Source: Chrysomallon squamiferum (Eukaryota > Mollusca > Gastropoda > Neomphalida > Peltospiridae). Taken from it: DNA of 64,000 nt. The notes under the pieces are model-generated. The model made no database searches and was not told where the DNA came from. It saw nothing but the letters and a program-made list of their open reading frames with translations. The position numbers were made by a program, and so were the translations under genes. The stretch spans positions 14,351,495-14,415,494 of the forward strand of contig CM022672.1 of assembly GCA_012295275.1 (NCBI GenBank), given 5' to 3'. Positions 1 through 64,000 of the stretch are shown here, in pieces. How positions within the stretch are numbered: position 1 is the first letter of the stretch; every line of letters starts with the position of its first letter.

Positions 1-938
1 GTGTGTTCTTCAAAATATATAAGTAGTTTCAGGGCAAAACATGATAAATTATGTAGTGTATTTTGCAAATGTGTAATTTCAAGATGAAACATAATAAATG
101 CCAATGTATTAGTCTAATCTTGAATATATATAAATATAATATTCTCCACTATATCATGATATTTATTATATAATATTCTCCACTATATCATATTTATTTA
201 TTTATTTATTATTTACTTTTATTTTATTATTCTTTTTTTAAAACATGCAAAATACAGATGTCAGGTTTTGCCTAAAAACTTTCAGATATATATATTTTTA
301 AAATAATAAATGAAACAAAATTTTAAGAGAAAAAAGTGAAACAAAATTTAAGAAAAAAAAGTAATTGAAAAATAATCTTAAAAACACACACACATACACA
401 CACACAAATAAAAATGCATACATATGTAATAAATATTTAACTCTATATATATGTTCTGCATTTCAATATTAGGAGTATGAATGCAAAATGAATTGTTTTC
501 CAAAGACATATTAATATAACATTCTACTAAATACACAAATCTACAACAATGAACGAACAAGATATCAAAATTGAAAGAAATATAAAATACCAATATAATC
601 AAACAGTCAAAAATACTACTTGTACAAGATTAAACAGTATAAAAAGAAAATTAAAAACTGCAAAACTACAACAACTACTATCTATTATAAAAAAAAAAAT
701 AATTAAAAAGATTTATATTTAAATAAAATATATAAAGATCTTAAAAAAATCTTAAAGATATTCTAAAATAAAAAAATAAAAAAAAGGAATTAAGAATTTT
801 AAAAATTCCGTTTACAAATGTTTATATACCATAATGGATTTGCTGCATTCCTCTGCTATTGGTTTAGTAAAGAAACTAGCCATTCCACGTTTCTATCAGT
901 AACAAACAAATAAATAAATAAATAAATAATATAAAATA

Positions 939-977
<39 letters not shown>

Positions 978-1086
978 GTAAATAAATAAATATAAATAAA
1001 TAAATAATATAAAATATAAATAAATAAAAATAAAAAATATAAAAGGTAAAGAAAAAATTCAAACTAATTTAGTAAATAAATAAATA

Positions 1087-1117
<31 letters not shown>

Positions 1118-1542
1118 AATATAAATAAATAAAAATAAAAAATATAAAAGGTAAAGAAAAAATTCAAACTAATTTAGTAAATAAAAAATAAAAATAAAAA
1201 AAATTAAATAAATGAATATAAACAGCACTTAAATAACAACAAAACAAAACAAAATCAAATAACTGATCTGCAAGTATATCGAACATACTTATTTGCAATA
1301 TATTCGTTTTCCCATACGTTAACTTAATTTAACTATTGTTAACATTCAGCCACTGGTTAACATACTTATTAAGATAAATGATGTTAATGTGCAGGCTCTT
1401 AACATGCTAATTTAATTATTTGCTGTTAAAAGATTAGTTGCTATGGCTAATAAGCTAAATACAGTTAATCTACAAATAATATTATTAATAATGGTACAGT
1501 TATTAATTTACTACATAGTAAATATTCTGTTACTATGGTTAC
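1..1542. other. Intron sequence at the left edge, no exon seen
   Basis: AT-rich intron of the ferlin gene downstream of its last visible exon. It is dominated by AAAT repeats between about 900 and 1210. The next expected coding segment, containing a WWSKF motif in vertebrate ferlins, is not present here. Confidence 0.7.
1011..1185. repeat. Duplicated 70-bp module inside an AAAT array
   Basis: Two identical copies (1011-1080 and 1116-1185) share the core ggtaaagaaaaaattcaaac and are embedded in TAAA repeats. The offset is 105 bp. The exact identity of the non-repetitive core shows a recent tandem duplication rather than simple slippage. Confidence 0.85.
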
Positions 1543-1610
1543 CTTTGGTTTCTTTTCTTCTGGCATGTCCACAACATGTTCTGCAGGAGGACCATTTCCA
1601 ACAATGTTCA
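1543..1610 (-). CDS. Ferlin exon, linker after the C2E-equivalent region
   Basis: 68 nt, entered in phase 1 and left in phase 0. The acceptor follows a strong pyrimidine tract (cttctttttttttcag) and the donor is AAG|gtaacc. It encodes an acidic then basic linker with NIVGNGPPAEHVVDMPEEKK, corresponding to the variable acidic linker before the WWSKF segment in dysferlin. The linker itself is poorly conserved, so the call rests on splice signals, phase and position. It is the last exon visible on this side. Confidence 0.75.
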
Positions 1611-1797
1611 CTGAAAAAAAAGAAGAAATAAAATGGAAAATAAATCACAACTGGTCTCACCCCACACAAAACAAAGTAAATTTTTGTGTTCTTCTCTTTA
1701 TTAATTACACTAACTACAACATTTTAGTTGTTTGACTTTGTAAGGAAATCCATTCAGTTAATTTAGTTTAATTTTCAGGTGATGAATTGTTTGGTCC

Positions 1798-1821
1798 ATT
1801 TTTTTTTTTTTTTTTTTTTTT
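1798..1821. repeat. Poly(T) tract
   Basis: An uninterrupted T run of about 24 bases in the intron between two ferlin exons. It could be a poly(A) tail remnant of a minus-strand retrocopy, but no body is recognisable. Confidence 0.7.
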
Positions 1822-2068
1822 ATAATGAAATCCATTTTAGTTAAATCCACCACCATATACTGAGTATATATATATGTTATATATATATATAAGAAAATGA
1901 GTCAGTGCATGTGTGTTATTGTGTTATTATGTACATCTGTATATAGGCCAAATGGAATATGCAGTTTGTACCATGAGTACAATGCATTCACGTATATGTG
2001 TGTGTGAGTGTGTGTATGTGTACATGTGTTGTGTACATGAATATTTCACTGTGTAATGTATTTTTTAC

Positions 2069-2228
2069 CATCTCCCTCGTCTTCCTCAGTGGATATCAGT
2101 GGGTCACACCGGAATTCCTCCAGAGTTCTGAGAACGAAGTTTCCCACTGTGGGTTTCCTGCCAAACTGTCTGTGGTCCCGAACTCTGATGTTCATTGGTG
2201 GCATGTACAGTTCTTCCCTGGGCAGCAT
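2069..2228 (-). CDS. Ferlin exon: second half of a C2 domain ([10 protein letters not shown] motif)
   Basis: 160 nt, entered in phase 0 and left in phase 1. It encodes [16 protein letters not shown], then [12 protein letters not shown] and FRCDPL, near-identical to the strongly conserved LPREELY..P, QFGR.P.VG and RCDP motifs of dysferlin and myoferlin. It follows the VLAWGVRNMKKF exon exactly as in vertebrate genes. The acidic end (STEEDEGDG) starts the linker continued at 1543-1610. Confidence 0.96.
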
Positions 2229-3051
2229 CTTTTGAAAAACACACAGTTGTAGAATGTGTTTAGAAATCACACAGTGTAGTATTATTAATTAAAAAAATGC
2301 AACAGATTTAGTAACAATGGTTTATTAATTAATATAAAATAGCATATGCAATGGATTATTATTAATATAATATAATAAAAAAAAAAGATTTAGTAACGTA
2401 TGTTGAGATGAGGAACTTTATTAGTATAAAGTATGATTAGTATTTTTTAATATATTCAGAAATTGATAAAGTTAACATTTATTAAAAATATTTACTATTT
2501 AAATCAGCAATGCCTTGTTTACTAAGACAGTGTATCTGATAGACATTGTCTGTGTGACAGATTCAAAGTAATAAGAAATCTACTTGGTTTAACACATTAT
2601 TCATTTATCTAAAGAAGTTATTTATCTCTGTATATGTATTTGGGCATACTTGTTTAATTACTGTTTGCCTCTGATAGATATATCTGATACTAGCTGTGTA
2701 GAAGTTTAAAAATAATAGAACATTTACTTAATTTAACACATTAAACAATACATCTTACATTTAAAAAAAAAAAAAATAATAAATAAATATTTTTTTGTGT
2801 ATACATATGAATATATTTATTTTTGGTTGCCAATGGCAGATATATCTGAATATTCAATAAAATAAGTATATTTCAGATGATACATTAATCTGATTATACA
2901 AATAAAATATGTACAGCTATGTCTATGATAGATCAGCTAATATATTAGTTACTTCACATACAGCAGTGAATATCACCACATTTTGATTACTGATTAACTG
3001 TGTGAGTCACATACTCTGTTAACTTTTCACTAATACAAGCAGTGAACTTAC
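2229..3051. other. AT-rich intron, no feature
   Basis: Intron of about 820 bp between two conserved ferlin exons. It contains short A/T runs and scattered TA steps, and no recognisable transposon, RNA gene or coding potential on either strand. Confidence 0.7.
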
Positions 3052-3213
3052 AACATCAAAGAAATAGAGGTTCTCGTCAAAGTTTGGACATTTCTTCGTG
3101 TTCTTGATGACACAAGTGTTGATCACATGACCTCCACACTCAAATTCGATGCTGGGAGAGGACACATTGGCTAACTGGAACTTTTTCATGTTTCTTACCC
3201 CCCAGGCAAGCAC
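3052..3213 (-). CDS. Ferlin exon: C2 domain core with LAWGVRNMKKF motif
   Basis: 162 nt, phase 0 at both ends; acceptor ttaacag, donor GTT|gtaagt. It encodes VLAWGVRNMKKFQLANVSSP, then FECGGHVINTCVIKN and CPNFDENLYFFDV. This corresponds to the ILAWGLRNMK, SSPSL.VECGG and PNF segments of dysferlin, one of the best conserved stretches of the family. It lies directly upstream of the [10 protein letters not shown] exon. Confidence 0.97.
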
Positions 3214-3410
3214 CTGTTAAAAACATATAAATAGTATTTTATAAAAAATATATATTTTTCAATTAATACTCTCAGGTGTAATAGTTTTTAAATGTTATTT
3301 TGTAAATAATAATGTAAAACTTATAATTTTTTTTTAGTACAAAGTTATAAAATTTCAGCTATGGTGTAGACTGTTATACTGTGTTGTAAATTGTTATAAT
3401 ATGTAACAAA

Positions 3411-3595
3411 GTATTAACGATATGTGGTGGTTTGATAAGGAAATAAATATTAATATGTAACAAAATGTTTTACACTTCATGCAATATTAACTGCATCTAG
3501 TGGTTTGATAAGGAAATAAATAATAATATGTAACAATGTTTTTACACATAACACAATGTTAACTGTATGCTGTAGTTGGATAAAGCAAGAAAGTA
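3411..3595. repeat. Degenerate tandem repeat (about 75 bp) beside a donor site
   Basis: About three copies of a unit containing gtggtttgataaggaaataa, then aatatgtaacaa, then a segment ending in ttaactg. The array runs almost to the donor of the exon at 3609-3707. It is one of many arrays in this gene that abut exon edges. Confidence 0.75.
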
Positions 3596-3608
3596 AGTAA
3601 TTTCTCAC

Positions 3609-3707
3609 CTCAATTCCAGTTCGCTGCATCACAGGACGAATGCCGTTGGGCACGAGGTAGAGGCTGCCTTTCTTTGGAGGCAGGAATGGAAGATCCTTCC
3701 CAGTCAT
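3609..3707 (-). CDS. Ferlin exon: LPFLPP...LYLVPNGIRPVMQRTGIE
   Basis: 99 nt, phase 0 at both ends; acceptor attaatttag, donor GAG|gtgaga. It encodes the segment before the LAWG motif: a proline-rich LPFLPPKKGS, then LYLVPNGIRPVMQRTGIE. The myoferlin equivalent reads LPILPP...LYMVPQGIRPVVQLTAIE. The first codon is ATG, but the reading frame is continuous with the small exon at 5729-5782. Confidence 0.96.
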
Positions 3708-3980
3708 CTAAATTAATTTAAAATTTAAATAAACATGGTTAAAATATATTATATTAAACAAATATCATATATTATTTGTGACATATAAAAAATTACCATA
3801 CTTTTTCACATGTACAAACACAAACACATATAAAGGATTGTATGTCGGTGAACAGAAACACCTGAAAAGACATATACACAGATGTACAGACAAAAATTCA
3901 TATAGATAATCATAGTTTTGAAATTGAATCATTTATTAAATATAAATAAGGTTATTATTTTTAAAAACACTAATAACACT

Positions 3981-4018
<38 letters not shown>

Positions 4019-4759
4019 AAGGAATACAAAAATAAATAAAATACATTTCAAAGAGACATATGGAGCCCCATAGTCTGCTTTATATATATATTTTTTATAT
4101 CTGTTTTTAATATATATTTAATATAAGCTGTTACAGAAATGGTTTTAAATACAGCTATTTTTTTAAATAATTATTTCACTTTTTAGATTAGTAGTCTACA
4201 AAACAGTTACCATTTCACACAAATGAGAATTTACTGTACAATGAAATTAGTAGGAAGTAGACACGTGCTGTGTTAATAACTGGGTTACACTGAAATGGGC
4301 TGACTACTGTATAACTGATTTAGAAAAAGAACTAGATCAAGCCACTTATCTACTTTTTAAAATACATAATTACTTCACACAAAATGCTTTAAAAAAACAT
4401 TTTTAAATGGATATATGAAGAAAAAAAAACACTATTAAATATGTAAATAATAATATTACTACAACTACTAATACCACTAATAATAATTTTCTTGGAACCA
4501 CTAGTATTACTACTATATTAATTATAATAATAACAATAACAACAACAACTACAACAGTAACAATAATACTACTACTACAATAAAAATGGTGATAATAATG
4601 ATCACATTGATGACAATCAAACTTAGCTTCAGAATATATTAAAACAATATCTGTGACTAAATATATTTTCAGGAACTGTCCAAATAAATAAATAAATAAA
4701 TAAATAAAAGATGGGAATATGCCCGTCAAACATAATTATTAATAAAAATGAAAAGATCA

Positions 4760-4826
<67 letters not shown>

Positions 4827-5182
4827 TTTCACAAACTGTATAAAAATGTTTTGATAAATCCATTAAAAAGATTATGTTCAGAATTATATTTTTTAAACAT
4901 ATAAAGAAATTAAAAATATTTGACTGCATCATGTGCAGTAATGAATACTTTAAATACCTTAATTCAGAAAAGAAAGAAAAAACAACAATTATAAAAATGA
5001 CCAGTTTATAGCAATAGATGTTAAAAGACAGAAAACTGCATGGTTAGAATTAGCTTCTTTTGATTTCACGGGTTTTTTTTAAATATACTACAGCCAGTGT
5101 CAGATTAAGGGAAATAACTCTACAATAACAATAATGATTTGCTTACTTCTAACAAAAAATTTATGTTAGTATATGAACAAAT

Positions 5183-5217
<35 letters not shown>

Positions 5218-5728
5218 TTAAAATAATGATATTTAAAAAATGTTTAAAATAATAAAATTTAAAAAGAGACTAATTTAATTCATTTCTGATTTCAGTATTC
5301 CTTAATCACATTGTTTTAAAGAAATATTTTAAAAATTAATTATTATTTAAATGCTGTTTTACTCTTAGTAACAATTAGTCTGTTACAAAACTCCAGCTGA
5401 AAACAATTCTTTAAAATGATCTTTTCCACAGACAGGGAAGGACATAACACAGTCTTAGCACAAACAAATCATAGAACAATGTCTGGAACAGGAAAAACAG
5501 TGAAGGGAAATTTGTTCACACTGGGCTGGAATGGGGAAATAGCCAATCAGGTAGAGACACTGAAAGTTTATAAGTGATGTGAATTTCAAAAACCCTGAGG
5601 ATAAATAATACACAGTGAATTTTGAAAACTGACGTAAAACATTCACTGGAAAGATAAAAAGGTTCGGGTAATATGCACATGTAATTAATTCTGAAGTCAC
5701 GTGCTTCCAGTTTCATGCTAATACCAAC
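3708..5728. other. Intron with AAT, AAAT and CA microsatellites
   Basis: About 2 kb of intron containing (CA)n near 3987-4013, degenerate TAATAC/ACAACA repeats at 4443-4600, (AAAT)n at 4683-4708 and (AAT)n at 4761-4825 and 5186-5216. Open frames here are low-complexity poly-Tyr/Leu shadows. No gene or transposon was recognised. Confidence 0.75.
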
Positions 5729-5782
5729 CAAGTGGGTGTCGATGCCTTCAGCTACTACTGCTTCATCTTGTTTTTCTTTTAT
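5729..5782 (-). CDS. Ferlin micro-exon (54 nt), linker between C2D and the next C2
   Basis: 54 nt, phase 0 at both ends; acceptor ttaccactcag, donor TTG|gttggt. It encodes IKEKQDEAVVAEGIDTHL, bridging ELLAAFELFL (6910-7059) to MTGKDLPFLPP (3609-3707). Its position matches the variable linker between these motifs in vertebrate ferlins. Since 54 is divisible by three and the donor is weak, skipping would keep the frame. A MITE lies 79 bp upstream in the transcript direction. Confidence 0.75.
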
Positions 5783-5860
5783 CTGAGTGGTAATATCAAC
5801 AAGACATGTGTTTTCATAGTCAAAATCACACTGGTAAATTTTCTCCAGTTAATAATAACA

Positions 5861-6143
5861 CAGGTTGAGAATCATTTATAGGAAATTCCGAAATCTGGAA
5901 CCTTTATGTGAGCAGTAGAAAAAATAATACCTCACAGTTTTCAAACTTTTTTGCATATACAAACTTATTTTATGCACTAAATTATTAAAAATCCTGCAAA
6001 CTATCTATGTAAGATGAATGTGAAAATAAATGGAATTCATATTTAGATTAGATTCAATTCTCGTGCTATCTCTTTGTATTCCAAAATCCAAAATATTCCA
6101 AAATCCGAAATTATTCCATTCTGAGTAAAGGATTCTCAACCTG
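5861..6143. mobile_element. MITE-like DNA transposon with terminal inverted repeats
   Basis: The left end reads caggttgagaatcattta and the right end, reverse complemented, caggttgagaatccttta. Both are followed by further imperfect inverted similarity (aaattccgaaat versus aatttcggattttggaat). aataaca flanks both ends and may be a target duplication. The 283-bp element has no transposase. From memory its termini resemble the MER2/Tigger-type mammalian elements beginning CAGTTGAGTATCCCTTATCC, but the family assignment is uncertain. Confidence 0.75.
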
Positions 6144-6909
6144 AATAACAAACTTTTATATCTGCTTCTAGAGTTTCAGAAATGAATATACAGGTGTCTG
6201 TAATTTTCTTTTTTTATTATAAAATCAAGAAAATTGTTATAAATAAATAAACCAAGAAAAATCGAGATAAACACTTAATAAATTCATGGGGAAGATAAAC
6301 AAAAAAAAATAAAAGATCACAAGAAAATGTAAAAGAAATATAAACACAATAACTGTTTAAGTTTTTCAAATCTAGCATTTTCCTGCTAGACAGCACATAC
6401 CATACTCTTACTGAATAGAAGTCAACTGAATGTGACATAATGGGACAGAAAAGAAAAAATATATACGTATAAATAAATTTAAAATGATAATAATAAAATA
6501 AAAATAAAAAAGTAAAAATCAGAAGTGAAAAAAGATAAAAATTAAACAATAACAATAAAATAAGAAAAGAAAATATAAGGTTTTGTTTTTTTGCTTCTTT
6601 TTTTTTTAAATCAGGAAATAGAAGAAACCTTTCAATTAATGAATGTTTAAAAGTTTATTTGTTCAATAAAAATAAATATCAATGTTATTTCACTAATTGT
6701 TTTATTAAAACAATTATCTATATTCAACATCTAATTATTATTATTATTAATAAATAAACTTCAAAACTGTATATAAATCAGCCACAGAAAGAAACAAAAT
6801 ATAAATCTGTGTGTGATTAAAATAATAAAAAAGTAAAAATAATGATAAAATAATAATAATAATAATAATAATAACAGAAAACAGAACTAAAAATAGTTTT
6901 CTTCCTTAC

Positions 6910-7059
6910 CAAAAAGAGTTCAAATGCAGCAAGGAGTTCTCCCCCTTTCTGTCCCTGTCTGTCGATGTCATACCATTGTAGAACTGGTGTCCTAGCGTCA
7001 GCTGGATCCAGCTTCACCATTGGCTGAGCTTTAGCCCGCCCAAGAAATTCAGGTTTACC
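6910..7059 (-). CDS. Ferlin exon: end of C2D (GKPEFLGRAKAQP...GELLAAFEL)
   Basis: 150 nt, phase 0 at both ends; acceptor gtttgtag, donor TTG|gtaagg. It encodes GKPEFLGRAKAQPMVKLDP, then LQWYDIDRQGQKGGELLAAF. The vertebrate equivalent is GADEFMGRCICQP...W.P...GELLASFEL. The third loop-3 Asp of a calcium-binding C2 (DHDTFGxDEF) is Pro here, so this C2D may bind calcium less well. Confidence 0.96.
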
Positions 7060-7146
7060 CTACAAACAGATTGGAATTACAGTATGTTTTTTTTTCCTCA
7101 TAATTTATCTAGTTATGTAACTGTTAAATATTATAGTATGAATATA

Positions 7147-7154
7147 TCATTCAA

Positions 7155-7194
<40 letters not shown>

Positions 7195-7196
7195 TT
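7147..7196. repeat. (AAT)n microsatellite
   Basis: About 15 trinucleotide units in the intron between two C2D exons. The region 7212-7511 on the minus strand is an open but low-complexity frame with no family resemblance. Confidence 0.85.
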
Positions 7197-7602
7197 TAAA
7201 ACAGAAAAATTTCATTCATTTCTGATTTCAGATTCTTTAATCACATTAATTTCAAGAAATATATAAAAAAAAATTATATAGATATATATATACACACACA
7301 CACCTACATAAAACTTACTTACAAACAAATGAACATATATGTATAATCCACATTGAAGATATATACCGATAATACACATTCTAGCTATACACACAATAGA
7401 CATTTTAAACCCAAATATGTAATACATTCTATATATACATACATACATAATTACACATATATAATACACTATAGACACATGTAACAAATATTCTAAATAT
7501 ACATAATACACATTAAAAACATCATGGACTGTAAATTATTTCTTATGTATCAGGTAATGTTATTACACAGATATTAAAAGAAAAAGATGTTTAACTACGT
7601 AC

Positions 7603-7784
7603 AAAGGTATCGTGATCAAAGAGTTCGAGAACGATAGTTGGTGGCTGGGTTTCTATGGCTTTTGGGTTTCCGTAGATCTGAATTTCTCCAAAGATGAGAG
7701 TCTGGTCCCAGGTGGGACAGAGAGACTTCTGCACTCTCTCAGTGACCATGCTCTGGGTGAGGAAAGACACACGGCAGAACGGAT
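7603..7784 (-). CDS. Ferlin exon: C2D core
   Basis: 182 nt, phase 1 in and phase 0 out; acceptor cgatttcag, donor TTT|gtacgt. It encodes DPFCRVSFLTQSMVTERVQK, then CPTWDQTLIFGEIQIYG and PPTIVLELFDHDTF. This matches DPYAIVSFLHQSQKT...NPTWDQTLIFYEIEIFG...PPSIVVELYDHDTY of dysferlin. The first residue completes the loop-1 calcium motif started in 8357-8434 (LSDPF), and DHD is loop 3. Confidence 0.98.
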
Positions 7785-7984
7785 CTGAAATCGTTATATG
7801 ATAAATATACATTTTTTTGAAACAGTTACATAATAAATATAAATTTAAAAAAAAAAAAATTTATGAATGTACTTTGCAAGAACTGGTTGTTTTATACTTT
7901 TAGGGTAACTACTATTACAAATAATAATAACAATACTTTACTACTACTACAACATCTTCAGCTTTACTACTAATATTACTATAT

Positions 7985-8098
7985 ATGTATGTGCCAATAT
8001 ATATATAGAGAGATAGATAGATAGATAGATAGATAGACATATATAGCTAATATTTAACACCTATCTGAGCTTCAACAAAAATAAAAATTTAAGTAATT

Positions 8099-8155
<57 letters not shown>
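7985..8155. repeat. TA, GATA and CA microsatellites
   Basis: A TA run near 7998, (GATA)n near 8010-8036, and a (CA)n array of about 28 units at 8100-8155, all in the intron between the first two C2D exons. Confidence 0.85.
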
Positions 8156-8157
<2 letters not shown>

Positions 8158-8356
8158 CACAAAAAGCCTAATACATTATCTACATGTTAAAGAGATTATT
8201 TTACATAAAGAATGACAATAAAATAAAATTAAAAAAATTATAAAACAATAAAGATATAGTATGACTGACAACAAAGGACAGATGAAACACAATATGGCCT
8301 ACATGCACATTCTGACAATAAAGGTGAAAACAGGTAAATTAAGAAAAGAGTGTTAC

Positions 8357-8434
8357 CTGAAAGTCCAGTGTCATCTGCAGCCAGAAGGTCACGAGCCTGA
8401 TACACATACGCCCTCAGCTGATACTTCTGAGCTT
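8357..8434 (-). CDS. Ferlin exon: start of C2D (YQLRAYVYQARDLLAADDTGLS)
   Basis: 78 nt, phase 1 at both ends; acceptor attatcag, donor G|gtaaca. It encodes KAQKYQLRAYVYQARDLLAA followed by DDTGLS and corresponds to [22 protein letters not shown] of dysferlin. It contains the first Asp residues of the C2D calcium loop 1. Confidence 0.97.
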
Positions 8435-8439
8435 CTGAT

Positions 8440-8765
8440 AATAGCAATAGTAATAACAGAAATAGTAATAACAGTAATAGTAGTAATAATAATAATAGTA
8501 ATAAAAGTAATAGTAATAATAGTTATAGTAATAATAGTTATAGTAATAGTAATGATAATAATAATAATAGTAATAATAGTAATAATAATAATAACAATAG
8601 TAATAGTAACAATAGTAATAGTATTAGTAATAGTAATAATAATAGTTATAATTATAGTAATAAAAATAATAACAATAATAATAATAATAATAACAGTTAT
8701 AGTGGTAATAATAAGATTTATGATGATGATGATGATGATGATGACGGTAATGGTAATGAAAATAA
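8440..8765. repeat. Degenerate TAATAG/TAATAA array with (GAT)n end
   Basis: About 320 bp of interspersed TAATAG, TAATAA and TAACAG units ending in a (GAT)n run near 8719-8742. It starts immediately upstream of the acceptor of the exon at 8357-8434. A 172-residue plus-strand frame across it is an Ile/Val low-complexity shadow. Confidence 0.85.
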
Positions 8766-8805
8766 AATTAATGGCATAAACTAATATATCTGAATTATAT
8801 AATAG

Positions 8806-8895
8806 AATTTTACACTTAATAGCAATTATACAACATTGTTTTTAACTGTGCAGACTGAGAACTTGACTTTTAATGTTAATAGTAGTATATACTAA
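8806..8895. repeat. Dispersed copy of the 9.9 to 10.4 kb minisatellite founder
   Basis: A segment of about 88 bp (acacttaatagcaattatac through ctgtgcagactgagaacttg) is near-identical to 9911-9998. The two copies are 1.1 kb apart and flank the exons at 9290-9347 and 9607-9774. Confidence 0.85.
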
Positions 8896-8905
8896 TAAGT
8901 TATAG

Positions 8906-9245
8906 TGATAATAATGATAACGACAATGATGATGATGATGATGGTGATAATAAAAAAAAATAACATGTAATAATATCTGATTTATATAATAACAATAATA
9001 GTATAATACAATATATCTGAGTTACATAATAATAATAATAATAATGACAATGATGGTGACATGATGGTCATAATGATGGTCATAATAATATCAATGATAA
9101 TAATAATACAAATAAATATATTAATAGGAAATAACAACAACAACTTGAATGGTAGATATTCTAATATAGAGTCTGTCACAGACAAAAATAATAATAATAA
9201 GAAGAAGTAAAACAAGATGATGATGATGATGATGATAATGGAGAG
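8906..9245. repeat. GAT/AAT simple-sequence region
   Basis: Interrupted GAT and AAT trinucleotide runs (about 8926-8950, 9029-9110, 9185-9240) in the intron. No coding signal. Confidence 0.75.
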
Positions 9246-9289
9246 AAATAGAAAAAAAATAAAAATTTCTAAAAGTAAAATATTCTTAC

Positions 9290-9347
9290 TGTCAAAAGTG
9301 AGAAACATTCTTGGTGCTGTCAGGGAAGTGTCAACATGATCTCCTTC
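9290..9347 (-). CDS. Ferlin exon: linker into C2D (TAPRMFLTFD)
   Basis: 58 nt, phase 0 in and phase 1 out; donor A|gtaaga. It encodes EGDHVDTSLTAPRMFLTFD. It corresponds to the segment ending NRPTISCIFD in dysferlin, immediately before the C2D strand. This form is much shorter than the vertebrate linker. Confidence 0.88.
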
Positions 9348-9606
9348 CTAAAAAAAAATAAATAAATAAACAAATAAATAATAATAAAAATAAAATTAAT
9401 AAATAAAGCCTTTTAAATACTATTGCTATGATTACAGAGATTGAACTAACAGATAATGAAAATTAACAAAAAATAGAAAAAACATTTTTTTTTTTTATTT
9501 TTTTTTTTATCATAAAACGAAACAAATTCAGAAAGGTAAGATGGAAATCACAGTTTACTGACACAGAACTGGCAGAGTTGAACTGAATGTCAGTGATGTT
9601 TCGTAC

Positions 9607-9774
9607 CTCGTGCTTCATGCTGAAGAAGCAGCTGGCTTTGGCGTCCTCGGCCACCATCTTCCGATGCCAACGTCGCCGTCTCACCAAGTCCATGGTGCGC
9701 TCCTGGGCGTGGAACTTCATGTTGAAGAGGGGCGCGTACTCCCAGCCCTCCGCAGCCTTCTGCTTCAGCTTCGC
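9607..9774 (-). CDS. Ferlin exon: DysF end (EGWEYAPLFNMKFH...RRRRWHRKM)
   Basis: 168 nt, phase 0 at both ends; acceptor gtgttag, donor GAG|gtacga. It encodes AKLKQKAAEGWEYAPLFNMK, then VRRRRWHRKMVAED and CFFSMKHE. It aligns with EGWEYASLFGWKFH...FRRRRWRRRM, the paired Trp/Arg motif that defines the DysF domain. The exon is strikingly GC-rich compared with the AT-rich introns beside it. Confidence 0.97.
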
Positions 9775-9899
9775 CTAACACGGGATCAATGTTCTGTTAT
9801 TAAATCAGTTTGTCATTTTCACATATATGTGTATGTAACAGGGATATAAAATATGTTTTTTAAGATTGCTGTTTTCTAATGTTAACAGTAGAATACAAT

Positions 9900-10441
9900 A
9901 TGCTCAAATTAGAATTTTACACTTAATAGCAATTATACAACATTGTTTTTAACTGTGCAGACTGAGAGCTTGATGTTTAATGTTAATAGTAATATATACA
10001 GTATTGTTTTTAGCCTGTTCAAACTGTGAATTTTACATTTCATGTTAATAATAGTATACAATGTTGTTTTTTATCTGTTCAAACTGTGAATGTTACATTT
10101 AATGGTAACAGTATTGTTTTACCTGTCAGAACTGAATTTTATATTTAACAGCCATATACAATATTGTTCTTTACCTGGTAAAACTGTGAATTTTACATCT
10201 AATGTTAATAGCAATAATCAGTATTGTTTTTCCTGTTGGAACTGAATTTTACATTTAACTTAATACATAATAATGTTTTTACCTGTTCAAACTGTGAATT
10301 TTACATTTAATAGTAATATACAATATTGTTTTTACCTGTTCAAACTGTGACTTTTACATTCAGTAGTAATATACAGTATCGTTTTTACCTGTTCAACCTG
10401 TGAATTTTACATTCAGTAGTAATATACAATATTGTTTTTAC
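9900..10441. repeat. Minisatellite (about 55 to 60 bp) carrying copies of a splice donor
   Basis: Eight to ten degenerate units of the type acctgttcaaactgtgaatt, then ttacatttaatagtaatata, then caatattgttttt. On the minus strand most units read GAACAG|gtaaaaac, identical to the true donor of the exon at 10442-10577, to which the array is directly joined. The array therefore appears to have grown from the exon edge. Confidence 0.9.
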
Positions 10442-10577
10442 CTGTTCAGCCTGTTTTTTCACATCGTGACCCATTGTCAATGAGAAAAAAAAAAGAGTTT
10501 TTCCTTTGTTTAATTGGTGATAGGTTTTCTCCATGGACCGTAACCTTTAAATAGTTGCCTCCACACATGTTCCCAGC
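10442..10577 (-). pseudogene. Ferlin DysF exon, reading frame disrupted
   Basis: The acceptor (tttaccag|GC) continues the phase-1 codon of the previous exon into GWEH, matching GWEYGI. The 3' part reads SMEKTYHQ and ends KKQAEQ|gtaaaa, which joins in frame to AKLKQKAAEGWEYAP. Between them the frame must shift, and a TAA lies in the MEKTYH frame. The length is 136 nt where a value of 3n+2 is required. The expected Arg-rich HRRRRLVRK segment is replaced by one with a T10 run (LFFFSL). Either a real lesion or a sequence error. Confidence 0.7.
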
Positions 10578-10915
10578 CTGGTAAATTACACAGTCATTTC
10601 AAAATTTCTTTAAATGTATCTTCTTATGTTAAACTTACTCACTTTAAACTTATATATTTATACTGCACTTGCATTCTGTTATAATTAAATGAATAACCAC
10701 AAGGCTCAATGAGAAAAAAAAAGAAGAGTTTTTTGGGTGTTTTGTTTAATTGTTAACAGGAAGACACATTTTAGAATATGGATAAGACTGATGGTTTAAA
10801 TATTTTGGTTAAAAAATTAATTTACAAGAAGCATTTTTGAAATGGTTTGTTGATAAGTGTGTTGAGTGAAAACTGAGTACATATGTTTGGAGTATTTTTA
10901 GTAAGAGTTGTTTAC
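10578..10915. other. Short intron with a partial copy of the preceding exon
   Basis: Around 10700-10765 the sequence aatgagaaaaaaaaagaaga, then gtttaattgttaacagg resembles the 3' part of the exon at 10480-10535. It is a degenerate partial duplication, and the copy has no complete splice sites. Confidence 0.55.
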
Positions 10916-11018
10916 CATCCTCATCCACTGCCCTACTGAGATCCACCTGCCAGTCACTGTCCCATTTCCAGCCCGGGGGTAGAACAATCTCCTCTCTCTT
11001 TGGACATGGGTCTCCTTT
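10916..11018 (-). CDS. Ferlin exon: DysF (PPGWKWDSDWQVDLSRAVDE)
   Basis: 103 nt, phase 0 in and phase 1 out; acceptor tgacttcag, donor G|gtaaac. It encodes KGDPCPKREEIVLPPGWKWD, then SDWQVDLSRAVDEDG. This matches [22 protein letters not shown] of dysferlin, a DysF Trp motif. Confidence 0.96.
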
Positions 11019-11079
11019 CTGAAGTCATTGGAAAACACAGAGTATCAGAAAAACAGTATTATTCATTTTAAACCAAAGC

Positions 11080-11260
11080 AGCTGTTTATATATATATGTA
11101 TATATACTAGTACTTCTAACATGTTGATTAACTAAGATACATGTACATGAATATCTAAAAAAAAATCAGAATAACTGAGAATGAATAAATAAATTAAAAA
11201 ATTGTTAATATTTTTTTTTTTTTTTAAAAAACTCAGAATAAGTCCAGGGTGAATAAATAA
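11080..11260. repeat. Duplicated AT-rich segment with poly(T)/poly(A)
   Basis: cagaataactgagaatgaat and cagaataagtccagggtgaa are followed by the same AAATAAA tail, and atatctaaaaaaaa occurs at two places (11150 and 11301). This shows local duplication inside the region where one DysF exon is broken. A T run of about 16 lies at 11210-11226. Confidence 0.6.
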
Positions 11261-11267
11261 AAAAAAA

Positions 11268-11355
11268 ATGTTCCCTCCCGGCAGATTTCTGTTCTGACAT
11301 ATCTAAAAAAAATCCTCCAGAAACTGATGATGTCCAGCATCTTTGTCATAAATAA
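11268..11355 (-). pseudogene. Broken ferlin DysF exon, 3' part (DKDAGHHQFLED...NRNLPGG)
   Basis: Minus-strand translation gives YDKDAGHHQFLEDFF, a TAG at 11303-11305, then ICQNRNLPGGN. Myoferlin and dysferlin read ADAGHTEFTDEVYQNESRYPGG and [22 protein letters not shown], so the homology is clear and collinear. The stop falls where Glu is expected, no AG acceptor precedes it in frame, and after PGGN the frame runs into A/T homopolymers. Joining the neighbouring exons without this one breaks the frame (phase 2 to phase 0), so a functional gene needs it. Confidence 0.7.
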
Positions 11356-11411
11356 AGAAAAAAATTTAGTGTTAAATGCAGTTTTTTTTTTTTAACAATA
11401 AACTCAGTATC

Positions 11412-11458
11412 TGACAGTGTGCTGTCCAAAAGCCGAGTATAGTAATGTAGCGTCCCTA
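11412..11458 (-). pseudogene. Possible separated 5' part of the broken DysF exon (DATLLY)
   Basis: An acceptor tattgtttag is followed in the required phase 2 by R-DATLLYSAFGQHTVRY and a TGA. Vertebrate ferlins begin this exon ER(S/T)LL..., so DATLLY may be its true start, split from YDKDAGHH by about 60 to 90 bp of poly(T)-containing sequence. The match is short. Confidence 0.35.
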
Positions 11459-11459
11459 A

Positions 11460-11830
11460 ACAATATTAAACAGTTCTGTTCTGAAATAAACACAAGTTTA
11501 TTTAAATATTGTAAACATACACCTAATATTAAACGGTGTATATTAAGAATAAACAATATTAAACAGTATATATTAAAAATAAACACAAGTTTATTTGATT
11601 ATTGTAAACAAAAACCTAATATTAAACAGTGTATATTAAAAATAAACACAAATTTATTTAAATATTGTAAACATAAACCTAATATTAAACAGTGTATATT
11701 AAAAATAAACACAAGTTTATTTGATTATTGTAAACATAAACCTAATATTAAACAGTGTATATTAAAAATAAACACAAATTTATTTAAATATTGTAAACAT
11801 AAACCTAATATTAAACAATGTATTGAAAAA
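11460..11830. repeat. 63-bp tandem repeat with a 126-bp higher-order form
   Basis: About six units of cctaatattaaacagtgtat, then attaaaaataaacacaa, then a segment ending in attgtaaacataaa. Alternate units carry tttatttgattattg and tttatttaaatattg, giving a 126-bp dimer. Because 63 is a multiple of three, it makes a spurious repetitive open frame on the plus strand. Confidence 0.9.
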
Positions 11831-11951
11831 TAAACATAGAAATGCATTGTAAAAATAAGCTTATTATTAAACAGTGTACTGTAAAACACACATAATGTGT
11901 AACAAGGTATTGTAATAGTGAACAACATAATAAACACAGAGCTTGTTTTAC

Positions 11952-12031
11952 CTAAGTTCAGGACTGATGTACCAGTCTGAATCCCAGCGCCAGCCTTCAG
12001 GGGGAACAAACCCTTCTTTTGGCAGAGACAC
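11952..12031 (-). CDS. Ferlin exon: DysF (PPEGWRWDSDWYISPEL)
   Basis: 80 nt, phase 0 in and phase 2 out; donor AG|gtaaaa. It encodes VSLPKEGFVPPEGWRWDSDW followed by YISPEL. The dysferlin equivalent is [23 protein letters not shown]. It is the first inner DysF Trp motif. Confidence 0.96.
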
Positions 12032-12270
12032 CTGCACAAATAAATAAATAAATAAATAAATAATTTGTTTTGATGGAGCATTTTTGGAATGGGATAAACT
12101 CACTGAAGGTGATAATAGAACCACATGAATTGACACCTTCAAATATCAAGTAATTTAAATAAAACCTTATAAACCAAAAAAAAAAAAAAAAAAAAAAGTT
12201 GAAATGAATATAAGAGTATTTTATTTTTAAGAAAACACAAGTTCTGTGAGAGTTAGTGAAATCTGTTTAC

Positions 12271-12357
12271 CTTTCCTTGACTGTCTGAGAATTTTGGACG
12301 AGACATTGTTGGTCCTTTGTTTGTCCACGATCCAAGAATACTGACCTGGTTTTCATA
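12271..12357 (-). CDS. Ferlin exon: YENQVSILGSWTNKG...KFSDSQGK
   Basis: 87 nt, phase 0 at both ends; donor AAG|gtaaac. It encodes YENQVSILGSWTNKGPTMSR followed by PKFSDSQGK, matching YENETKLALVGNWGTTG...PKFSDVTGK. It immediately follows FAET in the previous exon, as in vertebrates. Confidence 0.96.
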
Positions 12358-12589
12358 CTGAAACACAGATAAACAGTAAGAAGCACACACTAAAATAATA
12401 TTTTAAACAGTTTTAAAAATCACATTTTACTAACAGAATATATATCATTATATCTAGATATTTTTAATGCATAAAAATATATTACAAATATTTAGCTTCA
12501 TAATAAATTTCCATTACTGTGTTAAAGAAAGGTAAATTCTGCCCTATATAACATATTTATATATTGGTCAGTAAATAATAATTAATTAT

Positions 12590-13125
12590 ATAATGAATAA
12601 ATAAAGAAATAAACAATATAAAATAAATAAATGCTTAAATAAAATAAACAGATAATAAATAAATTTTAATAATAATAATAATAATAATAATATAAATAAA
12701 TTTTTAAAAAGGAATAAATAAATAACAAATAATTAAAAATAAAGAAAATACAAAAAAAAAATAATAATAATAATATAAAAATTATATAAAAAATTTAAAA
12801 AAATATAAAAAATAAAAAAAGCAAATGAAAAATGAAATATTTTATATAAATAAATGTTTATACCAAACATAAAAGTAAAACATAACCAAAATAAAACAAA
12901 TAAAATAAATAAAAATATAAATAAAAACAAATTAACAAACAAACCAAATAAATAAAAAAACAAAACAAAAAGTAAATATATAAATATAAAAATTAAATAA
13001 ACTAAAAAAAATGACAAACAAAAAATTAAAAAAAAACTAAAAAAAAACAAGATAAACAAAAAAACAACAACAAAATAAACAAATAACAAACAGTAAACCA
13101 AATAAATAACCAAAGATTTGCTACC
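12590..13125. repeat. A-rich AAAT/AAAC degenerate region
   Basis: About 530 bp of AAAT, AAAC and AAT units with almost no G or C on the plus strand. It includes (AAT)n at 12668-12692. It forms the intron on the donor side of the exon at 13154-13297, and minus-strand open frames in it are Phe/Leu/Tyr low complexity. Confidence 0.8.
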
Positions 13126-13153
13126 CGCTCTGCTACAGCGTAAAACAACTCAC

Positions 13154-13297
13154 AGTTTCTGCAAACACGGCCAGCTCTCCTTCTTTCTGCATCTTGTGCC
13201 ACTCCATCTCCTGGTTCTGCAGACCCAGCCACAGCTTCAGTCTGAGCAGAGCAGGAATCTCGGGCTTCTTCTCCTTCTCAGGCTTTGAACCAGGATA
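13154..13297 (-). CDS. Ferlin exon: LRLKLWLGLQ...ELAVFAET
   Basis: 144 nt, phase 0 at both ends; acceptor gttctgcag, donor ACT|gtgagt. It encodes YPGSKPEKEKKPEIPALLRL, then KLWLGLQNQEMEW and EGELAVFAET, matching [31 protein letters not shown]. GC-rich relative to its introns. Confidence 0.97.
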
Positions 13298-13559
13298 CTG
13301 CAGAACAGTGGGTTGTTAGTGATAGATTACATGGTTTTATTAAAAGGTGAGTGAAGAGAATGTGATAATATCTATGTTGTAATAAAATTAGTTTTGTATC
13401 TGGAATTTTTATTAAAATATATCCTCCAGTTTTACTTTTTTTTTTTGTTTGTTTTTTTAATGATGAATTTTAAGTTGTTAATAGTGGATACATTCATACT
13501 AACATATATACATACATATATTAGACAACTATACACACAGAGACATACATACACATATT

Positions 13560-13568
13560 CACATACAC

Positions 13569-13605
<37 letters not shown>
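13560..13605. repeat. (CA)n microsatellite
   Basis: CA run within an intron, flanked by cacatacat-type sequence. Coding shadows are His/Thr low complexity. Confidence 0.85.
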
Positions 13606-13944
13606 TGTAGTGTTCATACAAAAATATATAAATATATTCACACATACACTTGTAGTATTATCATACATGCATGAACAAGGCAACAACTGGATCCATTTGT
13701 GATTGTAGTCTTTCAAGAAATTAATATCATCATACATGTTTCAGAAAAATTATTTTGTTAAATTTTTAAAAATTGCATTTGAGATAGGAAAAAAATAAAT
13801 ATTAAATCCAAACAACCAAATACACAAATTATCATTTCATATGGATATTACAGAACCTGAACGAATTAATGAATAACTTAACAGAACATCAATTCACAAA
13901 AACATTAGGAAATCACCTTTCACAGAAAAATGTGTACAACAAGT

Positions 13945-14160
13945 CATGTTATATGAATGACCCTTTAGACAGAAAAAAAGAAGAAGATGATGATGATACT
14001 GACCTTAAACTGAATGTTTTTTTTTTTTTTTATCCTTTGCCAGTATCGACCTTGTGTGAATGATCCTTTAGAGAGAAAAACAAAAGAGGATGATACTAAC
14101 CTTCAGCTGAATGGTTTGTATCCTGCCACAGTATCTGCCGCGGTACATGGTGTCAGCTGA
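13945..14160. repeat. Tandem duplication of an exon 3' end and its donor
   Basis: gaatgaccctttagacagaa, then gatgatactgaccttaaact, then a T run, then atcctttgccagtatc repeats with decay as gaatgatcctttagagagaa, then gatactaaccttcagctg, then atcctgccacagtatc. The second copy is the real 3' end and donor of the exon at 14101-14254. The first copy lies about 90 bp downstream in the transcript and has its own GT. Confidence 0.75.
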
Positions 14161-14254
14161 GTAGAGAAGTTCGTTGGCAGGGGATACGATAGTAGGCTAT
14201 CCTTTTCTCTCCACTGATCATCCAGATGACAACGTCAGGCACGCTGTTCTGTGG
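14101..14254 (-). CDS. Ferlin exon with a 1-nt frame disruption ([20 protein letters not shown])
   Basis: The acceptor gcattgcag and donor AAG|gttagt are good. Translation begins [20 protein letters not shown] then YYRIP, matching [25 protein letters not shown]. It then shifts frame at the GGGG run at 14180-14183 and hits a stop. In the other frame it continues [12 protein letters not shown], then [13 protein letters not shown], matching the family. The exon is 154 nt where both flanking exons require a multiple of three, so one extra base is present. A homopolymer sequencing error is the simplest explanation. Confidence 0.9.
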
Positions 14255-14397
14255 CTGCAATGCAAACAAAGTGTTCAAAATAAACATTCAGTAGCGGAGA
14301 TTTTAAATCATTAAATGAGGTACAGTCGTAAAAGACTGTTTTTGTAAACATGTAAGTGTGAAAGTGTATGTTATGTCTGCCTGATTCACCAGATTGG

Positions 14398-14776
14398 ATG
14401 TGTGTGTGTGTGTGTGTGTGTTTGTATGCAGTGTATGAATGTTTGTGCTATGCATGTCTTTTTTTTTTCTCTTTTTTTTTTCTGTTTCTGTGAATAACTT
14501 TGTATGTATATAATCAGATTTGTATGTTTGTATGTATATGTATATGTGCATTTATGTGTTTGTGTATATATATATGTGTGTGTGTGTGTTGTGTGTGTGT
14601 ATCTGTGTTTGTATAGATATATATATGTGTGTGTATGTACATATGTATGTATGTGTGTATGTGTGTATATGTATGTATGTATGTATGTATGTATATATGT
14701 ATGTATGTGTATATATATGTGTGTGCGTGTGTGTGTGTGCATATGTTTATGATTGTATGTATGTATCTGTGTTCGA

Positions 14777-14816
<40 letters not shown>
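14398..14816. repeat. GT, ATGT and CA microsatellite cluster
   Basis: (GT)n at 14398-14421, interrupted TG/ATGT at 14575-14755 and (CA)n at 14780-14815 make up most of this intron. Several open frames on both strands across it are Cys/Val or His/Thr low-complexity shadows. Confidence 0.9.
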
Positions 14817-14817
<1 letters not shown>

Positions 14818-14897
14818 AACACACCTGAAAGACAAACTGACACCTGTTAATCATAATACACATAAAAACATAAATAAAAGCTGTAACTAAGACCTAC

Positions 14898-15093
14898 TTC
14901 AGCTGCCAGGTTTTTAAGTAGAGACAAGTAGGTCTCAGTTTCTGTCAGCGCTTCGTTGACGTCGGTGGCACTCTCGCGCAACTTGGTTGCCATCTTGACA
15001 ATGTTGTGCAGCTCACTCACACGGTATTCATTAAGTAGACGGTCGAGTTCGTTGGGTACGTGCTGCCCTGGCTGTGGGGCAGGTATGGGCTTT
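14898..15093 (-). CDS. Ferlin exon: FerA-type helical segment
   Basis: 196 nt, phase 2 in and phase 0 out; acceptor tgtatttcag, donor GAA|gtaggt. It encodes KPIPAPQPGQHVPNELDRLL, then NEYRVSELHNIVKMA and TETETYLSLLKNLAAE. The vertebrate equivalent contains [20 protein letters not shown]...LRALAEE. The heptad-rich helices fit the four-helix FerA region between C2C and DysF. Confidence 0.95.
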
Positions 15094-15234
15094 CTGAAAT
15101 ACAAAATTATCAGATGTATCAGTCCTAATGTATTGATTGTTTCAGATAAACTGTTATTGGTGTTACTTCATCTAATGTCATCAGTCTTGAAGTAATTCAT
15201 ACACACCAATGTACCTACATGCACACCCACAAAT

Positions 15235-15262
15235 TCACACACACACACACACACACACACAG
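15235..15262. repeat. (CA)n microsatellite
   Basis: CA run followed by (CAGA)n in the intron. Confidence 0.8.
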
Positions 15263-15461
15263 ACAGACAGACAAACCAATAAACTATTCAGCATTCAAAT
15301 TATTCATTTAAACAAATGATAATGTCATAATCACAGAAAAATATAATGTGTTAATGTAATTTTTAAAAATATCTTAAATATATTCAACTAGAACAGTTAA
15401 AAAAATATATTTTTCAAAAATGACAGACTGATGCTAGATTTGAACAAACAAACAGACATAC

Positions 15462-15568
15462 TTGCAGTCTTGAACGAGCTGGTCAAGCAGAGAAATCAGA
15501 AGCTGAGCCAATTCAGGAGTAGGAAGTTTGGCTTTGATGCCAATTCTAACTCTCTCAATGTTCGATTC
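15462..15568 (-). CDS. Ferlin exon: FerA region, LPTPELAQLLISLLDQLVQD
   Basis: 107 nt, phase 0 in and phase 2 out; acceptor attttacag, donor AA|gtatgt. It encodes ESNIERVRIGIKAKLPTPEL, then AQLLISLLDQLVQDC. It aligns with the myoferlin segment GIQGKIPANQLAELWLKLIDEVIEDT. Confidence 0.95.
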
Positions 15569-15636
15569 CTGTAAAATGATGTAAATAAAGTCATTAAGCA
15601 GGTACATAATTAAAATTTAATTAAAATGTATATAAG

Positions 15637-15639
<3 letters not shown>

Positions 15640-15680
<41 letters not shown>

Positions 15681-15712
15681 GAAAAAAGAAAAAAAAAAAA
15701 AAAAAAAAAAAG
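15640..15712. repeat. Poly(A) tract
   Basis: About 70 bp of A broken by a few G residues on the plus strand. It is preceded in the intron by no identifiable retroelement body. Confidence 0.8.
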
Positions 15713-15794
15713 AAAAGAGATTAACATGACAACAAAAACAAGCATTGAAAGTTAGAATTATTTTTTACTACATATTACAAAATCAGGGAAAAAA

Positions 15795-15901
15795 GATGAA
15801 ATAAATAAATAACTAAATAAATAATAATACATAAATAAAAAAAAAAAAAATAATAATAAAAATAATAATATTCAAAATATAAATAAATAAGTAAATTAAC
15901 A

Positions 15902-15972
<71 letters not shown>

Positions 15973-16024
15973 CAGTAATAGTAATAGTAATATAATAATA
16001 ATAATAATAAATAAATAAATAAAT
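15795..16024. repeat. AAAT and AAT arrays
   Basis: AAAT units, then (AAT)n of more than 20 units at 15903-15968, TAATAG units and AAAT again. The array ends about 45 bp from the donor of the exon at 16068-16270. Confidence 0.9.
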
Positions 16025-16067
16025 GAACTATTAACCATCCAGACATTAGATAACAGAGTTATTGTAC

Positions 16068-16270
16068 CAGTGATGTGATGATTTTAAGCAGCAGGTTCAA
16101 AGCTTCGAGCCTGAAACTGATGTCTTCCCAGTGACTGTCAACCACCACACACGGCTTCGTTCCACCCCATGGCAAGAAGTAGTAGTAGCAGCCGTCAAAC
16201 ACAGCATTCGTTGGTTGCGTTGTTGATGCACACGGTGGCACGTTTTCGTCTAGTTTGTTACCATAGTTGC
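16068..16270 (-). CDS. Ferlin exon: GNYGNK...[14 protein letters not shown]...WEDIS
   Basis: 203 nt, phase 1 in and phase 0 out; acceptor ctgttttcag, donor CTG|gtacaa. It encodes [14 protein letters not shown], then [20 protein letters not shown] and [15 protein letters not shown]. This is near-identical to IGNYGNKFD...[22 protein letters not shown]...SYWEDISHRIE of dysferlin. Confidence 0.98.
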
Positions 16271-16329
16271 CTGAAAACAGACAGTTTCACAATTTACATG
16301 AACCAAATTGAAAAAAAATGTATTCTAAC

Positions 16330-16545
16330 TTAAAGCTATTAAGGGATGTTCATACCAAACAACTTGAAATAGTGTATTGTCATTTGAGGCTTTTATACAC
16401 ACTACACAATTTGAAATAACATAATTTGAGGCATGAACACATGGAACAACTTGATAATGTGTTTTAACTAAGGCATGTTCATACTAAACAATTTAATGTA
16501 ATGTATTGTAACTTAAGGAATATTCACACTAAACAATTAAAAACA
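16330..16545. repeat. Degenerate tandem repeat beside an acceptor
   Basis: Four to five degenerate units containing atgttcataccaaacaactt, then gaaatagtgtattgt, then caatttgaggc. The array lies just outside the acceptor of the exon at 16068-16270. Confidence 0.65.
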
Positions 16546-16759
16546 ATGGTTAATAAATATTGAAAATTCTCTAAAATATTCTAATGGTTTTTATTCAAAT
16601 TAATTAAAATTTATTTTTAAAAATAATATATAAACAAAATTGTAAAAATGCATAAAATCAAATATTATGTCTAATGCTATACAAGGAACAATAATAATAA
16701 TTATTATGATTTCAGGTTTAATTGTAAAGGCTGTGTTTTAGACATTTTTTTTTCTCTAC

Positions 16760-16859
16760 CTATGCTGACTTCAAACTCCACTGGGGCATCAACAGCATTG
16801 ATCATGGTGGCATTCTGAAATGCTGCATGAAGTCGGTATCGTCTACGACGCATGAACTT
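16760..16859 (-). CDS. Ferlin exon: KFMRRRRYRLHAAFQNATMI...FEVSI
   Basis: 100 nt, phase 0 in and phase 1 out; acceptor atttgtag, donor G|gtagag. It encodes KFMRRRRYRLHAAFQNATMI, then NAVDAPVEFEVSIG. It aligns with [34 protein letters not shown]. Confidence 0.97.
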
Positions 16860-17134
16860 CTACAAATACATCATCAGTTTGATACTGTTAATGATTTGTA
16901 ATAATTATGAAATATAGTTCAATTAAAAAATATATATATAAAAACAGTAAGAAAAAAGATTACTATAAATATGTAATTTCAAAAGTTTACAACTCCTTAA
17001 TATAAACCACTGCAGTTCTTTTTATTAATATTTGATCACACATTTTCTAATGTGAACACATTAAGGTTCAGTATTTAACTAGAAATAATTCTCAAAGTGT
17101 CTTTCATTGTATAACATTATTATCTCTATTTCTT

Positions 17135-17465
17135 CCAGTTTGATATATCTGTCTGTCTGTCAGTATGTCTTTCTGTCTATTTGTTCCTCTATTCATCCCT
17201 CCCCTTTCTTCCTCAGTTTATGTCTCTCTCTATATTCATCTGATTCTTTCTCTCTATTTAAACCTCTCTCTCTTGATCTGTCTCTTGAATGTGCATTTAC
17301 AATTGTTTCTCTCAATGTATATAACAACCTACATCTGTATCTTTTTCAGTCTCTCTTTATCTACATCTCTCATTATTGTTCTCTCTATCTGTATCTTTCC
17401 AAATAATCTCTCTAAATCTGCATTTTATATGTCTGTCTGTCTGTTTGTCTGTCTGTCTCTGTTTG
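17135..17465. repeat. Pyrimidine-rich CTGT/CTCT region
   Basis: Interrupted CTGT and CTCT units across about 330 bp. Plus-strand open frames here are Ser/Leu low complexity with no family resemblance. Confidence 0.75.
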
Positions 17466-17526
17466 ATCTGGTCTGAGTAAAATATTTAGCTCTAAATTTC
17501 TAAAAACATGAAGAAAGACGGTTTAC

Positions 17527-17640
17527 CTGAACTCGAAGGATATCATCATTCTTGATGTCATCTGTTGGAACCTCAGGCAGCTGTCCCAGTTCTGTGACAA
17601 GTTCAACCAATGCCCTGCCTCTGTATGCCACACCCTCACC
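17527..17640 (-). CDS. Ferlin exon: GEGVAYRGRALVEL...DDILRVQ
   Basis: 114 nt, phase 0 at both ends; acceptor tttgaaaccag, donor CAG|gtaaac. It encodes GEGVAYRGRALVELVTELGQ, then PTDDIKNDDILRVQ. It matches GEGVAYRGRILVELATFLE...NDDLLVVEKY of myoferlin. Confidence 0.97.
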
Positions 17641-17945
17641 CTGGTTTCAAAATGTTATACATTTTTAACAAAAGTATTAAAACATCATTTGCCTAATTTT
17701 TACATCATTAAAACATTCCATATATTACAACATGCACTTGCTCAAAAATCCAACTTTTCAAAAAATATTTATTAGATCATACCAAATATTAAATTATATC
17801 AATATGTTCACACCCTCACCACAGTTTCAAAATATTATATATTTTTAATAAAAAGTCTGAATTAAAACATTCTAATTATTACATTACAATACTATGTCCA
17901 TACATTCATCCCAATTTCAAAATATTATACACTTTAACATACAAT
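17629..17945. repeat. Degenerate copies of an exon acceptor boundary
   Basis: cacaccctcaccctggtttc (exon 5' end plus acceptor, 17630-17650) recurs as cacaccctcaccacagtttc near 17811 and in weaker form as cattcatcccaatttc near 17907. Each is followed by aaaatattatacatttttaa-type sequence. The copies have lost the AG. Confidence 0.7.
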
Positions 17946-17947
17946 GA

Positions 17948-18150
17948 TTCAGAATTATGATTCTTTAAATATCCAGTATGATTTGATCTTTAATTCTATA
18001 GCTACAAACAGATTTGATCTACAATTATGATTCTATAAATATCCAGTGATAGCTACAAACAGATTTGATCTAGAATTATGATTCTTTCAAAACTGAGTGA
18101 CAGCTACAAACAGATGTGAGTTTCAGAATTATGATTCTTGTAATATCATG
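17948..18150. repeat. Tandem repeat of about 60 bp
   Basis: Three to four units with agctacaaacagatttgatc, then attatgattcttt, then an aatatccag-type end. The array ends about 75 bp from the donor of the exon at 18227-18327. Confidence 0.8.
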
Positions 18151-18226
18151 ACTAAAAGACAAGCAGCACCTGCTGAGTTGTGTTTTGAGTTTTGCTGATT
18201 ATTAATATGAAATCTGAGTAGCTCAC

Positions 18227-18327
18227 CTTTCCCAGGTTCAGATCATCATATTCATCAGGTAAGTCAGAATATTCTCTTGTTGAACCATAGAAGTTTATAA
18301 AACATGGTCCAAAGGTGGGCAAGAATC
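18227..18327 (-). CDS. Ferlin exon: [20 protein letters not shown]
   Basis: 101 nt, phase 1 in and phase 0 out; acceptor gaattttctag, donor AAG|gtgagc. It encodes [20 protein letters not shown], then SDLPDEYDDLNLGK, matching [20 protein letters not shown]...NTGK. It is the common exon that both alternative C2C exons (22045-22121 and 24828-24904) must join in phase 1. Confidence 0.98.
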
Positions 18328-18349
18328 CTAGAAAATTCATAATTTTTAT

Positions 18350-19458
18350 AATTATTTTTAATTAAAAATATTATAAATCTTGGTGAATTCAGAATTTTAC
18401 TTAAGTCTAAACCACATTCCAAAATAATTATAAGACATTATTAATTAATTTTCATTATGACTTATCTTGACCATAGTGCACAGAAAAAATAAACCAGTTT
18501 TAGTTATATCTGACAAATAATGCATAGGATTAACATTATTATTAAACATGTAGTAATTAGATAAAAATATATATTTATAACAATAGCTATTTAAAAATAG
18601 AATTATTTAGGAATACACCTAAGTTTTATTTATAGGCCTTAATAAAATGTAATAAGTATAATTAAATTTAAATTAATAAATTATTTGTTTAAAATTTAAA
18701 GAAAGATTTTAAATATAAAAATAATTATTATTTGCTTTAAAAACAACAAACCCGCATGATAAATTTTAAAAGAAGTTTGTGAAGAAAAAAACAACAAAAA
18801 ACAAAGTATTTGAAACAGCAAAAAAAAAAAAAAATTTAATAAATAGTAATAAAAATAATAATAAAATTAAAAATATCAAATGAATAACTGAATAGTTTGA
18901 ACTATTTTTCATTTTGAAAACATTTAATACACTATATTTTAACACAATAAATTTATTAATTTGATTTTTTTTCTTCTTCCTTTAAATTTATTTTTTGAAT
19001 TTAACTTAATATAAAAAATGTGATACGTTATAATCATTCATTTTAATATATAATCTGTAACTAACCAATTAAAATATTTTTGTTTAAACTTTATTGAAAT
19101 TAAAATATCTTTAATATGAATCTTGCAAATATAATTACCCATAAATTAATTAATTATTAAACTAACACATAACATGAAGACTGATTTTTAAAGAAACTGT
19201 AATAGCTAAGGAGAACAAAACACAACAACTACAGAACCACATTCAAACACATTTCATTCAAAGAAAGAACAAAAGGGAAAACAGGACAAGAAAGAAAAAA
19301 CACCACAAACATAAAAATGTGCAATATCATACATATTACATAGGTATATAATTAATATATCACATGGAATTCAGAACTTTGTAAGAAACTGATATAACCT
19401 GAAATTATCTTTTTTTTTTTTTTTCACTTTCACTTGAAGGTTACAATATCCAACACTG

Positions 19459-19495
<37 letters not shown>

Positions 19496-22030
19496 GCATC
19501 ACCAACTGAAATCTATATTAAGCTGGTATATAAGCTTTTTGATGTAATATTTGTTTGGTATACATAAACAGACACTGATAAGGAAAATCAGTTTTATTTC
19601 ACTCTCTTGGATTTTCAAAATAGTTTCTAATGTTCTGACAATCATTTTCTGGCTTCCATGTGAAAAATAGTAACATGCAAGTTAATAAGAACTACTAGAA
19701 AATGTATGTTAAAAATTATATGCATTAGAAAATCATGCAGATTATTGTTTATAGTTAGTTTTGGTTTATTTTTCTATTTTTATTTTTTATTTTTATTTAA
19801 ATAATAATTATATATGTCAGGACTTATTGGCCAGTATGTATAAAAATAATAATAATATATTGTGTTACATATTTAAACTGTGAATATTTTACATCAAAAT
19901 AATATTACATTTCTACCAGAAAAACAAATTCAGTTAGAATAAAATAATTGTGTAATACAGATTAAATCCATTTTAATATCAATGCAAATTTTTTATTATA
20001 TATGAATTTATAAAGAAAAAAAAAAAAAAACCCAACAACAAACAATTGCTCCTACAGTAAATTCATTAGTAAAGGAATAATTTTATTTTATTATTATTTT
20101 TTTTTTAATTATTTATTATGTTTTATTTCCCCTGTGTGTAATTTAGATAAAATTCTACTGATTAATTTTCCATCATTGGCTATTTATTTGAAGTTAAGCA
20201 TTTACTAAAAAAACCCTCCCAAAAACAATGTATAAAAAAAAAAAAATTAGAAAAAAACTATGAAAAGGATTTGTAACTACTAGCCTGTTTCATTTTTTTA
20301 TTTATTTATTTATTTAAAATTATTTTTATTTATTAATTTTTAATTATTATTTTTCAAACATCATTATTTTGGACTTTTTGTTTTTCATTATGGCATAAAT
20401 AATTATTTACTTTGATAAAAGAAACTGATTTTGTAATTTCCAGATAAATAATGATTTTAGCTTTTGTTTTTACAGTCACTTTAACAATTGTATATCCCTA
20501 ACCTAACCTTTTCTGATAACACGTGTACCACGAAAGATACAGAATAACTGTTATATCCCTTCTAACAAGAGTGGAATATTTTAAATATATTTTTAATTTT
20601 AGGAAATAAAAAATAAAAAGTCAACTGATGTTTATAAGAAGAAGAAAAATTATGTAGAAAATTAAAAAAAAAAAAAAAAAAAATGATATAATATTTAAAA
20701 CTATATTAAAAATCTGAATGAACCCATTTACCCTCATCATTTTCTGCAAGTGAAAAATATAAACATTTACAAAATTTACATCTTCAAGACTCTTTCTTGG
20801 TTAACTTGGAAAACAGATATTACAATTCTTATTGTTTAACTTGTAAAAATATTTACAATAATTAGCTTGAATGTAATAAAAACACATAGTTATCTTATTA
20901 AAATAATAACAATTAAAAAAAAAAAATTAAAAGATTTTTAATTTTAGTATATAAAAGTTTAGTAAACATTAAAATTTAAGCTAAAAGCTGTAAACAGCTA
21001 ATTTAAAACTTATGCCAAACAAAAAAGCCTAAACTGAAAAATAATAACAACAAAATAAATACATTAACTTTAACGTATAGATTAAATTCTGTATTTAAAA
21101 ATAATAACTAGTAATAAATATTTTGAGTGTTTGTAAAAATAAAATGTGATTACCAAATCTGTCACAAACTGAATATATTATACACATAAACATATATTTT
21201 ATTTAACCAATTCTGTGTGTGTGTGTGTGTGTGTGTTTCTGTCTTTTTCATTTTGATATTCTCATTTTAAGGTGTATTTGTTTTGAATAATTATTTTTAT
21301 TTTTATTATTATTATCACATATATACATATTATTACTATTATTATTTTTTTTGTGGGAATGGAGTTTATACATACTTTACAGATATTCTTCCTGATTTTG
21401 AACACAATCAGTTTAAATAATAGTAACAAACATATATTAAATATGGATCTTATTTCTGTCAAGTTTATCGTATGTGGCTTTTATGTTTTAGCCACCCATG
21501 CTAGATATTTGTTATATGTAATGAATTAGGACAAAATTCAGTTTCTGGATCATAACATTTTTAAAAATTAACTTTCTTGTTACTATTCTGTAATTTACTA
21601 TTTAATTAACAAAATTTATCCAAAATTCTGTTGTACACACTGAACCAAAAGGACATAGAATTTTCTTTTAAATTTTAACTTTTCAATTTTTTTTTATACT
21701 CATTCAGTTTGTGACAAAAAGGTAATTCAAAACATACAGTAACAAATTAAAAATCTACAAATTAAAAAAAAAAAAAAAAAAAAAATAGAAAAAAATAAAT
21801 GATAAATAAATAAAAAATAAAATTTTAAAATATAATTTTTCTTAACAGTATAAATCTATCTTTAAAAATTTCTACAAATGCCAAAACATAACTCCTACAT
21901 TTATTTATTATTTTTTTTATTTTTTTTTTAAATTTTTATTTTTTTTAAAGTTCTGGCTGCAAAGCACTCAAAACAGTTATATGAAGCTTTAAAATTTCAG
22001 CTTTACAGAAGATTTTAAGAAATATTTTTG
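18350..22030. other. Long AT-rich intron, nothing coding
   Basis: 3.7 kb of A/T-rich intron with homopolymer runs (for example near 19412, 20020, 20665, 21765) and a (TA)n run at 19465-19494, plus (GT)n at 21217-21236. I see no exon, RNA gene or transposon terminus. It separates the distal alternative C2C exon from its constitutive partner. Confidence 0.75.
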
Positions 22031-22044
22031 CTATAAATAATCAC

Positions 22045-22121
22045 CAGTATCTCCTGGAGATGAAATTAAAGAAATTGGTAAAAATATTGTCCCAACATTG
22101 TCGTCTTCATTGAGTCGGTCC
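22045..22121 (-). CDS. Ferlin alternative C2C exon, version B (DRLNEDDNVGTIFL)
   Basis: 77 nt, entered in phase 2 and left in phase 1; acceptor ttcatgctgcag, weak donor G|gtgatt. It encodes DRLNEDDNVGTIFLPISLIS, then SPGDTG. The shared upstream exon ends RDW, so this supplies the D-R-L-x-x-x-D calcium loop 3 and the following strand of C2C. The myoferlin equivalent is DRLTKNDVVGTTYLHLSKIAASGG. It has the same length, phases and layout as 24828-24904. Confidence 0.93.
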
Positions 22122-22319
22122 CTGCAGCATGAAAAGAGACAAGCATATAAAAAAAAAAAGCAATGTTAGTATATTCTGAGAACCACTGGTAACCACTAGC
22201 AACCAACCATTACCAACCATTTATAGTAAAAAAAAACATTTGATGTAGGTTGTGGAACATCCATAAAATATGTATTCCCAGAATGTGCTTTGGCCATTAT
22301 GTATTGTGAGTTATGATAT

Positions 22320-22362
22320 ATATATATTTATTCAGTGTGTGTGCATGTATAATTGTATGTGC

Positions 22363-22393
<31 letters not shown>

Positions 22394-22664
22394 GTGTTTG
22401 TGTGTGTGCTGCATGTGTATGTGTATGTACAGGTGTACTCATGTATGTGCTCATGTGTGGAATACACTAATAGACTGATACTTTTTTTTGTTTTTTTTTT
22501 GTAGGGGACTGTCCACACTTTAGAGACATCCGTTTAGTTAATATAAATTAAGCAGTGTCCCTTACATCTGTGAAATAATGTGCACATTGTTATAAGCATA
22601 AATGATAATAATAACAACAATAATAATAACAATAATGAAAACAGCAACAATAACAACAAGAACA

Positions 22665-22713
<49 letters not shown>

Positions 22714-22715
22714 TT
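22320..22715. repeat. GT and AAT/AAC microsatellites
   Basis: Interrupted (GT)n at 22340-22430 and AAT/AAC units at 22605-22712, lying between the two alternative C2C exons. Confidence 0.85.
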
Positions 22716-22974
22716 CATATTATCTTCTTGTCCATTTACTTTGCAGATTGCTAGATTTTAATATCTGACCACAGAACACAAAAGAAGATCAGACTTTATC
22801 AAAATGATATTAGTTCCAAGACACCTTTTCTTCTATCAAATTATGCAATAGTTATTAAATTATTATTGTTGTTGTTTTTGTTTGTTGTTTTTTTTGTCTG
22901 AAAGTTACTTATATAACTGATGAATTTCTGCTTAAAATAATAATTCATTAAACTGTAGTATACTGTTCAAAATA

Positions 22975-23165
22975 ATAATAGTAATAAATGATATTAATAA
23001 TAATCATCATCATCATCATCATAATCATATTCGTCATCATCATCATAATCATATTCATCATCATTATAATCATATTTGTCATCATCATAATCATCATCGT
23101 AATCATCATCATCATCATAAACATCATCGTAATCATCATCATCATCATCATCAACAATAGCTCAA
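22975..23165. repeat. (ATC)n degenerate array
   Basis: About 190 bp of CATCAT/AATCAT/TCGTCA-type units. Open frames on both strands are Ile or Met runs and not genes. Confidence 0.85.
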
Positions 23166-23583
23166 CAATAATCCCTGGTTAGTTATTTTTCTATATTACA
23201 TGCTGCTCAATACTGTAAAACCTTTACCAACATCCCAGCTGTTTATTATATTACATATAACATCTACCTAGCAACAGTATTAGTTATTAACACATAATAA
23301 CCATGCCTGTACAAAAAAAAAAGCTTTCTTTTCGCACCATGTAAGTCTCGTGTCTTATTATACGGGTGATATATGCATGCGTGAGATACAAGGTATACTA
23401 CATCTACAAGGGTTGGTTATGGCTGTACAGACAATGGAATGAAGCATCTTGGGCAAGTTATGTTGAGACAAATGCATGCCGTTATTTCCTGTATATCCAT
23501 GCTATCATTTTTTTTTGCAACATTTCACATCAGGCAAGTGCAGACAAGACATTTGGAATTTCAGGGGAAGGACTCCATCAGAC

Positions 23584-23698
23584 AGACACACTCACAGACA
23601 GATAGACAGACAGACAGACAGACAGATAAAAAAAAAATAAACAAGTGTTTAGTAGTTTGAGTTGTCCACACATTCAGAAAAACAGATGTACATTTTGT

Positions 23699-23730
<32 letters not shown>

Positions 23731-23815
23731 TATAATTATAATAATAATAATAATAATAATTATAATAATAATAATAATATTTATTATTATTATTATAATC
23801 ATCATCATGATGTTA

Positions 23816-23862
<47 letters not shown>
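23584..23862. repeat. (GACA)n, AAT and TA arrays
   Basis: GACA units near 23590-23626, AAT/TTA units at 23700-23800 and (TA)n at 23817-23860 in the intron between the alternative C2C exons. Confidence 0.85.
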
Positions 23863-23866
<4 letters not shown>

Positions 23867-24283
23867 CACACACATCAACTAGTCTAAATAAAAAAAAATT
23901 CTGAAATGAAAAATATTTTAAAATGATAAGTGAAATGTTTGTTATTTGTTCTGGGATTAACTTTTTAAATTTATTTGGTTTAATATCTACACAATTATAT
24001 ATTTTGTTGCATTGTAGACATATAACCAAATAAATTGGAAAAATTCCTACCATAATATAAACAACAAATTTTTATGTTAAAATGTTATTTTAATACTTAA
24101 AAAAAGAAATGTGTGGACAAGTCAAACATACTAAATAAATATCTGCTTCACTAACTGGCACATTTCATTATGAATATTGTTGACTTTTTATTCAATGGGC
24201 ATGAAGTAAATATCACAAATATATTTACAAATTTAAAACCTTCAGTCTCCTGTTGATTTTTATTTATTTACATTCTAAAAAGG

Positions 24284-24299
24284 CAATAATAATAATAAC

Positions 24300-24358
<59 letters not shown>
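24284..24358. repeat. (AAT)n microsatellite
   Basis: Over 20 AAT units about 470 bp from the donor of the alternative exon at 24828-24904. A poly(A) run follows at 24640-24670. Confidence 0.9.
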
Positions 24359-24363
<5 letters not shown>

Positions 24364-24638
24364 TAAATTATGATTATCCAAGTCGGTGTAAAGGCCAAAT
24401 TGCAAATTAATTTTTTTTAATATCATATTTTTCTGAATCAAACTTATTTCGAAATTTCCAAATGCAAGAAAAAGATGAAATTTTTTTTAATAATAATAAA
24501 TAAATAAATAATAATTATGTTTTGAAAAAAATAAATAAATAAAAATAAAATAAACAAATAAAAGATAATAAATTTGAACTAAACTCTTTCATAATTTTAA
24601 CCCAAAGATAACCAAAAATAAAACACACGCAGAAATTC

Positions 24639-24672
<34 letters not shown>

Positions 24673-24827
24673 CTTAATTCCAAAAATTAATTTAAAAGAA
24701 ACAAAACAGTTAACAGTTTTATTAAAAACTCCCATGACACATTTTGAAAAGACAAGTCAACATGACTGCAATGAAGTGAGCCAGGGTGAGGCAGACGAAC
24801 AAACTGAAAAGGAAGAGAGAAACAAAC

Positions 24828-24904
24828 CCGACTCCCCAGGAGCTGACATAGAGGGAAGGTTGAGATGTCCAGAGCAGACTGTGTCATCCTTGTTCATTCG
24901 ATCC
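24828..24904 (-). CDS. Ferlin alternative C2C exon, version A (DRMNKDDTVCSGHL)
   Basis: 77 nt, entered in phase 2 and left in phase 1; acceptor attgcttactgcag, weak donor G|gtttgt. It encodes DRMNKDDTVCSGHLNLPSMS, then APGESG. Dysferlin reads [24 protein letters not shown]. It keeps the calcium-loop Asp residues but has a different strand after the loop (VCSGHL rather than VGTIFL). It is homologous in position and length to 22045-22121, and including both exons or neither would break the frame. Confidence 0.93.
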
Positions 24905-25345
24905 CTGCAGTAAGCAATGTGTACTTTAAAATGCATCAAAATTAGTCACTCTTCATCAGCCAAATCTTACGCTCATTCTTTCTAGAACAGTGGTAAGCTA
25001 GGTGTACTTTGAAATACGTCAAACTGTGTGACTTTTCATTAACATGAGTTCATTCCTTCTAAAAATGCATTACATCTGGTGAGCAAGATACAATTTAAAA
25101 TACATTAGGAGAGTCATTTCAATACATTTTTTTATATCAGGTGAGTCTGACTAGACCTAGCACTTGTATCAGGTGAGCAGTGCTTAGTTCAAAATACAGT
25201 GTGTTGTCTTAGTGCTAGTCATTCATTCATTCATTCATTCATGAACTGCATTACATGAGGCAAGCAATGGGTAATTTAAAATGCATCATGTGAGTATTTA
25301 ATTATATTTTACATCCACGAGTATCTGTCTCATTTTGTAAGAAGT
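24900..25345. repeat. Degenerate repeats of an exon-acceptor segment
   Basis: About five decayed units resemble gcagtaagcaatgtgtactt, then taaaatgcatca, at roughly 24907, 24993, 25078, 25165 and 25258. They start at the acceptor of exon 24828-24904. The similarity is low, and alignment would be needed to define the unit. Confidence 0.5.
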
Positions 25346-26070
25346 GTGTAATTTGAGGTGTGTGCCATTACACCAAGAGAATGATGCTGACATTCATGTA
25401 TGACACATCACACGAGATATGTTGTTATTAACTAAACAATACTGACATCTGGTGAGAGATATTGCCAATCCTTGTAATTTAAACCACGTGATTTTTGCTG
25501 ACAATCATTGAAGACCTCTAATATCTCATTAAAATTAAAAGTATTTCTGTCACACTGGATGAAGAAAATGGCAGTAACAAAATGTTAAATTCTTTTAAAT
25601 GAATCTTCAGTTATCATCTTGCTGAATGCTTATTGTCAGCTATAAGACCCAAATAATGAAACTGACAATTTCTGTATACCACATCAGACGAGCTAAATAG
25701 CTAGATGTTGTAAATTAAATTGAATTTAGTGATGTTATTAAAATCATGGACATCATCAGTTTTAATCATTCAAAAAGCTTTATGATGTCACATGTGAGCG
25801 TTTATCAATCATTCATTCTAACATAAAGTGAGTTTTATTGTTATCATTTTTGTTTTTAGATCAGGGGATGACATTATCAGTTTGTGCTAACACACACATT
25901 AAATTAAGCAAAGGGCAGCATGAGGCTGGGAATGTTTTGCTTTATTTATTGTGGGGAAACAGGTTTTGGAATGTTCAGAAAATAAGCATGAAGATAATGG
26001 TCTAAAGCGAGTTTATTTTAAAAAAGAAAATAATGAAATTAAATTATCATTGATAATGACATCTTTATGC

Positions 26071-26127
26071 TCTCTCTCTCTCTCACACATACACACACAC
26101 ACATGAACACACACGAGCACACACATG

Positions 26128-26159
<32 letters not shown>
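26071..26159. repeat. CT and CA microsatellites
   Basis: (CT)n followed by interrupted (CA)n in the intron between C2C exons. Confidence 0.85.
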
Positions 26160-26161
<2 letters not shown>

Positions 26162-26581
26162 CAGACATGTATGTATTTGAAGCTGAATTCAATAATAAAG
26201 ATCCATTTTCCTGCTCCAAGCAATATGCTTCTGAAGTAAATATAAATTATTATTTATTCATTAACACTATTACTTTTTCTTTGAATTTTATGCAATACTG
26301 ATTCTGAAAATAATATAAAACAGTAATAAAAAAAACTCATGATATGTGCAAAATACATTTATCCTATCTGTCATTACCATTACTCCATTCTATGTCAGCT
26401 ACATATAAAATGAGAAATGTGTATACATCTGAAGGTAGGATTTCTTTTTTTTCTTCTGATTAAAAAATCAAATCTAATCAATTCAAATCAAATAAATAAA
26501 TCAATTCAAATCAAATAAATAAATAATTTAAAAAATAAAATAAAACAAAAAAATCCCAGTTAAATGAAAGGAAATATTTAC

Positions 26582-26625
26582 CAGTCTCTGATCATGAACT
26601 TGATTCGTTCACACATGGATGGAAA
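26582..26625 (-). CDS. Ferlin exon: C2C FPSMCERIKFMIRDW
   Basis: 44 nt, phase 0 in and phase 2 out; acceptor ctctttcag, donor TG|gtaaat. It encodes FPSMCERIKFMIRD and two bases of Trp, matching FPSMCEKMRIRIIDW. It is the shared upstream partner of the two alternative exons, each of which begins with the G that completes the Trp codon. Confidence 0.97.
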
Positions 26626-27055
26626 CTGAAAGAGATAATTTAATTAAAGCTGAATTAACTGACAATAATTTTGTATTTGGCATAACGTCTAATTTTGTCA
26701 AAAACCCCATTAATATAAGATTTCTGTGAGAAGACACAGTCTATACTATTAATATCATTAGTTATAGGGATGTTATAAAGTGTCGGATATAAGTTCTTAT
26801 ATAATGATGGTACAAAAGAAATAAACCTGCTATTTTCTATTTTTAAAGATCAGCAGCAAGTGGTCTGTTAGTTACACCTTTCCATAAACAGGAAAGAACA
26901 CTTTATTATCTCCTAATAATTTATTACAAATTACAGCATTGGGCTGGAATGGGAAAATTAGGAGGAATGATAGGTTTTTATCCACAACACACAAATAAAT
27001 GAGCTATAAGCCTGGTAAAATACAAAATGAAAATGATGTTGTAACAGATGATAAC

Positions 27056-27124
27056 CTGTAATCCCAGTCGTAGTTGCTGATTCCATTCAGGATGATCACA
27101 GCAATACATGATTCTTGATTTTAC
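27056..27124 (-). CDS. Ferlin exon: C2C CCDHPEWNQQLRLGLQ
   Basis: 69 nt, phase 0 at both ends; acceptor taatttcag, donor CAG|gttatc. It encodes VKSRIMYCCDHPEWNQQLRL, then GLQ, matching [23 protein letters not shown]. Confidence 0.95.
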
Positions 27125-27335
27125 CTGAAATTACAATTATCATCAGATATTATTATCCACTCATAAACTAAATTCTTAATTTATCTGAAATTACCCAGTC
27201 ACACAATACAGAGAAAACAATGTACAGGATTTACCTGAAACCATAGTTATTGGTATCACATGTAATATCCAGTCACAATAATAATGCAGAAAAATATTAT
27301 ATTCTTGATTTTAAGTAGGATGATCTAGATGTCAC
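27112..27335. repeat. Repeated copies of an exon acceptor boundary
   Basis: attcttgattttacctgaaa (exon 5' end plus acceptor) recurs as attcttaatttatctgaaat near 27171, as ggatttacctgaaacc near 27228 and as attcttgattttaag near 27301. Sequences containing atccactcataa and atccagtcacaa lie between them. Two of the copies keep the AG acceptor on the minus strand (ttcag). Confidence 0.75.
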
Positions 27336-28027
27336 ACACACAGATTTCAGCAGCATTTCACAAAAAATCATGAAAATAATTTTGATTTTTCCCTAAAACT
27401 TTTGCAAAAAACACAGATTTTTTCAATTTTAAAAAAAAATATTTTCATCAGTTTCAAAATATTCTGTATTACATCATCTCCCCTCCTTTTAAAACATTAC
27501 TCAATTTAAATTAACCAGTGACATTATTCCATGATTTTAAATCAGTGTTTGTTACACTTGAAATTATGCTAGATTAACCAATAGCTGTACATTAATTAAT
27601 ATTTAAAAAAACTTTATATAGCAAATTTTTTTTTATTAATTTTTGTTAATCATAAGCCATTGATATTGTATCATTGTGAATTCAGAGACATTACATTTTT
27701 TTTTAAACAGATTGTTTTTAAAGAACTTTTCAAAGCAGATTCTGTTGGGTTAAAAAAAAAAAAAAATGTGGGTAGAATAAAAATAATTTGCAAGATATAA
27801 TAATTTCATTACTACTCTGGTAATATTAAATATCACTATTTAATATACACTCCTTCACATCCAGCTTATCCCCCTCTCTCTCTCTCTCATAAGGAAACTT
27901 TATCTTCAAATATGTATTTATGTATTTGCCTTTTCTTAAAATCTGGATCTTCCTCTATTACTGTAAAACTGTTTACTCAGAGATGTATAAAAAAAAAAAA
28001 AAAAAAAAAAGCACAATATCTACAAAC

Positions 28028-28131
28028 CTCTTTGCCAGCAAATGAAAACACAAAGTATGGATCAACCAGTTCTTTTTGTTCTTCTCCAATGTTGAACACC
28101 TTTTTCACTCCTTCCATAAACGCTGAGTCCA
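28028..28131 (-). CDS. Ferlin exon: C2C FMEGVKKVF...LVDPYFVFSFAGKE
   Basis: 104 nt, phase 1 in and phase 0 out; acceptor atttacag, donor GAG|gtttgt. It encodes MDSAFMEGVKKVFNIGEEQK, then ELVDPYFVFSFAGKE. It matches MDDAVMDNVKQIF...KNLVDPFVEVSFAGK. It contains calcium-loop 1 Asp residues (MDSA and LVDPY). Confidence 0.97.
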
Positions 28132-28282
28132 CTGTAAATAGTTAATATATTTTAATTATAAACAGTACAAGATAAGATGTAAATGTTTATATATATTAGA
28201 AATAAAAACTAATATAATGCATTTTATTGACAAAGTATTGCTACATTTCTGTCTACAAGATAGATAAAATTAACCCCAACAA

Positions 28283-28402
28283 ACAATAAAAAAAAAAAAA
28301 AAAAAAAAATAAATAAATAAACAAGTAAATAAATACGTAAATGAATAAACAAAAAAATAAAAAATAAAAAATAAAAAATAAAATAAAATAAAATAAAATA
28401 AA
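28283..28402. repeat. Poly(A) and AAAT/AAAAT array
   Basis: A run of about 22 A followed by AAAT and AAAAT units in the intron between C2C exons. An ATT array follows at 28558-28612, ending next to the exon at 28623. Confidence 0.85.
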
Positions 28403-28622
28403 AAAACATTTATGCCTGCTTATTGCATCAAACAAGCTAATTATTTTATTGCCATACTTTATTATTAGCAAAGATGAGGAACAAATAAAACAATTGTTAT
28501 GAAATATTTCTGGGTACTTTAAACAAACTCTTTTAGATTATACAATATGTTTTAGTCATTATTATTATTATTATTATTATTGTTATTATACTTATTATTA
28601 TTATTATTATTTCAAGTCATAC

Positions 28623-28705
28623 TTCTAGGAATATCCTCAGCTCTGTAGAGTCGAAGTACAAACGTCGCGGGACGAAGCTGAACTCCAGCTGGCCGCAGTA
28701 GATTG
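28623..28705 (-). CDS. Ferlin exon: C2C start (NLLRPAGVQLRPATFVLRLYRAEDIPR)
   Basis: 83 nt, phase 2 in and phase 1 out; donor A|gtatga. It encodes NLLRPAGVQLRPATF, then VLRLYRAEDIPR, matching [27 protein letters not shown]. The acceptor gtgaatattttcag is the first unit of the 32-bp minisatellite to its right. Confidence 0.97.
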
Positions 28706-29775
28706 CTGAAAATATTCACAGTATTGACTAGAGTCATGATAAAATATTCACAGTATTGACTAGAGTCATGATAAAATATTCACAGTATTGACTAGGGTCA
28801 TGATAAAATATTCACAGTATTGACTAGGGTCATGATAAAATATTCACAGTATTGACTAGGGTCATGATAAAATATTCACAGTATTGACTAGGGTCATGAT
28901 AAAATATTCACAGTATTGACTAGAGTCATGATAAAATATTCACAGTATTGACTAGGGTCATGATAAAATATTCACAGTATTGACTAGAGTCATGATAAAA
29001 TATTCACAGTATTGACTAGGGTCATGATAAAATATTCACAGTATTGATGATCTCTAGGGTCATGATAAAATATTCACAGTATTGATGATCTCTAGGGTCA
29101 TGATAAAATATTCACAGTATTGACTAGGGTCATGATAAAATATTCACAGTATTGATGATCTCTAGGGTCATGATAAAATATTCACAGTATTGACTAGGGT
29201 CATGATAAAATATTCACAGTATTGACTAGGGTCATGATAAAATATTCACAGTATTGACTAGGGTCATGATAAAATATTCACAGTATTGACTAGGGTCATG
29301 ATAAAATATTCACAGTATTGACTAGAGTCATGATAAAATATTCACAGTATTGATGATCTAGGGTCATGATAAAATATTCACAGTATTGATGATCTCTAGG
29401 GTCATGATAAAATATTCACAGTATTGATGATCTCTAGGGTCATGATAAAATATTCACAGTATTGACTAGGGTCATGATAAAATATTCACAGTATTGACTA
29501 GGGTCATGATAAAATATTCACAGTATTGACTAGGGTCATGATAAAATATTCACAGTATTGACTAGGGTCATGATAAAATATTCACAGTATTGACTAGGGT
29601 CATGATAAATATTCACAGTATTGATGATCTCTAGGGTCATGATAAAATATTCACAGTATTGACTAGGGTCATGATAAAATATTCACAGTATTGACTAGGG
29701 TCATGATAAATTATTCACAGTATTGACTAGGGTCATGATAAAATATTCACAGTATTGACTAGGGTCGTGATAAAA
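28706..29775. repeat. 32-bp minisatellite directly abutting a splice acceptor
   Basis: About 30 highly similar units of agtattgactagggtcatga followed by taaaatattcac. A longer 38-bp variant has gatgatctctagg in place of gactagg and is scattered through the array. The array begins at the acceptor of the exon at 28623-28705, so the intron's branchpoint and pyrimidine-tract region is repeat-derived. Near-identity of units indicates recent expansion. Confidence 0.95.
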
Positions 29776-29804
29776 TGTACACAGAAGTATGAGTATGTAT
29801 ATGT

Positions 29805-30165
29805 GTGTTCTGTGTGTGTGTGTGTGTGTGTGTGTGTTTTATTAAAATATTTGTGTATATGGGTTTGTTGAATATAAAGGTTTGTATGTTGAATGTATAG
29901 GTATTATAGTTTGCATTTTTATCTTTATGGGTTTGTTTAGTACAAGTACTTGTGTGTAAGTATATATGAATGCATACATCCTTAAAATAAAATCTCTGAA
30001 TAAGTAATGATGATGATGATGATGATGATGATGACAATAATAATAAAATTAATAAAATGATAATGATGATGACAATAATAAAAAAATAATGACGATGATG
30101 ATGACAATAATAATAAATATAATAATGATGATGATGATGATGATGATAACAATAATAATAAAAAT
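29805..30165. repeat. GT and GAT/AAT microsatellites
   Basis: (GT)n near 29811-29836 and GAT/AAT units at 30006-30165 follow the minisatellite in the same intron. Confidence 0.85.
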
Positions 30166-31054
30166 AATAAAATTAGATTTTGTTTTACAAAAAAAACAAA
30201 TACTAAATAATCTATTTATTACAAATGTAAAGTACATCATTCCTTATATTAATCAGCTTATATAACATTTACCACAACCTGTTACAGTAGCTTCCCACAC
30301 ATGGCAACAGTCCAGTGAATAAAAACACATTTTTATACAACGCATTAGTAAATACCAGCAACTGTTAAATACTGGGTTTTATCTTACATCAGAAAAATAT
30401 ATGCAGGCTTAAAATATAAATGATTTTTTTTTTACTTTTCTTTTCTTCTTCTTATTTCTGATTTTATTTTATTCTTTTTCTTTCTTTGTTTTATAATCTG
30501 ATTTTAAGAAAACTATTTAAACATAATGTACTCTAATAATTAATTAATTATTTATTATATTAATCTATTTTTAATTCTCTGTGGGGAGAAAATAATTTGT
30601 ATAATAATACAACTTTATTGCTCCAGTTGTTTTTAATTATTTCTGAAAAATTGTATGTGAACATTTACAATAAAATGTCCAATCTATGAACAATTAGAAT
30701 AATTATATGAATATATGTTTTTATATAAAATGTAACACGTTTTAAAACACAGATGTTAAACAATTAGGTGAAAATAAATGAATAAATGAACTGTTTGTAT
30801 AGGTGTCTGGTATTTGTGATTACCTCAGTACATTTGATGTTAGTGGTTTATTATGAGTCTAATACTGTTTTCTGTTAGCATGAAGGTTTGTTAGCATTAT
30901 TAATACATTCTTACAGAATATGAAATAAGCAGCTTCTGATTTAAAATATAATATAAAACTAATAAATAAATAAATATTAAATGAATGAATGAATGAATGA
31001 ATGAATGAATTAATTAATTTATTAACTAATAAAATTAAGAATAGATAAACAAAC

Positions 31055-31098
31055 CTTTCAATGTCCTCTTCATCATCTTGGGTACCACTTTTAATGCT
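31055..31098 (-). CDS. Ferlin exon: acidic linker SIKSGTQDDEEDIER
   Basis: 44 nt, phase 0 in and phase 2 out; acceptor tatatacacag, donor AG|gtttgt. It encodes SIKSGTQDDEEDIE, matching the DPSEDKEDIES linker between C2B and C2C. It joins NLLRPAG of the next exon. Confidence 0.93.
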
Positions 31099-31439
31099 CT
31101 GTGTATATACAAAAAATAACAAACAGTGTTCCATGAAATATCTTGATATTTCTATAATAGACACTAAAGTATTAATACAGGTAAATAATAATAATAATAA
31201 TAAATAGATGGTTTGTTTTGCAATGATAATAACTTATTTATATATTTAATTTATATATATGAGTGTGTGTATTTAAATGTAAACTTTCAGCTTATATTCT
31301 CTATCTCATGAAGGACAGTTGGATTAACACCAGTTCCTACTTTCAAATGCAGATATACCTTAGGACTCTGTGGTGATAGGTAACATCTTTTAATTAGAAA
31401 CAATAGAATATAAACATATATATATCTATATGCACAAAA

Positions 31440-31562
31440 GCACACAACACACAAGTACTCAAACATACACACACACAAACACACAACACATATACATATA
31501 TAGAGATACATAAACACATACACACATACATACATACACATTCATACACACACACACACACA
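31440..31562. repeat. Interrupted CA repeats
   Basis: CA, CATA and ACAC units in the intron. Nothing coding was recognised between 31100 and 32340. The frame at 31287-31400 looks non-random but has no family match or splice signals. Confidence 0.7.
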
Positions 31563-32238
31563 CCATTGATCACTAAACTACTACTGCTCCTTTGAAGTTT
31601 GAAGTTTCTAAATCAAACAATGGTCAATGAAAAATAAAATAAAACTTATTGTTTTGACCTACAAAACACGATATTCACGAGCACACTGTAAGCTGTTGTG
31701 AACAAAACAACTGTTATGTTTGAACATAATCTGGTGTAATGAAATTTCAATAAACAGACAGATAAACACCTTTGAAAATCTGAGTCAGTTTCCACAGCTG
31801 TGCAGTCTAAACATTTGGTTAGACATTAAGAACACAAAATTGTCATGCAAAGCAGTCTTTATGTGTGAATAATATATTTTTTTTACACACACACATGCAC
31901 AAACACACAGACTCACTCACATACACAGTCAGACACAGACATGGATTAACCACTTCTATATATTTTTTTTTACTTCTACTGTTCCTATGGTGATTATAAA
32001 TGGGGAAAAAAAAAACAATTATAGAAATCCAATCCAAAAATAGAAAAATTGCACTTGGCAACAGAAATACACTTAGCATCAGAAGGGATGAGGTTAAAGG
32101 CAATTTGGTGTTTAATTATATGACAGAACACCCCAAAAGGTATTATTAACCCTAGGATTAGCATGAAGTGATATTTTATGTCTGCCTTCTCATAGCTTTG
32201 ATAAACAAATGTGTGTATGTGCATGCTAGTGTGTGTAA

Positions 32239-32339
<101 letters not shown>

Positions 32340-32343
32340 ATAC

Positions 32344-32490
32344 TGGTGCCTCATCTCCAGGGCCAAGGACAATGGCACAGATCTTGAGGTATCCTTTGGC
32401 ACCTGCCATAGTGTCCTCAGCATCACTAAGTAGCAGCCACTTGTTAATGAATGCATGGTTTGGTTCATCGTACACCAGACCAATGTCAAA
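32344..32490 (-). CDS. Ferlin exon: C2B end ([17 protein letters not shown]...LGPGDEAP)
   Basis: 147 nt, phase 0 at both ends; acceptor attgtttcag, donor CCA|gtatgt. It encodes [20 protein letters not shown], then [15 protein letters not shown] and VLGPGDEAP. It matches [33 protein letters not shown]...VLGPGDEAP of dysferlin. Confidence 0.98.
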
Positions 32491-32512
32491 CTGAAACAAT
32501 AATAATACATGT

Positions 32513-32569
32513 GATAATAATACTACTACTAATAATAATTATAATAATAATAATAATAACAACAACAAC

Positions 32570-32600
<31 letters not shown>

Positions 32601-32640
32601 TAATAATAATAATAATAATAATAATGATAATAATAATAGG
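32513..32640. repeat. (AAT)n degenerate array
   Basis: AAT, AAC and TACTAC units upstream of the acceptor of the exon at 32344-32490. An inverted TATATATCTATA palindrome lies at 32788-32826. Confidence 0.85.
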
Positions 32641-32917
32641 AAATAAAATATAAAATTAAATAAAATTTTAAAATACACTTCACTCAGTATTAAAAACTAT
32701 TAGGTATGTTTGTATGTTATAAAAACTTTCTGTTTTAAAAACACATTTTAGTTGTATGCAATAACTGGACTTGGGACATTATAAAATATATATATCTATA
32801 TATATATATATATAGATATATATATTAATAATTAGTATAATATGCCTTTTTGTATAATGTAATTTTGTAAAAATTGTCACGTTTATAAATTGCATGTTAA
32901 ATCTGTTATTTTTTTAC

Positions 32918-32968
32918 CTTGAAAGACCCAATTAAAGCATCTGACCTAAATGTCTTGGCATTATGAAC
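32918..32968 (-). CDS. Ferlin exon: C2B VHNAKTFRSDALIGSFK
   Basis: 51 nt, phase 0 at both ends; acceptor ttttttcag, donor AAG|gtaaaa. It encodes VHNAKTFRSDALIGSFK, matching VVDSRSLRTDALLGEFR. Too short to stand out as an open frame, but exactly fills the gap between the two neighbouring C2B exons. Confidence 0.96.
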
Positions 32969-33090
32969 CTGAAAAAAAAGAAAGAAATATAAATAAATAT
33001 AAATTTTCTTGTTAATGAATTTTACCTAAATTAACTGAAGTAAAAATTAATTTAAAAAACACTGAAATTTTTAATGTTCAAATTTAAAAT

Positions 33091-33130
<40 letters not shown>

Positions 33131-33539
33131 CCTCTCAAAGATATTTTTATAAACCCAAAATTCCAGCTGGTTTAAATATTAAACTTATGATAATATCTCA
33201 TGAATTAAATATGTATAAATATAAAAAGGAAAAGAATTTATCTTTTTTGATAATCTGTAAAAAAAAAAATTTTTAAAGATCTTTTCCAACAATATGTTTT
33301 TACCAATTTTTGTATGTAACAGTGTGCATTCTTATAACTGAATTATTTTAAAACTCTCATACTCAAAACTTTTAAATCTCAAAGGGAATTATCTGAAACA
33401 TCTGAAACTCCTATGGAATTTGGGGAATATAATTACATAATCTCAGTTATTTGATCACTGTCAAAACCTCAAAGCAAAATATTTTAAAACACTGAAACTC
33501 AATTATATAATATTAAATTCAGAAATTCACACTGAATTA

Positions 33540-34186
33540 TATTAAAACTCAAAGTGAACTGTATTAAAACTGAAAGTAAATTGCATTAAAACTCAAAGTG
33601 AATTATATCAAAATGTATTATATAAAAACTCAAAGTGAATTATACTAATACCACAAGTCTGTTATTTTAAACGTCTGAACCTCTATGAAACTCAAAGTGG
33701 ATTGTATTAAAACTCAAAGTGAACTGCTGTATTAAAACTCAAAGAAAGTGAACTGTATTAAAACTCAAAGTGAACTGTACTAAAACTCAAAGTGAACTGT
33801 ATTAAAACTCAAAGAAAGTGAACTGTATTAAAACTCAAAGTGAACTGTATTAAAACTCAAAGTGAACTGCATTAAAACTCAAAGTGAACTGTATTAAAAC
33901 TCAAAGAGAACTGTGAACTGTGAACTGTATTAAAACTCAAAACTCACTAAAAATCAAAGTGAACTGTACTAAAACTCAAAGTGAACTGTATTAAAACTCA
34001 AAGTGAACTGTATTAAAACTCAAAGAAAGTGAACTGTATTAAAACTCAAAGAGAACTGTACTAAAACTCAAAGTGAACTGTATTAAAACTCAAAGAAAGT
34101 GAACTGTACTAAAACTCAAAGAAAGTGAACTGTATTAAAACTCAAAGAGAACTGTTTTAAGACTCAAAGTGAGCTGTTTTAAGCAC
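33540..34186. repeat. 22-bp minisatellite on the donor side of the C2B exon
   Basis: More than 25 units of taaaactcaaagtgaactgt and variants with an extra aaag. The final units (gactcaaagtgagctgtttt) run directly into the donor gtgcttaaaacagctcac of the exon at 34187-34381, so the intron begins inside the array. Confidence 0.93.
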
Positions 34187-34381
34187 CTGGAACTCAATGA
34201 GCTCGTCGAAGAGCTCTGCGGGAGACGAGTGGAAGTTGAAGAAAAACGACTCGTTCCAGAACGGGCTATTTGTCGACTTCTTCACCCGCGTCTGCTTTGT
34301 CTGGTTGTAGACGGTTACCTTGGCAACAGGCTGGATGTTTGCACCTTGCAGCTGGCGAGCTTCAATAACCCGTATTCTAAT
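34187..34381 (-). CDS. Ferlin exon: C2B core ([22 protein letters not shown])
   Basis: 195 nt, phase 0 at both ends; acceptor tcatcatttcag, donor CAG|gtgctt. It encodes [17 protein letters not shown], then [18 protein letters not shown] and [13 protein letters not shown]. It matches [33 protein letters not shown]...LFNETLFFNLF. Both 42301-42496 and 38389-38694 end FQ in phase 0 and could join here. Confidence 0.98.
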
Positions 34382-34389
34382 CTGAAATG

Positions 34390-35585
34390 ATGATAACAAC
34401 GGAAAATATTACTAAAAATATTACTGAACTTTTCAATGAGATATAACTAAAAATATTACTAAAAATATTACTGAACTTTTCAAGGAGATATTACTAAAAA
34501 TATTATTAATCCTCTCAAGGTAATGTTACTAAAAATATTACTAATCTTTTCAAGGTAATATTAAATATATTACTATTCTTTTCAAGGCAATATTACTGAA
34601 GGATATTACTAATCTTTTCAAGGTATTATTACTAACCTTTGCAAGGTAATATTACTGAAAAATATTATTATTCTTTCAAAGGTAATATTACTAAAAATAT
34701 TACTAATCTTTGCAAGGTAATATTAAATATATTACTACACTTTTCAAGGCAATATTACTGAAAGTATTATTAATCTTTTCAAGGTAATATTACTGAAAAA
34801 TATTAATCTTTGCAAGGTAATATTACTGAAAGTATTATTAATCTTTCAAAGGTAATATTACTTAAGAATATTTTAACAGTAATATAGTCATCAATAATTT
34901 GACTAATCTTTTCAAAGTAATATTAATGAAAGTATTATTAATTTTTTCAAGGTAATACTACTGAAAAATATTAATCTATCAAAAGTAATATTACTGTAAA
35001 ATGTTATTAATCCTTTCAAGGTAATATTGCCAAAAATATTGCTAATCTTTCCAAGGTAATATTACTAAAAATAGTATTGATGTTTACAAGCTAATATTAC
35101 GAAAAAAAAATATAATAAATTTTTCCAAGGTAATATTGCTGAGAAATATTATTAATGTTTCAAGGTTATTTTAAAAATATTATTAATCTTTACAAGAGAA
35201 TATTACTGATAAGTATTGTTAATCTTTTCATGATTAGGTGCCTGAAAAATATTACTAATACTGCTGAAAAACTTGATTAATCCTTTCAAGGTAATATTAC
35301 TAAAAATAATACTAATCTTTTCAAAGTAATATTAATGAAAAATATTATTAATCCTTGCAAGGTAATATTACTAAAAATATTACTAATCTTTTCAAGGTAA
35401 TATTACTGAAAAATATGATTAATCTTTAGAAAGTAATATTACTGAAAAATATTATTAATCTTTCCAAGGTAATATTAGTGTAAATTATTAACCTTTTCAA
35501 GGTAATATTATAAAAAGTACTACTAATCTTTCCGAAGTAATATTAGTTAAAAAAAAAAAAAAAAAGTATTCATCTAATCAAGGTA
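34390..35585. repeat. Degenerate 35 to 45-bp minisatellite on the acceptor side of the C2B exon
   Basis: About 25 to 30 units of aatattactaaaaatattac followed by taatcttttcaaggt. It begins right outside the acceptor of the exon at 34187-34381, so this exon is sandwiched between two unrelated minisatellites. Units are more diverged than those of the 28.7-kb array. Confidence 0.9.
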
Positions 35586-35792
35586 ATAGGTATCTTTCTC
35601 ATTTCTTTTATCACTCTACTGTCTATTTATTTGTTTAAATCTTTAGTTTTTTCTCATGTTCTTCCAACAATTATTCCTTCTTTCCATTCATTTTCTTATT
35701 TCTATCCATCCTGTTTTTCCCCATCTCTGAATCCACCTATTCTATTTTCTTTATTGCTGTCTACCTCTCTTCTTTTCATTGTTTCTTTTATT

Positions 35793-35796
<4 letters not shown>

Positions 35797-35844
<48 letters not shown>

Positions 35845-35920
35845 ATATAAATATGTATATATGAATGTATATATATATATATATATATATGCATGTATGT
35901 ATGTATGTATGTATATATAT
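35797..35920. repeat. TA and ATGT microsatellites
   Basis: (TA)n at 35797-35832 followed by TATG units in the intron upstream of C2B. AAAT units at 36083-36129 and AAT/TA units at 36216-36335 follow. Confidence 0.85.
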
Positions 35921-36082
35921 TTTGGGTAAGTTTAAAAAAATTCTGTATTTGTAAAAAATGTTTATACATTACATAATCATGAGTAGTTTAAAGTATAGAT
36001 AGTGTTAGTAAAATTAGGTTTCAAATTCTTTGTAAATAAAAAGAAGAAAGGCCTCCCCTTCTACAAAATCTGACCCCCAAAA

Positions 36083-36129
<47 letters not shown>

Positions 36130-36226
36130 AAAAAAAAAAAAAAACCTCAACTTCCTCAAAATCTACCCCATAAATAAATCAATAAATAGATAAAAATTTA
36201 ATACCAATATACTAAATAATAATAAC

Positions 36227-36258
<32 letters not shown>

Positions 36259-36733
36259 GAATATATATATATTTATCTACTATATGTGTATATATATATA
36301 TATTAATAATAATAAGAATATATATATATATATAAAATAACCCAATAATAATATTAATTATAAAAATTAATCAAAAACAAATTAATATATATATATTTTT
36401 TTTTCTTCAGTAAAGCCAGGAAATTTGTCTTTCACATGAAATGTTTACTGTTAAGTCAACTGTGCTGCTTCTGTGATAGAGTTTGATTAAAAACAGGTAC
36501 AAAGATCAATAGCGGTTTAGTTGTTCTACAAAGTACCACCTGTGACACTCTGTAACACAATGTAGTAAAGTGTTGAACAATTCACACAGTAAATGGTATA
36601 CAATTAGTGAAGTAACATACTGCACAGGGTATATGGAACATGTATAGATTTTATCTAGGAGTGCTGATCAAAATAATAATTATGTATGCTAATTATGTTA
36701 TTACTTTCAAAGTGTGTATGTGTGTGTGAGTAC

Positions 36734-36777
36734 ATTATATCTATATAGGTGTGAGTACACACCTATATAGATATAAT
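36734..36777. repeat. Perfect 20-bp inverted repeat with a 4-nt loop
   Basis: The left arm attatatctatataggtgtg is the exact reverse complement of 36758-36777, with loop agta. It can extrude as a cruciform or fold as a stable RNA hairpin in the intron between the alternative first exon and C2B. Confidence 0.9.
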
Positions 36778-37502
36778 ATACATGCATATGTGTGTATGTG
36801 TGTGTATTAGTTATGCATTGTGTTGTGTGTTTGTGTGAATTAAATATATATATGATGATGTAGATTTTCTGTTTTACAATGAAACTGAGATAAAAATGAT
36901 GACAACATTTTATGCACATACTTATCTATATACAATAATATGAAATATTTAACAATTTAAATACAATATTATGTAAAACTTAAATCATTTCAACTCTATA
37001 AAATGAAAAAGTTAATAATATAAAATACTATACAATTCTAATGCTGTAATATAAAACACTTAATAATTTAGATCTGTGAAATACTTAACAACTGAAAAAC
37101 AGTGTAACATAAAACGCTTAACAGTTTTAATATTATAATACGATATATTTAATATATTATTAATTATTTAATTGTAATACTGTAATACTAAATATATAAT
37201 CACTAACGACTACTAAAACACACACACACACACACACAATGTGGGTTAGATAATATATGATATTAATGAGTGGACATATGTTACTCGTCCCCACTGAGCT
37301 AAACCTAGAGAGCACTACATGAAATAAAAACACTTGCTGTTTAACTAATGGAAACAATCAGCCAGATTTATGCCTACATAAAATGAATTCCACTGAATCA
37401 AGATGCATTAAACTGAGAGATGATTATCACAGACACAAATCTACATAATCCACACCATGCTGACTGTTCATTTTGTATTCCGTTTAAACAATATTTATCA
37501 GA

Positions 37503-37503
<1 letters not shown>

Positions 37504-37540
<37 letters not shown>

Positions 37541-37556
37541 GCAGCACAACAACAAA
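37504..37556. repeat. CAA/CAG trinucleotide repeat
   Basis: Mixed CAA and CAG units in the intron. An (AAT)n array follows at 37757-37816. Confidence 0.85.
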
Positions 37557-37754
37557 TAGTAATAAATATACTAAAATAATAAAACAAATAAAGGAAATGA
37601 AATGAACTAAAATAAGTAAAATATATTAAACAATAAAATAGAACAAACAAATGTGACTGTGTTTTAAGAATAATAATTGTGTTTGTAATATGCTGTTGAG
37701 CAATCTACATAAACCAAATAATTATAATATGAAGTAACTACTTTCTACAGAATC

Positions 37755-37816
<62 letters not shown>

Positions 37817-38059
37817 TATAAAAATAATAATTTTGCAACTCTGTTTAAGAAACAGAATCAAGCTTTTCAACAAAAGTTTAATTATACCAGGATGGCTTTA
37901 AGAATTAAATTAAAAAAAAAAATTAATATTATTTTTTTTTTAACAATGTTTTTGGCTCAAATCATATCAAACAAAATACAAAGAAAGAAACAATATTTTC
38001 TTTAAAAAATGTATATATTGATTACCTGTCAACAATTTCTTTCAATTTAGTTATTTTGC

Positions 38060-38345
38060 CTCTGTTTTAATACTATATTTTACCTGCATTTTATTATTAT
38101 TGTACCTGTATTTTATATCATTTTACATAAATAATTACTATTTCTTCTTCAGACAAACCCTTTAAGAACTACAATTATTTTAACTTTGTATTAATATTAT
38201 TTTACCTGCATTTTAACAATATATCACCTGAATTAAGAACTACAGTTATTTTAACTTTGTATTAATATTATTTTACCTGCATTTTAACATAAGTATTAAT
38301 ACATATTTTTGCCTGTATTTTAACATAATTTTACCTGCATTTTCA
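38060..38345. repeat. Repeats on the donor side of the alternative exon
   Basis: aactttgtattaatattatt, then ttacctgcattttaac occurs twice in full (near 38183 and 38254). Shorter ttacctgcatttt copies lie near 38090 and 38329. On the minus strand each gives CAG|gtaaaa, a donor-like site. Confidence 0.7.
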
Positions 38346-38388
38346 CGCCCACAGGTACAAAACTAAGAAAGACTGTCATCAGACAAAC

Positions 38389-38694
38389 CTGAAAGTGCAT
38401 GGGTTTACTGTCTGTTAACATCGCTCGCTTGCTTTTCTTCTTCGTGGACTGAAGAAATTTTTTCTTCTTTCTTTTCTTCCCCCCTCCATTGTCATCGAAG
38501 TCTTCAACATCGTGGACGGGTTCATCGTCGGTGTCGGACAGCAGTGGTCGAGTCTCTGGGTCCTTTGCCGGTTTAGAACTTTCCAGTTTAGATTTTTCCG
38601 GTTTAGAATTTTCCGGTTTAGAACTTCCCGGTTTCGAACTTTCCGGTTTAGAATTTTCCGGTTTAGAATTTTCTGATTTAGAATTTTTTTTCAT
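38389..38694 (-). CDS. Ferlin alternative 5' exon with its own ATG (pentapeptide repeats, basic tail, KPMHFQ)
   Basis: 306 nt of coding sequence, phase 0 at its donor CAG|gtttgt. It starts MKKNSKSE and has about seven SKPEN-type pentapeptides. An acidic DDEPVHDVEDFDDNGGG, then KKRKKKKF and KKKSKRAM follow, and the end is SKPMHFQ. That end equals the KPQDFQ end of 42301-42496 and joins IRIRVIEA. An in-frame TAG lies 30 nt upstream of the ATG, and the upstream sequence is A-rich on the coding strand, giving only a weak acceptor (gctttttag at 38732). This suits a second exon with a short 5' leader. It would give a ferlin without C2A. Confidence 0.75.
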
Positions 38695-39275
38695 TTTGTA
38701 TAGATTTTTTTTTTTCTTTTTTATCTATGTTCTAAAAAGCTTTATTTTTTTAATTTATTTATTTAATTTTATTTTTGTTATTATTATTATTATTATTATC
38801 ATTTTTTTTTTTTTCTTTTGATGAAAAATATTTTTTTTTTGCCAGTTTATCTTTTTTTGGTGACTGTTTTTTTTTTTTTCAGATTCTTTTTATTATTATT
38901 ATTTCAAAACACTTGTTTTTGTTTATTTATTTATTTTAGTTTTATTATTATTAATGCTTCTTTTTATTACTTTTTTTATTTGTGATTTATTTGATTTATT
39001 TTTTAAAACTGTATTCTGATAACAAAAATTTATGTTCTGTGTTTTCAATCATTAAAATGATATTTTAGCAAAATAGCATTACATTCATAGTTTATCTTCC
39101 ACAGTCAAAATGGATTAGGTTAACTTGAATAAAATCCAGTCTCTTTATACCAACATCTTCACACATTACTTCAGAATAAGAAAATAATGAAATCTGTGCT
39201 GAACAATGTTGAATAAATTTTCTGATGTTAAAACTGAAATTAAACACTTTCAAACTATTATCAAATCTGGATCCA

Positions 39276-39372
39276 GCTAATCCAGCTGGATGTGGTATCT
39301 ATGCTAATCCAAGTGGATGTTGTACTTCTGCTAATCCAAGTGTATATAAGGTATCTCTCTGCTAATCCATAT
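39276..39372. repeat. Short tandem repeat of gctaatccaagtggatg units
   Basis: Three to four degenerate 30 to 36-bp units (agctaatccagctggatgtg, tgctaatccaagtggatgtt, tgctaatccaagtgtatata, tgctaatccatatag). Intergenic-like spacing between the alternative exon and the CpG-rich block. Confidence 0.7.
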
Positions 39373-39619
39373 AGTAAATATCTGACAAATGGGGAAATGG
39401 GCACATCAGAAATAACTGTTCACAATATCCATTTAATATGCCCTGATATTACACCAGCTGATGTACAATAAACAAAACAGACAAGAACATTTTTTTTTTA
39501 CAGTAACAATTAATTTACAACTTAATGAACTAGCTGTCAGGACAGAAAAACTTTGTGCACTAAATACAACAAAGGCTACTGCACACAAACCGTGCTTTTT
39601 TTCCCAAAAATTATCTGAA

Positions 39620-40320
39620 TGACTCAAAACCAATTTTCACAAATTACGGTTATCGCAATTAGCAGCAATCAGCTGTAATTGGCTCAGACACACACAGACA
39701 CACATTGCACTGCGAGACTGTAACTGAAGCAGTGAGAACCGTAAAAACACAGGACACACAACAGTGGCGACATTTGCATATTGGAAAATGCAGTTTTGCA
39801 ACGCTCTGTAATGACAATTAATCAGCAACAACAGCGTGCTGACAAAAGGGTGTTTTGTGTTAAAACTTTTCTTCCTGACGGACATTATTCACTGAAATTA
39901 TCACAGAACGCAACGTTACAATAGCCGCATTTAAAAACCGACAATAGCTCGGCGAACCTGTTGCAAACAGTCGACATTGATCACTTCAGTGCGAGTTTTT
40001 GCAACAACTGCTGGAACAACAAAAGTGATGATTACATTGTTACCTTACCTGGCAGTTCTTCATGTGTGGGCGAGAACTTAAAACCGAGGTCTGACATCAG
40101 AATGTTAAAAGATATTTTGTTTAAAATAATAAATAATAAAAAAATATTAAGTTGTCATCCAGGCAGAGCATTCATGACTATTGCTTTGTACGATGATGCT
40201 GTTGAAAAACAGATTGATTGAAACTGTGTGTGTGTATCTACTATCTGCAACATCTGGTGCGATGGCCACAGAGAGAGACACAGTGAACATAACAACAGTC
40301 GTAATTAAACATGATTTTCT
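39620..40320 (-). promoter_or_regulatory. CpG-rich block, candidate internal ferlin promoter with leader exon
   Basis: CpGs are clustered here (for example tgcgagactg, gtggcgac, aacgcaacgttac, atagccgc, ctcggcgaac), unlike the CpG-poor introns on either side. On the minus strand there is a CCAAT box (gagccaattacag near 39680) and a consensus donor CTGCCAG|gtaaggtaac at 40049. A non-coding first exon ending at 40049 could splice to the acceptor at 38732 before the ATG at 38694. Inference only: no TATA box or transcript evidence. Confidence 0.5.
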
Positions 40321-41188
40321 CGATCGACACAGTCTATAATGTTATATATTCAGGACAGATGTATTATATAATATGTACATGGAGATATACACACATGATA
40401 ACACACTTAGAGATCTACTTATATAGAAACCTACATAATTACCTACCTACCTACCTAAATACAGACATATACGTACATAAATACATATAGTGAAAATGGT
40501 AACGTTGTTAGTTTTACAGCAAATTTATAACAAAAAATAGAAAAAAATAACTATGTAATAATTTTATGTAATTAAAAAAATAACTACAGTGGGTATGTAT
40601 GTTGTATACTTTAATTTTCTAAATTAAAATAGAATAATAACTAAGTTATAATTTTACATTGGGGAGAGGGGTGGACTGAAAGAAAACGTATAACTATGTT
40701 ATAGTTTCAGTCCAAAGGAAAGATGTATTACACAGAAGAAAACTATGTTATATCACACTCCTGTGAAAATAAATATAAAGGTAACTTAAAAATAAATTTT
40801 TGAAAATATATATTATTATCATTTTATTTTATTTATTTATTTATTTATTTATTTTTTATTTTAAATTGTTTAACACAACATTATAACAACGATTTTGTTT
40901 TCAAGCATGTATTAAATTCAGTATGGAATTGCTATTCATTATTTTAATGGTCAAAATTTCCCAGATGACTGAAGTTAATTATAGGCAGTTAGCAGAAAGC
41001 TTGCAACATGTGCATCCCATTTCAAACACTGGTGATATGCAGTCACTAATAGGTATTTGTATAAGCATATTTTAAAATACTATGCATATATAATTATTAT
41101 ATAAGTATATTTTAAAGTGAAAAAAATCATAGTTTATTTTACTAATTACAATTTTATATATGAATAGATGTATGTATGTGTGTATATA

Positions 41189-41190
<2 letters not shown>

Positions 41191-41272
<82 letters not shown>
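41191..41272. repeat. (CT)n microsatellite
   Basis: About 40 CT units, preceded by TA-rich sequence. The surroundings (40320-42300) are AT-rich intron with AAAAT arrays at 41960-42008 and 42083-42133 and nothing coding. Confidence 0.9.
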
Positions 41273-41276
<4 letters not shown>

Positions 41277-42300
41277 TTTGCAATTTTAAAAAATAATATA
41301 CAGGACTATATTACAATATATTATATACCTTAAAACCAGTTGCCACAATATATATATATAAAGATATATATAACTATATTATAATAATAAAGATGATGTT
41401 GATGATGAAAATAGTATTATAATCATCACTGTTTTTGATTTACTGTCAGCTGAAATATTTAATATATTACAAGAGACAACATTCTTTTTTCCTTCTTTGC
41501 TGTATCTCTTTCTCTCTTTTCCTCATACAGATGGACATAGATAGACTGACACATGTACAGACATACACATCCATTAAAACCCATGTACAGACATTTTTAA
41601 AATCATCTGTTCCTGTCTTATCTTATTTCCATTTTAACCCATTTTCTATTGCATGTCCATTAAAATTTATTTTATATAATATGTCCATTGTAACCCATTT
41701 GTGTGACATTTTTAAAATCATTTGTTCCTGTGTTATCTTATTTGTGTTTATTTTAACTTTTTTTTGCATGTCTTATGAATAAATATATTTAAAAGTATAT
41801 ATGTTACTGTGTAGGCATGTTTTTGTATTTTTTTATCCATAATTTTAAAGCAAAAATGCACCAAGAAAAAAAAAAGAACAAAAAATGAAATAAAAAAAAA
41901 AAAAATAAAAAAAAATAAAAAATGGTATAAAAGGTTTTTTTTTATCTTTCTGTGTGAATTAAAATATTAAAATAAAATAAAATAAAATAAAATAAAATAA
42001 AATAAAATTTGTAAAATAAAAAATAAAAAATAAAATTTTAAAGGCAAAAAATGCAATTAAAATAAAAACAAATAAAAAAAAAAATAAAATAAAATAAAAT
42101 AAAATAAAATAAAATAAAATAAAATAAAATAAACAAAAATAAATAACCTTTTGTATTATGTCACATATATATTATTAAAGTATGAAGGAAGAAAACAAAA
42201 GAACCCACCAAAAAAAACATTAATTATTCTCTAACCTAAACACAACAAAATATTTCCCAAATACTCTCCTAAAAAAACCCGTTGCCATAGTAAAACTAAC

Positions 42301-42496
42301 CTGAAAGTCTTGTGGTTTGAATGAAAGATTTCCCTTCACTTTACGCTTCCCTTTTCTTCGTTGTTTGCGCTTCAGTTTGCGCTTTGATGGTTTGCCAGTG
42401 GCAGCATCCACAACATCCACACCATCTTCTTCATCCTGTGTCTCTTCCTCTCCTCCTCTTCCTCCTCTTCCTCATCATCCTGACCAATCACTCTAC
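42301..42496 (-). CDS. Ferlin exon: acidic and basic linker ending KPQDFQ, with a frame disruption
   Basis: Acceptor gttgttacag, donor CAG|gttagt. From the acceptor, phase 1 gives GRVIGQDDEEEEEEEE. The 3' part in another frame reads TQDEEDGVDVVDAATGKPSK, then a highly basic KRKQRRKGKRKVKG and SFKPQDFQ. The latter equals the SDKPQDFQ end of this linker in dysferlin and myoferlin. A single-base change in the GAG/GAA run (about 42440-42460) would join them. Otherwise an internal AG at 42470 would restore frame but give an RGG-type start. The low-complexity run makes an error plausible. Confidence 0.85.
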
Positions 42497-42594
42497 CTGT
42501 AACAACAATTAAATACCAGTTTCTGTAAATTATAATTTGTGGATGTGTTTTTTTTTTTGGTTTTTTGCACGTATATGCTGAGTATATGAAAGAG

Positions 42595-45395
<2,801 letters not shown>

Positions 45396-45439
45396 AAAAT
45401 GATATCTACATTAAAACTGTGAACTGCCTGATTTCTTAC

Positions 45440-45512
45440 CCTCTGTGTCTCCACCTCCTCCTGCTCCTGCACCTTTTGGTGGTTTGTAAATAACTTTCAA
45501 GTTGACACATGC
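45440..45512 (-). CDS. Ferlin exon: end of C2A (ACVNLKVIYKPPKGAGAGGGG)
   Basis: 73 nt, phase 0 in and phase 1 out; acceptor gttatttcag, donor G|gtaaga. It encodes ACVNLKVIYKPPKG, then AGAGGGGDTE. It corresponds to the last C2A strand and glycine/proline linker (ASLVLQVSYTPLPG in dysferlin). Confidence 0.93.
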
Positions 45513-45623
45513 CTGAAATAACACAACTGATCATTGTTAGTGTCTGAAATATGTTTATGTCACTGATATATAATATTGTGTATTAAACAGGTTCATCAAA
45601 TTCATTAATGACAGTCCATGAGT

Positions 45624-45629
<6 letters not shown>

Positions 45630-45677
<48 letters not shown>

Positions 45678-45825
45678 CTCTCTCTCTCTCTCTCTAACAT
45701 ACATTCTAAATGGAAAACGGTCAAAAGAACAAAAGAATGATATAGATTATATTCAATTCATATACATGAAGAGTTTTAGTATTTGATACATCAAAACAAA
45801 AATAATGAAGTGATTAATGCACATT

Positions 45826-45893
<68 letters not shown>
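45630..45893. repeat. CA/CT and GA microsatellites
   Basis: (CA)n then (CT)n at 45630-45698, and (GA)n at 45829-45893, the latter ending 9 bp from the donor of the exon at 45903-46008. Confidence 0.92.
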
Positions 45894-45897
<4 letters not shown>

Positions 45898-45902
45898 GAT
45901 AC

Positions 45903-46008
45903 CTGAAGAGGTCTGCCATTTCCATCCTGCAGATTAATGCTGAGTTCTTTTGCCTGATCTCCCCCTCGAGCAAATTCAGCTAGACTAACTTTGATGGACC
46001 CCAGCAGT
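45903..46008 (-). CDS. Ferlin exon: C2A (LLGSIKVSLAEFARGGDQAKEL)
   Basis: 106 nt, phase 2 in and phase 0 out; acceptor tgtttttcag, donor CAG|gtatct. It encodes RLLGSIKVSLAEFARGGDQA, then KELSINLQDGNGRPLQ. It matches RFLGEAKVPLREVLA...LLDTKKQPTGA. It completes the GRNR motif of the upstream exon. Confidence 0.96.
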
Positions 46009-48042
46009 CTGAAAAACAAACAGCTTAATATGTTTAACAGTTACTTTTCAACACTTTAAAACACAGTATTAACATCTATTACATTTTTAACAAACCAAGC
46101 ATTACACTGAAACAAAGTATTACACTTTAATACACCAGCTATGTACAACATTAACAGAGTTTTAGTTAATTAAGACAGTATCTAATATGAGGAACATTAA
46201 CATTTTGCTAAACACAATGCTTTTATCTTTTATTGATGTTCTGTTCCCCAAACTGTTTTTTTAAAATAATATTGATATTTATTCTAGTATTCATATGATT
46301 TTGTTAATAGCAATATTTCTAATGCATAACAGTATGTACAAATAATTATGTATATAGGTTAATTGTTACAGAAGAATATATTAACTGAATTGTTTAACTA
46401 CATCCCAGCACACAGGAGTAGATATATAATAATGATGATGATGATGATGATAATAATAATGATGATGACAATAATAAATTAGAAAATGGGTTAAAGCATA
46501 ATATAATCCACCATCAATAGGCAGTTCTTGTTCCAGATGCAAAAGTACAGTTTACTTGACATTTAACACCACTGAATAAAATCACATTGCTTCAGCACAT
46601 CGCAGACTCAGTCATAATAGAATGTTTATGTTAACACTTTATTTTTACTATTTTAATGTCAGTATGTCATGGTAATTCCTTAATTAAAGCAGATGTGCCA
46701 CAATTATATTTTTTTTACTTCTAAAATATCTACAATTAGAGATCCTACAGAATCAACATTACAATTACAAAATATATATGTCTCCAGTAGATGAACTAAT
46801 TGTTATACTTGATTATAAAAACTATCATTATTGAGATAGGCACAACAAACCTACAGCTGCTGTGCATATGAATACATATATTTTTTTTTTTTCTTTCTTT
46901 CTTTCACATTATTAAGACATCATATAATAGTAAACATTATTTTAAATGGGATAGACAAATTATCTACAGCAGCATGGGCGAGTGAACGATTACCATGAAA
47001 AACCAAAGTGAAATGCTTTTTATTGATTTAATTTTATTTATTTATTTATATGAATTATTTTTTTCCATGAATACAAAATTATGAAAATAAAGTTAGTATT
47101 TTTTATGACATGTACAAGTCTCGATATACAAATTACATACAGCAGACTGAGTAGCTGAATTCAACACTCGTCTGAAAATAGAAAACTACTTATTTTTTTT
47201 CTCACAGTCTAATTAATATTATTTTCATATTTACAACACATCATTGCTGATACAATTTATCTACAGCTGCCTGAGTAGTGGAATACTTTATTATCATGGA
47301 CTATAATAATCTGTAGCAGACATCTTCTTCTGCTGCTTGCATTTTCTTTTTCTTTTCTTTTTATGCACAGTATAGTGGTGAACAGAAAGATAATCACTGA
47401 TAGTAGTATAGATATTAAATTATATATTTCAGGAATAATAGTTATTGAGATCAAATCCCAGTACAGGCTCCTACCTAGATCCAACTGATGATGGTAAAAC
47501 CCTGTAATATACTCTCTTGTAACTAATTTTCTAACACACTAACAGTAATGTACTTTGTATACTCTGTGTATGTTCTAGTATGTTCTAGTATCAAAGCACA
47601 GTGGATATAGGCATTGGGTGGTGACAAATATTTGTGATTTTCATAATTTGTAGAAAATACATATTTGGTTGAACATACAGGTGGTTTTCTCGTGTGACAA
47701 AACCTTTGATGACAGGATCCTTTCCAAGATGTACCTCATGCACACACACACACCCACACACACACACACACACACACATGCACAGATACACACACACACA
47801 AACACACTGAGAGAGAGATTAAAACATCCATAAAGAAACACAGACACATAAAAACACACACAGACTTGTAAATACCTTGACACATACAAACACCCACTTT
47901 AGTAACTGCTGCTATACATACACAGACTTGTTAAGGTTTCATGCACCTCATTACACATAATTATGAATAATGTACGTAGTAATAAATTACATTTTGTTTT
48001 TCTTCTAGACACCTGACACACACTTTCCTAGTACTAAAGGTC

Positions 48043-48080
<38 letters not shown>

Positions 48081-48368
48081 ACGTACTCTAGTGATACTTT
48101 TTTCTCAGATGATGTGATTAACAATATGTAATGACTAATACAATCTCGTATCTGGAATATTTATCTATTTATCTGTACATTTATATTTAATCTGTGTGCA
48201 CCCAAAGATAGAGATACATAGATACTTATGTAATACCATCTAAACATTCATATATTCATACATATACTTAATAAACAGATATTCAAAAACACAAACACAA
48301 ATATACACATGTATTACATACATACATGTATAGCCATACATTCCTTTACATCCATCCATCCATCCACA

Positions 48369-48400
<32 letters not shown>

Positions 48401-48795
48401 TACACACACACATACCACATCACACCTAAACACATAAACATCCAAATATCCATATATATCTTCACCTTCACTTTTATGTTATCAGTTTAATAGTTAGAAT
48501 GGTGAAGAATTTTTGTTTACAATTTCTATTACAGAACATCTCATAAATATTAGTAATCTGGAAAGAACCTCACAATTCTCTGGGGTGAGACACAATGATT
48601 GGAACTCAATATCTCAATCTGAAACTGACAGCCAAAACTCCCCTTAGACGTAATGACAGGAACAACATGGCCCTGTATCGTAACAGTTTTCACTGACTGT
48701 GGAAATCAATGGAGTAAATGTCAGGGATAGGTTGTAACATGAGGAAACTAGTTTAAGTGGTAATTCAGAGAAATTACCATAGATAATGATACAAG

Positions 48796-48842
48796 TATAT
48801 AAGTATATATATAAGTATATAAGTATATATATAAGTATATAA

Positions 48843-48882
<40 letters not shown>

Positions 48883-49255
48883 CATACATACATGCATACA
48901 TGCGTGCAAACACACACACACACACACACACAGATTGACATAGATATGTATATAGTTATTGTTACACATATGTACATACACACACACACACACACAGACA
49001 CACACACAGACACACACAGATTGATATACATATGTACATAGTTACTGTTATGCATACGTACATACACACACACATACAAATGTACACACACACAAACGTA
49101 CACACACACACAGATTGACATACATATGTACATAGTTATTGTTACACATACGTACATACACACACACAAACAAATGTACACACACAAACGTACACACACA
49201 CACAGATTGACATACATATGTACATAGTTATTGTTACACATACATACATACACAT

Positions 49256-49286
<31 letters not shown>

Positions 49287-49290
49287 CATG
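48796..49290. repeat. TA/AAGT repeats and an 86 to 93-bp CA-rich repeat
   Basis: AAGTATATAT units and (TA)n at 48796-48880 are followed by four units beginning cagattgacatacatatgta, then catagttattgttacacata, at about 48931, 49018, 49111 and 49203. Runs of CA lie between them. Open frames here are Cys/Val shadows. Confidence 0.85.
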
Positions 49291-49464
49291 TACACTAGAT
49301 GAAATTTAATTTATGTCATGTAATATGCAAATTGCATTAAGTCTAAAGAAAAATACAACCCACTTGTTCTCAGATATTTATTAGACAACTCTCAGTTTTC
49401 ATTAAAATAACACCCAATGTCTACAGTGGTTTCAGATGGTCACAATAAAACAGACTGGCTAAAA

Positions 49465-49690
49465 GGTCACAAAAATTAAGACAGTTTAAAGGTTACAGTT
49501 GAAGACAGTTTAAAGGTTACAAATGAAGACTGTTAGTATGAGTGTAAACAAGAGTTAATTACAAATGATAACAGATAAATTAAACTGGTTACAAATGAAG
49601 ACTGTTAGTAAGAGAGTAATGACAATTACAAAATGATTAGAGATAAACTATCTCTAAACTGAATTGGTTACAAATGAAGACAATCTGATG
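49465..49690. repeat. Degenerate repeat beside a donor
   Basis: Units of ggttacaaatgaagactgtt, with taaaggttacagttgaagac variants, recur four times, ending about 30 bp from the donor of the exon at 49711-49802. Confidence 0.7.
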
Positions 49691-49710
49691 TGTGTGCTGA
49701 CTGATGTTAC

Positions 49711-49802
49711 CTGTTTCTGCCAATTCTCTCCCAGTCCTTTATTGAAACAAGCAGCTCATCTTTACTTGTCAGTCCAGAACCTGGCACCTCAAAGACAAAT
49801 GT
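49711..49802 (-). CDS. Ferlin exon: C2A (TFVFEVPGSG...ELLVSIKDWERIGRNR)
   Basis: 92 nt, phase 0 in and phase 2 out; acceptor tattttgcag, donor AG|gtaaca. It encodes TFVFEVPGSGLTSKDELLVS, then IKDWERIGRN. Dysferlin and myoferlin read GFEWDLKGIPL...LHVVVKDHETMGRNR and LEFDLRGIPL...LGIIVKDFETIGQNK. It supplies C2A calcium loop 3 (KDWE). Confidence 0.96.
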
Positions 49803-50844
49803 CTGCAAAATACAAACACAATGTTGATAATGACAATGTTTACTACTAATAATAATTAATACGAGATGATGATAGTATAGTAATAATAAAAAAAAACAAA
49901 AAAAAAACAGTGACATTTATGATAATAATATTGATGTTGATGATAATTATTAATTATGATAACAACAACAGTAAATAAATTTGAAATTTTGTGTGTGTGA
50001 AATAAGTTGTTTGATTTGAAATATATAGTATTATTATTGTTATTATTATCTCCTAAATTAATTGATTTTATCTTATTTAAAAATCCAAAAATGGATAAAC
50101 CACTTATGATCATTTACAATTTTTCTTTTATTTCATTTATAATATTCATGTTTGTTTGTTTGTTTGTTTGTTTGTTTGTTTGTTTGTTTGTTTGTTTATT
50201 TATTTATTTAATTTTATTTAATTTAATTTAATTTAATTTTATTTTATTATTCTTGTTTGTAAACCCTTAAAACCAACAGCAGTCAACATTAAAATCAACA
50301 CTACATGTCCCAGTCTTGCTCCTATCATTCCCCCACCCCATTATCAGTAACAATTCAGAAAACAAGCTTTAGAGTAATATTTATGGAAGAACATACAGAG
50401 ACACAGAACAAAAACATGTTTTATTTGCACTGCCATCAGCTCAAGCTGTTGCCTTGTTGTCAGCTTCCAGTAAATTCCAGCTCATTTTTCAGTTTATTTA
50501 CACTTTCAATCATTCAGTCATTAACATACACATGATCTTTTACAAAGGCAAACATCAATAAAAACAATATTAAACCTGCACTGGGACGGACTGCACTGTG
50601 AAAATAATTGCTAGGTTATTAACGGTAATTATTAAAATTGAAAGTTTAGGTCCCTTTGTGCACGAATGAATGTTACTGTTGCTGAATGTATTTAAAAATC
50701 AGTTTTTTGTGTTTGGTTGTTTGTTTTTAGGTTTTCTGTTTGTAGATAAGAATATGAATAAGTTGTTAGAGGAATTTTTTCTGAGGCATGATAGCATAAA
50801 GGATGAAATGTCTTTGGTCTGCACACACATTTATTCATACAAAT

Positions 50845-51393
50845 TCCTACATACATACATACACACATACATACATACATACATACATACATACATACAT
50901 ACATACATACATACATACATACATACATACATACACACACATACATACATACATACATACATACAAATTCCTACATACATACATACAAATACACATACAC
51001 ATACACATACATACATACACATACACATACATACATACACATACATACACATACATACATACATACACACATACACATACATACATACACATACATACAT
51101 ACATACATACATACACATACATACACATACATACATACATACATACATACAAATACCTACATACATACATACATACATACATACATACAAATTCCTACAT
51201 ACATACATACATACAAATTCCTACATACATACACATACACATACATACATACATACATACATACATACATACAAATTCCTACATACATACATATACACAT
51301 ACATACATACATACAAATTCCTACATACATACAAACACACATACTTACAAACATTCATACATATATACATATATACATACATACATACATACA

Positions 51394-51429
<36 letters not shown>

Positions 51430-51450
51430 TATACATACATACAGAGAAAG
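50845..51450. repeat. (CATA)n array of about 600 bp
   Basis: CATA/CACATA units broken about nine times by caaattcctacatac, which suggests a higher-order repeat. A 267-residue open frame across it consists of Thr-Tyr-Ile-His units and is a shadow of the tetranucleotide. Confidence 0.95.
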
Positions 51451-51518
51451 GAATGAATATATGTTTTATATAACATTCAAGTAACATATTTAAGTTATGA
51501 TTATATGATTTTAACATA

Positions 51519-51523
<5 letters not shown>

Positions 51524-51561
<38 letters not shown>

Positions 51562-51614
51562 TATATATAATGTCTCATTTCCAATAATTTTAAATTATAA
51601 AAATAGAATTCTTA

Positions 51615-51664
<50 letters not shown>

Positions 51665-51695
51665 TATTTCCCATAATATATATATATATATATTC
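51524..51695. repeat. (TA)n arrays
   Basis: Three TA runs near 51524-51550, 51619-51661 and 51678-51693, separated by atttccaataatttt and atttcccata-like pieces. Confidence 0.9.
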
Positions 51696-52332
51696 TGTTT
51701 TTACCATATAAAGGATATATCATTATATTTATTATAGGCTTGATTTGTATGTCTACATCTTAAAGTAATAAACTGTTAATAAATACCATTACATGTCTAA
51801 ATTAAGAATTAATTATATGTTCTGTACAAACGAATGCATAAACATGATGAGTGTGTTTAGTAATTAATGGCATAATATTAACTAATAATACATGCCAAGT
51901 GGACTGATATTAAGCTGTTATTATATTAGTGTACAATCTTGTATGTTAACATAATTAGTATCGTGTCATCTTGTATGTTACATAGACTACAAACGTCTCT
52001 CTTTTTGAAATGCATGCATGCATATTCATGACTGTTTAGTGGCAGACACACTGACATGACCTAGCAACAAAGAAAAAATCAAAACACAAAGACCCAAACA
52101 CATGCACCTACATACTAACACCTGCATATATACAGTTACCTGTATACAGTTACATACACCAGGGTCAACAGGCAAACAAACATACATACACACAGACAAA
52201 CTCAAAGAGAGTATGACAGTCACATGTGTAAACAGTGTTATTTCACTTTGCTCTATATTCATTTTATATTCATTTTATATTCATAAACAGTCATAAGACA
52301 GTCACTGACAGGAAATGATACAGAGACAGCAC

Positions 52333-52398
52333 TGAGAAGGTCTGATCCTGTGACCCATTATGTCTAAACCTCTGACTTTCAGTCACTAGGCCACATCA
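52333..52398 (-). mobile_element. Possible tRNA-derived SINE head
   Basis: The minus strand reads gtggcctagtgactgaaagt, then cagaggtttagacat, then gggtcacaggatcagacc. This resembles the box A (tggcctagtggt) and box B (ggttcgattcc) spacing of animal tRNA-type SINEs. Box B is degenerate and no tail was defined. Confidence 0.4.
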
Positions 52399-52415
52399 TC
52401 ATCATCACATTCAGT

Positions 52416-52630
52416 GACACACACACACACACACACACAGACACACAGACACACACACACACACACACACAGACACACACACACACACACAGAAAGACAT
52501 TCACACATACATATATATACATACATAAACACACACACACACACACACAAAGACATACATACATTCACATTGATACATACAGATACACACATGATACATA
52601 CAGTCACACATGCATACATACACACACAAA
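52416..52630. repeat. Interrupted CA repeats
   Basis: CACA, CAGA and CATA units over 200 bp. The open frames on both strands are Cys/Val or Thr/His low complexity. Confidence 0.9.
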
Positions 52631-53039
52631 CACTAACATACAAACAGAAGACATATACCAAAATATACAAGGATGTATGCAGTAACAAACAGAGACACAT
52701 AATCACACAACACAGATGAACACCAGAGAGAAACCCACACAAACACAAAAGCCATTAGTTTACACATGACAGACCAGAGTCCAAACAATCGTGGTTATTT
52801 TTAAATCTACAAACACTGGACTCAACAAACTCCTCAAAAACTGTCTTCACCAACAGCGATAGAGATCAGACTTTTTTTTAAACACCAAGACTGACTCTCC
52901 TTTTATTTATCTACAATAAACTGACCCCGGATATTTCTCTGATGTGCTGGCTGTACACGCTGAAATGTAGATAGAGTGTGACAGCTCAGCCTAGGGGAAT
53001 GTGTCCTTCATCTTGAAGTAGTTCATCACAGCTATGCTA

Positions 53040-53720
53040 TTAAATGTGTGACCCATTTCAGTGAAACGTTCAGTAAATCAGAGAGAAACACTGTCGTAAT
53101 ATACTTTTGTGTGGCTACCTTTTTATCTTTCTTTTTTACAGTTTCAAGGAAATCTTCATATTTTGCCATTTAACGAGATCCATTTCAATCACTGATCCAT
53201 TTCAAGCAATTCTATACTTTTCAAAATACTGACTATTTTTAAAAATTGTTAGAGAATCTTCAAAAATAAAATAAAAATATTTAAAAAAAAATCATCAGAC
53301 TTGCTAATACATATGACCAGTTTCAATTAAGGGTACTGTAAGTTATTAAGAAACTCTACTATTACTAACTTTTCAAACCAGTGGGTTGACTATTTTTAAT
53401 GACTGCAATACAGTGGGACCCATTTTAGTAAATGGTTCACAAAGGCAATCACTGAGGCATTGGTGACTAACAGAGCAGTTACGTTCTTGTTAAATTGTTG
53501 AGACTTTTTAACAACTCTTACGAAATCTGGAAATCAGATTTTTTTGCAAGTATGACCCATTTCTAAGTTATTAAGAGACACTGTAATTATAGACTTTTCA
53601 AAACAGTGAACTGACTATATTAAATATTTCAAAGGGAAAATATTTAAGAGACTGGCAGATTTTTACTATTCTGTGGGATCCATTTCAGCAAAACATGTAC
53701 TTGTTAAAAGAAACAATGGG
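53040..53720. repeat. Degenerate dispersed-tandem repeat
   Basis: Five recurrences of gacccatttcagt-like sequence (about 53049, 53317, 53416, 53565, 53680). Two of them are followed by gttattaagaaactctac-type segments and a shared cttttcaaaccagtg. Unit length is irregular, 100 to 250 bp. Confidence 0.5.
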
Positions 53721-54914
53721 GAAAATACATATATACACACACACTATACATTCCTCCCTTGCTCTCTCTCTCTTTCACCTGCTCACAGAAGTGGTGACAT
53801 TAACTCACTGTCTACATAAATGATTCATCTGATTACATGCACTCACATTTCCCACAGCTGAAGATCAAAATGGCTCTCTAGCCAAAATGTTTTTTTCTCA
53901 AGACCTCCCTTAAACCTTTGCATTGCCATGATCCAGAATGTTTAGTCTTCATGTATTTAAATACATACAGCATATTTCAGACTTATACTGCCACTTTCAA
54001 ATGCCAAAATAATGATTTTATTTTGAATCATCAAACAATAACACTTGTAAATTCTTTTTTTTTTATTTATATATATCAATTATTTTTTAAAACACACCCT
54101 ACTGAATAAATAAATTTAAGCAGTTCTGAATAAGGCTATTTTCTTTATGAACATTTTGTGAGAATGAGTCACAACCATGTGTAGCTTAAAGAAATTGTAC
54201 AGTTAATAAACACTGTTAGACTTAGTATCCAGTTTATGTGACAACTTTGTGTCTATTTGTGTTATTTATAACAAGTCAGATAGATAAGTTTTTTTTTATT
54301 GAACATTTGTTTGATACTGAGTTTATGTCAGATGTGAATAAAGATTTGAATATTAATCTGTCATTCAACCATTTGAATTCGCTTGAAGGTTTTAATGGGT
54401 CTGTCATGTCTCAGACTTTATCAAGACAATGTTGATGTGAGAAGGTTTACTTATCAGTTTGTTCAGCAGTCTGTCTGTCTGTATTTCTCACTAAAATTCT
54501 TTCAGGTTTTTTCTCACTTACTTTCTCTTCTCTCTTTCAGTCTTTCTTTCTTTGTCTCTCTCTCATTCTTTCTTCCCTTCTCTCTCTTTCTCCTGTAACA
54601 AACTTCTCTGCCCCTTTCTCCTCACATTTTTTCTCTGATAAATTTACAATTACGTCTTTGTGACATGGTGTTTATGCATTAAACGCAGGTCAGATAAAAT
54701 TTAGAGAAACTGTCTAAAAATAGGTTGATATTAAATAACCTGTCTAATATATTTAATATCTTCATATTTCTAAACAGTTTCTCTTACATATATTTAAGCA
54801 GGATGTTGTTTACTAAATAATCTGTCATTTGGTATCAAGTGTATGTCACAGTGAGAGGGTATTCTTCGATGTAGGTCACAGATAACCTTTAAACTGTATA
54901 GGATAGTCTAGTAT

Positions 54915-55198
54915 ATGTTTGTGGGTATGTGTGAGTGTGTGTGTGTATGTGTGTATGTGTATGTATGTGTGTATGTGTGTGTGTCTGTGTGTGTGTCTGT
55001 GTGTGTTGTATGTGTCTGTGTGTGTTGTATGTGTCTGTGTGTTGTATGTGTGTGTGTGTATTGTATGTGTGTGTTGTATGTGTATGTGTGTGTTGTATGT
55101 GTCTGTGTGTTGTATACTGTGTGTGTGTGTATGTGTGTGTCTGTGTGTGTTGTGTGTGTTGTGTGTGTGTGTGTGTCTGTGTGTGTTGTATGTGTGTA

Positions 55199-55229
<31 letters not shown>

Positions 55230-55295
55230 ATTATATATATGTATTATATGAATGTATGTATGTATGTATGTATGTATGTATATATATATATGTAT
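54915..55295. repeat. TG/GTGTAT array
   Basis: About 380 bp of TG with regular GTTGTATGTGTCTG interruptions, then GTAT and TA units. Open frames on both strands are Cys/Val or His/Thr shadows. Confidence 0.95.
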
Positions 55296-57162
55296 GTATA
55301 AATCTGTGTAACTGTAAAATGTATACATAAAAAAACTTAAAAAGATACATAAAAAATGATAAAAAAAAAATAAAAATAAAAAACCATTGAAAATATGTAT
55401 TTAAAAAATTTAAAAAAATAAAAACATGCAGATTTCTAAGAAAATCAGTAAATCAGTGACGAATTAATCATATCAGCCTATATAATAAGAAAACATTTAA
55501 TTATGCAAGTAACAGCTTAAAAACTAATAATATATTAAAATTAAACATTTGTCTTTTCATTTACAAATTCATAATCAATTTTGAAAATTCAAACAATAAC
55601 CACCTGTCTTTCAACATGCACACACACACACACACTTCCTTAACCATAAAACCATAAATCAAAAAAAAATGTCTTCAGTCTACATCTTCTGTACAAATCT
55701 GGGACTTGTGTTTTTCTGTTATCAAATAACTAATTGAATACAGAATAAAGACATCATTATGTTTGTCAGACTTCCATCTTCTTTAAATTCTGACATCAGC
55801 GTTAAATCACATCCAGTTTATTTATTTTTTGAGATGCCGTGCTTAAAATATAACGTTTGATATCTTAAAATATTCTGCATGTTCTGTTTCTGAAAGTTAT
55901 TAAACAAAGTGGCCATTTACTGTCATATCTCACCAGCTTCAGAAACGAAGATAATGTAGAGCTGCTTTTATTATGTAATCCACCTGAATTTCTATAAATA
56001 TTTAACAAACGAAGTGGTTTGTTTGAGTGTCGCAATAACAGGACACATTGTGCAGTTAAGTAGAAATGTGAGTTTGAGTGTGCATGCATGTGTAAGTATG
56101 TTTGTGTGTGCATCTGTACATACATCTATCTTTCTTAGTTTTTATTTGCTGTCAGTATTTCTTTCTCTCTCTCTCTTTCTCAATATATGTTTATATATAT
56201 ATTTAGATATAAACACATATAAAAATATATACACATACTCAAGTACATATATCTACAAATGCATACATATATACACATAAACATCTACACACATACACAA
56301 CTCACACATAATTCATTTTGTCTCTTAATTTCCTTTTTTTTTTTTTTTCTTTTCTTTTTTAATATTTTACAAATTTAGCCATGTGTGTAATTAGAAAAAT
56401 GTCATTTTTAGGCATTTTTTTCTTTTCTGTCTTTCTTCTCCCTCTGTAAAACATGTCAAGATAACAACCTATGTCATGACACAGTTAAGTAGCTTAGTGC
56501 AAACACGCAATACAGAAACAAGTATTTCATGGGAATAAAACACTTTTCTAGTAATAAATAAAACACAGACAAATGCAGTCATAATTTTCAAAAGACCCAT
56601 TTCATTGTTGAAAACTGCAGAATGTATATGAATATTGATGATTTATCTGCACAGATGTCAAAGCTTTCATCAGCCTGAATTGTGCATGGTCTGTAGATTG
56701 ATTACCTGAACAAATTGTTAAAGGTAAAAATTGTGTTTAAATCCTCTGTTGATTATCAGCATTAGATTCAAGCTGTGCAGTAACTGTTACTTATTAGATT
56801 AAGATGAAAGAAGGGAAGGTGAGATAGAATGAAAAAAAAAAAAAGAGAGAGAGAGAGAGAGAGTTAAAAAGGATACACACAACTAAATATTGGTGTGAAT
56901 TATAAAGAAATAAGAAACACAGGTATCTATTTTGAATATGACATTATGCAAATACAAGTTTTTATGTATCTTTTATTACACATCTCATAAAAATAACACG
57001 TGACTTTAAAGATGTGTATTATCAGGGAGTGTAATAATATCCTGTATGCAACAGACTCGAATTTAAAACATAACTGAATCATCTCATTTATGTTACATGT
57101 AATATGATGCATTATCTAACATCACTGATATACAAATGTGTATCTGTAAACCCCACACACAC

Positions 57163-57274
57163 CTCCTGCATTGTTTGACTGGAGACTGGTATTTCTTTTT
57201 TGTATTGAAACTTAATTCTTCTTGAAGTTTTTACCCTAACAATGGCATCACCCACTCCATCCAAATCTACAGAG
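57163..57274 (-). CDS. Candidate ferlin exon: first half of C2A (VDLDGVGDAIVRVKTSRR)
   Basis: It ends in phase 0 with GAG|gtgtgt and joins TFVFEV of 49711-49802. It encodes SVDLDGVGDAIVRVKTSRRI, then KFQYKKEIPVSSQTMQE. This fits calcium loop 1 and the next strands of a C2 domain (dysferlin: [32 protein letters not shown]). Two acceptors are possible, after gtcttag (57274) or gctctgtag (57266). The usual NPVWNE is replaced by SQTMQE. The start codon must lie further right. Confidence 0.65.
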
Positions 57275-58443
57275 CTAAGACAAATTTGTTACATGTTCAT
57301 TATAATGACGTGAGTGAGACTTCAAATCCTGTTTATTGTAACGGTAAAGTTTTAAAAACAAAACTGGGTTTAAACTTTTTTTTATTATTTTCATTAGAAT
57401 CAACATAATTTCAGAATATAAAATGTAATTAAAAAAAACATTTTATAATAAAAATGTTTTTTATCACTTTTCCTTATTTTTCAAAAAAAAAGAGTATTTT
57501 TCTCCTCCCCCTTCTTTCTTGTGTGTGTGTGTGTGTGTGTGTGATATTTTTATGGTGTGTATATGTATATATGCATGTATGTGTTATATGTGTAAATGTG
57601 TATGTGTATATGCATGTGTATTTCCATGTAAATGTGTTTTCATGGACTACCTTTCTGTATAGCATCAGCAATTGTTTGTTGTTTTTTTTTGTTTTTATAG
57701 GAATAGGATGAATAATGGGATCACTAAATAATGACTAATTGACTTATGTTGCAAACACATGCTCTGCACCTTCGAGCCAAATCTATACAAGCTGATTTAT
57801 AAATTATAACTTAGACACACAACAGCAACATCCTGCAGGTAACATTAACTCCAGTCTGTAGAATACTGTCAGACACACAGACCATTAACATTTCTCATTT
57901 TACACGATTTATTAAATGTTAATAAATGTATGAAACAATAAATGACATGATATTTGCTATCTGACATTCATTACAAAGCAACATGCTTGGTATTGAGGTA
58001 ACTGATACCTCAGAATGAAAATAACATACTTGCATTGTTACAGGGAATGTTTGAAGTATCAGATGATGTAAGTAAGAAAAGGTGTGGAATTTTTTTAATT
58101 TTTTTTTTTTTATACCTGGTTTCATAAACAGGTTGTATTTAACCTAGCTATGTTTACTGAAAATTCAGTCTGCTAGGTTTTTGTGTTTATCTACTGTTCA
58201 GTGAAATGTAATTTTCTCTCTTTTTTTCTTTCTACATACCTACCCTACACCCACATGTTTGTGTATTTGTCCACAAGCACTATCACATGAAAAGAGATAT
58301 AACAGAAACAACAATATCCATCTACCCACATATATATATAAACATAGACACACACAGACACAAGTACACTGATAACAGACAGAGACTCATAAAAGGTCAT
58401 ACTATCCTTTTAATAGACAGCAAACACTGAAAGTATGTGACTA

Positions 58444-58478
58444 ATAAATAAAATAAATAAATAAATAAATAAATAAAA
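58444..58478. repeat. (AAAT)n microsatellite
   Basis: AAAT units followed by A/T-rich sequence to 58560, just outside the MITE-like element. Confidence 0.85.
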
Positions 58479-58635
58479 TTATAAAAATAATTAATTAAAA
58501 CAACAGCAAATTTAGAAATAAATACTAATAAATAATTTTTTTATTTTTTTTTTTTTTTCAAAATAAAATTAAATTTAAAAGACGGATATGTAAAAAAACA
58601 GTCACTTTCTGGATTGTTATCATCACAAAACCTGA

Positions 58636-59386
58636 CAGGGGCATGTCTAGGGTGTGGCAGGTATGGCACTTGCCCTGGATGCCACACAGTTGAAAGGGGG
58701 TGCCACTCAGCAGATTTCCCCAATGTAATGAATTTTCTTCAGATGTATGATCTGTCATTCTGTATTTTTATGTGTGTGTAAAAAGCACTAGGCTGGTCAG
58801 ATTGATGAAGAACTTGTGTAAATTATTATGTAAAAATATAGTGCTTGTAACAACATAGTGATATAGTAAAATATGGTAATCTATGAAATTTAATGTTTTT
58901 ATTAAAAAAAAAAAAAAACACTGTAATTTTCACATGTTGGGTATGTCTGGCTAAAGTAGATTATACTTTATGTTCTGATGAGTCTTTCTGTCTCACCAAA
59001 ATTTTATGACTATATATATATATATATATATATATATTAATAGTTTAGATACTTATCTGAACAAAAGTCTGACATAAAGCCTAAATATATATTTAAATAA
59101 AACTTTTATTTATAAAGAAGGGTGGTTGGATTTAGTTATTTTTCTTAATAATCTCATCCTTAAGAATATTATCCTCACAAATTAATTCCCCAATTCACTT
59201 TCCAGTTCACAAAATTTTTTGAATTCTTATTCTTCTTTTTTTGAATAGTTTGTTCCATATACTACAACAATACTCTCTAGGTATATCTGAATAAAAAATA
59301 AAAATAAAGATAAATAAATATTGGCATCAGACAGGAGCCAATTTTAGTGTTTGCCATAGGCACTATTTCCCCTAGATACGCCCCTG
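58636..59386. mobile_element. MITE-like element with CAGGGGC termini
   Basis: The left end reads caggggcatgtctaggg, and the right end, reverse complemented, caggggcgtatctaggg. Both are followed by inverted similarity (caggtatggcacttgccctg versus gtgcctatggcaaaca). The 751-bp element has no transposase. Such CAGGGGCG-type ends are common in hAT-like non-autonomous elements, but I see no clear 8-bp target duplication, so the superfamily is uncertain. Confidence 0.7.
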
Positions 59387-59877
59387 ATGATACCTGTAAT
59401 GCTGCTAATACCTGTATATTAATGACACTGCTAATTGCCATTTGGCACCTGAATTACTGCCAGTACCTGTTTATTACAGACTTGATACTCAGGTAAAAAT
59501 CAGTGAAGTCTTACTTTTCCTCAATAAGCTGTGAATTAGTACAGGCAAATGAATAAAAACCCAACAAGGTGTTAGCAAAACAAACAAGTTAATATCGTTT
59601 GATGTTTCAAGTGGTAACAGAGGACACTGGAACTTCAAACAGGTAATAACTGTACACCTTGTTTGTGCAGTTCAAGTTTAATGTACACAGATAATAATAT
59701 ACATAAATACATATGTATCACATGTGTATTATTGATTAGTTCACCTGTTGAATATCACTTGAATTCCCATTAATCAAGGTTTCAGTTACAAAGTGCCTGT
59801 ATAATTCAATGCCATGTTGTTTATGTGCATAATTAACATGTATATAATGTATAATTGGATATTTCTAGGAAAAAGGC

Positions 59878-60011
59878 CAAGATGAGGTCCAATGGTTAGA
59901 AAGCAGGTCCTGACATACAATAGGTTTCATGATCAATCCTTCTTGGTGTACACTTTGGGATATTTTCTATTCCAGCAGGTGATCTATGCTGGGTTATCAA
60001 AAAAAAAAAAC
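59878..60011 (+). mobile_element. tRNA-derived SINE with poly(A) tail
   Basis: The head reads gaggtccaatggttagaaag (box A-like) and ggtttcatgatcaatcc (box B-like) with tRNA-like spacing. A unique body of about 60 bp follows (ttggtgtacactttgggata ... gctgggttatc), then a 12-A tail. Degenerate but complete in outline. Confidence 0.6.
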
Positions 60012-60207
60012 ATTTTTCTGTGCAGATAAAAGAGCCATAGACTGAGTAGAAGTAATGTACAGAGTACAAACAGCTGTCCTGTATAATTAAATAATCAAGA
60101 GAATGTGAGTGTAAAACTGTAACAGAACAAAATAACAAATGTTAAAACCTGTTGTCTCATTCAGTGTCAAAGTATAGGATGTTAATTTAAACATTACAAA
60201 TAGATAA

Positions 60208-60322
60208 AAAAAAAATAATAATAAAAAAAAAATAATAATAATAATAAAAAATAAATAAAAATAAAATAAAATAAAATACTAAATAAAAAAATAAATAAAT
60301 AAATAAATAAAAATAAAATAAA
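60208..60322. repeat. A-rich AAT/AAAT array
   Basis: AAT, AAAT and AAAAT units over about 115 bp. Confidence 0.85.
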
Positions 60323-62472
60323 GCTTTTTGAAACACAGCAATACAATAAAAATGATATCCTTCTTTGACTAATAAACACCACAGGCCAATATAAGGTACT
60401 TGTTTTCTTTTTCTTAACCTCTTTTACATTCACTGTGATCAATGGTTTAAACTATAAAATATTTATATCCATTTATCATCACAGTTTGGAAGCAGGCTGC
60501 AAATGCAGTGTTGTTTTTTCGTTGTTTTTTTTTTTTTTGTTTTTTAAATAATTGTTGAATGGTTGTTTTTATTTTCTAATTAAAACAAAAAAAGAAAGAA
60601 GAAATGGTTAAATTATGGGATCGTATATTAGAGTCTAACATTTGATTGTTACCTTTATGTAGAATAACTGCAAACAATATTAATTAAAATCTTGAGTTAT
60701 AGTGCCTGTGAACTGAAAAAAAAAGTAGTTAAAAAGAACGAAGACTGACTGTAAAAAATATAAAAGCAAACAGAAAGAAAGAAAGAAAGAAAAAGTACGA
60801 AAGACATCTTGAGTTTTTGGATCTATGGGTAGGTACACACAAATGACTGATCATTGCTAATCAACAAGAGTAACACATGGAAAACCCAGCATTCTTGTAT
60901 TCATTACTTTAACAAACACAGATCACCTATATTATAATCTTTTTAATATTAAACTGCCTTGAGGATCATAAAACTGGCATTCATTCATATTCCAGCTTGT
61001 AAGTAACTGGTATGAATCAGCACAGAAACTTCATTGCCCTGGGTCATTTCATTACAATCATATCAATCAAAAAATGACCACTGACCTCATAGCACTTTGC
61101 TATTAAAATTAAATGCACGGAATACCACTATGATGATTAACAATCCTGAATACTCTATTAGAAATTATCACTATGCAGATGATAATTGATGCATATGTCA
61201 CTAACCACATGGATATATGCACACGAATAGACATGTGTGTCTACAATACATATATTTACATGTATATGGATATATGCACACAAATAGGTATATGTATGTA
61301 TATACAGAGCATATATTTACATATGTACATATAGACATACACAAAGAAAAAGACAAAGGTTTGCATTATGAACAGTAATGGTAAATTAATACAGATATCT
61401 TTTTATGTGTTTATCATTTAATAAACTCAGTGTTGTAATTAACTGACTTGTGACTTATTGTTAGTTATTGCATAAACATAGTATTACTGCATTGAGTTAT
61501 ATCTAATGTATTTCATTGCTACATTCGATTTAACAACAACAATAAGTCATTGTTCACGTTATTATTAAGGTTTGTTACAATCATATTTTTTATTTATCAA
61601 ATGTCAGTGTCGTAATTTCTTTTTTTTTCTCTTTTCAAAAAACATTGATATTTTTCATTACTTTCTCTCCTTTATTTTTTTTTCCCCTCAAATGTATATT
61701 TAAGAATTATGCTGATAATGTGAAATTTTTAGTGTTGATGGTATTGTCATTTGTATAATGCTTTGTTCATTTTTTTTTTTTTTTTTTTGTAAGATCTAAA
61801 TAATTAGAAATACACACACACACACACATTCACATCTGAATAAAACAAAAATTAAAAAATTAAAAAATCTATGAAAGTATCTGATAAAAATATAATCCAG
61901 TTTCTGTCACCTAGTTTTTATTTCAGTTTTCCTTTTTAAATATTTATTTTTGTTATATCCATTTAAAAGTAACGTTGTATAATCAATATGAAAAAAAACA
62001 ACAAAAAAAAAAACAAAAAAAACACCCCAGTATAATAAAAACAAATAAATAAATCAAAATCAAAAATCAAAAAAAATCAATGATATAAAACATTTTTGAA
62101 TATTAAAACACAGCTTTAACTCTCCACTGATCCTATAATTTGGATTAACGTATTAACGTGAATATGAAGAGACTGTTTGACACATTATAATGTATTTCTT
62201 GTTGATTTGATACGAGCAGTAACACACACAGACAATACACACCCGGACGTGAGCAGTTGGTATCAAACAGAACAGCTGGTCTTATAATGACGCATTTCCA
62301 GGTAAGATCCAGGATGTCAGAAAGGAAATGTCAGATTAAATATCAACGCAAGTTTAGTTAAATTTGTATTCTGCTGAGATTTTTTTTCTCAATATTACTG
62401 TCACAGTTTAAGAGTAATTATTAAATAAGATTAAAAACAGAAAAGAAATAATGATAGCAATGATGACTAAAA

Positions 62473-62475
<3 letters not shown>

Positions 62476-62516
<41 letters not shown>

Positions 62517-62584
62517 TAATAATAGTAACTGTAGTAGCAGTAATAATAGTAATAGTGGTAGTAGTAGTAGTAGTAACAGTACTA

Positions 62585-62617
<33 letters not shown>

Positions 62618-62652
62618 ACAGTACTAGTGGTGGTAGTAGTAGTAATAACAAA
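62476..62652. repeat. AAT and TAG trinucleotide array
   Basis: (AAT)n followed by TAGTAG/TAATAG units and two copies of aacagtactagtggtggtag. The shadow frame is poly-Leu or poly-Thr. Confidence 0.9.
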
Positions 62653-63274
62653 ATAAATAAATAATAAAGAATAATAGCAAATTAAAATTAAAATTAAAAT
62701 TAAAATTAAAATTTCAAACAATATCACAAATCAGGGCAGACCCAGTATTTTAAAAAAGGAAAGATGCTGTAGAATAGTTTTAAACAGCATAACAAAGACC
62801 AGAACGTCTGTAAGATACATTCAACTACAGAAACCAATCTCTGGCAACTCTTGCATTTCTGAAACGTCATTATGTTATAACTTTCAGTGTTAAACAAGTT
62901 TTGTTGTATTACAAGAAAGCGGAAATTTACCTCTGCAACAGGTGTGCAAACCCCTTGAATTCAGATTATTGTATAATCACTTATGAAAAATTAGATTTTC
63001 CTACTACATAAATTCAATTTAATCATAGCTGACAGGACCACTTGTATTCAATAAGCTTCTGTTGTGAAAGGTTATTATCTGTTGTGGAAAAAAAAAAAGG
63101 TATATTTAGTTTGCTAAGAATAGCTGGTTAGACTAATAAATAACAATATTATTGTAATATAGACATCTAGAATTTGTAATAATAGTAATCTAATTGTAGC
63201 AAGTTTTTATTCTATCTGTAAGGTAATTAATTCCAAGGCATTTGGCTGTAAAACATTTAGAAATTTCACACAAA

Positions 63275-63281
63275 GTGTGTC

Positions 63282-63325
<44 letters not shown>
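63275..63325. repeat. (GT)n microsatellite
   Basis: About 20 GT units followed by TA units at 63362-63378. Confidence 0.9.
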
Positions 63326-63442
63326 ATGCTTGTATTTATATGCCAACATATATCTATACTTATATATATATATATATCTGTAGATGTACATTTTTATACA
63401 TAATGGACATGCCATTTGTATTTATGATTGTGTCTGTGTTTA

Positions 63443-63640
63443 TGTGTTTCTGTGTGCATATGTGTAAGTGCCTGTGTTTGTTGTATCTATCTGTCTATAT
63501 TTGTATGTGTTTCTGTGTGCATATGTGTAAGTGCCTGTGTTTGTTGTATCTATCTGTCTATATTTGTATGTGTTTCTGTGTGCATATGTGTAAGTGCCTG
63601 TGTTTGTTGTATCTATCTGTCTATATTTGTATGTGTCTCT
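63443..63640. repeat. 63-bp tandem repeat, three units
   Basis: Three near-identical units of gtttctgtgtgcatatgtgt, then aagtgcctgtgtttgttgta, then tctatctgtctatatttgtatgt. gtgcctg recurs at 63468, 63531 and 63594. The multiple-of-three period makes long spurious frames on both strands. Confidence 0.93.
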
Positions 63641-64000
63641 GTTTACAGTTTTTTTTTTGTTGCTAATACTGATTACAAAAAATCCCAAATACCAACACAC
63701 ATCTCTCTGTTATTAAATGTTTTATTATAAGCCTATTAAAGATTACAGTATTTTATACCTAACACACTAAATGTGTTTTAACATTTATTGGTAATATATA
63801 TTATCTATGCTTATACAATAACAGATATATCACACATGTGCAGTTAATAATACCCAGTAACCTGGACAAAATCAGAGATATTGACAAAATGAAAAGTATA
63901 CAAAGACTCAAGGAACTTGATAAATTACAACAGTAAACTGATGCAATCTACACATATGGCTAGGTATTCAAACTGAATTGATTATAGTATTTAGGATGAA

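Follow-up and report, generated by a model that had tools for sequence, protein, structure and literature searches.

The ferlin gene and its 77 nt exons A and B

The window analysed here is a 64 kb stretch of DNA whose minus strand carries much of a ferlin gene of the dysferlin/myoferlin type. We placed 26 exon peptides of this gene, including those of the two exons termed A and B below, in the order 49802 to 2097; the exon borders near 42301–42435, 38389–38562, 5690–5767 and 2097–2231 are not exact. Pfam analysis of the joined translation identified three C2 stretches together with FerI and FerA, a domain combination that places the gene among the type-I ferlins (the dysferlin/myoferlin group). 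In the PDB, the C2C region matched myoferlin and dysferlin best, followed by otoferlin, with E values against myoferlin of 3.9e-38 for the form of the protein containing exon A and 1.6e-39 for the form containing exon B. The C2C region of the gene corresponds to myoferlin residues 468–616, which we take to represent C2C and the part that follows it. The features relevant to this report are as follows.

2097–49802, minus strand: extent of the recognised ferlin exons, with Pfam C2 (three stretches), FerI and FerA; the gene runs on past the window, and its C-terminal transmembrane segment would lie outside
27056–27124, minus strand: constant exon 7 of C2C, 69 nt
26582–26625, minus strand: upstream constant exon 8, 44 nt, encoding FPSMCERIKFMIRD and the TG of a Trp codon
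24905–26581, minus strand: intron preceding exon A, 1677 nt
24828–24904, minus strand: exon A, 77 nt, encoding DRMNKDDTVCSGHLNLPSMSAPGES; AG/GT borders, open and in phase, analysed in the selection test
22122–24827, minus strand: intron separating exons A and B, 2706 nt
22045–22121, minus strand: exon B, 77 nt, encoding DRLNEDDNVGTIFLPISLISSPGDT; AG/GT borders, open and in phase
18328–22044, minus strand: intron following exon B, 3717 nt
18227–18327, minus strand: downstream constant exon 10, 101 nt, beginning GFLPTFGPCFINFYG

Elsewhere in the gene, exons 16 and 17 encode paired GWxWDSDW motifs, which are presumably linked to DysF. In Pfam this region scored 27.3 bits for Pex24p (cut-off 26.8), without a match to the DysF model. 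An open frame at 38320–38724 on the minus strand contains repeated NSKPE/SSKPE-like units directly upstream of the exon DPETRPLLSD..., and may represent a repeat coding for part of the linker ahead of the second C2 domain.

A sequence-only reading of the window had proposed that two 77 nt exons of the same phase can each join RDW to GFLPTFG, and both were found, flanked by AG and GT. Exon 8 ends in ...GACTG, and the first G of either A or B completes the TGG codon for Trp, while at their 3' ends both exons contribute one base of a Gly codon that is completed by exon 10. The resulting translations are RDW-DRMNKDDTVCSGHLNLPSMSAPGES-GFLPTFG for the A form and RDW-DRLNEDDNVGTIFLPISLISSPGDT-GFLPTFG for the B form, and with A only or B only the frame remains open through exon 11. 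The same reading held that inclusion of both exons or of neither would break the frame, and this was borne out: the A+B form (154 nt) meets a stop within exon B and the form with neither exon meets one within exon 10. As 77 is not divisible by three, both of these combinations shift the frame, and their stops come within about 20 codons. The use of A or B alone is the sole frame-keeping use of the two exons. A and B are adjacent homologous exons of the same phase that are in frame singly and break the frame when both are included or both omitted, as in a mutually exclusive pair.

The introns around A and B are long, and the gaps between the exons placed downstream of the pair (18227 to 7059) measure 368–1600 nt. 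Upstream, the gaps between exons vary from 430 nt to 5219 nt or longer, and long introns are thus not special to the A/B pair.

Homology and age of exons A and B

The peptides of exons A and B are identical at 10 of 25 residues and align without a gap at a BLOSUM62 score of 52, in line with the residue-for-residue alignment described at the outset. In a six-frame scan of the window, the next best sites reached 22 with the A peptide and 27 with the B peptide, and no third copy of the exon was seen. We also compared all 26 exon peptides, those of A and B among them, with the whole window by tblastn with the low-complexity filter on. A and B matched each other at E 0.001, and besides this match and the self-matches the sole cross-match under E 0.05 was between exons 16 and 17, which are ordinary exons of the ferlin gene; no further intronic exon copies were found at E < 0.05 in this search. 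The intron flanks of A and B (400 nt on each side) share no convincing similarity.

Beyond the window, a protein search of the assembly returned matches only at this locus and at one ferlin on C6, with at least 6 matches for the A form (E up to 0.001) and at least 7 for the B form (E up to 10). The spliced A-form DNA matched the assembly at the three exons found here and nowhere else, and no retrocopy of the A form was found. A pattern search of viral contigs (9 matches) and genome contigs (43 matches) gave no confirmed match, as expected for an animal gene.

The distribution of identities over the codon is uneven. Codon positions 1, 2 and 3 are identical between A and B in 13, 20 and 7 of 25 codons, where composition leads us to expect about a quarter at each, and the corresponding P values are 0.004, 3e-8 and 0.42. 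Synonymous divergence is saturated (pS 0.76), with a dN of 0.52. Since third positions are random and second positions have been kept, A and B have most likely both been coding sequences under selection since an ancient duplication. The pattern is that of two copies maintained by selection, as judged on 25 codons from one genome. It also bears on the reading in which an open frame within an intron has come to resemble the exon by chance. The introns are long and AT-rich, and short AG...GT pairs are frequent in the window (112 on the minus strand scored at or above one test case, described below). Against this stand the identical length and phase of the two exons, the identity at second positions, the tblastn match and a score of 52 where no other site exceeds 27, and we regard a chance origin as hardly credible.

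We simulated the decay of a neutral copy, setting the indel rate at 10% of the substitution rate and counting every indel as breaking. About 25% of copies remained intact at 0.1 substitutions per site, falling to about 7% at 0.2 and about 2% at 0.3. When divergence reached 0.5 substitutions per site, 0.2% of exons were intact, and 0.02–0.04% were both intact and still scored at least 52 against the starting exon. At 0.75 none of 20,000 runs per starting exon gave such a copy, for either exon. The simulation is decisive only if the copies are old, and not for a young copy; the saturation of dS indicates that they are old, although it implies age without dating it.

Exon B is the closer of the two to other ferlins. 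It agrees with dysferlin at 12 of 23 positions (A, 9 of 23), with myoferlin at 11 of 23 (A, 9), with otoferlin at 9 of 22 (A, 6 of 22) and with the genome's second ferlin at 10 of 22 (A, 7 of 22). The B form also has the higher Pfam C2 score (28.4 bits, versus 23.5 bits for the A form). Because B is nearer to the known ferlins and scores higher, it is most likely the canonical, ancestral form and A a derived one.

The same comparisons with dysferlin, myoferlin and Pfam C2, together with the better donor and pyrimidine tract of exon B (see below), could be taken to mean that B is the only exon in use and that A is a non-functional relic of the duplication. However, exon A has neither a stop nor a frame break, its splice sites are intact, and its third positions are saturated relative to B while its second positions are kept. 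In the simulations at 0.5 substitutions per site, no more than 0.04% of neutral copies were still intact and this similar. We consider a relic improbable. Marginally less probable still is a reading in which A and B are both spliced in without forming a strict pair, and in which A mainly gives rise to truncated or decay-triggering transcripts that set the amount of ferlin. The stop that the A+B form meets in exon B is what one would expect of an exon linked to message decay, but exon A joins in frame when used alone, and its protein sequence has been preserved at second positions and at the loop Asp residues, for which a pure decay exon would have no need.

Our preferred reading, which we hold to be very probable, is that of an ancient tandem duplication of a 77 nt exon that produced a mutually exclusive pair, with B ancestral and A derived. 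Under this model a single ferlin exon would have been duplicated in tandem long ago, and the splicing machinery would pick A or B, and never both or neither, in productive mRNA, with the wrong number of exons leading to an early stop and probably to message decay. We infer exclusive use in transcripts, control by cell type and a change in how C2C binds membranes, either in its Ca2+ dependence or electrostatically.

Splice sites and intron sequences

We compared the splice-site scores of A and B with those of 22 donors and 20 acceptors from this ferlin gene. Both donors had been described as weak, and this stands in part for A (5.2 bits, above 6 and below 16 of the 22 gene donors) but not for B (7.3 bits, above 12 and below 10 of the 22). 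The acceptor of B scored 7.5 bits, inside the gene range of 0.1–10.6, and that of A scored 12.6 bits, which exceeds the highest value in the gene. The pyrimidine tract is poor for A (10 of 20 positions) and strong for B (15 of 20), within a gene range of 9–15. A branch-like CTAAT lies about 40 nt upstream of A, with an AG between it and the acceptor, and a branch-like TACTAAC lies about 45 nt upstream of B. Exon B looks like the stronger, default exon and A like the more regulated one, on mixed evidence in which neither donor is an outlier.

Some mutually exclusive pairs, though not all, depend on competing RNA pairing between docking and selector elements. Complementary 11-mers between the introns numbered 3, 0 and 1, with no excess over the means of 1.5, 3.7 and 1.85 obtained from 20 shuffles. 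The 8.4 kb region contains 990 inverted pairs of at least 18 nt, which derive from microsatellites. Splicing motifs were counted over the same 8.4 kb and compared with the number expected by length, and none clearly stood out: TGCATG was found 3 times (3.1 expected), GCATG 9 times (5.6), ACTAAY 8 times (5.6), PTB-type motifs 21 times (41.3) and CELF-type motifs 7 times (10.5), and Nova-type clusters were absent (5.6 expected). In these pairing and motif scans of the 8.4 kb, no mechanism that would enforce exclusivity is visible except the reading frame.

Exon B is flanked by AAT- and ATT-rich microsatellites (21275–21352 and 24288–24365) that are 76% complementary over 78 nt. If they paired in the pre-mRNA, exon B could be looped out; as repeats of this kind are common here, the complementarity may mean nothing.

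A candidate 12 nt microexon at 20743–20732 on the minus strand, AAAATGATGAGG, would keep the frame and add Glu-Asn-Asp-Glu ahead of GFLPTFG, near what we take to be the position of dysferlin exon 17. Across the 64 kb window, the minus strand offers 112 acceptor-donor pairs, 6–60 nt apart, that are at least as good, and we rejected the candidate as lacking evidence.

The swapped segment of the C2C domain

The loop-3 region aligns with myoferlin, dysferlin and PKC-beta without a gap, and with otoferlin with a one-residue gap. The first loop-3 Asp, in R-D-W, is constant and lies outside the swapped exon, and the second and last lie inside it and are present in both A and B. All three residues (D-x-D...D) align with those of PKC-beta (1a25) in both forms, as in a Ca2+-binding C2 domain, and we take them to be calcium ligands, as in the C2 domains of PKC and synaptotagmin. 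The alignments with PKC-beta, myoferlin and dysferlin agree with the earlier placement of the pair at the C2C loop with the loop Asp residues kept, as well as with the suggestion that the difference lies after the loop, since A and B differ over most of strand 7. The piece exchanged would be the second half of calcium-binding loop 3 together with strand 7.

Within this piece, the residue at the loop tip is E in B and K in A (K in myoferlin, H in dysferlin), and the residue directly after the loop is G in B and C in A (G in myoferlin, otoferlin and PKC-beta, A in dysferlin). The net charge is −4 for B and −2 for A. Exon A thus keeps the aligned Asp residues, but at the tip of the loop Glu is replaced by Lys, and strand 7 is altered. 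From the differences in charge and loop tip, the A form is expected to favour acidic membranes and to bind them more readily than the B form, and it is plausible that the swap tunes calcium or lipid binding of C2C. To our knowledge, the role of the ferlin C2C domain and its binding of calcium in cells are unsettled. A natural pair of C2C domains in which the calcium ligands are kept and the loop tip and strand 7 are changed represents a ready-made test of C2C function. If the model is true, the membrane response of a ferlin would be set by an internal splice swap, beyond the N-terminal C2A domain. More tentatively, and on balance we lean slightly against it, the C2C loop may be a splicing switch that produces two ferlins differing in Ca2+ sensitivity or membrane choice by tissue, one that is old and widespread in molluscs or beyond.

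We know of no mutually exclusive exon pair described at this site in ferlins, though the device itself is of a known kind. Tandem-duplicated mutually exclusive exons occur in Dscam, tropomyosin and pyruvate kinase M, where, as here, homologous neighbouring exons are equal in length and phase; A and B differ from these in lying in a ferlin C2 domain and in showing no pairing elements in the scans above. Alternative first exons of dysferlin yield C2A or C2A variant 1 and are reported to change Ca2+ dependence. As proposed for A and B, splicing there swaps part of a ferlin C2 domain, whereas A and B form an internal pair in C2C. Dysferlin exon 17 is optional and lies at the border of C2C strand 7 and GFLPTFG, a site that adjoins the end of the A/B exon, but it is an added, frame-keeping cassette and not a swap of the calcium loop. 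In Piccolo C2A, a splice insert near the C2 loops changes Ca2+ affinity; the location near C2 loops is shared with A and B, but the Piccolo insert is small and belongs to another protein family.

A comparison closer to hand comes from the genome's second ferlin (C6:20384377-20384996), judged otoferlin-like by eye. No second copy of the C2C loop was seen in 9 kb of its minus strand. Like the gene in the window, it has the C2C loop and a phase-1 intron directly before GFLPTFG; unlike that gene, it carries the loop and the preceding strands inside one longer exon.
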